This document shows, piece after piece, positions 1-39,452 of a stretch of 39,452 bases of DNA. The stretch is from Candidatus Brocadia sapporoensis. Its GTDB lineage: Bacteria; Planctomycetota; Brocadiia; Brocadiales; Brocadiaceae. Positions within the stretch are counted from its first letter, which is position 1. Every line of letters starts with the position of its first letter. Location: positions 1-39,452 of the forward strand of contig NZ_MJUW02000113.1 of the NCBI RefSeq assembly GCF_001753675.2, written 5' to 3'. Below the pieces are notes generated by a model. The model saw only the letters and a program-made list of their open reading frames with translations, did no database searches and was not told the DNA's origin. Position numbers and translations under genes: made by a program.

Positions 1-42
1 TTTTGCTAGAGAGAATTTTTTTCGCTTGACAAAAGCCTTCTA

Positions 43-487
43 ATGGGTGACCCTTACTTACTTACTTTGGTAGAAAAGACAGAGGCAAATACTCAGGAGA
101 AGGTGAAAGAAGTAGCAGCAGATTGTGGTTATGAGAGCTATGCAAATTATGAGTACTCTTTGCGGGAGTCTTTGAAGCGATATACCCGTAGGGTTCAATC
201 TCAAGCCTTACCTGGATGCACGAGGTTGTCTCAATATTCCCGTTGCGAAAGGAAAAGTCTCCTTTATAAGGAAAGTAGATGCTTATGGGAAAGTTGAAAT
301 TAACGGCGATCAATACTTTATCAGGAAAAAGCTTGAGGGACAGTACATTGTTGCAACCATTTTTACGCAGCGTAAGAAACGGGTGGTAAAACACGAGGGT
401 AAAACGATCAAGACTTTTCCTTTTCCTATAAAGGGTCATATAATCGATCCCTTACTGAAAGATAAAAAGAAACGACAAACCTTATAG
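43..487 (+). pseudogene. Fused transposase remnants, frameshifted
   Basis: Two pieces of different transposases seem to be joined here. The first piece (43 to about 160) reads DPYLLTLVEK...VAADCGYESYANYEY, which resembles the DxGY-containing stretch of an IS1182/IS4-type DDE transposase. From about position 176 a different frame is open to the TAA-flanked end at 487. It reads LKPYLDARGCLNIPV...SFIRKVD...QYIVATIF...VVKHEGK, which resembles the C-terminal domain of an integrase-type (rve, IS481-like) transposase. No single frame covers the whole region, there is no N-terminal catalytic core, and no terminal inverted repeats are visible. I therefore call it a dead composite relic. The family assignments come from remembered motif resemblance and are moderately certain; the frame break is seen directly. 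Confidence 0.6.
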
Positions 488-569
488 GAACTATTTAGCA
501 TGGGGCAAAACGGATTATTGTTGAATGTGTGTGAGTTTGTTTTCGTTGCACATTTTTAATTATTTTAGC

Positions 570-628
570 GGGCAGGCATGGTTAACTCCAGTCGTCCTAC
601 GGACTCCTTCCGTTAACCATGCCTGCCC
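570..628. repeat. Perfect 17-bp inverted repeat with nested hairpin
   Basis: The arms GGGCAGGCATGGTTAAC (570-586) and its exact reverse complement (612-628) flank a 25-base loop that itself contains GTCC-TAC-GGAC. It lies between the transposase relic and the 3' end of the permease gene. Neither strand has a strong T-run after the stem, so a repetitive palindrome (REP-like) is more likely than a simple intrinsic terminator. Confidence 0.75.
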
Positions 629-674
629 TTTATCTGATTAAGTTCACGATGTTATGATAGCAACCAGCTAGCCT

Positions 675-1748
675 TTAGTACACCGTCTTACGCCCCAAAT
701 ACAGCAAGACGCCAATTGCAAATGCCATATAACCAATCAACAGAAACTTTGTGGTAAATGCGACTGAATTATTTGTATCCTCATGTGAGATATAGAGTTT
801 GTAGGCGATGAGATTCGCCAGCGACCCTACCAGGCTCCCGAATCCGCCAACATTTGTGCCCCAAAGCAGGGCTTCCCACTGCGGAGTGAATCTGGCAAAT
901 AAAAGTGCTGCCGGAACATTGCTGATGATTTGGCTTAACAACGAAGAAAACATGAAGATATGGCCTGAATGTTTGATATTCTCAGCGAACAAGCATTGCA
1001 CATTATCTGCAATACCAAAAAAAGCTACAAAAGTTAACAAGAGAGCGTAGTCGATTTGCAGACTGTCCCGATCAAAGAAAAGAACGAAGGCGACAACGAT
1101 AAATCCAACCTGAATGGGGAGGATATGCAGCACAACGAAAATAATGCCAAGCAAAAATGCCGCATAGATATATGCCGATCTTCTGATAGTGGTTACGGGT
1201 TGAGGAACCTGATTATTTGATGTCTTTAATGCTATTGAGGCAAGGATGAGGAGTACGAGGAATACGAGGGAAAATGGCGCGATGGCTGCAACAAATGTTT
1301 CAGGATGAACCCCGTAAAACCAATAGATAAAAAGGTTTTGAGGGTTGCCAAAGGGTGTTAGTGCGGATCCGGCATTTGCGGCTAACGCTTCTAGAATGAC
1401 TATGATATCTTTGCGATTTATATTGAGCTCTAGTGTCAGCGGAACGATAACAATTAGTGCCACATCATTCGTTATAAGCATGGCTAAAAGAAATGTGATA
1501 ACAATCAGCTTTAACGGAATGAATTTCCCTCTTTCAACACTTTGAGATAGCCGTAATATAAGGCCGCTCTGTTCAAGCCCTTTTATAACGATAAAGAGAA
1601 CTGCCAGAATAAAAAGAATCTGGTACTCGGCAATCGAAAGGACCGGCGAGCGATGAAGATATATGGATGTACCTACCAGCACAGCAATGGAGGCAATGAG
1701 CAGCCATTCCTTTAAGATAAAATCATACAATTTATCTTGTAGTTTCAA
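675..1748 (-). CDS. SLC13/ArsB-like anion permease
   Basis: This is a 357-residue polytopic inner-membrane protein with about ten hydrophobic segments. It belongs to the ion-transporter superfamily (ArsB, NhaD, SLC13/CitT relatives). Recognisable signatures are the repeat-loop segments ITNDVALIVIVPLTL (about residues 92-106) and EALAANAGSALTPFGNPQNL (about 119-138). A second half repeats this fold with SNVPAALLFARF and GTNVGGFGSLVGSLANLIA. The substrate cannot be read from sequence; dicarboxylate, arsenite, sulfate or Na+/H+ exchange are all possible. It is shorter than the 410-430 residues usual for the family. The only in-frame start is TTG at 1748, ten codons after an in-frame TAA, with GGGAAGAG very close upstream, so the N-terminus may have been trimmed. 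It sits alone between degraded DNA on both sides. Confidence 0.75.
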   Translation of the reverse strand: MKLQDKLYDFILKEWLLIASIAVLVGTSIYLHRSPVLSIAEYQILFILAVLFIVIKGLEQSGLILRLSQSVERGKFIPLKLIVITFLLAMLITNDVALIVIVPLTLELNINRKDIIVILEALAANAGSALTPFGNPQNLFIYWFYGVHPETFVAAIAPFSLVFLVLLILASIALKTSNNQVPQPVTTIRRSAYIYAAFLLGIIFVVLHILPIQVGFIVVAFVLFFDRDSLQIDYALLLTFVAFFGIADNVQCLFAENIKHSGHIFMFSSLLSQIISNVPAALLFARFTPQWEALLWGTNVGGFGSLVGSLANLIAYKLYISHEDTNNSVAFTTKFLLIGYMAFAIGVLLYLGRKTVY

Positions 1749-1808
1749 TCTCTTCCCTGTGTCTGACTTCGCTGGTTAACAACCAAATTGGGCATCAGTG
1801 ATCTCCTG

Positions 1809-1967
1809 TTATCTACTTTGAAATGTACTTTTTTCGCCGTCCAAGCCTTTAGGCCAGTAGGCGAAGTATCGATTTTCATTCGTTACATAGAACAATTGCT
1901 CAGGAGTGGCAAACTTGACAGATTCGGTAAATAATTTCTTTTCAACTTCCTTATTTCCGCGTCCCAT
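1809..1967 (-). pseudogene. Short truncated ORF, unknown family
   Basis: A 52-codon ORF begins ATG GGA CGC and encodes a protein starting MGRGNKEVEKKLFTESVKFA and containing FYVTNENRYFAYWPKGLDG. The composition is protein-like, with aromatic residues and alternating charge, but it ends abruptly. I do not recognise the family. Its position between a TA relic and a permease with a marginal start suggests the N-terminal stub of a lost gene, and it could also be a real small protein. Confidence 0.3.
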
Positions 1968-2294
1968 AATGTGCTGATTCTACATTCTCTTGATTAAAAT
2001 ATAAAGCCTTTTCTTTAGGCACGTGCGTCTCATCGTTCACGCCTAGCGGGACATATCGCCCGCTTGCGGATGGGCAATATACACCCTGATACAATGTGTT
2101 TTTGTCAACAAACCAACTTTAAAAAACCGTCGGCTGTTTCCAGCAAACTGCACGGTAGATGCTCCACGCTTATTCAATACAGCGACAACAACTTATTCAC
2201 CCGCTCGTCCGATTTACGGATTTTATGCATCACGAGATTGTCTTTTTCCTTTCGCCAACCTTACGCCTATTAAACCCTTGTTGAATTTTACTGA
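1968..2294. other. Intergenic stretch, no supported gene
   Basis: I see no convincing coding sequence in either orientation. The plus-strand frame from 2064 to 2273 shows no domain features. It contains a short GCGGGACATATCGCCCGC near-palindrome (about 2046-2063). It probably represents decayed DNA between the HepT relic and the ORF stub. Confidence 0.4.
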
Positions 2295-2866
2295 TCAAAT
2301 TATTTTGCGCGAAATCACCCAACGCTGAAACTCCGTGATCGTGAAGTCGTTTTCTGAGATGGTTTGCCGGGCATTCAATATCTCATGTATTTCTCCAATT
2401 TAAGTAGGTAAAAGATTCTCAACAGCCTTCCAGACAATCATTTCATCAATGATGTCACACCATGTGTTAACATGTATTAATATGTTCTAGAGTCTATGAT
2501 GCGGTAATATCCGGATATTCTGTTAAGAAACTCATCATCATACTTTTTTTATCCTGCTAAGGGCTTCCCCGATAACCTCAAATCCCTCTCATCTGTTCTT
2601 TGTGTGATGGCGACATTTTGATCTTCCCTGAAATTCATACCTTGGGTAAATCTTTGCATTTCTTCTGCTGCTTGAAGAATATCTATAAGATTTTTCCGAA
2701 TCGCATCTTTCATAAATGATGGTCTTTGTTTTTCAACTGTTTCTTTAAAAATCGGATTTCTAGCAGTAACAAAAAGATCAAGGCGTTTAATGGGGAATAG
2801 TCGACGGATACGATCGATTCCCGATTTTAGTTTAATCAGGTCAATTATAACGCAGCAAAGCCACAA
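2295..2866 (-). pseudogene. MntA/HepT toxin-antitoxin relic, multiple frameshifts
   Basis: Reading the minus strand across frames gives a broken HepT-like (DUF86 RNase) protein preceded by a trace of its MntA nucleotidyltransferase partner. The first frame has DRIRRLFPIKRLDLF, like the strand before the LFGSxxxG motif of MntA. It then fuses directly into KNLIDILQAAEEMQRFTQGM, the HepT N-terminal helix. After AITQRTDERD the HepT frame shifts to EVIGEALSRIKK, then to KYDDEFLNRISGYYRIIDSR, followed by a stop. It then shifts again to DEMIVWKAVENLLPT and EIHEILNARQTI. The expected HepT catalytic RxxxxH segment (normally RNxLaHxY) is destroyed. The internal deletion and at least three frameshifts are visible, so this is a pseudogene of a former MntA-HepT pair. 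The family assignment is by recognised motif order. Confidence 0.6.
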
Positions 2867-2948
2867 CCAAATCCCCCCTATCGTTCGACCGATCCTTCGG
2901 CAGGCTCAGGATGTTGCGCCGTGCATGGCGAGCCTGTCGAACCATCAT
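2848..2948. repeat. Dispersed intergenic repeats with TTCGRCAGGCTC palindrome
   Basis: Two repeat types abut here. At 2848-2880 is ACGCAGCAAAGCCACAACC followed by AAATCCCCCC, matching related copies near 7651, 31457 and 33536. At 2896-2941 a 12-bp imperfect palindrome TTCGGCAGGCTC / GAGCCTGTCGAA (one mismatch) encloses a 22-base loop. Such GGCAGGCTC palindromes are common dispersed elements in many bacterial genomes. Confidence 0.55.
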
Positions 2949-3320
2949 GACGAAGTCAAGGGGGCGAAGCGGGGTGTAAAAAATTTGCAAAAAAAGAAAG
3001 ATTTTACATGGTAATACTACAAGGAGAATATTATTTATTGTTGGATATGATTTCAATATTTTTGATGCCCGGCAGAGCATCCGTTGCTCCAACAGCGTAT
3101 TATACCCGTGGCGGGCGGATACGCAGTTGGAGCAAAAGTGACCTCATCTCTCAGATCAACGGTGCTCTCTTCCTCCCGACCTCCCCGCGGTCAGAAGGAA
3201 TATTTATTTTTCTATTTGTTCAACACTTACTAACGCACTGTTGCATGAAAAATAAAAACCAAGCAAAAGTAGTCAGGGGGCGTATCGCCAGTTCATGACA
3301 ATATCAGTATAACGTTTGTC
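2949..3320. other. Intergenic stretch with 10-bp inverted repeat
   Basis: No supported gene. ORFs here on both strands lack homology-like features. A perfect 10-bp inverted repeat TTGCTCCAAC (3084-3093) / GTTGGAGCAA (3126-3135) with a 32-base spacer is present. It lies about 190 bases beyond the thiC stop and is followed by no T-run on the minus strand. Confidence 0.4.
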
Positions 3321-4652
3321 TTAAAATGCTACAGGCACTGCACTTTTCTTGCGGCTTTTTTCGAGGTCCTGTTCGTAGTATTTCATCACACCCTTGAGCG
3401 AACACAGGCTGCCGCACATAGTGCAGGTATCCTCATCCATGGGAGGACGGCTGTTGCGAATCTCCTGTGCGCGTTCTTTTGTTATTGCTGTTTCGTACTG
3501 CGTCTTCCAATCCAAGTCCCTGCGGGCGATGCCCATCTTCAAGTCTAAATTCTTGGCCTTATCTTTTAGTTTTACCATATCACCAACATGAGCTGCGATA
3601 CGGGCGGCCATGACACCTTCGCGGACGTCATCAGGCCCGGGGAGGGCAAGGTGTTCCGGGGGTGTCACGTAACATATGAAATCGGCTCCATAACACGATG
3701 ACAAGGCGGCGCCGATGGCCGACGAAATGTGATCGTATCCTGGCGCCACATCGGTGGTAATCGGTCCAAGCATATAAAATGGGGCGTTGTTGCTGAGACG
3801 TTTTTGGATAATCACGTTGGCCTCAATTTCATCGATCGGTATATGGCCAGGGCCTTCTACAATGATCTGTACTCCTTTGCTTTGGGCGTATTCGGCGATT
3901 TCGGAGTTGATAATAAGTTCCTGTATCTGGGCACGGTCGGTGCTGTCGTGGATGGCGCCTGCCCGGAGGCCATTTCCAAGGCTGAGGATGACATCGTGCT
4001 TTTTCATAATACCAATGAGACGGTCGATCTGCTCATAAAGCGGATTCTCTTTTTTGTTGTGATTCATCCATGCTGTTAAAAAAGAGCCTCCACGGCTTAC
4101 AAGTCCGCCATAGCGATACCCTTGCTTTTTGAGTCGTTCTAACGTTATGAGGTTTATTCCACAGTGGATTGCCATAAATCCTATTCCCTCTTCTGCCTGT
4201 TGTTCAATGACATCAAAAAGGAAATCCGCTTCCATGTGTACAACCGAACCCTTCTTCTTGTTGGTTTCGATTGCAGCCTGATACAGGGGTACGGTGCCCA
4301 CGGTAAGGGAAATGGAGTCCAGCACGCGTTTTCTGATCATGGTGAAATCTCCACCCGTTGAGAGTTCCATCAGGGTATCGGCGCCATATTTTTCGGCAGT
4401 TTTTGCTTTTTTTACCTCCATATCAATATCAACAATATCGGGCGAGGTGCCAATGCTGGCATTTACCTTTGTTTTAAGCCCCTTTCCAATACCAACAACA
4501 CGGGCATTTCTATTTGGGTTTCCATAAATAACGATCTGCCCTTTTGCAATACCTTCGCAAATAAATTCTGGAGAAACATCATCGTAGGCTGCCGCCTCTT
4601 TCATTGCTTCTGTTATAATACCATCACGTGCGAGTTCTAACTGAGTTTTCAT
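3321..4652 (-). CDS. thiC: Phosphomethylpyrimidine synthase ThiC (short anaerobe form)
   Basis: This radical-SAM enzyme rearranges aminoimidazole ribotide to hydroxymethylpyrimidine phosphate for thiamin synthesis in the cytoplasm. The 443-residue protein shows the family hallmarks: SIGTSPDIVDIDMEVKKAKT near 69-88, MELSTGGDF, FMAIHCGIN, LSLGNGLRAGAIHDSTD, EGPGHIP and GADFICYVTPPEHLALPGPDDV. The C-terminal Fe-S motif is C410-T-M-C413-G-S-L-C417, spaced CX2CX3C; the E. coli-type enzyme has CX2CX4C. Length matches the short ThiC of anaerobes and archaea (E. coli ThiC is about 630). That group also includes the paralog BzaF, which makes 5-hydroxybenzimidazole for cobamides, so BzaF remains possible. 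ATG at 4652 has a TTGGAG ribosome site. I saw no TPP riboswitch in the 270 bases upstream. Confidence 0.88.
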   Translation of the reverse strand: MKTQLELARDGIITEAMKEAAAYDDVSPEFICEGIAKGQIVIYGNPNRNARVVGIGKGLKTKVNASIGTSPDIVDIDMEVKKAKTAEKYGADTLMELSTGGDFTMIRKRVLDSISLTVGTVPLYQAAIETNKKKGSVVHMEADFLFDVIEQQAEEGIGFMAIHCGINLITLERLKKQGYRYGGLVSRGGSFLTAWMNHNKKENPLYEQIDRLIGIMKKHDVILSLGNGLRAGAIHDSTDRAQIQELIINSEIAEYAQSKGVQIIVEGPGHIPIDEIEANVIIQKRLSNNAPFYMLGPITTDVAPGYDHISSAIGAALSSCYGADFICYVTPPEHLALPGPDDVREGVMAARIAAHVGDMVKLKDKAKNLDLKMGIARRDLDWKTQYETAITKERAQEIRNSRPPMDEDTCTMCGSLCSLKGVMKYYEQDLEKSRKKSAVPVAF

Positions 4653-4754
4653 GTAATTTTACTCCAAATTAATAAACTAAATGGCAGATTCGCTTCGCTT
4701 AATCCACCTTACTCAACTCCAAAGACCGATTTTTATAAATTGTTGAAACAACCA

Positions 4755-4866
4755 GTGTAGCGTTTTTCAAAAATATCTACATATATTATTGTCACTGCGA
4801 GTGAAAGCGAAGCAACCTTGAGTCTTTTGTAAACAACAGATTGCTTCGCTTCGCTCGCTACGATAG
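4755..4866. repeat. MITE-like GTCAYTGCGAG element, copy 1
   Basis: This copy starts AGTGTAGCG, has ATTGTCACTGCGAG at about 4789 and AACAACAGATTGCTTCG near 4834-4850, then the palindromic GCTTCGCTTCGCTCGC stretch. It is collinear with the better-preserved copy at 15322-15476 and related to the one at 32727-32819. It occupies most of the gap upstream of thiC. Confidence 0.55.
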
Positions 4867-4923
4867 CCTTTTTTTGCGTTCGCTATCGATTTCTTTTTCT
4901 ATAAAAACTTAAAAAAATGAAAA

Positions 4924-5634
4924 TTATATTATAATGTCTTTGTCGACTTTATCACGAAAAATTTTCAGCAAGACCTCTTTGTTAAATTTGGTTACATCCA
5001 GTCCTTTATCAAAGGGAATCACGCCTAACAGGGGAAGGCCGGTAAGCCGCTTTATTTCATCAATATTTGTCCTCATGACGACGTCATTGCCGTTTTCCGT
5101 GGACTCATTCATAACAATCCCCTTGACGGCGAGTCCGTGTTCGCGTGCATACGATACGGTTAATAGGGTGTGATTTATTGTGCCAAGGTTAGGCCGGCAT
5201 ACGACAATGACCGGCAACTCCATCTCATAGGCCAAATCCACAACAAAGTAGTATTCATCAATCGGGACAAGCAACCCGCCAATGCCCTCGATAATAAGAT
5301 ACTCATGCCTTTCACATAGAGAGTCATAGGCCATGCGTATTTTTTCCAAGTCTATCTTTGTATCACTCAGCCGCGCTGCTATCGTTGGAGCGAGGGGTTG
5401 TTCAAGACTGACGGGGTTGATGAGTTCATATTCGTCATCTACTTCCGCAGAATTTTTTAAAAAGATGGCGTCATCGGATATAAGGGTGTTATTTACCCGT
5501 TTACAGCCTGTAGCGATTGGTTTCATAACCCCAACGTCAAGCCCCTTGTTTCTGTAAAGAGCTGCCAAACCGCCGGCAACCATGGTCTTCCCTACCTGCG
5601 TATCCGTACCGGTAATAAAATATCCTTTTCCCAT
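4924..5634 (-). CDS. bioD: Dethiobiotin synthetase
   Basis: BioD catalyses the ATP-dependent ureido-ring closure from 7,8-diaminononanoate plus CO2 to dethiobiotin, the penultimate step of biotin synthesis in the cytoplasm. The 236-residue length is typical (220-240). The P-loop variant GTDTQVGKT lies at residues 9-17, followed by MKPIATGC (substrate loop, about 37-44) and EGIGGLLVPID (about 115-125), both diagnostic for the family. The ATG at 5634 is preceded by AAGGAGAAAGCGTT, a strong ribosome site. No other bio genes are in the window. It is separated from the HAO-like gene upstream by about 230 bases containing a strong palindrome, so the two are probably not tightly co-transcribed. Confidence is high from the conserved motifs. 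Confidence 0.92.
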   Translation of the reverse strand: MGKGYFITGTDTQVGKTMVAGGLAALYRNKGLDVGVMKPIATGCKRVNNTLISDDAIFLKNSAEVDDEYELINPVSLEQPLAPTIAARLSDTKIDLEKIRMAYDSLCERHEYLIIEGIGGLLVPIDEYYFVVDLAYEMELPVIVVCRPNLGTINHTLLTVSYAREHGLAVKGIVMNESTENGNDVVMRTNIDEIKRLTGLPLLGVIPFDKGLDVTKFNKEVLLKIFRDKVDKDIII

Positions 5635-5704
5635 AACGCTTTCTCCTTCTCATAGCCCACACACACTGGAAAAGATAAAATACAAATCACGAAATTCGTA
5701 TTTC

Positions 5705-5737
5705 AACTCTGTCAGGGTTTCAAACCCTGACAGAGTT
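5705..5737. repeat. Perfect 16-bp palindrome, GGGTTTCAAACCC core
   Basis: Arms AACTCTGTCAGGGTTT (5705-5720) and its exact reverse complement (5722-5737) surround a single C. It lies 3' of the HAO-like gene. The core resembles the palindromes at 25908-25930 and 29923-29949. It could act as a stabilising or terminating hairpin for the cytochrome mRNA, but there is no T-run on the minus strand. Confidence 0.7.
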
Positions 5738-5862
5738 AATTTTACTCATATCTTTGCTTAAGAATGTCAAAATTGTCTTTGGAAGATTCTTGATTTTATC
5801 GGCAATAAATTGTCTATGTTTAGGCGCTAAGCGCCTATGCCATTCTTCTGAGATGTTTGCCG

Positions 5863-7491
5863 TTATTGATCGTAACGTTCATGGTACATTTCTCTCAATG
5901 CCTGTGCTTCTTCGGGAGAAAGGCCCTTCATCCATCGGTGCTCCTCTTGCGCAAGCAGCGCTTCAATTTTGTTTTCATATTTTAACTGCATCTCCGGACT
6001 TTTCTGTGCCGCCGCCTTGATTACGGCGGGTAAAAATTTCAGATAGAAATGCTTTGCTACCTTATACATCCCCTGCCAGTGGGTAAAGTCAGGACCCATC
6101 ATGCTTGCACCATGCCGCGCCCGGCGTCCCTCATGGTGCCACAGTTCCCAGAATATCCATTGCACCTCATGTTCAAAGGGAGCTTGCGGATTCAGCACCC
6201 CATCAGTGATTAATTCATTCATGAAAGATTGAGCAGGTCCGGCAAATTTTTCATTATAGAGCAACACTAAATCATCAAATTGCTTGTAAAAATTATCGAT
6301 ATAGGCGTCGTTATGGCAGTTTCTGCAAGCGCCTTTCATCTCTTCCCTGCGTTCTTGCCATGTTACAATTTTTATCACACGTCTCGGTACCGTCGTATTC
6401 ACCAGTTTTTCATCTTTGTATACCTTCTCAATGGTCTGGACTTCATCGCCAACCTTTGGAAGCAGCTTCTTTTCCGGGTAATCTTCCTTATATCCATCCT
6501 CATAAATTATCAAGTTGATCTTTGTGCTCACCACGGGGCGAAGTGTCCAGCTAATTCGATTCCCTGTCTCATGGTTGTTTCCTATGTACACACCATTGAA
6601 AGTCATATAACCACCAACGTGGCAGGTAATACACGTAGGAGCCGCAGAGTAATCCCTTCCAAGAATCCAGTCGCCTTCTTTATCAAGCGCCATGTGATCC
6701 CGGTTCGCATAAAACGCAATGCCGTGCTTTGATTCGTTATACACCTCAATGTGCGGATGATCAGGGCCCATGTGACATTTACCGCAATTTTCCGGTGAGC
6801 GGGAAAGTTTTGACTCAAAGGCATGGCGGGAATGGCAGGCGTGACAGGACCCTTTTGACCCATCGGGATTGAGACGACCCATGCCGCTATTTGGCCATGT
6901 GTCAGGGTCCAGGACGGGTTTTCCGTCCATACCGTTTTTCATTATCTTTCCCTGAGTATCCCGTTTAAATTTAATCATGCTGCCATGGCACTGCCAGCAG
7001 CCGTTTGTGGCATCCGCAAAATTATTCGGGAGACCGGCCACCTTTTCCGCCAGCACGTTATCCAGGCTTGCCAGAATTTCACCCGCCTTTGCGTGACGGC
7101 TTTTTGAAAACCCTTCGTACTCCCGCTGATGGCAACGTGCGCAGTCCTTTGGAGTGACCAGGGTGGCTATCAAAACGTCTTCGTGCTGCCAGGCATCAAC
7201 CTCTCCCGGATTAGCCTTGTGGCAATTCACACAACCGACACCGTGCTGTGCATGCCGCGACCGTTCCCACTCCAGAACGAGGGCAGGAGCGTAGTTCCGG
7301 TGGCAACTGACACACTGCTTATTTTCGACGGTGATTACCGGGGGCAGTTCTTCCTTTTTTTTCCGTTGCTTCGAAAGCGCTGCGTTCTTCTGCCGAAATC
7401 CCTTCTGTTCCGCACAACCGGTAACCATAACCAACATACCTAGCATCGCAAACAAACAGACACTTCGTATCGTATTCTGTGGTTGAATCAT
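5863..7491 (-). CDS. Octaheme HAO-like cytochrome c lipoprotein
   Basis: A secreted multiheme protein of the hydroxylamine oxidoreductase family. Starting at the ATG at 7491 (GGGAGAGACAG just upstream), it is 542 residues; the frame is open to 7563 but the longer N-terminus would precede the signal peptide. Residues 10-26 form a lipoprotein signal ending VTGC26. Eight CXXCH motifs start at C60, C87, C117, C165, C216, C236, C287 and C389, the HAO spacing, with CGKCHMGPDHP and an Asp265-His266 pair resembling the HAO active-site Asp-His. The C-terminal helical region has WHHEGRRARHG and MGPDFTHWQG. Phe469 occupies what I believe is the position of the heme-4 crosslinking Tyr of oxidative HAOs and hydrazine dehydrogenase. 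A missing Tyr is associated with reductive members acting on nitrite or NO. Substrate and compartment (anammoxosome or periplasm) are inferred. Confidence 0.9.
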   Translation of the reverse strand: MIQPQNTIRSVCLFAMLGMLVMVTGCAEQKGFRQKNAALSKQRKKKEELPPVITVENKQCVSCHRNYAPALVLEWERSRHAQHGVGCVNCHKANPGEVDAWQHEDVLIATLVTPKDCARCHQREYEGFSKSRHAKAGEILASLDNVLAEKVAGLPNNFADATNGCWQCHGSMIKFKRDTQGKIMKNGMDGKPVLDPDTWPNSGMGRLNPDGSKGSCHACHSRHAFESKLSRSPENCGKCHMGPDHPHIEVYNESKHGIAFYANRDHMALDKEGDWILGRDYSAAPTCITCHVGGYMTFNGVYIGNNHETGNRISWTLRPVVSTKINLIIYEDGYKEDYPEKKLLPKVGDEVQTIEKVYKDEKLVNTTVPRRVIKIVTWQERREEMKGACRNCHNDAYIDNFYKQFDDLVLLYNEKFAGPAQSFMNELITDGVLNPQAPFEHEVQWIFWELWHHEGRRARHGASMMGPDFTHWQGMYKVAKHFYLKFLPAVIKAAAQKSPEMQLKYENKIEALLAQEEHRWMKGLSPEEAQALREMYHERYDQ

Positions 7492-7649
7492 ATCTGTCTC
7501 TCCCGGGTTACTCTTTTTTATGCAAGCGGTCATTTTCGACGCTGAGAAATATTCTAAACGCATCTCTGTCTTCTTTTAATTCAGAGGATGAGGCAAGGAA
7601 GATTTTGAAAGATTTCATAATGATGAAGTTTCCCTTTTTTTCAATTCTC

Positions 7650-7710
7650 ATAACGCAACAAAGCCGCAACCCTCTTCTCCTTAGTGAAGGAGGAAAAGAG
7701 GGTTGTGGAA
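7650..7710. repeat. Dispersed repeat GCAACAAAGCCGCAACC with hairpin
   Basis: ACGCAACAAAGCCGCAACC is followed by a hairpin CAACCCTCTT (7667-7676) / AAGAGGGTTG (7696-7705). The leading sequence matches the repeat at 2848 and, in reverse, those near 31457 and 33536. It lies between the HD gene and the HAO-like gene. Confidence 0.55.
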
Positions 7711-7755
7711 ATACTTGTTACAAGAGAAGGGTGTCCGAAATGACACCGCAAGACA

Positions 7756-8409
7756 TCACGGCGAGCCATTTACCTTTACGTCAAATGTACACCCCAGAAG
7801 TTTTGCGGCGCGCCGGCAGGCAACCATGCGAGCCGTAAATATTTCGAAATATTCCACCAGATCCGAGATGTCCTTGTCAATATCGAGATTGAGGGTAATT
7901 GCCTTTTTCGGCACGTCTATATGCAGCTCGGATTTTGTTACGGCGTAATTGACCCGGTCGTGGATATCAAAGGTAATCTCCTTTGTACTTCTTACTCTCG
8001 AACGGTGGACATCCGATTTGTCTGCAATAATGAGCGCTGCAGATACGGGGCTTACGATATCACAGGTACCTTCATCATGGTTTCCTACTGCGCTCATCAC
8101 GAGAACACGGTCTTCCACGGGCATGTTGAGTTCTTTTAAGAACAGAGCAGACAGGAAAGCGCTGTGTTCCGGATGCGAGTGGCGGCTAACCACATTTCCT
8201 ATATCATGAACATACCCGGAGATGGCTGCGAGTTCACAAGCATTTTCATCATAACCAAGTTCCTGAAGGATTTTCCTCGCGTTTTTTGCTACATAATTTC
8301 CATGGCGTTCTCCATGTTCCGTATAGCCGATTACCCCTAAAAAATCATTTGCTTTTTTTATATATACTTGAACGTCCGGATGGCTCTTAACCTGTTCTAA
8401 TGTAATCAT
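7756..8409 (-). CDS. HD-domain phosphohydrolase
   Basis: This 217-residue soluble protein is a member of the HD metal-dependent phosphohydrolase superfamily. The metal-binding pattern is visible: H in GERHG (about residue 36), the HD pair in GYVHDIGN (about 67-68), HSHPEHSA (second His cluster, about 77-82), and ADKSDVHRSR (about 129), the usual downstream Asp. The real substrate is unknown; (p)ppGpp, nucleotides and cyclic nucleotides are common for the superfamily. The ORF starts ATG at 8409, only six bases after the cysS stop, so it is very likely translated from the cysS transcript. Conserved linkage to cysS is not something I can confirm here. It is complete, with no oddities beyond the unassigned substrate. 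Confidence 0.8.
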   Translation of the reverse strand: MITLEQVKSHPDVQVYIKKANDFLGVIGYTEHGERHGNYVAKNARKILQELGYDENACELAAISGYVHDIGNVVSRHSHPEHSAFLSALFLKELNMPVEDRVLVMSAVGNHDEGTCDIVSPVSAALIIADKSDVHRSRVRSTKEITFDIHDRVNYAVTKSELHIDVPKKAITLNLDIDKDISDLVEYFEIFTARMVACRRAAKLLGCTFDVKVNGSP

Positions 8410-8415
8410 AGCTGC

Positions 8416-9909
8416 TTATTTTGCCTTTTTCCATGTGGTACCGTCTGGTTTATCATCCAGTGCAATACCGATTTCTGAGAGTTTATTACGGATAAAATCT
8501 GATAATTGCCACTGCTTCGCCTTCCGCAATTCATTGCGGGTGTCGATAAGGACATTCATGACATCTTCCGTCGTTTTATCTTCAGCTTGCCAACCAAAGG
8601 AAAGGGTTGCAGTTTGTGCTTTTGTCTCCTTATCACTGCGTTTCGGGATAATTCCCAGAATATCACCGCCGAGTTGCTGATACAGGGTATCAATGTCCTC
8701 CAGGCATTTCTTACTGACCTCCTGGCCTGAGTTAAGCAAGGTATTGACCTCTTTTGAAAAGTCAAAAAGGACGGCAATTGCGCTGGAGGTGTTGATATCT
8801 TCATCCATTGCCTCGATGAATGCCTTCCTGCAGTGTTCCAACTTTTCTGAGAAAACACCAGTCGGTGAACCGTTCTTTGCGGAGCTGATCCGCTCCCACA
8901 GATTTTCCATGGTATTGAGCAGGCGTTTGAGGCCTTTGTCCGCCGCATCCAGAGCCTCATTACTAAAATCCAATGGGCTGCGGTAATGGGTATTGAGGAT
9001 AAAGAACCGGACCGTTAAGGGGTTGTATTTTTTAAAGGCATCCTTGAGAGTAATAAAATTCCCGAGAGATTTCCCCATTTTTTGACCATTTACGGTAACC
9101 ATATTATTGTGAATCCAGTATCGCACAAAGGGCAATTCATTCGCTGCCTCGCTCTGTGCAATTTCGCACTCGTGATGCGGGAAGATGTTTTCCAGTCCGC
9201 CACCATGAATATCCAGGGTCTGTCCGAGATATTTCATCGACATGGCGGAACATTCAAGATGCCAGCCGGGAAAGCCTTCTCCCCAGGGACTCTTCCATCG
9301 CATGATGTGGCCAGGCTCTGCCTTCTTCCAAAGTGCGAAATCGGAAGGATTTTTTTTCTCGGGGTTAATTTCTATCCGGGCGCCTGCCTCAAGTTCCTCC
9401 TGCTTTCTTCCAGAAAGCTTTCCATATTCCTTAAAGGCATTAACGTTAAAATAGACGGAACCGTTGGATACATAGGCAAACCCTTTTGCAATCAACTTTT
9501 CCACGAGTTCAATTTGTTCCGGAATATGCGCCGTTGCCCGTGGTGAGATGTTGGGTCTCACATTGTTCAGCGCATCCATGTCCTCGAAGTAACTCCGGGT
9601 ATAAATTTCGACAAGTTCTGCCGGCTCGAGTCGTTCTCTCTGGGCGCGTTTTAGTATCTTATCCTCACCGGTGTCAGCATTGTCAGTCAGATGTCCGACG
9701 TCGGTGATATTCTGTACGTAACGAACTTTATAACCCATATATCGAAGATAACGGACGATAACATCAAAACTCACATAGCTCTTTGCATGCCCGATGTGAG
9801 GATGGTCGTAAACGGTAGGACCACAAACATACATGGTCACAAGACCTTCATGCAAAGGGGTAAAGATTTCCTTTTTTTTTGTTAGAGAGTTATAAAATTT
9901 TAGCGTCAT
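8416..9909 (-). CDS. cysS: Cysteinyl-tRNA synthetase
   Basis: CysS charges tRNA-Cys in the cytoplasm. The 497-residue class I enzyme has the zinc Cys in YVCGPTVYD (about residue 29), the HIGH motif as HPHIGHAKSY, HLECSAMS and HGGGLENIFPHHECEIAQSE (the remaining zinc ligands), and KMSKS as KMGKS in GQKMGKSLGNF. The C-terminal DALR anticodon domain and a final degenerate zinc-free tail (GTTWKKAK) are present. Length is slightly above the usual 460-480 because of an extended linker around residues 415-440. The ATG at 9909 has only a weak ribosome site. The downstream HD gene follows after six bases. Confidence 0.96.
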   Translation of the reverse strand: MTLKFYNSLTKKKEIFTPLHEGLVTMYVCGPTVYDHPHIGHAKSYVSFDVIVRYLRYMGYKVRYVQNITDVGHLTDNADTGEDKILKRAQRERLEPAELVEIYTRSYFEDMDALNNVRPNISPRATAHIPEQIELVEKLIAKGFAYVSNGSVYFNVNAFKEYGKLSGRKQEELEAGARIEINPEKKNPSDFALWKKAEPGHIMRWKSPWGEGFPGWHLECSAMSMKYLGQTLDIHGGGLENIFPHHECEIAQSEAANELPFVRYWIHNNMVTVNGQKMGKSLGNFITLKDAFKKYNPLTVRFFILNTHYRSPLDFSNEALDAADKGLKRLLNTMENLWERISSAKNGSPTGVFSEKLEHCRKAFIEAMDEDINTSSAIAVLFDFSKEVNTLLNSGQEVSKKCLEDIDTLYQQLGGDILGIIPKRSDKETKAQTATLSFGWQAEDKTTEDVMNVLIDTRNELRKAKQWQLSDFIRNKLSEIGIALDDKPDGTTWKKAK

Positions 9910-10091
9910 GTTTATATTCTTAAGATATTAAATCTGCGTTATAATGGTTCCTCTAGAGTACTGGTAAGAAAATACACATTTTCATACACTGACCCGAAAC
10001 GGGTCGTAAAAGACAAAATCTGAAGTACGAAATTGATGAGTCAACCCGGTCCAAGGTTAATTTTATTCATGTTTTCACCAACATCGAACAA

Positions 10092-11537
10092 TTACTTTCT
10101 TATCAGAAGGAATCGTTCGATCCTCTTTTTGCACGTATCAATGCCCAAAATCAGGGCAATATTATACATTTCCAGTCCATGTTCTCTTCCGGTTAAGGCG
10201 ACCCGGATAGGCAGATAAAGTCCCTTGCCATTTACCTTTGTTTCCTCTTGAACAGCCTTTAGAATATTTTTGAAAATTTCAGAAGAAAGAACGTGTGTTT
10301 TGCAGAGTTCGTTGTAAAAAGACAAGAGTACCGATTGTGTTATCTCTGACGTCAGAAACTCGATATGTTTCTCACTGACAACAACATCCCTGAAAAAGAT
10401 ATTTGTTTCCTGGGCAATTTGAGACATACAGGATATGTTGTTTCGCACAGCATCTACGATCAACTTCAGCTTCGTCCTGTCGATTGCGTATTCATCTGCG
10501 GAAATGAAGCCGGCGGCTTGCAGATAAGGTATCGCTAAATCGACAAGCCTTTCTATTTCAGCTTCCCTGAGGTATTGCCCGCTTAGCCAATCTAATTTTT
10601 GTTGATCAAATACCGATGGAGCCTTACTCATTGTACCGATTTCAAACGTATCGACAATATCGTCGGCCCTAAATTTTTCTTTTTTATCCCTTGGCGCCCA
10701 CCCGAGGAGCATCATGTAGTTAAGGATCGCCTCTGGCAAATAACCCAATTTACGGTATTCAGAAAGAGAAAATGCCCCATGCCGTTTGCTCAGGAGTGTC
10801 CGGTCTGCACCCATAGTAAGCGAAAGATGGGCGAATTGTGGTGGTTTTTGACCCAATGCATGAAAAAGCACTATGTGACATGGAGTATTTGACAAATGAT
10901 CCTCTCCGCGGATGACGTGGGTAATCTTCATCATGGTGTCATCTACAGCAACGGCAAAGTGAAACGAAGGTGTTCCATCAGAGCGCATAATCACAAAATC
11001 ACCAAACAAACTCAAGTCAAATTGACATACCCCCCGAATTAAATCTTCAAAGACAAGCAATTCCTCCGGAACTTTAAAACGGATGACAAAATTCAGTCCA
11101 GATGTCTCAAAAGCCTTTATTTGCTTGTCTGTCAGGTTACGGCAGCGATTGTCATATCGTGGAGGCTTTCCTGTTAGTTTTGCAATCTGCCTGCGTTCTT
11201 CCAATTCCTCCAGGGTACAATAGCAGCGGTATGCAAGCCCTTCTTTTAAGAATTTCTGGCAGATATCGTGATAGATCTGCAACCGCTCTGACTGTACATA
11301 CGGACCGTATTGACCGCCCGCATCCGGGCCTTCCTGCCATGCCAGACCTAACCAATGGAGGTCATCCATGAGTTGAACCATGTGTTTTTTTTCAGAACGT
11401 GCAATGTCGGTATCTTCGATCCTCAGGATAAAGATGCCGTTATGCCGTCTTGCGAATAGCCAGTTGTAAACGGCCATGCGTGCATTTCCGATATGTAAGA
11501 GACCAGTAGGTGAAGGTGCAAAACGAACTCGAACCAT
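10092..11537 (-). CDS. gltX: Glutamyl-tRNA synthetase
   Basis: GltX charges tRNA-Glu. This 481-residue class I enzyme has the HIGH region as RFAPSPTGLLHIGNARMAV (residues 5-23) and KMSKS as LLSKRHGAFSL. A zinc-binding insertion YRCYCTLEELEERR with YDNRC follows the CxC...YxxxC layout of zinc-containing GluRS. The GEDHLSNT motif (catalytic core) and the C-terminal anticodon-binding helices are present. Whether it is discriminating or also charges tRNA-Gln cannot be decided from sequence by eye. No glnS or gat genes are in the window. The start is ATG at 11537 with no clear ribosome site. It reads in the same direction as sppA, 207 bases downstream of it. Confidence 0.95.
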   Translation of the reverse strand: MVRVRFAPSPTGLLHIGNARMAVYNWLFARRHNGIFILRIEDTDIARSEKKHMVQLMDDLHWLGLAWQEGPDAGGQYGPYVQSERLQIYHDICQKFLKEGLAYRCYCTLEELEERRQIAKLTGKPPRYDNRCRNLTDKQIKAFETSGLNFVIRFKVPEELLVFEDLIRGVCQFDLSLFGDFVIMRSDGTPSFHFAVAVDDTMMKITHVIRGEDHLSNTPCHIVLFHALGQKPPQFAHLSLTMGADRTLLSKRHGAFSLSEYRKLGYLPEAILNYMMLLGWAPRDKKEKFRADDIVDTFEIGTMSKAPSVFDQQKLDWLSGQYLREAEIERLVDLAIPYLQAAGFISADEYAIDRTKLKLIVDAVRNNISCMSQIAQETNIFFRDVVVSEKHIEFLTSEITQSVLLSFYNELCKTHVLSSEIFKNILKAVQEETKVNGKGLYLPIRVALTGREHGLEMYNIALILGIDTCKKRIERFLLIRK

Positions 11538-11568
11538 TTTAGTATTTAATAAGACGAGATTTAATTAG

Positions 11569-11596
11569 GTTGGGTTTTAAAAGATAAGAACCCAAC
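11569..11596 (+). terminator. Stem-loop with downstream T-run (plus strand)
   Basis: The stem GTTGGGTT (11569-11576) / AACCCAAC (11589-11596) is followed by GATGTTATTTTTTT on the plus strand. No plus-strand gene lies upstream, so its use is unclear; it could block antisense transcription into the sppA side. It sits in the sppA-gltX gap. Confidence 0.35.
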
Positions 11597-11643
11597 GATG
11601 TTATTTTTTTATAATAATTGAATTTTATAAAAAAGCCACCACC

Positions 11644-11746
11644 GATCGTTCAACGAAGCTTACGGCGAAGTTCCCCTTACAGTTTAACCACAAGGGATTT
11701 CGTCAAAAGCTCCGTCGAACGATAAACCACACGCGCTACGCATCTT
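11644..11746. repeat. Repeat block with GTCGAACGATAAACCAC, copy 1
   Basis: A block of ATCGTTCAACGAAGCTTACG (11644) and GTCGAACGATAAACCAC (from 11714) borders the sppA stop codon. The second motif with its flank (11713-11746) matches 24207-24240 and, inverted, 27872-27905. The two ends read as GATCGTTC and GAACGAT, so the block itself is a large loose inverted repeat. Confidence 0.5.
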
Positions 11747-12830
11747 ATTCATTCCCGGAATAGCCATTCCAAAGATACATAGGTTTGGTACCGTCACGGT
11801 CTTGCAGATGAGAAATATCCAGCTTGATGGTATTCTGCTGAAACAACTTTTTAGACATTAAGCCAAAAAGATCCGCCAGCCCGTAGTGTTTTTCATATCG
11901 CACAACCGTTGCTTCCGTAAGTCCCGCCATTTTTTTTGTTATAGCGATAGCATCTTCCGGGTAACCTAACTGATCAATCAACCCCTTTTCGAGCGCTTGC
12001 CTTCCGGTATAGATTCTCCCGTCCGCAATCTTTTTTACCGCTTCAATATCAAGATTCCTTCCTGTGGAAACCACCTGTACGAATTGCAGGTACATTTCAT
12101 TGATGATGTCTTTTAACACGTCTGCTTCATCTGCCGTCATCTGTTTCAGCGGAGAACCAATCTCTTTGAGATTACCGGAGGCAATGGAATTATCCTTGAT
12201 GCCATACCGGTTGATCAGTTCCGCTACATTAATTAGTGGCATAATTACCCCGATACTTCCGGTAATTGTTGTAGGATGCGCGACAATGGCATCAGCTGCG
12301 GTGGAGATGTAATATCCGCCGGAAGCAGCAACATCCTGCATATAGACAACAACCTTCTTCTGCGTCCCGGCTTTAAATTTTGTAATCTGATGGTAGATAA
12401 TATCACTTGCTGTGATACCACCGCCCGGGCTATCTATTTCAAGCAGCACAGCCTTTACCTGGTTATCATCTGCGGCATACTCGAGTTGTTGTTTTACAAC
12501 ATCAACAATGCTGGGTTTTTCCAGAAAGAAACCTTCTGCCGATTCATTACTCAATATGCCCTTAATGGAGATGATGGCAACCTTATTTTCGCCGTTTTCT
12601 TCGAGAATGGTTTCATCAACGTGTTTTCCGGCTTTCACCGCGGCGCTCGTAACGAATGACTTATTGAGCACAAGAGAGCCGATAAAAAGGACAAAGAACA
12701 GTAGAGCACATAAGAAGAAGAACGAGGCAAAACCAACAGCAATCCAAAAACCCGCACCTCTGCTCTTTTTTATATATACCGTTTGCCACCCTGCTCCCGG
12801 CGGTACATTGTTATGTTGAATATCAGTCAT
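11745..12830 (-). CDS. sppA: Signal peptide peptidase SppA
   Basis: This membrane-bound serine protease clears remnant signal peptides. The 361-residue protein is of the short SppA class (about 36 kDa): one N-terminal transmembrane segment (about residues 29-52) and one protease domain facing the periplasm. Recognisable motifs are LLEIDSPGGGITASD (oxyanion region), YMQDVAASGGYYIS with the nucleophile Ser in AASGG, HPTTITGSIGVI, and SGNLKEIGSPL containing the general-base Lys. The C-terminal tail DGTKPMYLWNGYSGNE is typical of the family. ATG at 12830 has a GAGGGGG-type ribosome site. It precedes gltX in the same direction. Confidence 0.92.
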   Translation of the reverse strand: MTDIQHNNVPPGAGWQTVYIKKSRGAGFWIAVGFASFFFLCALLFFVLFIGSLVLNKSFVTSAAVKAGKHVDETILEENGENKVAIISIKGILSNESAEGFFLEKPSIVDVVKQQLEYAADDNQVKAVLLEIDSPGGGITASDIIYHQITKFKAGTQKKVVVYMQDVAASGGYYISTAADAIVAHPTTITGSIGVIMPLINVAELINRYGIKDNSIASGNLKEIGSPLKQMTADEADVLKDIINEMYLQFVQVVSTGRNLDIEAVKKIADGRIYTGRQALEKGLIDQLGYPEDAIAITKKMAGLTEATVVRYEKHYGLADLFGLMSKKLFQQNTIKLDISHLQDRDGTKPMYLWNGYSGNE

Positions 12831-13014
12831 AAACCCCCTCTATCTGTTTTTCTTTGTTTTTCGGAAGACATGGGAAAGTTTCTAAATCCTTCAGAGAATT
12901 TGACAAAGATTTTGACAAAGCTCGCTGACTGTCTTTCGTGGAATACGGATCTTCGATAAATTTATAAAAATTGGACAATTTCCATTGCATCTTGCATAAT
13001 AAATCAGATAAGGA

Positions 13015-13650
13015 CTATTGCGAATATAACGGATTCATACATCTTTCTTCCTGAATATATGCTTCGCCATGCCATTCAGGTATGAGGGTGTGAGGTATAC
13101 ACAACACATCCAATATTTTAGCCACAACAAAATTCACCTGATCCTCTATCGTCTTTGGATGATGATAGAATCCCGGCATTGCTGGCAAGATACATGCCCC
13201 GGCGGATGATAATTTCAGCATGGCCTCCAGATGAATGGGGGACAGAGGTGTTTCACGGGGTACAACTATCAGTTTTCGTCCCTCTTTTATGGTAATGCCT
13301 GCCGCGCGCTGGATAAGATTGTTTGAAATGCCATGGGCAATTGAACACAAGGTATTCATACTGCAGGGAATGATGATCATTGACTTGACTGGGTAGCAAC
13401 CGCTGGCGATAGTCGCGCCCATGTCCGAGTTGTTGTAGCAAGTAATATTATCCATAAAACACTCGGAAAATAGTGCAGAATTCGGATAGATACCATTGAA
13501 ATCAACTCCTAGTTCATGCTTGATAACCAGAGCAGCCGCATCCGATATTGCCAAATGGACGTGGTATTCCAGCTTGCTGAGGATCTGTAACAGACGTTGT
13601 GCATAGAGAGCGCCACTGGCCCCGGTAATACCAATAATAATATTTTCCAC
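13015..13650 (-). CDS. ubiX: UbiX-like flavin prenyltransferase
   Basis: The enzyme prenylates FMN using dimethylallyl (mono)phosphate, making the cofactor of UbiD-type decarboxylases for ubiquinone or menaquinone-type pathways. The GITGASGALYAQRLL flavin-binding start, PCSMNTLCSIAHGISNNLIQRA, VPRETPLSPIHLEAML and the LPAMPGFYHHPKTIEDQV region are all UbiX signatures. The frame is open back to an ATG at 13668, but the GGAGG at 13656-13660 sits five bases before GTG at 13650, and nothing resembles a ribosome site before 13668. I therefore choose GTG (211 residues). It begins one base after the stop of the CPBP gene, so they form an operon. No ubiD partner is in the window. Confidence 0.9.
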   Translation of the reverse strand: MENIIIGITGASGALYAQRLLQILSKLEYHVHLAISDAAALVIKHELGVDFNGIYPNSALFSECFMDNITCYNNSDMGATIASGCYPVKSMIIIPCSMNTLCSIAHGISNNLIQRAAGITIKEGRKLIVVPRETPLSPIHLEAMLKLSSAGACILPAMPGFYHHPKTIEDQVNFVVAKILDVLCIPHTLIPEWHGEAYIQEERCMNPLYSQ

Positions 13651-13651
13651 A

Positions 13652-14368
13652 CTACCCTCCTGAAACATGAAACGGCTTTAATACGGAAAGCACATCGTAA
13701 ATAGCATGGGTATAAACGGCAACACCCAGTCCCCGAGACAGGAATATCGTGGCCAAAACTACTCCAGACAATGCCCTGAAAGTAAAATTCGTATCTGTCA
13801 AAACATCACCCAAACTCCCCACATAATGCATAGCAGCAAAAAGCAGAGCGCCTGTCATGACACTTATTGTTGCGCTCATGGGTTTGGAGATTTTCAAGAG
13901 GGTTGCAAAGACAAAGCATAATAATTTGATAAGCAAAAGCCGGAATACAATTTCTTCATATACCCCAGCTCCGATTGAAAGAATAATTCCCAGCCACATA
14001 TTAACGGAAAAAGGTCTTGCGAGTGCACAAGGAAATAATAGCTTATACACAACATACCCAATGACATTGCCGATGAAAAGGGCATACACCACACTTTCTA
14101 AAAACATAAAGATGAATGTCAGAAGATCCAGTTTATGTTTTTTTTCTACATAAATTGCTGATATTAGAAAGAAAACAATAACCAAAAAATTAAATATTAA
14201 AGAACCATTTTTGCCAAATAGAGTAAAAATTTTTTCAATAAAGACACCCGAAGCATTTTTAATACCTGATCCTTGTAATGCGATTCCCGTCTCATATAAG
14301 ACCAGTAAAGGCAGGATAAACAAATAACTATTGGCAATATTTTTTGAACGATGGTAATACGATTCCAT
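13652..14368 (-). CDS. CPBP/CAAX-family intramembrane metalloprotease
   Basis: A 238-residue integral membrane protein with about seven hydrophobic segments. It has the three motifs of the CPBP (Abi/CAAX protease-like) family: EExxxR in YEEIVFRLLLIKLL (about residues 139-153), FxxxH as FAAMHYVG, and a final His in YTHAIYDV. The Glu and His residues are the proposed metal and catalytic residues. Family members include Rce1 proteases and bacteriocin-immunity proteins, but the substrate here is unknown. It is followed after one base by ubiX, whose ribosome site overlaps its last codons. This is not obviously a quinone-related pairing, and I would not infer function from it. The start is ATG at 14368 without a clear ribosome site. 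Confidence 0.82.
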   Translation of the reverse strand: MESYYHRSKNIANSYLFILPLLVLYETGIALQGSGIKNASGVFIEKIFTLFGKNGSLIFNFLVIVFFLISAIYVEKKHKLDLLTFIFMFLESVVYALFIGNVIGYVVYKLLFPCALARPFSVNMWLGIILSIGAGVYEEIVFRLLLIKLLCFVFATLLKISKPMSATISVMTGALLFAAMHYVGSLGDVLTDTNFTFRALSGVVLATIFLSRGLGVAVYTHAIYDVLSVLKPFHVSGG

Positions 14369-14578
14369 GTAGATCAGGTCAGTTTATATAAACCGTTTTA
14401 TTATAAAAAGTCAGAGACGATGAGCCATAACTTTTTTTCATAGAAAATATCTAGAGGCTATTGTGGACGGGAAGTTAGTATATCAATCAAGGCTGGGGGT
14501 GTCAATAAAGTTTCAGAGGTCTGTGACCATTATTGTCAGTCTTGCAGTGGGCCTGCACCGTTAAAAGTGAAAAATTAT
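14369..14578. other. Divergent intergenic region
   Basis: The stretch between the divergent CPBP and BFN genes has no gene. The BFN promoter lies at its right end. I see no convincing minus-strand promoter for the CPBP-ubiX pair. Confidence 0.45.
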
Positions 14579-14606
14579 TTGACAAAAAAGGTCGATGTGC
14601 TACAAT
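14579..14606 (+). promoter_or_regulatory. Sigma-70-type promoter of BFN gene
   Basis: TTGACA (14579-14584) and TACAAT (14601-14606) are separated by 16 bases. This is a near-consensus vegetative promoter about 80 bases ahead of the BFN start and is the clearest promoter in the window. Confidence 0.75.
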
Positions 14607-14688
14607 TTTAGCTAATTTGTACGGTACGAGACAATTTGATAGCCGGTTTGTGTGTGTAAAATTGTCGATCTAAAGAAAGGGATGCAGT

Positions 14689-15096
14689 ATGGTTCCTATG
14701 GAACTTTCAAAGATCATCATTACGGAGACCAGCGATCACCAGATTATTGTTTTGAAGGAAAGGGAAGGGCAACGAAGTTTCCCTATCGTTATCGGTCTCC
14801 ATGAGGCGTGGGCAATTGATCGGGCAGTGAAAGGGGTTACCACTCCACGTCCTTTGACACACGACCTGATAGGAAGCATTATCGAAGGCTTGAATGCAGG
14901 AGTACGAAAAATCATTATCAACGACCTGAAGAATAATACCTTTTATGCAAAGATTGTATTGCAGCAAAATGAATTAATGGTGGAGATTGATTCCAGACCC
15001 AGTGATGCTATAGCGGTGGCTATGCAAAAGAATACGCCGATCTTTGTGGCCACAAAGGTCTTGGAGGAAGTTTGCAAATCAGAAGGTGAGTTTTAG
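14689..15096 (+). CDS. Bifunctional nuclease-domain (BFN/DUF151) protein
   Basis: A 135-residue soluble protein of the BFN/DUF151 family, of which the best-known members are plant and bacterial bifunctional nucleases. Matching features are LPI-like FPIVIGLHEAWAI (about 30-42), RPLTHDLIGSIIEGL (54-68), FYAKIVLQQNELMVEIDSRPSDAIAVAM (about 84-111, the DxRPSDAIALA signature) and PIFVATKVLEEV. Nuclease activity in this bacterium is assumed from family naming only. The ATG at 14689 has GAAAGG eight bases upstream; a second ATG nine bases later is possible. It has its own strong promoter and stands directly before tRNA-Ser. Confidence 0.87.
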   Translation: MVPMELSKIIITETSDHQIIVLKEREGQRSFPIVIGLHEAWAIDRAVKGVTTPRPLTHDLIGSIIEGLNAGVRKIIINDLKNNTFYAKIVLQQNELMVEIDSRPSDAIAVAMQKNTPIFVATKVLEEVCKSEGEF

Positions 15097-15124
15097 CCTG
15101 TTCCTGACAGGTTCATGGATGCGA

Positions 15125-15214
15125 GGAGGGATGGCCGAGTGGACTATGGCGGCAGTCTTGAAAACTGCTGGAGGCGAAAGCCTCCCGTGGGTTCGAATCC
15201 TACTCCCTCCGCCA
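15125..15214 (+). tRNA. tRNA-Ser (UGA)
   Basis: The acceptor stem GGAGGGA (15125-15131) pairs with TCCCTCC (15204-15210), followed by G and an encoded CCA. The anticodon stem GCAGT / ACTGC encloses loop CTTGAAA with anticodon TGA. A long variable arm (GGAGGCGAAAGCCTCC) confirms the class II serine type, and the T-loop reads GTTCGAATC. It begins about 28 bases after the BFN stop. Confidence 0.96.
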
Positions 15215-15321
15215 AGTACAACAAAAAGGATTGGAGCTTTTCTTTCAGGAATAAACCACGAATATCTTGAGTATATGAGGAAAGGTATCCGTGGTTATTT
15301 TATTGAAAATAATCTGGAATA

Positions 15322-15476
15322 GTGTAGCATTTCATAAAAATGTTTACGTAGGTTATGCTATTGTCATTGCGAGCAACCGTGAAGCAGTCTTAAGTTTTTT
15401 TGAACAACAGATTACTTCGTCGCTTCACTCCTCTCAATGACATTTGCTTGTGTATAGATTTTATGAAACGTTATAC
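15322..15476. repeat. MITE-like element between two tRNA-Ser genes, copy 2
   Basis: About 155 bp with imperfect terminal inverted repeats: GTGTAGCATTTCATAAAAAT at the left, and a right end whose complement is GTATAACGTTTCATAAAATC (about 15 of 20 match). Inside are ATTGTCATTGCGAG, AACAACAGATTACTTCG and an inverted TCAATGACA. It encodes nothing. Collinear relatives lie at 4755 and 32727. The structure suggests a nonautonomous transposon or structured repeat. Confidence 0.6.
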
Positions 15477-15667
15477 AAAATTATAGAGCACTGCATAACC
15501 GTAACCAAGTGCTCTAACGAGAGGAACCAATCCCCTTGAATCTCCGTTAAGGAAGGAGGCCTGAGGGATTTTTGAAAATTTTTTCTAAAAACATGCTTTT
15601 CCTGAAAACTTCTCTTCATAAAAGCGGCAAATGGGGAAAAGGAGTTTTTACAAAATGATATTATACC
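15477..15667. other. Spacer between tRNA-Ser genes, small hairpin
   Basis: No gene. An 8-bp stem AGAGCACT (15485-15492) / AGTGCTCT (15508-15515) with a 15-base loop precedes a GGAAGGAGGCCTGAGGG stretch that is not followed by an ORF. Confidence 0.4.
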
Positions 15668-15760
15668 GGAGAGGTGGCTGAGCGGCTGAAAGCGACGGTT
15701 TGCTAAACCGTTGTAGAGACAAAATCTCTACCCCGGGTTCGAATCCCGGCCTCTCCGCCA
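15668..15760 (+). tRNA. tRNA-Ser (GCU)
   Basis: The acceptor GGAGAGG (15668-15674) pairs with CCTCTCC (15750-15756), then G and an encoded CCA. The anticodon stem ACGGT / ACCGT encloses TTGCTAA with anticodon GCT. The long variable arm (GTAGAGACAAAATCTCTAC) marks class II tRNA-Ser. It ends about 126 bases before recG. Confidence 0.96.
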
Positions 15761-15886
15761 TGATTGAAAATATTTTTTAACAAAATAATGTTATAAAAAT
15801 ATTTCAGCATTTTTGCTGACTATAGCAGCGCTGATCGCCATCTCCTCGCATTCCGATCTACCGGCTCAGACATTTAATATCTTCCC

Positions 15887-17983
15887 ATGGTTGATACCCA
15901 ACCGATAGCAAAGACAACCTTACAATCCCCTTTACAGCAATCCGTCCAATACCTGAAAGGTGTTGGACCAAAACGGAGTGATATCTTTGGAAAGTTGGGA
16001 ATCCACACGATACGAGACATGCTTTTCCACTTCCCAAGGGATTACAAAGACCATACCCGCATACAAAAAATTTCAGAGGCTGCAGTAGGAGCAGAAATTA
16101 CCATCCAGGGGAAGATACTTGGCGTTCAAACAAGAATGGCAAGAAACAGAAAGAATATCCTGGAAGTCTTTGTCGGTGATGGAACAGGCACGATTGCGGC
16201 GACCTGGTTTAATCAGCCGTTTTTAGCGAATAAATTCCGTGTCGATAATACGGTTATTCTGCATGGCAAGGTAGGTGCATACAAATACCTGCAGCTGTTA
16301 AGCCCGGAATATGATATTATCCAGGAGGACGAATTTCCTGCGAAGGAAGGGGGCGTTGTTCCTGTTTATCCGCTTACCGAGCGTATGAGTCAGACCCATT
16401 TCCGCAAGATCATGAAACTGGCGGTGTTTCAGTTTTCTGGTTATATCGAGGAGGCGCTTCCAGAAGAGATTATAAGAAAAAATCGATTCGTCTCTATAAA
16501 TGAGGCAATAAGAGATATCCATTTTCCGGAAACATTTGAACATTTAAAAAACGCCAGATCCAGACTTGTCTATGAAGAATTGTTTACCCTTGAATTAGCC
16601 ATGGCGCTGAGACGTCGTGGCATTAAAGAAGAAACTGGACTTTCGTTCAAGATCGGGGCAAACGTCGACGCCCATATCCGGAACCTCATCCCGTTTACCC
16701 TGACAAAGGCGCAGGAACGGGTAATTTATGAAATTACGGAGGATATGCGAAGCAGCAAGCCTATGAACCGACTGTTGCAAGGTGACGTCGGTTCCGGAAA
16801 GACCGTTGTGGCAATGTATGCCATCCTTGCCGCCATTGCCAACGGTTATCAAGCTGCTTTTATGGGGCCAACAGAAATACTGGCCAAGCAACATTTCCAA
16901 ACTATTCAGAAATATCTGGAACATTCGTATGTCAGGATGCGGTTATTGACGGGCGATATCCGTTCCAGACAAAAAAAGGATATTCTGGATCAAATCCAAT
17001 CCGGCCAGGTCGATTTGGTTGTGGGGACGCATGCCCTTATTGAGGATACCGTTCAGTTCAAACAGCTCGGCCTTGTGGTAATAGACGAGCAGCATAAATT
17101 TGGTGTAGTGCAACGCCTGAAGTTGAAAAAGAAGGGGACTTGCCCTGATATGCTGATCATGACTGCAACCCCGATTCCCCGCACCCTATCTCTTACTTTG
17201 TTTGGCGATCTGGACATTTCAATACTGGATGAAATGCCGCCCGGACGTCCCCCCGTTAAGACCCTTTGGGTACCCGCAGATAAGGAAATGAATGCCTATC
17301 GTTTTATGTATGCGGAAATTACAAAGGGCAGACAGGTTTTTATCGTCTATCCTCTTGTTGAAGAATCAGAAAAATTTGACCTGAAATCGGCAGTTGCAGA
17401 GTCAAAAAGGTTGCAGCTGGAAGTGTTCCCAACCCTCAGGGTGGGCTTACTTCACGGCCAGATGAAATCGGCTGAAAAGGACAAGATTATGATGGATTTT
17501 AAGGAAAAGAGATACGACATCCTGGTATCTACCGTAATCATCGAGGTGGGGATCGACATTCCCAATGCCTCGATAATGGCGATCGTACACGCAGAACGGT
17601 TTGGCTTATCCCAGCTTCATCAATTGCGTGGACGCATAGGCAGGGGAAGTGAGCAGTCGTATTGTCTGCTGTTTGGGAATCCCAATAGCTCTGTATCGGG
17701 TGAGCGGATCAGGACTATGACGAGGACCTGTGACGGGTTTAAAATCGCCGAGATGGATTTCCGATTGCGGGGTCCTGGTGAATTCTTTGGTACACGCCAG
17801 CATGGTTTGCCCGAGCTCAGAATAAGCGACCTCATAAAGGATTTTCCTATACTCAAAAAAGCCAGGGATGACGCATTTGAACTTGTTTCCCAGGATCCGC
17901 AACTTATCATGAACACCCACGACAAGATGAAACAAAAGATTTTGGAAACTTTTAAAGACCGGCTAGAACTTATTAACATATGA
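15887..17983 (+). CDS. recG: ATP-dependent DNA helicase RecG
   Basis: RecG regresses stalled replication forks and branch-migrates Holliday junctions. The 698-residue protein has the N-terminal wedge/OB domain (VQYLKGVGPKRSDIFGKLGI, then GKILGVQTR and VGDGTGTIAATWFNQPF). The superfamily 2 helicase core follows with Walker A GDVGSGKTVVA (about residues 304-314), the DEQH box IDEQHKFGVVQR, motif III TATPIPRTLSLT, and motif VI QLRGRIGRGSEQSYCLL. The TRG-like end FFGTRQHGLPELRISDL is diagnostic for RecG. Length is normal (about 690). The start ATG at 15887 lacks a clear ribosome site. A tRNA-Ser gene lies 126 bases upstream. Confidence 0.97.
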   Translation: MVDTQPIAKTTLQSPLQQSVQYLKGVGPKRSDIFGKLGIHTIRDMLFHFPRDYKDHTRIQKISEAAVGAEITIQGKILGVQTRMARNRKNILEVFVGDGTGTIAATWFNQPFLANKFRVDNTVILHGKVGAYKYLQLLSPEYDIIQEDEFPAKEGGVVPVYPLTERMSQTHFRKIMKLAVFQFSGYIEEALPEEIIRKNRFVSINEAIRDIHFPETFEHLKNARSRLVYEELFTLELAMALRRRGIKEETGLSFKIGANVDAHIRNLIPFTLTKAQERVIYEITEDMRSSKPMNRLLQGDVGSGKTVVAMYAILAAIANGYQAAFMGPTEILAKQHFQTIQKYLEHSYVRMRLLTGDIRSRQKKDILDQIQSGQVDLVVGTHALIEDTVQFKQLGLVVIDEQHKFGVVQRLKLKKKGTCPDMLIMTATPIPRTLSLTLFGDLDISILDEMPPGRPPVKTLWVPADKEMNAYRFMYAEITKGRQVFIVYPLVEESEKFDLKSAVAESKRLQLEVFPTLRVGLLHGQMKSAEKDKIMMDFKEKRYDILVSTVIIEVGIDIPNASIMAIVHAERFGLSQLHQLRGRIGRGSEQSYCLLFGNPNSSVSGERIRTMTRTCDGFKIAEMDFRLRGPGEFFGTRQHGLPELRISDLIKDFPILKKARDDAFELVSQDPQLIMNTHDKMKQKILETFKDRLELINI

Positions 17984-18045
17984 AAAGCCCACATAATAGT
18001 TCCCCGAAGCAGAAACTGATAACACATTCAGGAATCTTGTTCATT

Positions 18046-18909
18046 TTAAAATACCATAATGATGACAACTCCGGCAATCATAGTAATACCGCCAACGAAC
18101 CGTTCCATAATATTGGTTTCGCGAAACCAAAAAGCGCCGTATAGTATGCCGAAAAGGAGACTCATCCGTTTTACGGAAATAACATAAGCAGTTTCTGCAA
18201 GATTTACTGCAAGAAACTGGGTAACCGTTGCGAGGGCAATAGAAAAGCCAATCGGACCAAACAGGGTTACCCGGGAGAATATCTGCCCCATTTTACCATG
18301 ATTATTCCATAATAGAACGGGAAGAAAAATTACAGAGAATATGGGAAGAAACGTTGCAGTAAAAAAGAGCGGGCTGGAATGCAATATTGCCATTTTCCCT
18401 AAGTTTGAGGTAACGCTGTAGATAAAGGCCACAATGATCATATAGAGCGAGCCGCGTTCCCGCTGTATGGCCTTAAAGGGTTCTAATATGCCCTTCCTGG
18501 TGGTTCTTACGTTCAGCAGGTAAGCACCAACCGCAGTGAGGACGATGCCCACAACACCATGTTTCCCAAGCTTTTCACCCAGGATAAGGTCTGAAGTAAA
18601 GATCATAAAAATCGGGCTTAAAGCAAGAAACGGCAAACTGATAGACAGAGGTGATAATTTGATCGCCTTCATATACAGTATGAGGGCAATAGTCTCCAAC
18701 GGAAACAGGAGGAGCATTGCAAAATAAAAATGGATGTCTGGCCTGGGTATCTCGATGAACGGTAAAAGTAAGAGTAAAAAAGGCGAGGCAAATCCTATCC
18801 GCACCCATGCGATGAGATATTCGTTGCTCTTATGAAGTGACTTCTTACAAAGGGCATCAGCCGACGCAGTAAAAAAGGCGCAAAAAAAAGACAGAAGGAA
18901 CCAGTTCAA
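18046..18909 (-). CDS. EamA/DMT-family transporter
   Basis: A 287-residue inner-membrane protein with about ten hydrophobic helices arranged as two EamA repeats, the drug/metabolite transporter layout. Signatures are the conserved [19 protein letters not shown] segment ending the first repeat and [21 protein letters not shown]; the second repeat ends [23 protein letters not shown] with [11 protein letters not shown]. The substrate is unknown. It starts with TTG at 18909, which overlaps the TGA stop of the kinase gene as TTGA, so translation is probably coupled. The last gene of the minus-strand run from the M16 pair, it is convergent with recG. Confidence 0.83.
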
Positions 18910-19391
18910 AATTTATATCCGATTTTCCGGAGAAACTGCCTTCGGTTCTGGATGTCTTTTTCACCCTCCACTCCTTTCGGACTATAACCATCAACAACGC
19001 CCAGTACTCCCCTGCCTTGTTCGGTTTCAGCCACGATGACTTGCACAGGATTGGCAGTTGCACAAAAGATAGTACATACCTCAGGACAAGCCTTGACGGC
19101 GTTCAGCACATTCACCGGAAATGCCTCTTTGATAATGACGACAAAGGTATGACCTGCTGCAATCGTGCGGGCATTTTGAATCGCCGTTTCCCGAAGCGTG
19201 GCATCATTCCCTTCTGCCCTGACAAGACGTGGGCCAGAGGCCTCACAGAAGGCGATGCCAAATTTTGTACCGGGCACGGCGTTGATCAGAACTTCATACA
19301 GGTCTTCAACGGTTTTAATAAAATGGGCTTGCCCAATAATGATATTGGCCCCCTCAGGGATTTCCATAGTAACGGGCTTAATTTCCATCAT
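18906..19391 (-). CDS. Adenosine-specific kinase family protein
   Basis: A 161-residue protein of the small adenosine-specific kinase family (Pfam Adenosine_kin, first known from thermophilic archaea). Family traits include [18 protein letters not shown] at the start, [77 protein letters not shown], and [17 protein letters not shown]. The predicted reaction is adenosine to AMP, but bacterial members are little studied. It follows the dead M16 subunit with three bases between genes and overlaps the transporter by four bases. Such tight spacing implies one transcript; whether the cargo of the transporter is a nucleoside-related compound is speculation. Confidence 0.85.
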
Positions 19392-19394
19392 ACC

Positions 19395-20873
19395 TTATTT
19401 CAACTCAATAACGTTAACCTTTCCAAAACTATCAAGGGGTTTGTCAAACTTTTCCCTGTCCCCCACCACGAGAATCCTGATCTTGTCCGGGTGCAGATAT
19501 TTCCTGGCAACCCGTTGAATATCATTCTGAGTAACGACCTGAACATTCTCCAGGTACGTTTCCAGATAATTCAATGGCAATCCTTCATATTCAATATCTA
19601 CCTTTTGCGCGACGATACTGGCGCTTGTCGTAAACCGGAAAATGAACTGATTCACAAAGGTTTCCTTCGCCTGGACTAATTCTTCTTTATCGACGGGAGT
19701 TTTACAAATTTTTTCCAGTTCTTCCAGCGCTATGGAGATGGCGCGGTTCGTTGACTCCGACTTGGTCTGACATGCAACAAAGAATATCCCCAGATCACGC
19801 GCCGTCTGAAAGGCGCTGTAAGCAGAGTAAGCAAGCCCTTCATCCGAACGAATTCTGCCCGGAATACGGGCAGTAAAACTTCCGCCACCCAGGATAAAAT
19901 TCATAAGCATCACAGGAAAATAGTCAGGACTCCTGCGTTGAATGCCCAGGTGGCCCATAATAACATTCGCCTGATTGATGTCCTTGTATACATAATAAAC
20001 AGACTTTTCAAATCTGCTTTCTACCTTGGGAACTTCCGGAAAACAAACCTCTTCTTTTTTCCATCCGGAGAACACGGCATTGAGTTTCCTGATAATCTCA
20101 TCCTTATTAAAATCTCCCGATATTCCAAAAATACTATTATTAGGACGGAAATAGTTCTTATGAAAGGAGATCATATCCTCACGGGTAATCTTCTCAATAG
20201 TTTCCAGGGTTCCCTCAATCTTTCTGCTGTACGGATGTTTGCTGTCATACAAAACCCTGCGGAATTCCCGGTGTGCAATTTGTGAGGGATTATCATTTTC
20301 ACGCCGGATAGATTCAATGACTTCATCTTTTCTCATCCGGATCTTTTCTTCAGGAAATGCCGGATTCATGATTACATCCGCGAAGATTTTTAAGCCTTTG
20401 TCAATATCCTTCTTGAGTGCAGACAGATTAACACTCCCTGATTCACGGTCAATAGAGGTTTCCACCGAGGCGGCCATAAATTCAAGCTCCTCATTCATCT
20501 TATCTGCCGGCATCGACATCGTACCTCCGCTTCTCATTACATATCCGGTCATACTTGCCAATCCGGCTTTTTCCGGTGGTTCATACACGGCGCCCGTTCT
20601 GACACGTGCAGTGATATTAAATAAAGGCAGATCATGATCTTCCAGAAGATACACAACCATACCATTCTCCAGAACAACCCTCTCCACTTTTGGAGGAACA
20701 AAATTGAGCGGCTTGAATTTAAAACCCGATACAATCCTTGCGCCCTCCGACTCGGGTTTCCCCGCAGGAGGAGTCACAACATGCTCATGCCCCTGAGGCT
20801 GCGCAACGAGACTACCGGAATAAACCATAGAAAACATACATACCAGAAAAGCAAAATACTTTTTTTTGTTCAC
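19395..20873 (-). CDS. M16-family peptidase subunit, catalytically inactive type
   Basis: A 492-residue secreted protein of the insulinase/processing-protease (M16) family. A signal peptide occupies residues 1-25. The zinc motif HxxEH is absent: the aligned stretch GLASMTGYVMRSGGT at about 104-118 has Ser and Gly in place of His and Glu. It does keep the second-half substrate-binding motif PGRIRSDEGLAYSAY (R...GLAY). This complementation resembles the alpha partner of bacterial M16B heterodimers and mitochondrial processing peptidase. GTG at 20873 follows GGGAG at suitable spacing. It lies 62 bases after the active subunit gene, which supports a heterodimer. Confidence 0.88.
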   Translation of the reverse strand: MNKKKYFAFLVCMFSMVYSGSLVAQPQGHEHVVTPPAGKPESEGARIVSGFKFKPLNFVPPKVERVVLENGMVVYLLEDHDLPLFNITARVRTGAVYEPPEKAGLASMTGYVMRSGGTMSMPADKMNEELEFMAASVETSIDRESGSVNLSALKKDIDKGLKIFADVIMNPAFPEEKIRMRKDEVIESIRRENDNPSQIAHREFRRVLYDSKHPYSRKIEGTLETIEKITREDMISFHKNYFRPNNSIFGISGDFNKDEIIRKLNAVFSGWKKEEVCFPEVPKVESRFEKSVYYVYKDINQANVIMGHLGIQRRSPDYFPVMLMNFILGGGSFTARIPGRIRSDEGLAYSAYSAFQTARDLGIFFVACQTKSESTNRAISIALEELEKICKTPVDKEELVQAKETFVNQFIFRFTTSASIVAQKVDIEYEGLPLNYLETYLENVQVVTQNDIQRVARKYLHPDKIRILVVGDREKFDKPLDSFGKVNVIELK

Positions 20874-20935
20874 GTTTTTATCTCCCTTGTTTCTCCGCTT
20901 TTGTACGGCAATTTTATGCTGCCGAAAAAAACTTT

Positions 20936-22483
20936 TTAATGCGCTAACGCTGGTTTTTTCGCAGAATTTGTTTCTTTTGTCTCTTTTATCTTTTGGTTAT
21001 TTTCTTTTTTCACCAACATCGCCACGGTTCGGTTGTTCTTCGCCAGATATTTATTTGCAACCCGCACCACGTCCTCTGCAGTTACCTGCGACAGCTTGTC
21101 CATGAAGGTGTTAATGTATCGCCAATCAGAAAGGACCTCAAACTCTCCTATCTCATTGGCAAGTCCTGAGGCAGAATTAAGGTCACGGATGAAATCCGCC
21201 TCTAGCTGGTTTTTAATCTTTTGTACTTCCCAGTCAGAGGGCGGGGACTTTTTTATTTTTTCGACTTCTTCATAAAAAGCAGATTCTATCTCCGCCACCG
21301 TATGAGGCGCCCGTGGCACGGCAATAAACGTAAATGCATCAGGATATTTACTGATATCATTGTAAGCATGAGCCATAACGGCAATGCGTTTTTCTTCAAT
21401 CAAAGATTTATAGAGTCTGGAGGTTCTGCCGTCTGAGAGAAGCGAGCTCAGGATATCCAGGGCATACAGGTCAGGATGGCCAATGGCAGGAATGTGATAG
21501 GAAATCGCTATAAAGGGATTTGACTCAAACTCTATCTCGACCCTCCGTTCTCCTCTCTGTTCCGGTTCCACCGTTTTTACCTTTGGGGGCGCTGGCTGAC
21601 TGGGAATATCACCAAAGTATTTTTCCACTAATTTTACTGTCTCGTCAGGATTAAAATCACCCACAATGATGATTACTGCATTATTGGGGGCATAGTATCG
21701 CTTAAAATATTCTTCCGTATCTGTCTTGGTAATATTTTGCACATCCGATCTCCATCCAATCGTAGGCCAACGGTAAGGATGTGCAATGAAGGTTACCGCA
21801 TTCAGTTGTTCAACCAGCAAGCCCATCGGGCTATTCTCGGTTCTGAGTCTCCTCTCTTCCATAACGACGTCCCGTTCAGAGTAAAATTCTCTGAGTACGA
21901 GATTTTTCATGCGGTCCGATTCAATAAATGCCCATAATTCCAGCTTGTTTGCGGGGAGATCGCAAAAATAATAGGTGCCGTCGGTACTTGTTGCTGCATT
22001 CAATCCGGAAGCACCGTGCCGTAAATAGAGCGAAAAGACCTCATCTTTTACCACCAACTCCCGGAGTTTTTTTCTCACTTCTTCCAACTCCTTTTCGAGC
22101 GATTCAATTCTCTTCTTATCAGCAGATTCCCCCTTGTCTCTTTCATTAGAGAGTTTCGTGACCAAATCATCTTCTTTGTCAAGCAAAGGTTTTTCCGCAG
22201 TATAGTCTTTGGTTCCAAATATCTTTGTGCCTTTAAACATCATATGTTCAAAGAGGTGAGAAACGCCAGTAATCCCCGGCCGTTCATCAACCGACCCGAC
22301 CTTATAATTAACGCGAAGGCATACAATCGGCACATCATGCTTCTCCAGCATAAGCAATTTTAAACCATTCTTCAGCACATGCTCTTTTACATCAAGCTTC
22401 AGGGAGTTTGCAGAAGATCCGCCAGTAAACAACGCAATGCTTGTTATGACCAAAAAGATAGATGACAAAGTCTTTTTATTCAT
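20936..22483 (-). CDS. M16-family zinc metallopeptidase, active subunit
   Basis: A 515-residue secreted zinc protease of the M16 family that digests peptides or misfolded proteins in the periplasm. A signal peptide occupies the first 26 or so residues. The inverted zinc motif HLFEH lies at residues 76-80 with the preceding GVS. An inserted coiled-coil-like charged stretch (about 105-147) is followed by GLNAATSTDGTYYFCDLPANKLELW, also seen in planctomycete relatives. It lacks the GLAY motif that its partner keeps. The frame is open from a TTG at 22492, but I choose ATG at 22483 because AAGGAG is too close to the TTG. Its partner follows directly. Confidence 0.9.
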   Translation of the reverse strand: MNKKTLSSIFLVITSIALFTGGSSANSLKLDVKEHVLKNGLKLLMLEKHDVPIVCLRVNYKVGSVDERPGITGVSHLFEHMMFKGTKIFGTKDYTAEKPLLDKEDDLVTKLSNERDKGESADKKRIESLEKELEEVRKKLRELVVKDEVFSLYLRHGASGLNAATSTDGTYYFCDLPANKLELWAFIESDRMKNLVLREFYSERDVVMEERRLRTENSPMGLLVEQLNAVTFIAHPYRWPTIGWRSDVQNITKTDTEEYFKRYYAPNNAVIIIVGDFNPDETVKLVEKYFGDIPSQPAPPKVKTVEPEQRGERRVEIEFESNPFIAISYHIPAIGHPDLYALDILSSLLSDGRTSRLYKSLIEEKRIAVMAHAYNDISKYPDAFTFIAVPRAPHTVAEIESAFYEEVEKIKKSPPSDWEVQKIKNQLEADFIRDLNSASGLANEIGEFEVLSDWRYINTFMDKLSQVTAEDVVRVANKYLAKNNRTVAMLVKKENNQKIKETKETNSAKKPALAH

Positions 22484-22649
22484 TTTTTTCAATACTCCTT
22501 ACTATTTTGCAAAGGACCCTTACGGCTATTAACATTTTTAAATTTTAAGATGAAAGCCAATGGATTTGCAACGTAATTTTTTTATTTCCCTTTCCCGTTG
22601 CGAACCTTCGGCTTATAGCGCAGTAGCTTTATCCGATTAGAAATATTTA
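22484..22649. other. Intergenic part without gene
   Basis: This is the upstream region of the M16 pair, with no gene. The only features are the AAGGAG ribosome site for the active subunit and a shared repeat beginning at 22650. Confidence 0.4.
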
Positions 22650-22759
22650 TGTACGGTTTTTATTATACCCAAACGCTTTTGCCGGGTATCCAATAGACCC
22701 GAACTTCCCGAATTCCCGCTAAAAACGTGCGGAAGACATCTCAGGAGCAATGAAACAAG
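22650..22759. repeat. 110-bp diverged conserved element, copy A
   Basis: This aligns almost without gaps to 36013-36123 over the whole length, at about two thirds identity by eye. The exact blocks are TGTACGGTTTT, GCTTTT, CGGGTATCC and ATGAAACAAG. It also carries ATACCC / GGGTAT as a possible stem. It encodes no obvious protein. It could be a mobile-element relic, for example a group II intron 3' end, or a structured RNA or regulatory sequence; none is proven. Confidence 0.5.
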
Positions 22760-22966
22760 ATTCGTTTGGACAATTTTACGAGAGCAGGTTTCCTAACTTT
22801 TTTTCACCTTAACTGTCGATTCTTTTTACGCCCGCCATACTGATCCGTTGCCTGAACGAAATGATTCTTGAATGTATGATATATTCATGTTAACATTTGA
22901 AACTATCTGTGTTCAAAAATACCTGGTTGTCAGAAACGACATTTTATGAATCTACGGGGGTCAGTC

Positions 22967-23908
22967 ATGATGGAAAAAAGGATGTGCCTGGTTTTTACTG
23001 CAATGGTATCTGTTTTTTTACTATGTGTAGGATATACCGGAAATGCAGATGAACTGAAACACGATACAAATGCGGCAAAACAGTTAGAGATCATCAGAAA
23101 AACCCTAAGCGGTTTGACCGAAATGAAATTTAAGGATGCAAAGAAATACTACGAACAGTCGCTGAAGGATCTCAATACGTTAATCGATACCTATGCACAA
23201 ACAGACGAGGCATTGCAGGCAAGGTTTTACACTGGCGTAGTTCATTTTGAAATGCGGAATTTTGAAGATGCCATTACCTGTTTTAATGCGGTTTTAAAGC
23301 AGGGGGAGATCGATCATAATTTTAAAGCTCGCACCCTATACTTTAAGGCAAAGGCACTCTTAGCAAAGGGAGATTTAACTACAGCAAAAGAGACGGTAGC
23401 GGAGCTACGGCAGGTTGAGCCCAGGGCTGCAGATGCCTTTGGCAATGAATTGAACGGCATGGTGCGGATCGGCAAGGATGCGCCGCCTTTTAATGTAACG
23501 GATTTTAATGGAAATGTTATTGACCTGTCAAAATACAAAGGAAATGTTACCATTCTGGAGTTTTGGGCAACATGGGCTGATCCTTGTATACAGGAGTTTC
23601 CTAAATTCAAAAAATTATATAGTAAGTTTAAGGATAAGGGAGTTCAGTTCCTTGGCATAAGCCTCGATGATGACATTGAGGATTTGCGTGGTTTTGTAAA
23701 GCAGGAATCGGTTGAGTGGCCACAGATATTTGACGGAAAACGTTGGAAGGGAAAGCTTCCCGCCCTTTATAACATAGAAATAATACCCATGATTGTGGTG
23801 CTGGATCGGGAAAATAAGGTGCGTTATCTCGGAAGCGAAATAGAGAACGTTAGCCAGATTGTAACTGCACTTCTATCTGAATCAAAGGAATTGCCTTTGT
23901 TCCGGTAA
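22967..23908 (+). CDS. TPR-thioredoxin (TlpA-like) protein with single Cys
   Basis: A 313-residue exported protein: a signal peptide (residues 1-27), a TPR-like helical region (about 40-155) and a redoxin/TlpA domain (about 168-300). The redox site reads FWATWADPC, ending in Cys207, so the usual WCxPC first cysteine is Ala204. The cis-Pro IIPM loop (Pro274) is kept. Without the nucleophilic first cysteine it probably cannot act as a standard disulfide reductase; a peroxiredoxin-like, mixed-disulfide or purely structural role is possible. The ORF is open from 22946, but GGGGGT lies six bases before ATG at 22967, so I use that start. It diverges from the M16 pair. Confidence 0.85.
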   Translation: MMEKRMCLVFTAMVSVFLLCVGYTGNADELKHDTNAAKQLEIIRKTLSGLTEMKFKDAKKYYEQSLKDLNTLIDTYAQTDEALQARFYTGVVHFEMRNFEDAITCFNAVLKQGEIDHNFKARTLYFKAKALLAKGDLTTAKETVAELRQVEPRAADAFGNELNGMVRIGKDAPPFNVTDFNGNVIDLSKYKGNVTILEFWATWADPCIQEFPKFKKLYSKFKDKGVQFLGISLDDDIEDLRGFVKQESVEWPQIFDGKRWKGKLPALYNIEIIPMIVVLDRENKVRYLGSEIENVSQIVTALLSESKELPLFR

Positions 23909-23922
23909 CAACAGATTTCTCC

Positions 23923-24075
23923 TTACGGAAACCCTTCAATACCTAACTGTTTACTAAACTGTATTATCAGCAATAAAATTCCAAATACTATAATGGCTAC
24001 GATGAGGACACAGTTTTTCTTTCTTTTGCCAGCATCTGAGGATTTTACCGGCGTGGCAATCTTTTTTTCACTCAT
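23923..24075 (-). CDS. Small single-span membrane protein
   Basis: A 50-residue ORF on the minus strand: a basic N-terminus (MSEKKIATPVKSSDAGKRKK) followed by one hydrophobic helix (CVLIVAIIVFGILLLII, about residues 22-38) and a short tail. This looks like a tail-anchored or N-in membrane peptide. It starts at ATG 24075 with a weak AAGATA ribosome site. No homolog is known to me. It lies 3' of the two TPR genes, on the same strand, and may be the last member of that run. Confidence 0.5.
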   Translation of the reverse strand: MSEKKIATPVKSSDAGKRKKNCVLIVAIIVFGILLLIIQFSKQLGIEGFP

Positions 24076-24185
24076 TATCTTGTGCTGAAGGCTCGCATGA
24101 GTCTCGCTCTTCCCGATGAATCTTTTGTGGTGATCTGCCTTCTGGTGTTTTCTGAGTATCCCGGCTTATACTGCTCTCTGGCAGC

Positions 24186-24240
24186 GGCGGACTTCGTCGT
24201 GAGCCCTGTCGAACGATAAATCACCCGCACTACGTAGTTT
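24186..24240. repeat. GTCGAACGATAAATCAC repeat, copy 2
   Basis: GTCGAACGATAAATCACCCG (from 24208) plus CACTACGTAG resembles 11713-11746 and the inverted 27872-27905. It lies 49 bases beyond the stop of the larger TPR gene. ACTTCGTCGTGAGCCCTGTC just before it belongs to the same block. Confidence 0.5.
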
Positions 24241-24288
24241 GTTTCATGCCGATTTCTTGAAACGTACGATTTTTAAAAAACCAAATTG

Positions 24289-25347
24289 TTACGATGTCCC
24301 TTGTTTTTTGCTCTTCCAGAAATACATGCCTAAAATGGTGACGATGCACAACCAGATTTGTACGCCAACCACATAGTAAAGAATGCTTTTCATCAGCTTC
24401 CCAAAATAGGTTCCCTTCCATCTTTCAGCACTCTTTTTTAAAGGATTTTTAAATAAGGTTGAACCAGCTTGCCTAAATGATTTGAAAAGGTTTTTAAATA
24501 CAGGATTCTTTTTATCTACCTTGATATAAGGAGATTTATATTCCGGCTCACTTTCCGGTTCACTTTTCTTTTCATAGGACGGTTTTGTAGGTTCCGCATA
24601 TTGCTTTTGAAATCGCTTTGTCGCCTCCAATCCACCCAGCGGCTTTGTCTCCGGCAAAGAGGGCTTTTCGCTTGCAAGCGGCCTGGATTCCTCTGATGAC
24701 GCATCCGGTTTTTCGACAGCGGGTCTTTCCTTTTCAACCACCTTCTCCTGAACTCCCGATTCAGGAACCCGGGTATCGCGAGCAGACGTTTCCGGCGGTT
24801 TTGTCTCTGCAGCATGGGAAGCGTCAGCCCTCGTCTCCGGCGACTCTGTTTTTTCTGGTTCTGCCCTTTCTTCCGGTTCTTCTTTTTTGGGAGGAGTAAC
24901 AGGCTTTACTACCTGAGAAGGACCTCCCGCCATGTTTTGCATGCGTTCTTCTATCAATTTTTTATATTTTTGAAGTTCTTCCTCCGCCTTGTCGTTCATA
25001 CCTAATTTCTTGTATGCCAGCCAAAGCCGTTGATATGCCTCAACATATTCTGGCTTGATTTTGGTGACTTTGGTAAATTCCTTAACTGCATCGTCAAACA
25101 TATTTTGCCTGAAATAGATGCTTCCCATTCCAAAGTGCGCTTCGGCATGATCCGGATTAATCTCTGTCACCTTCTTCAACATCTCCAGAGATTGATCCAG
25201 TTTCCCCAACTTGTATAAATTGTATGCATCAAGATACCATCTGTTCGCCTCATCGTCCCTGTCGGCAAAAAGAGGCCGTAAAGAGATTATGCCACAGAGG
25301 GTGACCACAGATAGGAATATAAAGGAAATTTTTTTTATGTCTCGCAT
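24289..25347 (-). CDS. Membrane TPR protein with disordered linker
   Basis: A 352-residue protein. Residues 1-28 are a signal or membrane anchor (MRDIKKISFIFLSVVTLCG...). Two to three TPR units follow (AEAHFGMGSIYFRQNMFDDA, then VEAYQRLWLAYKKLGMNDKA; about 35-130). A long Pro/Glu/Lys/Ser-rich low-complexity linker (about 145-265) comes next, then a C-terminal transmembrane helix (YYVVGVQIWLCIVTILGMYFW). The TPR part is predicted to bind partner proteins outside the cytoplasm, with the linker as spacer. The frame begins at ATG 25374, but AAAAGG precedes ATG at 25347, so I use that. The small TPR gene (25383) lies 36 bases upstream and the 50-residue membrane ORF downstream. No pathway could be assigned. 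Confidence 0.75.
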   Translation of the reverse strand: MRDIKKISFIFLSVVTLCGIISLRPLFADRDDEANRWYLDAYNLYKLGKLDQSLEMLKKVTEINPDHAEAHFGMGSIYFRQNMFDDAVKEFTKVTKIKPEYVEAYQRLWLAYKKLGMNDKAEEELQKYKKLIEERMQNMAGGPSQVVKPVTPPKKEEPEERAEPEKTESPETRADASHAAETKPPETSARDTRVPESGVQEKVVEKERPAVEKPDASSEESRPLASEKPSLPETKPLGGLEATKRFQKQYAEPTKPSYEKKSEPESEPEYKSPYIKVDKKNPVFKNLFKSFRQAGSTLFKNPLKKSAERWKGTYFGKLMKSILYYVVGVQIWLCIVTILGMYFWKSKKQGTS

Positions 25348-25382
25348 AGGTATCCTTTTGCTTTCATTATACAAAAAACCTG

Positions 25383-25808
25383 TTATTTGTCTTCTTTAAG
25401 TTTTTCATAGGAAGCCAATGCCCTGCTGGCTTCTTCTTCCATACCTTTTTCCTTGTAAATCAGATACATTTCCTGATAAATGTTGATGAAATCAGGTTTC
25501 ATCGTTAAAGCCGTTTTCAGTTCTGACAATGCTTCGTCCAGTAATTCCTTTTTATGATACAGTATACCCAGAGCTACATGAGCCTCTGAATAATTCGGAT
25601 TTTTTCTCAGTTCTTCTTTTAAAACAGCGATGGCTTTATCGAGTTTTTCCTGGGGGACCTGCTGTATAAACTGGTCCAGGGTTTGAAAGTTGGATTTTGA
25701 CAGGGAATGGTGCTTGTATTTTAGATACACAAAAGATGAGACGGAGATTAAGAGCAATATAAACGCAGCTCCGATAAAGAGAAAAAACAATTGTCGTTTC
25801 ATGGTCAT
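25383..25808 (-). CDS. Small membrane-anchored TPR protein
   Basis: A 141-residue protein with an N-terminal transmembrane anchor (about residues 8-28), then two TPR units (KLDKAIAVLKEELRKNPNYSEAHVALGILYHKKELLDEALSELK, about 55-98; the second ends in YQEMYLIYKEKGMEEEASRAL). It has the same repeat consensus as the next gene 36 bases downstream, so the pair probably arose by duplication and acts in the same complex. A start at the second ATG (MKRQ, 25802) is equally possible. No catalytic domain is present. Confidence 0.75.
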   Translation of the reverse strand: MTMKRQLFFLFIGAAFILLLISVSSFVYLKYKHHSLSKSNFQTLDQFIQQVPQEKLDKAIAVLKEELRKNPNYSEAHVALGILYHKKELLDEALSELKTALTMKPDFINIYQEMYLIYKEKGMEEEASRALASYEKLKEDK

Positions 25809-25907
25809 GGTTCTATTGTTTTGAAATTCTCCATTTAAATTTAGAATTTATTTTTGTAATAATTTAGTCTTTTAAAAACTTCCAACAAAGAAGAGCATTG
25901 TTGCGCA

Positions 25908-25930
25908 GGGGCAGGTTTGAAACCTGTCTC
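25908..25930. repeat. Imperfect palindrome GGGGCAGGTTTGAAACCTG
   Basis: Arms 25908-25918 and 25920-25930 around a single G form a near-perfect palindrome (two G:T pairs). It shares the GGTTTGAAACC core with 29923-29949 and resembles 5705-5737. It lies in the aspS-TPR gap. Confidence 0.6.
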
Positions 25931-26018
25931 TACCAGACAATAGTATTCATGCAGAGGGTTTTTTTAAAGACCTAAATAGTTACTTGTTTTTAACATTTTT
26001 TGACCTCAATGACTCTGA

Positions 26019-27782
26019 TTACACCAGTCGTATCCCCAATTCATTCAGTTGTTGTGCATCAACTTCCGATGGTGCATTCGTCATAAGGCAAGTAGCTTTC
26101 TGCGTCTTCGGAAATGCAATAACCTCACGGATATCATCAAGCTGCAACAACAACGTAACCATACGGTCGAGTCCCAGGGCAATCCCCCCATGAGGAGGAG
26201 CGCCATACTTAAGCGCATCAAGCAAAAATCCAAATTTCGCATAAGCGCTCTCGTCGTCTATCCCGAGCAAACGAAAGACTCTTTTCTGAACTTCCGGCGT
26301 GTGAATACGGATGCTGCCGCCGCCCAGTTCCACACCATTCAACACAAGATCATATGCACGAGCCTTCACCTCCAGGGGTTTCGCCTCCATTGAAGGAAGG
26401 TCGTCAGGATGCGGTGAAGTAAACGGATGATGGAGAGACTCATACCGTTTTAGATCTTCATTATAATCGAACAAAGGGAAGTCCACGATCCAGGAAAAAT
26501 TAAATGTACGGGTATCAATGAGTTTGTTTTTCTGTCCCAGATGAAGCCGTAGCTGCGCAAGTGACTGAGAAACCACCTTGGGTTTATCAGCAACAAAAAG
26601 AAGCAAATCACCCCTTTTCGTTTCCATATGTCTTTGTAACCTTTCCTGAGTTTCTGCAGGAAAGAATTTCGTTATCGAAGAGGACAAACCGGTTTCCTCC
26701 ACCTTGAACCATGCAAGTCCTTTTGCCCCAAATTGACCGACAAAGCCTGTTAAATCATCTATATCTTTCCTTGAGTAATTCCCGCAGCCATTCGCATTGA
26801 TACCTCTGACCTGTCCACCCGACCGTATCGTATCCAGAAACACCTTGAAGTCTGATTTCTGAACGATGTCAGATACGTCCTTTATCTTCATGTCAAAGCG
26901 TAAATCCGGGGCGTCACAGCCATACGAGACCATCGCCTCCCGGTACGAAAGACGTGGAAACGGGGTGGTGATCTTCTTTCCAATAACCTTATCGAAAATC
27001 GTCGCCATGAGTCCCTCGATAACCTGAATAATATCGTCTTCGTCCACAAAGGACATTTCCATATCCATCTGAGTAAATTCAGGCTGTCGCTGGGCACGAA
27101 GGTCTTCATCGCGAAAGCAACGCACGATTTGAAAATAACGGTCATACCCGGCTACCATGAGAATTTGCTTGAAAAGCTGAGGTGACTGAGGCAATGCGTA
27201 GAACTTCCCCAGGTTGACCCTGCTGGGCACTAAATAGTCGCGTGCCCCTTCCGGGGTGCTTTTTGTCAATACCGGCGTTTCGATATCCACAAAATTCAAC
27301 CGGTCCAGATACTCACGGATTGTCTGGCAGACTTTGTGACGAAAGATCAGACGTCGCTGCATTGCAGGGCGTCTTAAGTCCAGGTAACGGTGTTTCAGCC
27401 GTAATTCCAGGGACACCTTGCTCTCATCCGTTATCTCGAAGGGCGGCGTTTCCGATTTATTGAGTATTTCAAGGGTATCTGCGTACACCTCTATTTCTCC
27501 CGTGTCAAGATTGTAATTTACGGTACCCTCCGGCCTCGCAGAAACAACCCCCTGTACCGCCACAACATATTCAGGTCTCAATTGACCGGCAGTTTCGTAG
27601 AACTCCTCACCTCTGTCAGGATGAAAAACCACCTGCGTAGTACCGTACCGGTCGCGCAGGTCAATAAAGAGTAACCCGCCGTGGTCGCGGACGCTGTTTA
27701 CCCAACCAACAAGCGTAACAACCGATTTCACGTCTGCCATCCGTAACTGACCACTGGTATGCGTTCGTTTCAATTTGGACAT
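26019..27782 (-). CDS. aspS: Aspartyl-tRNA synthetase
   Basis: AspS charges tRNA-Asp. The 587-residue class II enzyme has the N-terminal OB anticodon domain (VTLVGWVNSVRDHGGLLFIDLRDRYGTTQVVF), the flipping-loop region RYLDLRRPAM, motif 2 FRDEDLRAQRQPEFTQMDMEMSF, the bacterial GAD insertion (about residues 285-415), and motif 3 GIALGLDRMVTLL. It is a normal bacterial length (about 590). Some such enzymes are nondiscriminating; that cannot be judged here. ATG at 27782 has GGGAGATAG upstream. It follows hisS at about 175 bases and was probably transcribed with it. Confidence 0.97.
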   Translation of the reverse strand: MSKLKRTHTSGQLRMADVKSVVTLVGWVNSVRDHGGLLFIDLRDRYGTTQVVFHPDRGEEFYETAGQLRPEYVVAVQGVVSARPEGTVNYNLDTGEIEVYADTLEILNKSETPPFEITDESKVSLELRLKHRYLDLRRPAMQRRLIFRHKVCQTIREYLDRLNFVDIETPVLTKSTPEGARDYLVPSRVNLGKFYALPQSPQLFKQILMVAGYDRYFQIVRCFRDEDLRAQRQPEFTQMDMEMSFVDEDDIIQVIEGLMATIFDKVIGKKITTPFPRLSYREAMVSYGCDAPDLRFDMKIKDVSDIVQKSDFKVFLDTIRSGGQVRGINANGCGNYSRKDIDDLTGFVGQFGAKGLAWFKVEETGLSSSITKFFPAETQERLQRHMETKRGDLLLFVADKPKVVSQSLAQLRLHLGQKNKLIDTRTFNFSWIVDFPLFDYNEDLKRYESLHHPFTSPHPDDLPSMEAKPLEVKARAYDLVLNGVELGGGSIRIHTPEVQKRVFRLLGIDDESAYAKFGFLLDALKYGAPPHGGIALGLDRMVTLLLQLDDIREVIAFPKTQKATCLMTNAPSEVDAQQLNELGIRLV

Positions 27783-27871
27783 GGTATATCAACTATCTCC
27801 CGGTAATTCAAAATCTGGTAACAATTGAGCTTTTTGATAAATTCGCACATCTATAGGTAATCGGCACGAAA

Positions 27872-27905
27872 TAAGATACGCCGCACGGGTGGTTTATCGT
27901 TCGGC
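27872..27905. repeat. GTCGAACGATAAACCAC-type repeat, copy 3 (inverted)
   Basis: The reverse complement, CGCCGAACGATAAACCACCC and on to ATCTT, matches 11713-11746 in about 27 of 34 positions by eye. It sits in the hisS-aspS gap in the opposite orientation to the other two copies. Confidence 0.5.
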
Positions 27906-27958
27906 GCTACCTTTTTCAAAAGACTATCTTGTTGCAAAATTTTTTAACTCTTTGCAGA

Positions 27959-29266
27959 CTACCCCTTATTCAGAAACCACTTGAGTACCTCGTTTTGTTT
28001 CAGGGATACTTCCTCCCCCGTCTCCATTACCTTGATCTTGACCTCGCCGCGCGCCAGTTCGTCAGGGCCCAGCACAATAACATATCTTACCCCCGCTTTA
28101 TTTGCCGTACGCATCTGCGCTTTCAGGCTTCTTCCTTCATAATCAAAATCTGCGGAAAGATTGGCGTTTCGCAAAAGGTTGAGCAGACCAAAACAGTGCT
28201 TCTTGGTTTCTTCACTGACGGAGACAACATAGATCGACGGGGACGGACCGCAAACTTCCTGAGAAATGGATTTGTGCTTTGCCATAACATTTTCAAGCGC
28301 AAGGATCGTTGCCTCCATCCCGATAGCAAATCCTACGGAACCAATAGGAGGTCCCCCAATATCAGAGATCAGATTGTCATACCGTCCGCCGGCACAGATC
28401 GCATCGCGCGCACCCAATGACGAGTGGGTAATTTCGTAAACCGTCTTGGTATAATAATCCAGCCCCCGCACCAGATGGGCATCTGCAATATAAGGAATAC
28501 CAATCTCCAAAAGCGCCTCCCTCACTGCTTTTGCGTGAGACAAACATGCATCACACAAATAATCATTGATTGAAGGCATGTGATGACTGATCGTCTTGCA
28601 GGCGTCATTTTTGCAATCGAGGATTCGAAATACATTCCGGCCGAGCCGTGACCGGCAAAGCTCACACAGAGCCTTTTCGTGTTCACAAAGCTTTTCCTTC
28701 AGAATATTCCTGAAAACAGGCCTGCACTGCTCGCAACCAATAGAATTAATCTTGACTTTGTACCCTTTAAGGCCGATGCGGTCGAATATCCTGGTTGCCA
28801 CACTGATCGTTTCCACGTCAAGCAAGGGATCTGTTGCGCCCACCGCCTCGATCCCCATTTGGTGGAACTGGCGGAGCCGGCCGGCTTGCGGACGTTCCTT
28901 TCTGAACTGCGGGCCGATGTAATAAAATTTTTGAAATTTTTTAGTCTTGTACAATTCATACTCTAAGTATGCCCGCATAACAGGCGCCGTATTTTCCGGT
29001 CGCAGGGTTATGCTTGAATCTTCGCTATCAGAAAAGGTGTACATCTCCTTCTCAACAATATCCGTAGCCTCCCCAATGCTTCTGACAAACAAACGGGTAT
29101 CTTCAAACACAGGGGTACGGATTTCATAATAACCGCAGAGTTCAAACTCCTGTCGCCCGGACTCCTCAAGATTTCTCCATAATGTCCATTTCGTTGGCAG
29201 GACATCCTCTGTGCCCCTGGGCGCTTTAAAGGTATACCCGACCTTCTTTTCCGTATTTACTTCCAT
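27959..29266 (-). CDS. hisS: Histidyl-tRNA synthetase
   Basis: HisS charges tRNA-His. The class II enzyme shows KAPRGTEDVLP at the start, motif 2 FRKERPQAGRLRQFHQMGIEAVG, the HisA-like motif LVRGLDYYTKTVYEI, then GGRYDNLISDIGGPPIGSVGFAIGMEA, and the C-terminal anticodon domain. A Cys-rich insert (CEQCRPVF...CELCRSR...LDCKNDAC...LCDACLSH) is common in bacterial HisRS. The frame opens with GTG at 29290, but AGGATTGATGCA precedes ATG at 29266, so I place the start there (435 residues). It is upstream of aspS on the same strand. Confidence 0.95.
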   Translation of the reverse strand: MEVNTEKKVGYTFKAPRGTEDVLPTKWTLWRNLEESGRQEFELCGYYEIRTPVFEDTRLFVRSIGEATDIVEKEMYTFSDSEDSSITLRPENTAPVMRAYLEYELYKTKKFQKFYYIGPQFRKERPQAGRLRQFHQMGIEAVGATDPLLDVETISVATRIFDRIGLKGYKVKINSIGCEQCRPVFRNILKEKLCEHEKALCELCRSRLGRNVFRILDCKNDACKTISHHMPSINDYLCDACLSHAKAVREALLEIGIPYIADAHLVRGLDYYTKTVYEITHSSLGARDAICAGGRYDNLISDIGGPPIGSVGFAIGMEATILALENVMAKHKSISQEVCGPSPSIYVVSVSEETKKHCFGLLNLLRNANLSADFDYEGRSLKAQMRTANKAGVRYVIVLGPDELARGEVKIKVMETGEEVSLKQNEVLKWFLNKG

Positions 29267-29290
29267 TGCATCAATCCTATTGATCCCCAC

Positions 29291-29991
29291 AAAGTTGTCC
29301 GGGAAAACTGCTATGATTTGTCCTCTTCCCTATTATCATTCGGCAGAAACGGTGTTGATAACCATAGTTTCTTCTCATGATGCGATAGGGCAAAGCAGGT
29401 GTGTTTTATTATAAAGTACTTAATTATACCGATCATGAACCAATATGCAAGGCTTTCTTTCCGAGGCGATGTCACCCCGGAAGGAGTTTGGAGAAGGTCA
29501 AAAAAAACTTTAATCCCTCTAAGCCAACGAATACAAGTCATGCTTATTAGACCAAATACCATCTTTCTTATCCCTTTGAGCCTTTTTTACTCTTTCCTTG
29601 ACCATTTCTTTTGTCTGCCATTTCAATCCCTCTATTTTATAATGCCACTTCTCTACTTCATTTGTAGGGCAGATTGAAGTGTCCCAATAGGTCGTGTAGT
29701 GCTTTATATTCCATTTATTGCGCCCGTCCCGCTATGTTCGCGCTTATTGAACCAACCGATCTTAAAGGTTGATCTATTAAATTATACCCTCGATGACTTT
29801 TTATCTGTAAGGCGGCGAGCTTCACCGCTCTACAACCGCAGTTTTGAAATCCCTCATTCATCAAGTTATATCTTTGGTGATAGGGTGGCATGGACTTCGC
29901 CGCAATGGTTCGACAGGCCTACTAGGGGCAGGTTTGAAACCCGCCCCTACACGGCGTGGGAAACATGGTTATTGCTGGGAATTTTTCGTAA
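29291..29991. other. Gene-poor degenerate region
   Basis: No supported gene in about 700 bases. A minus-strand stretch (about 29640 down to 29515) reads TNEVEKWHYKIEGLKWQTKE and VKKAQRDKKDGIWSNKHDL, then stops; it is protein-like but unrecognised. A palindrome lies at 29923-29949. The area adjoins the truncated MBL gene and appears decayed. Confidence 0.35.
29923..29949. repeat. Palindrome TAGGGGCAGGTTT/AAACCCGCCCCTA
   Basis: Arms 29923-29935 and 29937-29949 around one G pair perfectly except at one position. It shares the GGTTTGAAACC core with 25908. It lies 42 bases before the broken MBL reading frame begins, so its insertion may have caused the truncation. Confidence 0.6.
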
Positions 29992-30372
29992 ACTAAAGGG
30001 CAAGGATTGGCTGAGTTTACCAGCCGCTACCAGGTACAAAGCTATGCCGGAGAGGGGAAGATCCATGCCGTCAGCCATTCGTTGCGGGGTGGTGAGGTCA
30101 TTGAGGCTGGACATTTACGATTTCACGCACTCCCCACACCGGGGCGCACGCCGTGTGGTATCTCATACTCTGTGCCCGGTTGCGTGTTTACCGGTGACGC
30201 CCTCTTTTGCGGTACGGCCGGCAGCGCCGGTTCGCTAAAAGAGGCCAAACGCCAGATCGACCATATCCGCAGACATATCTTTTCCCTGCCTGACGAAACG
30301 ATGGTCTTTCCTGCCCATGGGCCTATGACCACCGTGGGTATTGAAAAATACGCCAACCCCTTTTTTAGATAA
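29992..30372 (+). pseudogene. Truncated metallo-beta-lactamase-fold hydrolase
   Basis: The readable part resembles the second half of a glyoxalase II-like MBL-fold hydrolase. It begins GLAEFTSRYQVQSYAG, which normally follows the first HxHxDH metal motif, then has GHLRFHALPTPGRTPCGISY, the metal Asp in CVFTGDALFCGTAGSAG, and the last His as FPAHGPMTT. The N-terminal half with HxHxDH is missing, and the frame is closed by TAA at 29989. The only start codon is TTG at 30007, without a ribosome site. I judge it a 5'-truncated pseudogene. Confidence 0.65.
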
Positions 30373-30526
30373 GAGGGGAGGATATGTGTGTTTACACAAA
30401 AATGTAATACTATAAAATTACAAAACTGGAGACTGGTTTGAATGAAACGAACTCAACATTCCAGGTTAAATTAAGGTCGTGATTTATTTGATTTATTGAG
30501 CATCGTCTAACGTTGAGTAAGTTCCA

Positions 30527-30551
30527 CACGGACAAACGGAGTTTGTCCGTG
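30527..30551. repeat. 10-bp perfect hairpin CACGGACAAA/TTTGTCCGTG
   Basis: Stem 30527-30536 / 30542-30551 with loop CGGAG. No T-run follows. It resembles the dispersed palindromes found elsewhere in the window in size and position but has its own sequence. Confidence 0.55.
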
Positions 30552-30857
30552 CCACCCTGTTTGTCAATTCAGAAGATTCGCTAATGGCGAATTCTTTGAG
30601 TATAGGGACAATCCCTACATTGCCTCCTTCGTGCATGCTATTTTTTATTAGCACAGAAGTTTTTCAAAAAACGAAAGTGATACCATTATTCTTAAAAAGA
30701 GCCGTCGCTTTATTGTGGTGCGGACCCCTTATAATCCAGCAACGGCAGAGAATGCGCTGCACGATCTAATCGATGTTGTAATTTACCATAATAACGTTAA
30801 AATATATTCCTGTTATTTCATCCTTGAAAGAAACCGACGTTAGATTGAGAGGGCATA
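30552..30857 (+). pseudogene. Unrecognised coding trace, frameshifted
   Basis: Between the hairpin and the PilZ gene the plus strand reads FANGEFFEYRDNPYIASFVH up to a stop near 30650, then in another frame SDTIILKKSRRFIVVRTPYN and ALHDLIDVVIYHNNVKI near 30685-30800. These look like broken protein-coding sequence of an unknown gene. I could not name the family and support is thin. Confidence 0.25.
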
Positions 30858-31220
30858 ATGTGTGGCTATCGGTATTTTAACCGCCTAAAATTTCAGGCAC
30901 GTGCCCAAATTGAGCATAGCAATAAGACCTATGCGGCGGAATTGTTTGACATCTCTTTGCGAGGTGCTTTATTGCATTCCATAGTTCCACTTCCTCTTAC
31001 CAAAGGAACTTGTTGTGCACTGAAAATTCATCTTCCAACATCCCATATTTCTTTAAAATTTCATGCGGAACTCGTTCATCTCAATGAAAATAATTCCGGA
31101 TTTAAGTTTTTAGATGCAGATATAGACACTATGACCCATCTGAGAAATCTGCTGGGCTACAATACCGGCAATCCCGACCAAATTACTGATGAATTCCATT
31201 TCTGGCTGGATTCCGTTTGA
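30858..31220 (+). CDS. PilZ-domain (c-di-GMP-binding) protein
   Basis: A 120-residue single-domain protein. Both c-di-GMP-binding motifs of PilZ are present: RxxxR as R5-YFN-R9, and D/NxSxxG as D31-ISLR-G36. A beta-barrel-like core continues to GFKFLD, and a short C-terminal extension holds HLRNLLGYNTG. It probably adjusts motility, surface attachment or exopolysaccharide output in response to c-di-GMP. The polysaccharide genes near 36-39 kb are a plausible but unproven target. ATG at 30858 follows GAGAGGG. It stands alone. Confidence 0.82.
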   Translation: MCGYRYFNRLKFQARAQIEHSNKTYAAELFDISLRGALLHSIVPLPLTKGTCCALKIHLPTSHISLKFHAELVHLNENNSGFKFLDADIDTMTHLRNLLGYNTGNPDQITDEFHFWLDSV

Positions 31221-31456
31221 TACTATTGCTGTAGTCACAGATTTTTCGGATCACACGGATTAAATATTCATGTTTACGACAACCTGCATCTGAGTGGTGC
31301 GGTAATTATGGAGGCAAAAAAGTCATCTGACATGTATTGCATGTGTTTGTGGGATATAGGAAAATATTTTAAAAGTTTGTCATAGTAGTGTATGGTATAT
31401 CATTGTCGTATTACCGCATAAAATCTTTCTTTTTTTGCGAGTTTTTTACATGCCCC
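31221..31456. other. Intergenic, no gene
   Basis: There is no coding signal above 30 codons and no clear promoter. The repeat at 31457 follows. Confidence 0.45.
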
Positions 31457-31505
31457 AAATCCCCCTTGTTAGGGGGATTTAGTTGCGGTTTTGCTGCGCT
31501 GGGAA
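31457..31505. repeat. Hairpin AAATCCCCCT/AGGGGGATTT plus dispersed repeat
   Basis: A 10-bp perfect stem (31457-31466 / 31471-31480) with a TGTT loop is followed by AGTTGCGGTTTTGCTGCGCT. On the other strand this reads GCAGCAAAACCGCAACT, the same repeat as at 2848, 7650 and 33530. It lies 3' of the oxidoreductase gene. Confidence 0.6.
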
Positions 31506-31593
31506 TATTCTCAAATAGTAACGCTACCATCTTTAGCTAAAAGCGGATTGCTGACAGCAGACTGCTCTTTGTTAAGATGTCTCATAAAATCGC

Positions 31594-32622
31594 CTAAATT
31601 TTTAATACGATCTTTCCAAAATTTTCCCTGTTTATCATCTTCTGCTGTGCAGTGGCAGCATCTTTTAAGGGAAATGTGCTGTCGATTACGGGTTTCAACC
31701 TTCCCGATTCCATCAGGTCCAAAACGTCAAGCAGTTCTTTTTTACTGCCCATATAACAACCGATAATCGCATGTTGCTTCATAAACAAAAACCGGATATC
31801 CACGGCAACCTGAGGTCCGCTCGTCGCCCCGCACACTACCATCCTCCCGCCTTTGGCAAGGCATTGCAGATTCTTTTCCCATGTATCGGGTCCGATATGC
31901 TCAAAGACGAGATCCACCCCCTTGTTATTGGTTAGCGCCTTTACACTCTCGGCATAATTCTCTTTCGAATAATCTATAACCTCGTCAGCACCTAAAAGTT
32001 TCGCCTTTTCTAATTTTTCTTTTCCCCGGGCAGTCGTGATCACGCGGGCGCCTGACAAACGGGCTATCTGGATAGCGGCGCTCCCGATACCGCTGCCTGC
32101 GGCATGGATAAGGACGCGCTCACCCGGCTTAAGTTGCCCCCGGGTAATGAGCATGTGCCATGCCGTTAAAAATACCAAAGGGACGGCTGCCCATTCCTCA
32201 AATGATAGTTTATCGGAGACGGGAATGATATTGTCGACATGAGCCTTTGCAAACTCGGCATACCCTCCCTGCACCTGAAACCCCATAATCTTAAAACTGT
32301 TGCACATACTATCGCTGTTCGTAATACAATACACACACTTCCTGCAGCGGATACCGGGGGCAATGATGACCCTGTCACCCGGCCGAAAATTTTTAACTTC
32401 AATCCCCACCTCAGCCACTTCACCGGCACAATCACAGCCCGAAATATGCGGCAAAGGGATCCCGATGCCGGGCAATCCCTGACGTACCCAGATATCCAGA
32501 TGATTGAGTGCGCATGCCTTTACCTTAACCAGCACTTCGTATGGAGAAATTTTCGGTTTCTCCATATCTGTATACGTCAGTTTATCCACTCCGCCATGCT
32601 CATAAAAAACCATCGCCTTCAT
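31594..32622 (-). CDS. Zinc-type MDR oxidoreductase (quinone reductase-like)
   Basis: A 342-residue medium-chain dehydrogenase/reductase. The structural zinc cysteines are present as C93-X2-C96-X2-C99-X7-C107. The catalytic zinc ligands of alcohol dehydrogenases are not: the first is Asn40 in ALNHLDIW. The NAD(P)H Rossmann motif is HAAGSGIGSAAIQIAR (about 169-184). This pattern fits the quinone-oxidoreductase/acryloyl-CoA-reductase-like branch of MDR enzymes. The substrate is unassigned. ATG at 32622 follows AAGGAG. It stands alone with repeats on both flanks. Confidence 0.85.
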   Translation of the reverse strand: MKAMVFYEHGGVDKLTYTDMEKPKISPYEVLVKVKACALNHLDIWVRQGLPGIGIPLPHISGCDCAGEVAEVGIEVKNFRPGDRVIIAPGIRCRKCVYCITNSDSMCNSFKIMGFQVQGGYAEFAKAHVDNIIPVSDKLSFEEWAAVPLVFLTAWHMLITRGQLKPGERVLIHAAGSGIGSAAIQIARLSGARVITTARGKEKLEKAKLLGADEVIDYSKENYAESVKALTNNKGVDLVFEHIGPDTWEKNLQCLAKGGRMVVCGATSGPQVAVDIRFLFMKQHAIIGCYMGSKKELLDVLDLMESGRLKPVIDSTFPLKDAATAQQKMINRENFGKIVLKI

Positions 32623-32726
32623 ACGATTTCTCCTTATAAATATTGAGTTAATTGTTTCACCTGTTCACAATCAAAATATCGCTCATTTCTTTACCCTGGA
32701 TAATCTATCGTGAGCACAATAAAAAG
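32623..32726. other. Divergent gap between MDR and HU genes, left part
   Basis: No gene is supported here. The right part of the gap holds a MITE-like repeat, an AT-rich tract (about 32990-33050) and the HU promoter. Confidence 0.4.
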
Positions 32727-32819
32727 TCGTCATTGCGAGCACGTTCACATCGCCTAGTGTAACCTCCGCGAAGCAATCCAGTCGCTGGCGATTACTTCGA
32801 GCGGTCGCCTTCACAATGA
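32727..32819. repeat. GTCATTGCGAG repeat, copy 3
   Basis: GTCATTGCGAGCACGTTCAC starts here; GCGAAGCAATCCAGTCGC and CTTCACAATGAG complete the inverted structure. It is related to, but less similar than, the two copies at 4755 and 15322, and lacks their outer GTGTAGC terminal repeat. Confidence 0.55.
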
Positions 32820-33051
32820 GACTTGCATGTATACTCATTTGTTACGTCTCCTATATGCATAACGGTCAGGATCTTCACACCATATTCTTCAACGGACAAG
32901 CCGTTGGTTACTATGAATCCTCAGGGATCACCACTTTATTTCATTTTTCTGTATTCCAAAATATATGGAACCGCGGGTCTCATCATCAGCCGATTATCTC
33001 AGATAATTACCAAAACAATATCAATTTTTTTTTAAATATTCCAGAAAATAC

Positions 33052-33080
33052 TTGATTCAGACGTTTATTTAAGGTATCCT
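33052..33080 (+). promoter_or_regulatory. Predicted HU gene promoter
   Basis: TTGATT (33052-33057) and TATCCT (33075-33080), 17 bases apart, lie about 54 bases ahead of the HU start, just after an AT-rich stretch. Confidence 0.5.
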
Positions 33081-33133
33081 AACCCCGAATTTAACGCCTT
33101 TTATTTAATCATTTTTTGAAAGGAGGTTGTTGG

Positions 33134-33409
33134 ATGAATAAGCAGGAGTTGGTTGAAGTCGTGGCAAAAGAGTGTAAAGTGTCGAAGGCTTGCGGAGAAG
33201 CAGCGGTAAATGCCGTTTTAAACGGTATAAAGAGTGGTGTTAAGAAGAGCAAGGAAGTACGCCTGATTGGCTTCGGTACTTTCTCGGTAAGAACCAGAAA
33301 GGCACGGAAAGGCCGTAATCCGCAGACTGGCGCTGTGATTAATATTAAAGCCAGTAAGGCGGTAAAATTCACTGCAGGACAGGACTTCAAAAACATCGTC
33401 AACAAATAG
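33134..33409 (+). CDS. HU-family DNA-binding protein
   Basis: A 91-residue nucleoid protein. It begins MNKQELVEVVAKECKVSKA, and the DNA-binding arm has the IGFGTFSVRTRKARKGRNPQTG signature (about 45-66). The end, VKFTAGQDFKNIVNK, is typical of HU. HU dimers bend and compact DNA. The frame extends upstream to a TTG at 33116, but AAAGGAGG (33119-33126) indicates the ATG at 33134. It has its own promoter and a strong terminator. There is no evidence whether it is the only HU in the genome. Confidence 0.95.
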   Translation: MNKQELVEVVAKECKVSKACGEAAVNAVLNGIKSGVKKSKEVRLIGFGTFSVRTRKARKGRNPQTGAVINIKASKAVKFTAGQDFKNIVNK

Positions 33410-33432
33410 AATATTCCTATCCCCCTACACAC

Positions 33433-33470
33433 AAACAAAAAAGCAGGCATCAGCGCCTGCTTTTTTGTTT
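33433..33470. terminator. Bidirectional intrinsic terminator
   Basis: The 16-bp perfect stem (AAACAAAAAAGCAGGC / GCCTGCTTTTTTGTTT) with loop ATCAGC gives T-runs on both strands. It ends the HU transcript and could also stop typA readthrough from the opposite side. Confidence 0.9.
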
Positions 33471-33529
33471 GCCTCTTATAGTTATTACCCCACAATATCT
33501 TTCTTTTTCGTAAATTTTTTCTATCCGTT

Positions 33530-33572
33530 TGACAGAGGGGATTTGGTTGAGGTGTTGCTGCGGTTGTATACA
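33530..33572. repeat. Dispersed GCAGCAA...CAACCAAATCCCC repeat, inverted
   Basis: GGGGATTTGGTTGAGGTG and TTGCTGCGGTTGTATAC read, on the opposite strand, as CCGCAGCAACACCTCAACC plus AAATCCCC. It matches copies at 2848, 7650 and 31457 loosely. It sits near the typA 3' end. Confidence 0.5.
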
Positions 33573-33585
33573 TTGCAACGTTTTG

Positions 33586-35448
33586 CTATGTTTTATCCAC
33601 AGACGTCTCAACAGACTCCAGGGTTTGCTGCCTGCGGGTGATCCTCCGGTCGTTCTCGGTAAGCAGTTTTTTTCTCAACCGGAAGGTCTTCGGGGTAATT
33701 TCCACTAACTCATCATCTTCGATATACTCAAGGGCCATTTCCAATGAATATTCTCTGGGCGGCGGAAGCTTAATTCCCTTTTCTGCTGTAGCACACCGGA
33801 TATTCGTGGCTTTTTTTGCCCTGACAACATTCACGGTAATATCGTTTTGCTCACAGTGCTCACCCACAACCATCCCTTCATACACCCGGTCTCCCGGCTT
33901 GATAAACATAATGCCTCTGTCCTGCAGACCATCAAGGGCATAAGCGGTTGCGTCACCGTTTGCCATAGAGATTAACACCCCCTGGATACGATGTGCAATA
34001 TCCCCTTTATACGGCTCGTAGTCATAAAAATTGTGGTACATTACCGCTTCTCCGCGGGTAGAACTCAGGAGACGGTTTCTCAGACCAATCAAACCCCGGG
34101 AAGGCACTTTAAACTCAAAGTGGGTAATGTCCTTATCCGTATCCATACTCAACATTTCCCCTTTTCGCGCCCCCATCATGGAGATAACTTGTCCCTCATA
34201 TTCTTTGGGCACATCAATTACCACATATTCCACCGGCTCCGCCTTTTCTCCTTTCAGTAGCTTGAAAATCACTTTGGGTTTGGAAACCTGCACCTCGTAT
34301 CCCTCACGACGCATGTTCTCAATCAGCACGGAAAGATGCAAAAGTCCACGTCCTGATACACGAAAGGCATCCGGCGTTTCCGTATCATCCACTTTAAGGG
34401 CAACATTTGACCGGAGTTCCCGATACAGCCGTTCCCTCAGATTCCGGCTCGTCACATATTTACCGTCCTGTCCACAGAAGGGGGAGTTATTCACGGAAAA
34501 TATCATGGAAAGAGTAGGTTCATCGATACTAATCTTCGGCATAGCCTGGGGATTTTCTACCGACGCAATCGTATCGCTGATGTCAATGTTCTCTATGCCG
34601 GTTAAGGCGACGATATCACCTGCCTGAGCTGATTTGATCGGCTGCCGCCCCAGCCCGGTGAAAGTGAATAATTCAGTCACCCTGTGCACTGTCTGCCGGT
34701 TGTCTTTGTCAATCCGCGTAACCTGCTGTCCAGAGCAAATACTGCCCATAAATACCCTGCCAATACCTATGCGGCCCACATAGTCATTATAATCGAGCGA
34801 CGTTATCTGCAGTTGCAAAGGAGCATTCGGATCGCCAGCCGGTTTTGGAACGTAATGCAATATGGTATCGAGCAACGGTGTAATATCCACATGCTTGTCC
34901 TCCAGGGCCCGTTTCGCGTATCCCTCACGGCCACTCGCATAAAGTACTGTGAAATCCAACTGCTCGTCCGTTGCGTTGAGTTCAACAAAGAGGTCGAATA
35001 CCTCATTCAGCACCTCTTCGCAGCGGGCATCAGGACGGTCTATTTTATTGATAACCACGAGAGGTCTGAGATTATAACTCAACGCCTTGCGGAGCACAAA
35101 CCGTGTCTGCGGCATAGTTCCTTCAGCCGCATCAACCAGCAGCAATACCCCATCGGCCATTTTAAGAACGCGCTCCACTTCACCGCCGAAATCAGCATGC
35201 CCTGGCGTATCAATAATATTAATTTTTACCCCTTTGTAATTAATTGCGGTATTTTTCGCCAGGATCGTGATGCCGCGCTCACGCTCCAAGTCGTTGGAAT
35301 CCATTATCCTTTCTACGTTTTGAATCTGCTGATTCGACCGGAATGTACCACTTTGCTTGAGCAATTGGTCAACAAGGGTTGTCTTGCCATGATCAACATG
35401 GGCAATAATTGCCACATTCCGCACATCGTCTCTCACTAATTGCGTCAT
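33586..35448 (-). CDS. typA: Ribosome-associated GTPase TypA/BipA
   Basis: TypA is an EF-G-like translational GTPase affecting ribosome assembly and stress adaptation. The 620-residue protein has G1 [15 protein letters not shown] (about 16-30), the G2 region [12 protein letters not shown]3 [15 protein letters not shown]4 [13 protein letters not shown], then EF-G-like domains and the TypA C-terminal domain with [39 protein letters not shown] and [19 protein letters not shown]. The length is close to the 605-615 usual. The ATG at 35448 is preceded by AAGGAGCGAT. It stands alone. Confidence 0.97.
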
Positions 35449-35479
35449 ATCGCTCCTTAAAAATACTACAGAGTATTAT

Positions 35480-35501
35480 GCAACCAACACTGCACGGTTG
35501 C
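35480..35501. other. Small hairpin upstream of typA
   Basis: GCAACC (35480-35485) / GGTTGC (35496-35501) is a 6-bp stem about 30 bases 5' of typA on the minus strand. It could be a leader hairpin, but I cannot show regulation. Confidence 0.25.
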
Positions 35502-35691
35502 TAAAATAAAAAGGCCGCAACGAAAAATCGTAGCGACTTAAAAATAATTCCTGTCTCTCTTCTGTCTGAAAACGATGCTTTATCATCCCTTGTTTAAAGA
35601 TATTGCAAACGAAACCTGATGCGACTGCGCCTTAACCCAATCCCTCCCCGTGTGAAGACGCAGGAGGGTATAAAATTTCAGAAGAGAGGTT

Positions 35692-35766
35692 TTACACGCT
35701 AATACCGCAAGCTTCTTCCTCGCTGTCATAACAAGGACAATTTCCCTTACCATCCACAACGATCAT
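35692..35766 (-). other. Possible 24-residue Cys-containing ORF
   Basis: On the minus strand ATG at 35766 opens a 24-residue frame ending at TAA 35692, with GNCPCYDSEEEACGISV near its end (three Cys). The same frame upstream reads KPAGKLRD before a TAA. The composition is protein-like, so it may be the C-terminal scrap of a lost gene or a microprotein. I have no homolog in mind. Confidence 0.25.
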
Positions 35767-36012
35767 GTCTCGCAATTTGCCTGCCGGCTTTTACATCGTT
35801 TTCATAATATCAGATATTAACGTATGAATCAAGAACGGATGGCAATTCTTTTATCGCATCTTGCCTTAGAAACTATTTTTCTGTAGGTTCCAGGTGGTCT
35901 CAAGGACTGATTGCATGAACCTTCCAGATTACTCCAAAGCCTTCTTAACGTGGCTATCGGGGTATTCGTGACAAGATCTCTTCAAATACGACACATCCTT
36001 CAGATGTTCTCT
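35767..36012. other. Large typA-sugar transferase gap, central part
   Basis: No supported gene. The whole gap (35449-36321) contains only the possible microprotein, the conserved element at 36013 and a 55-codon plus ORF at 36136-36303 that looks spurious. Confidence 0.4.
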
Positions 36013-36123
36013 TGTACGGTTTTGGTTATATCCGGGTGCTTTTATCGGGTATCCGGTGGATCCTGAACCTCCTGGATCCTCACGAAAAATGTATGGGAGC
36101 TAGATTGAAGGCGATGAAACAAG
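36013..36123. repeat. 110-bp diverged conserved element, copy B
   Basis: Homologous to 22650-22759 (see there). It has TGTACGGTTTT at the left, GGATCC twice about 18 bases apart, and ATGAAACAAG at the right. It sits in an 870-base gap between convergently oriented DNA with no gene. Confidence 0.5.
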
Positions 36124-36321
36124 GCATCTGCTTGTATGAAACAGACCCCTAAATTCCCTTTTCCAGAGGGGCATCTTGTTCTCCCTTCTAAAAAGAGAGA
36201 CCGGAGGATGTGTCATAAGGCAGCAAATGTTTCGTCTCTTACCGTACACATGAAATGCACTGGAAATTCCTTCGAGAAAACTAAACTGTTACCAATTCTC
36301 TGAAAAATGATAACAGGTTAT

Positions 36322-36912
36322 TTAACCCCTAACAATCTTCGTTAGTGTTAAAACAATTAGCTTTACATCCGTGAAAAAACCGCTGTCTTCAAGATACTTT
36401 TTATAGAGTTTTATCTTTATGGGAAGAACTTCTCTTATATAGCCATCTTCCGGGTCTTCAAATTTTTCTAAAACACCTTCTTCATCTCTGAATTCGATTG
36501 TTGCATAATCCGTTATGCCCGGTTTTATCTTCAATATATCCTGATAATCGTCTCTGAATATCTCAACATATTTTGGGACTTCGGGCCTTGGACCGACGAG
36601 ACTCATATCGCCCTTAAATACGTTAATAAGTTGTGGAAGTTCATCGATCTTGGTTTTCCTCAAAAACCTTCCCACCTTAGTAATTCTTGGATCACCGACA
36701 GCAGTAACCTGAAGGCCCTTTTGAGAAGCATCCGTGATCATTGTCCTGAATTTGTAAAGCTTAAATAGCCTGAAACCTTTCCCAACACGTTTTTGGATGA
36801 AAAAGACAGGCCCCCTGCTATTACATTTGATCAGAAATGCTATCAGGACAAACAACGGCAAGCATACGATCAGTCCAATTACGGAAAAAACAAGGTCAAA
36901 TAAACGTTTCAT
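36322..36912 (-). CDS. Bacterial sugar transferase (polysaccharide priming)
   Basis: A 196-residue member of the Bac_transf family, which transfers a sugar phosphate to undecaprenyl phosphate to start polysaccharide synthesis at the inner membrane. One membrane-embedded N-terminal helix (about 9-27) precedes the catalytic domain. Conserved blocks are [26 protein letters not shown] (about 33-58), [32 protein letters not shown] (about 81-112) and [10 protein letters not shown]. The short monotopic form lacks the large N-terminal membrane domain of WbaP-type enzymes. The gene follows the aminotransferase by five bases and belongs to the same transcript. Confidence 0.92.
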
Positions 36913-36917
36913 GTATA

Positions 36918-38069
36918 TTATCCCAAAATATTCCTCACGGCTTCAACTACACGCTTCAGGTCTTTCTCGCTCATCTTTGTGTAAAGAGGCAGACTAACCG
37001 CCCTTTCAAACAAGTGTAACGCATTGGGGAAATCTTGTGGCTTAAGGTTGTACGTATCACGCCAATAAGGCTGAATGTGCAAAGGTATAAAATGGACACT
37101 ACAACCAATCCCCTTTTCCGCCATCATTTCGATAAAGCGATCCCGGGAAACAGGCGCTTTATCCGACAGGCGAAGCACATACAAATGCCACGCATGGATA
37201 TCGCCCTCCGGCGCTTTCGGTGGTAATACAACGGGTAAATCACCGAAAACGCTGTCATAATAAGCGGACATTTCAGAACGACGCTTCTGAAACGCCCTGG
37301 CTTTCTTAAGTTGCTGAATTCCCAAACTGGCAGCGATGTCCGTCATATTATACTTAAAGCCAGGCGCTATTATCTCGTAATGCCAGGAGGGTTTCTTCGA
37401 ACTGTACCGATTAAACACATCCCGGTCAATTCCATGCAGGCGCATCACCCGGCAGCGTTCAGAAACTTTTTTATTTCTCGTCACAACCATGCCCCCCTCG
37501 CCCGTAGCTATGGTTTTCGTTACATAAAAACTATACACGGTAGCATCGCTGTCAAACGTACCAATTAATTTTCCCTTATAGGTAGTAGGCAACGCATGCG
37601 CAGCATCCTCCACCACCTTTAATCCATGTTTTTGGGCAATCTTTATGACACGATCCATATCACATGCCAACCCTGCAAAATGCACCGGAATAATTGCCTT
37701 TGTGCGGGATGTAATTGCACTCTCAATCTTTGCCGGATCAATATTGAAAGTATCGGGTTCGATATCAACAAAAACCGGATGCGCATTTAAATAGCGTACC
37801 ACCTCAGCTGTAGCGGTAAAGGTATACGGTGTTGTAATAACTTCATCGCTCTCTTTTATGCCCGCTGCCTCTAAGGCAATATGCAAACCTGCAGTAGCAG
37901 AATTTACTGCGATCGCCTCAACGCCGTCACCAACAAATGCAGCAAAATCCTGCTCAAAACGCTTTGCTTTTGGTCCTGTTGTCAGCCAGCCTGAACGTAG
38001 TGAATCCATCACTTCTGCAATCTCTTCTTCGCCAATGTCAGGCAAGGCGAAGGGCAAAAAATCATTCAT
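36918..38069 (-). CDS. DegT/DnrJ/EryC1/StrS aminotransferase
   Basis: A 383-residue PLP-dependent sugar aminotransferase, making amino sugars on nucleotide-activated intermediates for surface polysaccharide. The start reads [27 protein letters not shown], and the substrate loop [16 protein letters not shown] is about 56-71. PLP binding involves the [13 protein letters not shown] block (Asp155) and Lys185 in [12 protein letters not shown], with the family end HLYVLRL. ATG at 38069 is preceded by GAGAGGA. It is followed by the sugar transferase and, upstream on the same strand, the outer-membrane protein. The exact sugar is unknown. Confidence 0.92.
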
Positions 38070-38102
38070 GAATAGTATCCTCTCACCACTTGTATAATTC
38101 TA

Positions 38103-39287
38103 TTAGAAATTGAGTCCAACACCCAACGACACTACATTTTTATTAAGGTTGCCCAGACTAACGGTATCATCGAAAAGCGTATACGTATAATCAAACTCCG
38201 CAAACCACCAGTTTTGGGGAGTATATTTTATATTGAAATGAAAATTTACCCCGTCCACTTCTTCTGCAGATACCAGCGCTTCGGTAACTTCCCGAAATTT
38301 TACGTGCGAATAATAGGTATCGATGGTCGTATTAAATCGGTTCTGTTTGAGAACATATTTTAATCCAAAAACTGTATAAAAAAACGCGTTATTATCATCC
38401 CTGCGTTGCTCTTTTAAACTTCTCTCTGCATAAACTTCAATCGTTGAAACCGGGGTTATGTAATACCGGTCGCCTAAAATTACCTCCCATCCTTCAAAAT
38501 TTTCTACAGGGCTTCCACTCTTATAATCCGATTTTTTATAATGAGTATTCACGTATACGTCATGTTTTGGATTAATTTTCCAATCTACACTGAATGGAAT
38601 ATCCGTCCTGGTGCTACTGTATTCCTCATAATTATAATACTGCCAATAGGAGTAAAGAAAACCAGAGGAAAGTCTAATAGGGAAAAAAGGATGAGTATAT
38701 TCAACCGTTGCACCGATTGTGTTTGAGTTATATTCACTGCTTTTAAATGTTTCTTCCTGATACCTTACAACATCATTTACATATTGAACAGAAAAATCCA
38801 GATTAGAGATGAAATCGGGAAAATCCAGAGCAAAGGTTGCGAGATTTCTGGTAATGTTTGCTTTAGGCGTGAAAGCATTCACACCCAAATCTTCGATAGG
38901 GACTCCAATAACAATAATATCACCGTAAAATCTCCTCTGCACACCGGGCGGGATCGTATATTTTCTTATCTGGTCGGCGATACTAAATTTAAAATCGTTT
39001 GGGAAGGCAAACTCCAATACCCCTTTCAGCGACTGATTGATATGATCCCTTTCCTGTACGCGTTCATAGGTATAAATTTCAGCATCATAATCGAGGTGAG
39101 TAAGTAAATTGTCAAAAACGGGATATACCAGTCCTACATCGGCTTTATGAGAAGTATAAAAATCAGAAACCTCGTTCGTTGGGGCGCTGAATACATTGTC
39201 GTCAAAAACCTCATTTATCTTGTAAGACGGTTTTATCCCAACGGGACCGACATGCAAATCATGGTATAATAAGGAAATCCTTTCCAT
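38103..39287 (-). CDS. Outer-membrane beta-barrel protein of EPS locus
   Basis: A 394-residue readable protein dominated by alternating amphipathic strands ending in aromatic residues, with the terminal NKNVVSLGVGLNF (C-terminal Phe, as for BamA-inserted barrels). A weakly similar family occurs beside exopolysaccharide genes. The ATG at 39287 probably is not the real start: the same frame continues upstream with a good signal-peptide-like segment LVLGLAVAFVLF (39404 down to 39369) and HVFCEDIYPDNL. However, TAA at 39414-39416 breaks it from the only upstream ATG, at 39434, which would begin M-I-G-E-V-F. Reading K (AAA) for that TAA gives a normal signal peptide. Either a nonsense mutation or a sequence error is present. 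It belongs to the run with the aminotransferase 33 bases downstream. Confidence 0.75.
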   Translation of the reverse strand: MERISLLYHDLHVGPVGIKPSYKINEVFDDNVFSAPTNEVSDFYTSHKADVGLVYPVFDNLLTHLDYDAEIYTYERVQERDHINQSLKGVLEFAFPNDFKFSIADQIRKYTIPPGVQRRFYGDIIVIGVPIEDLGVNAFTPKANITRNLATFALDFPDFISNLDFSVQYVNDVVRYQEETFKSSEYNSNTIGATVEYTHPFFPIRLSSGFLYSYWQYYNYEEYSSTRTDIPFSVDWKINPKHDVYVNTHYKKSDYKSGSPVENFEGWEVILGDRYYITPVSTIEVYAERSLKEQRRDDNNAFFYTVFGLKYVLKQNRFNTTIDTYYSHVKFREVTEALVSAEEVDGVNFHFNIKYTPQNWWFAEFDYTYTLFDDTVSLGNLNKNVVSLGVGLNF

Positions 39288-39407
39288 GATATCAAAAGTC
39301 TCTGTATTTGTTGATTTACTTAATTCAAGATTATCAGGATATATATCCTCACAAAATACGTGAGAAGTTTTAAATAATACAAAAGCGACTGCTAGTCCTA
39401 AAACAAG

Positions 39408-39428
39408 CGAGGTTTAAAAAACCTCGCC
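39408..39428. repeat. 9-bp palindrome GCGAGGTTT/AAACCTCGC
   Basis: This short perfect hairpin with an AAA loop overlaps the start of the outer-membrane-protein frame, including the in-frame TAA. Confidence 0.5.
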
Positions 39429-39452
39429 AATCATCCTAAATTCAGCCCTATT

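Follow-up and report, generated by a model that had tools for sequence, protein, structure and literature searches.

The question raised by this locus is whether an octaheme HAO-like cytochrome c, encoded in a 39,452-nt stretch of Candidatus Brocadia sapporoensis DNA (the window, contig C53 of a 2.93-Mb genome that is 99.1% complete), functions in the oxidative or in the reductive direction. Brocadia-type anammox bacteria are often without NirS and NirK, and their NO-forming nitrite reductase is an open question; in this genome we found no NirK, a single partial match to cytochrome d1 (30.7 bits), and a HAOr-type protein of its own (L003). The original prediction described a lipid-anchored paralog that lacks redox neighbours, carries Phe469 at the position of the cross-linking Tyr, and may reduce nitrite or NO. 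As we describe below, the protein is probably an octaheme reductase that belongs to the IhOCC/HAO5-like branch and is tethered to a membrane. An orphan, anchored, Tyr-less octaheme would be a further candidate for the NO-forming nitrite reductase, and relatives of this protein link the OCC to quinol modules.

The gene and the elements that flank it are located as follows.

5863 to 7491, minus strand: octaheme HAO-like cytochrome c gene (OCC gene), 542 amino acids plus stop; open frame with eight CXXCH motifs and PF13447 above cut-off
7500 to 7504, minus strand: GGGAG, a likely ribosome-binding site that precedes the ATG at 7491 by 8 nt, from the sequence
4924 to 5634, minus strand: bioD-like gene directly downstream of the OCC gene, an order common to relatives (L038, L055)

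The predicted coordinates were right, the frame being read from 7491 to 5863 on the minus strand; the plus strand of the same stretch is full of stops. The start is the ATG at 7491, which yields 542 amino acids; a longer start, the ATG at 7563, is less likely, as alignment with relatives favours 7491. Neither a stop nor a frameshift interrupts the gene, and all of the heme motifs are retained. Its dN/dS is approximately 0.08 (0.077) at a dS above 1.6, which is near saturation and behind which a recent relaxation of selection could be hidden. Purifying selection has acted on the gene, and because the full-length frame is kept across relatives at this dN/dS, the frame is not a chance one. Its G+C content is 48.7%, as compared with 43.6% for the window and 41-46% for the relatives measured. 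The window also contains 2 tRNA-Ser genes on the plus strand, at 15125-15214 and 15668-15760, with anticodons TGA and GCT. A perfect palindrome with 16-bp arms, AACTCTGTCAGGGTTT(C)AAACCCTGACAGAGTT, lies between the OCC gene and bioD at window positions 5705-5737; with up to 2 mismatches allowed, five sites in the genome match it, and a reversed control gave zero.

The eight CXXCH motifs begin at residues 60, 87, 117, 165, 216, 236, 287 and 389, are invariant in 31 relatives, and follow the order that is characteristic of the HAO/octaheme cytochrome c superfamily. PF13447 scored 77.3 bits against a cut-off of 21.9. The nearest solved structure by sequence was 4qo5, with E values of 1.7e-43 for the single sequence and 6e-64 for the family profile; the structure library labels this entry a hypothetical multiheme protein, and we take it to be IhOCC, the octaheme cytochrome of Ignicoccus hospitalis. 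A predicted model of the OCC protein (mean pLDDT 71.5, pTM 0.63, weak at residues 461-470) again matched 4qo5 best in a fold search (Z 14.2 over 390 residues), with HAO, HOX, HAOr and HDH behind it at Z 10-11; hits to proteins without heme were weak (Z below 8) and were left out of consideration. A further superfamily feature is the distal pair at heme 4, which in HAO flanks the substrate.

6754 to 6765, minus strand: distal heme-4 residues Pro243-Asp244-His245-Pro246, equivalent by alignment to Asp267/His268 of N. europaea HAO

Asp244 and His245 were invariant in the 31 relatives. With IhOCC as the nearest solved structure and a long insert separating heme 7 from heme 8, the protein has the features of the IhOCC-like branch. 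Sequence and fold put it in the HAO superfamily, most likely within the Ignicoccus/HAO5-like branch already described, the HAO5A/HAO5B label being compared by published description only. The branch matches the published HAO5 type, predicted to be reductive, which lies outside the main anammox HAO clade. With the HDH equivalog model NF052343, whose cut-off is 900, the OCC protein scored 68.7 bits. Elsewhere in the genome, the end of the HDH model matched only C-terminal scraps (G000:C89:22078-22155 and G000:C28:3-83), one of them at a contig end, and near-identical HDH copies of this genome were probably collapsed in assembly. Relatives at E<=1e-60 were found in 26 of the 62 genomes of the order, and others were present in assemblies of Zixibacteria, Binatia, Ignavibacteria, Verrucomicrobia, Spirochaetes and Acidobacteria.

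The diagnostic residue for the direction of catalysis is the cross-linking Tyr, which in N. europaea HAO is Tyr467 of VNPGGWTYTEGW (numbering from alignment positions). The relevant segment of the window protein is as follows.

6064 to 6138, minus strand: C-terminal motif, residues 452-476, HHEGRRARHGASMMGPDFTHWQGMY, near-invariant in the family
6085 to 6087 (codon 6087 to 6085), minus strand: Phe469, in MGPDFTHWQG, a position that is Tyr in 35 of 38 family members
6079 to 6081, minus strand: His471, the residue that best matches the cross-linking Tyr in the multi-family alignment

Phe469 was present as predicted, and its alignment with the cross-linking Tyr was probably a choice of the wrong residue. 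When 19 proteins representing several OCC groups were aligned over their last third, the Tyr column (WTY, FTY, ATY or QTY) fell on His471 with all three MAFFT strategies, Phe469 shared its column with Trp465 of N. europaea HAO, and Thr470 aligned with the Thr that precedes the Tyr. Profile-profile comparison of the family with HOX alone placed Phe469 opposite the Tyr, whereas the route from the family through the L006 group to HOX placed the Tyr on His471; the HOX-only register was set aside, as it conflicts with both this route and the multi-family alignment. HMM alignment to PDB chains covered the motif for 4qo5 only, that to N. europaea HAO stopping short of it. A third register, Trp472, follows from the helix starts in two predicted models and from the epsilon-Hao rule, given in passages of PMC8940962, of a Trp that a Met precedes by eight residues. 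The helix starts are of low confidence (the mean pLDDT of the poor HOX model was 54.9), and the rule, which Met464 and Trp472 obey, was applied as worded in the paper and does not imply membership of epsilon-Hao. The phylogeny published in 2025 places His at the key site of reductive HAOs, according to passages of PMC12758564, so that the literature is consistent with the His471 register (PMC12758564) or with the Trp472 register (PMC8940962), as far as these passages go.

By sequence alignment, then, His471 appears to be the best equivalent of the cross-linking Tyr. In none of the three registers (Phe469, His471 or Trp472) did we find the Tyr that typifies oxidative HAO, HOX and HDH, and alignment with HAO-type proteins, as the original prediction had proposed, put a conserved Tyr nowhere at the heme-4 site; the assignment to a reductive type without a cross-link therefore stands in any register. 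The proposed structural model returned an HAO-type fold, and left the Tyr-site register (Trp472) at low confidence. More generally, a diagnostic Tyr is easily misplaced by two or three residues in pairwise alignment.

The L006 group, a different octaheme group (L006 and L089-L115) with the motif NPNYT[H/N/Y]L, includes a copy of this genome with its own lipobox, LASC. Its key column varies within the order among His, Asn and Tyr. We infer that the group is HAO6, for which passages of PMC12758564 report the gain of a Tyr in some Brocadiaceae; the variation fits that report and could track switching between reductive and oxidative function.

What Phe469 signifies is a separate matter. Among 38 distinct C termini, residue 469 was Tyr in 35, Trp in one (L033) and Phe in two, the window protein and L010; in the tree, these two form a sister pair (support 90/64), and a single Tyr-to-Phe change is thus the simplest reading. 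The window copy has in addition altered 2 other near-invariant residues of the motif, the changes Y469F, H473Q and E477K being found together and the latter two being confined to it. In total, it carries 8 changes at positions that are at least 93% conserved in the others, as compared with 0-5 in relatives of like divergence, and its end branch measures 0.25 versus 0.10 for its sister. On account of the three motif changes, its activity may differ from that of the family. The gene was correctly called a paralog: a second copy in the genome (L002/L133), on contig C120, is 65% identical and has Tyr at 469. The corresponding paralog of Brocadia carolinensis is split in two frames (L053 7941-9558, which is L025), by a frameshift or an assembly error. 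An improbable idea is that the near-invariant Tyr469 of most members makes contact with heme 4 of the adjacent subunit, or is even bonded to it, and so provides a second route to a cross-linked or gated P460-like centre, of which the window protein and its sister would have lost only the hydroxyl. If this were true, C53 with Phe and C120 with Tyr would be a natural knock-out pair; such a pair of paralogs within one genome in any case allows a direct test of the role of residue 469.

We then considered where the protein resides and what could feed it.

7414 to 7491, minus strand: signal peptide with lipobox VTGC, lipidation Cys26 at 7416 to 7414; from the sequence, Cys conserved in the clade

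The predicted lipobox is indeed present: VTGC26 comes after a hydrophobic stretch and conforms to the lipoprotein pattern [LVI][ASTVI][GAS]C, and the OCC protein is probably lipid-anchored. Its Cys is common to L009-L015 and L028, that is, to the window clade and some other lines (L011, L012, L013, L014 and L028). Paralogs of the L002 type have an ordinary signal peptide instead, and an N-terminal membrane helix replaces the lipobox in L030, L031, L043, L054 and L056; with a lipobox in some members and a membrane helix in Rieske/cytochrome b-linked relatives, membrane attachment recurs in different forms. L028 itself (1225-2238) is a short relative with a lipobox, the C-terminal motif and a single CXXCH; hemes 1-7 are absent, and it is a deletion product or an assembly artefact.

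Inspection of translations gave the gene order thiC, bioD, OCC, HD-domain gene, cysS and gltX at the window locus, with no redox neighbour among the genes adjacent to the OCC gene. The claim of redox isolation thus held at this locus and did not extend to relatives elsewhere, which carry Rieske/cytochrome b or NrfCD modules. Rieske and cytochrome b genes lie immediately upstream of the OCC gene in L043, L054, L056, L125 and L126, the hosts being Ignavibacteria, Binatia, Planctomycetota and Brocadiales, and more distant OCC genes follow a tetraheme c, an NrfC-like iron-sulphur protein and NrfD (L128, L129 and L130); in the loci scanned with Pfam, L043 and L129, the Rieske, cytochrome b, Fer4 and NrfD domains were confirmed. 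This repeated tie of the family to quinol-oxidising modules is the chief evidence on function and supports a quinol-fed reduction. The order bioA-OCC-bioD, in whole or in part, recurs in L037, L038, L041 and L055. Three of nine bioD loci of congeners hold remnants of a window-type gene: 23 C-terminal residues (83%) between bioA and bioD in L144, a fragment of the heme-4 region in L148, and in L149 part of the C terminus, interrupted by a stop. Because the remnants lie beside bioD, the gene was ancestral at this site and was lost in sister species, by either independent losses or decay.

Eight hemes, a lipobox, an HAO-type fold, Asp244/His245, the absence of the Tyr, and purifying selection are the observed basis for the following scheme, in which we consider it reasonably likely from the sequence that the protein works reductively. 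The mature protein would be a trimer, fastened by three lipid anchors to the positive side of a membrane. Electrons would pass from the quinol pool into the heme chain, directly or via a soluble cytochrome, and a small nitrogen oxide would be reduced at a heme 4 that is not cross-linked. The likeliest reactions would be nitrite to NO, or nitrite, NO or hydroxylamine further towards ammonium, and we make no choice between them. In relatives the electron source would be encoded next door; in anammox bacteria the OCC gene would be an orphan beside bioA/bioD, with an unlinked donor. Ancestral reconstruction in passages of PMC12758564 assigns such Tyr-less/His HAOs as reductive, and HAOr, also without the Tyr, is described in passages of PMC12485887 as reducing nitrite to NO. 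The predicted reductive type therefore remains likely by the absence of a Tyr from the heme-4 site, and not by the equivalence of Phe469 with that Tyr. Against a reductase, the operon partners are in relatives and not at the window locus, their quinol module could in principle run in reverse, and the register of the Tyr site would seem to rest on alignment, not on a structure.

The same chemistry could serve protection and not energy conservation. We regard such a detoxifying scavenger of NO or hydroxylamine as unlikely: the paralog L133 lies in a set of AKR, DUF488, OCC, hemerythrin-like, DsrE-like, CLC (chloride-channel-like) and NDH2-like genes, with similar sets in several anammox genomes, and the window gene appears dispensable in view of its remnants in three congeners, but the gene set belongs to the paralog, and in relatives the Rieske/cytochrome b and NrfCD neighbours point to respiration. 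Some octahemes may act as electron conduits, and the orphan gene and altered C-terminal residues would suit an electron-transfer cytochrome without catalysis of its own; near-invariance of both the distal substrate residues and the C-terminal motif across the family makes this improbable.

An oxidative hydroxylamine- or hydrazine-type enzyme, in which another residue takes the place of the cross-linking Tyr, would account for the conserved Asp/His pair and, in most family members, would have a Tyr available only two positions away from the key column. The window copy has Phe there, however, with a Tyr in none of the registers, and in view also of the low HDH score this is a highly improbable reading. 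To lineage-specific decay after duplication, with the gene on its way to loss, we give very little credence: the losses in congeners, the 8 changes at conserved positions and the long end branch are what it would predict, but the frame is unbroken, every heme motif is kept and dN/dS is low, within the limit set by its dS. The membrane-tethered reductase is thus the reading that we retain.

The protein resembles N. europaea HAO (4fas, 1fgj), HOX and HDH in its fold, its eight hemes and its distal Asp/His pair, and differs from them in the Tyr of their TY motifs. HAOr (kustc0458 with kustc0457; PDB 6h5l) is similarly an octaheme without the cross-linking Tyr, for which nitrite reduction to NO was measured, according to passages of PMC12485887; however, the HAOr-type L003 of this genome has Trp in the key column where the OCC protein has His, and HAOr has an adjacent diheme partner gene where the OCC gene has bioD and the HD-domain gene. 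With the kuste4574 type, the HAO-like subunit of the Rieske/cytochrome b complex R/b-3, it shares the idea of an octaheme reductase fed by Rieske/cytochrome b, as outlined in passages of PMC12954380, but kuste4574 is a close homolog of kustc0458 (passages of PMC12485887) and belongs to a different branch.

The HAO5A/HAO5B lineages of PMC12758564 are, in the passages available, likewise outside the main anammox HAO clade, with HAO5A clustering with Ignicoccus and with His at the key site of reductive HAOs; those passages report HAO5A to be absent from Scalindua, whereas we found the OCC family in a Scalindua genome (L051). Both the lineages of HAO5A type close to Ignicoccus and the view that Tyr-less HAOs are reductive are thus already published there. 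The conserved lipobox and lipid anchor, the Rieske/cytochrome b and NrfCD linkage, the congener remnants and the Tyr469/Phe469 pair were not seen stated in the literature passages found, and a text search on 'IhOCC' returned no paper clearly about that protein.

IhOCC (4qo5) differs from the window protein in being archaeal and only ~25% identical, in having PDV where the latter has PDH, and in having Trp in the Phe469 column and Thr in the His471 column. It is nevertheless the best match by both sequence and fold, hemes 7 and 8 are separated by a similarly long insert, and its aligned motif, DWTTF, is also without a Tyr.
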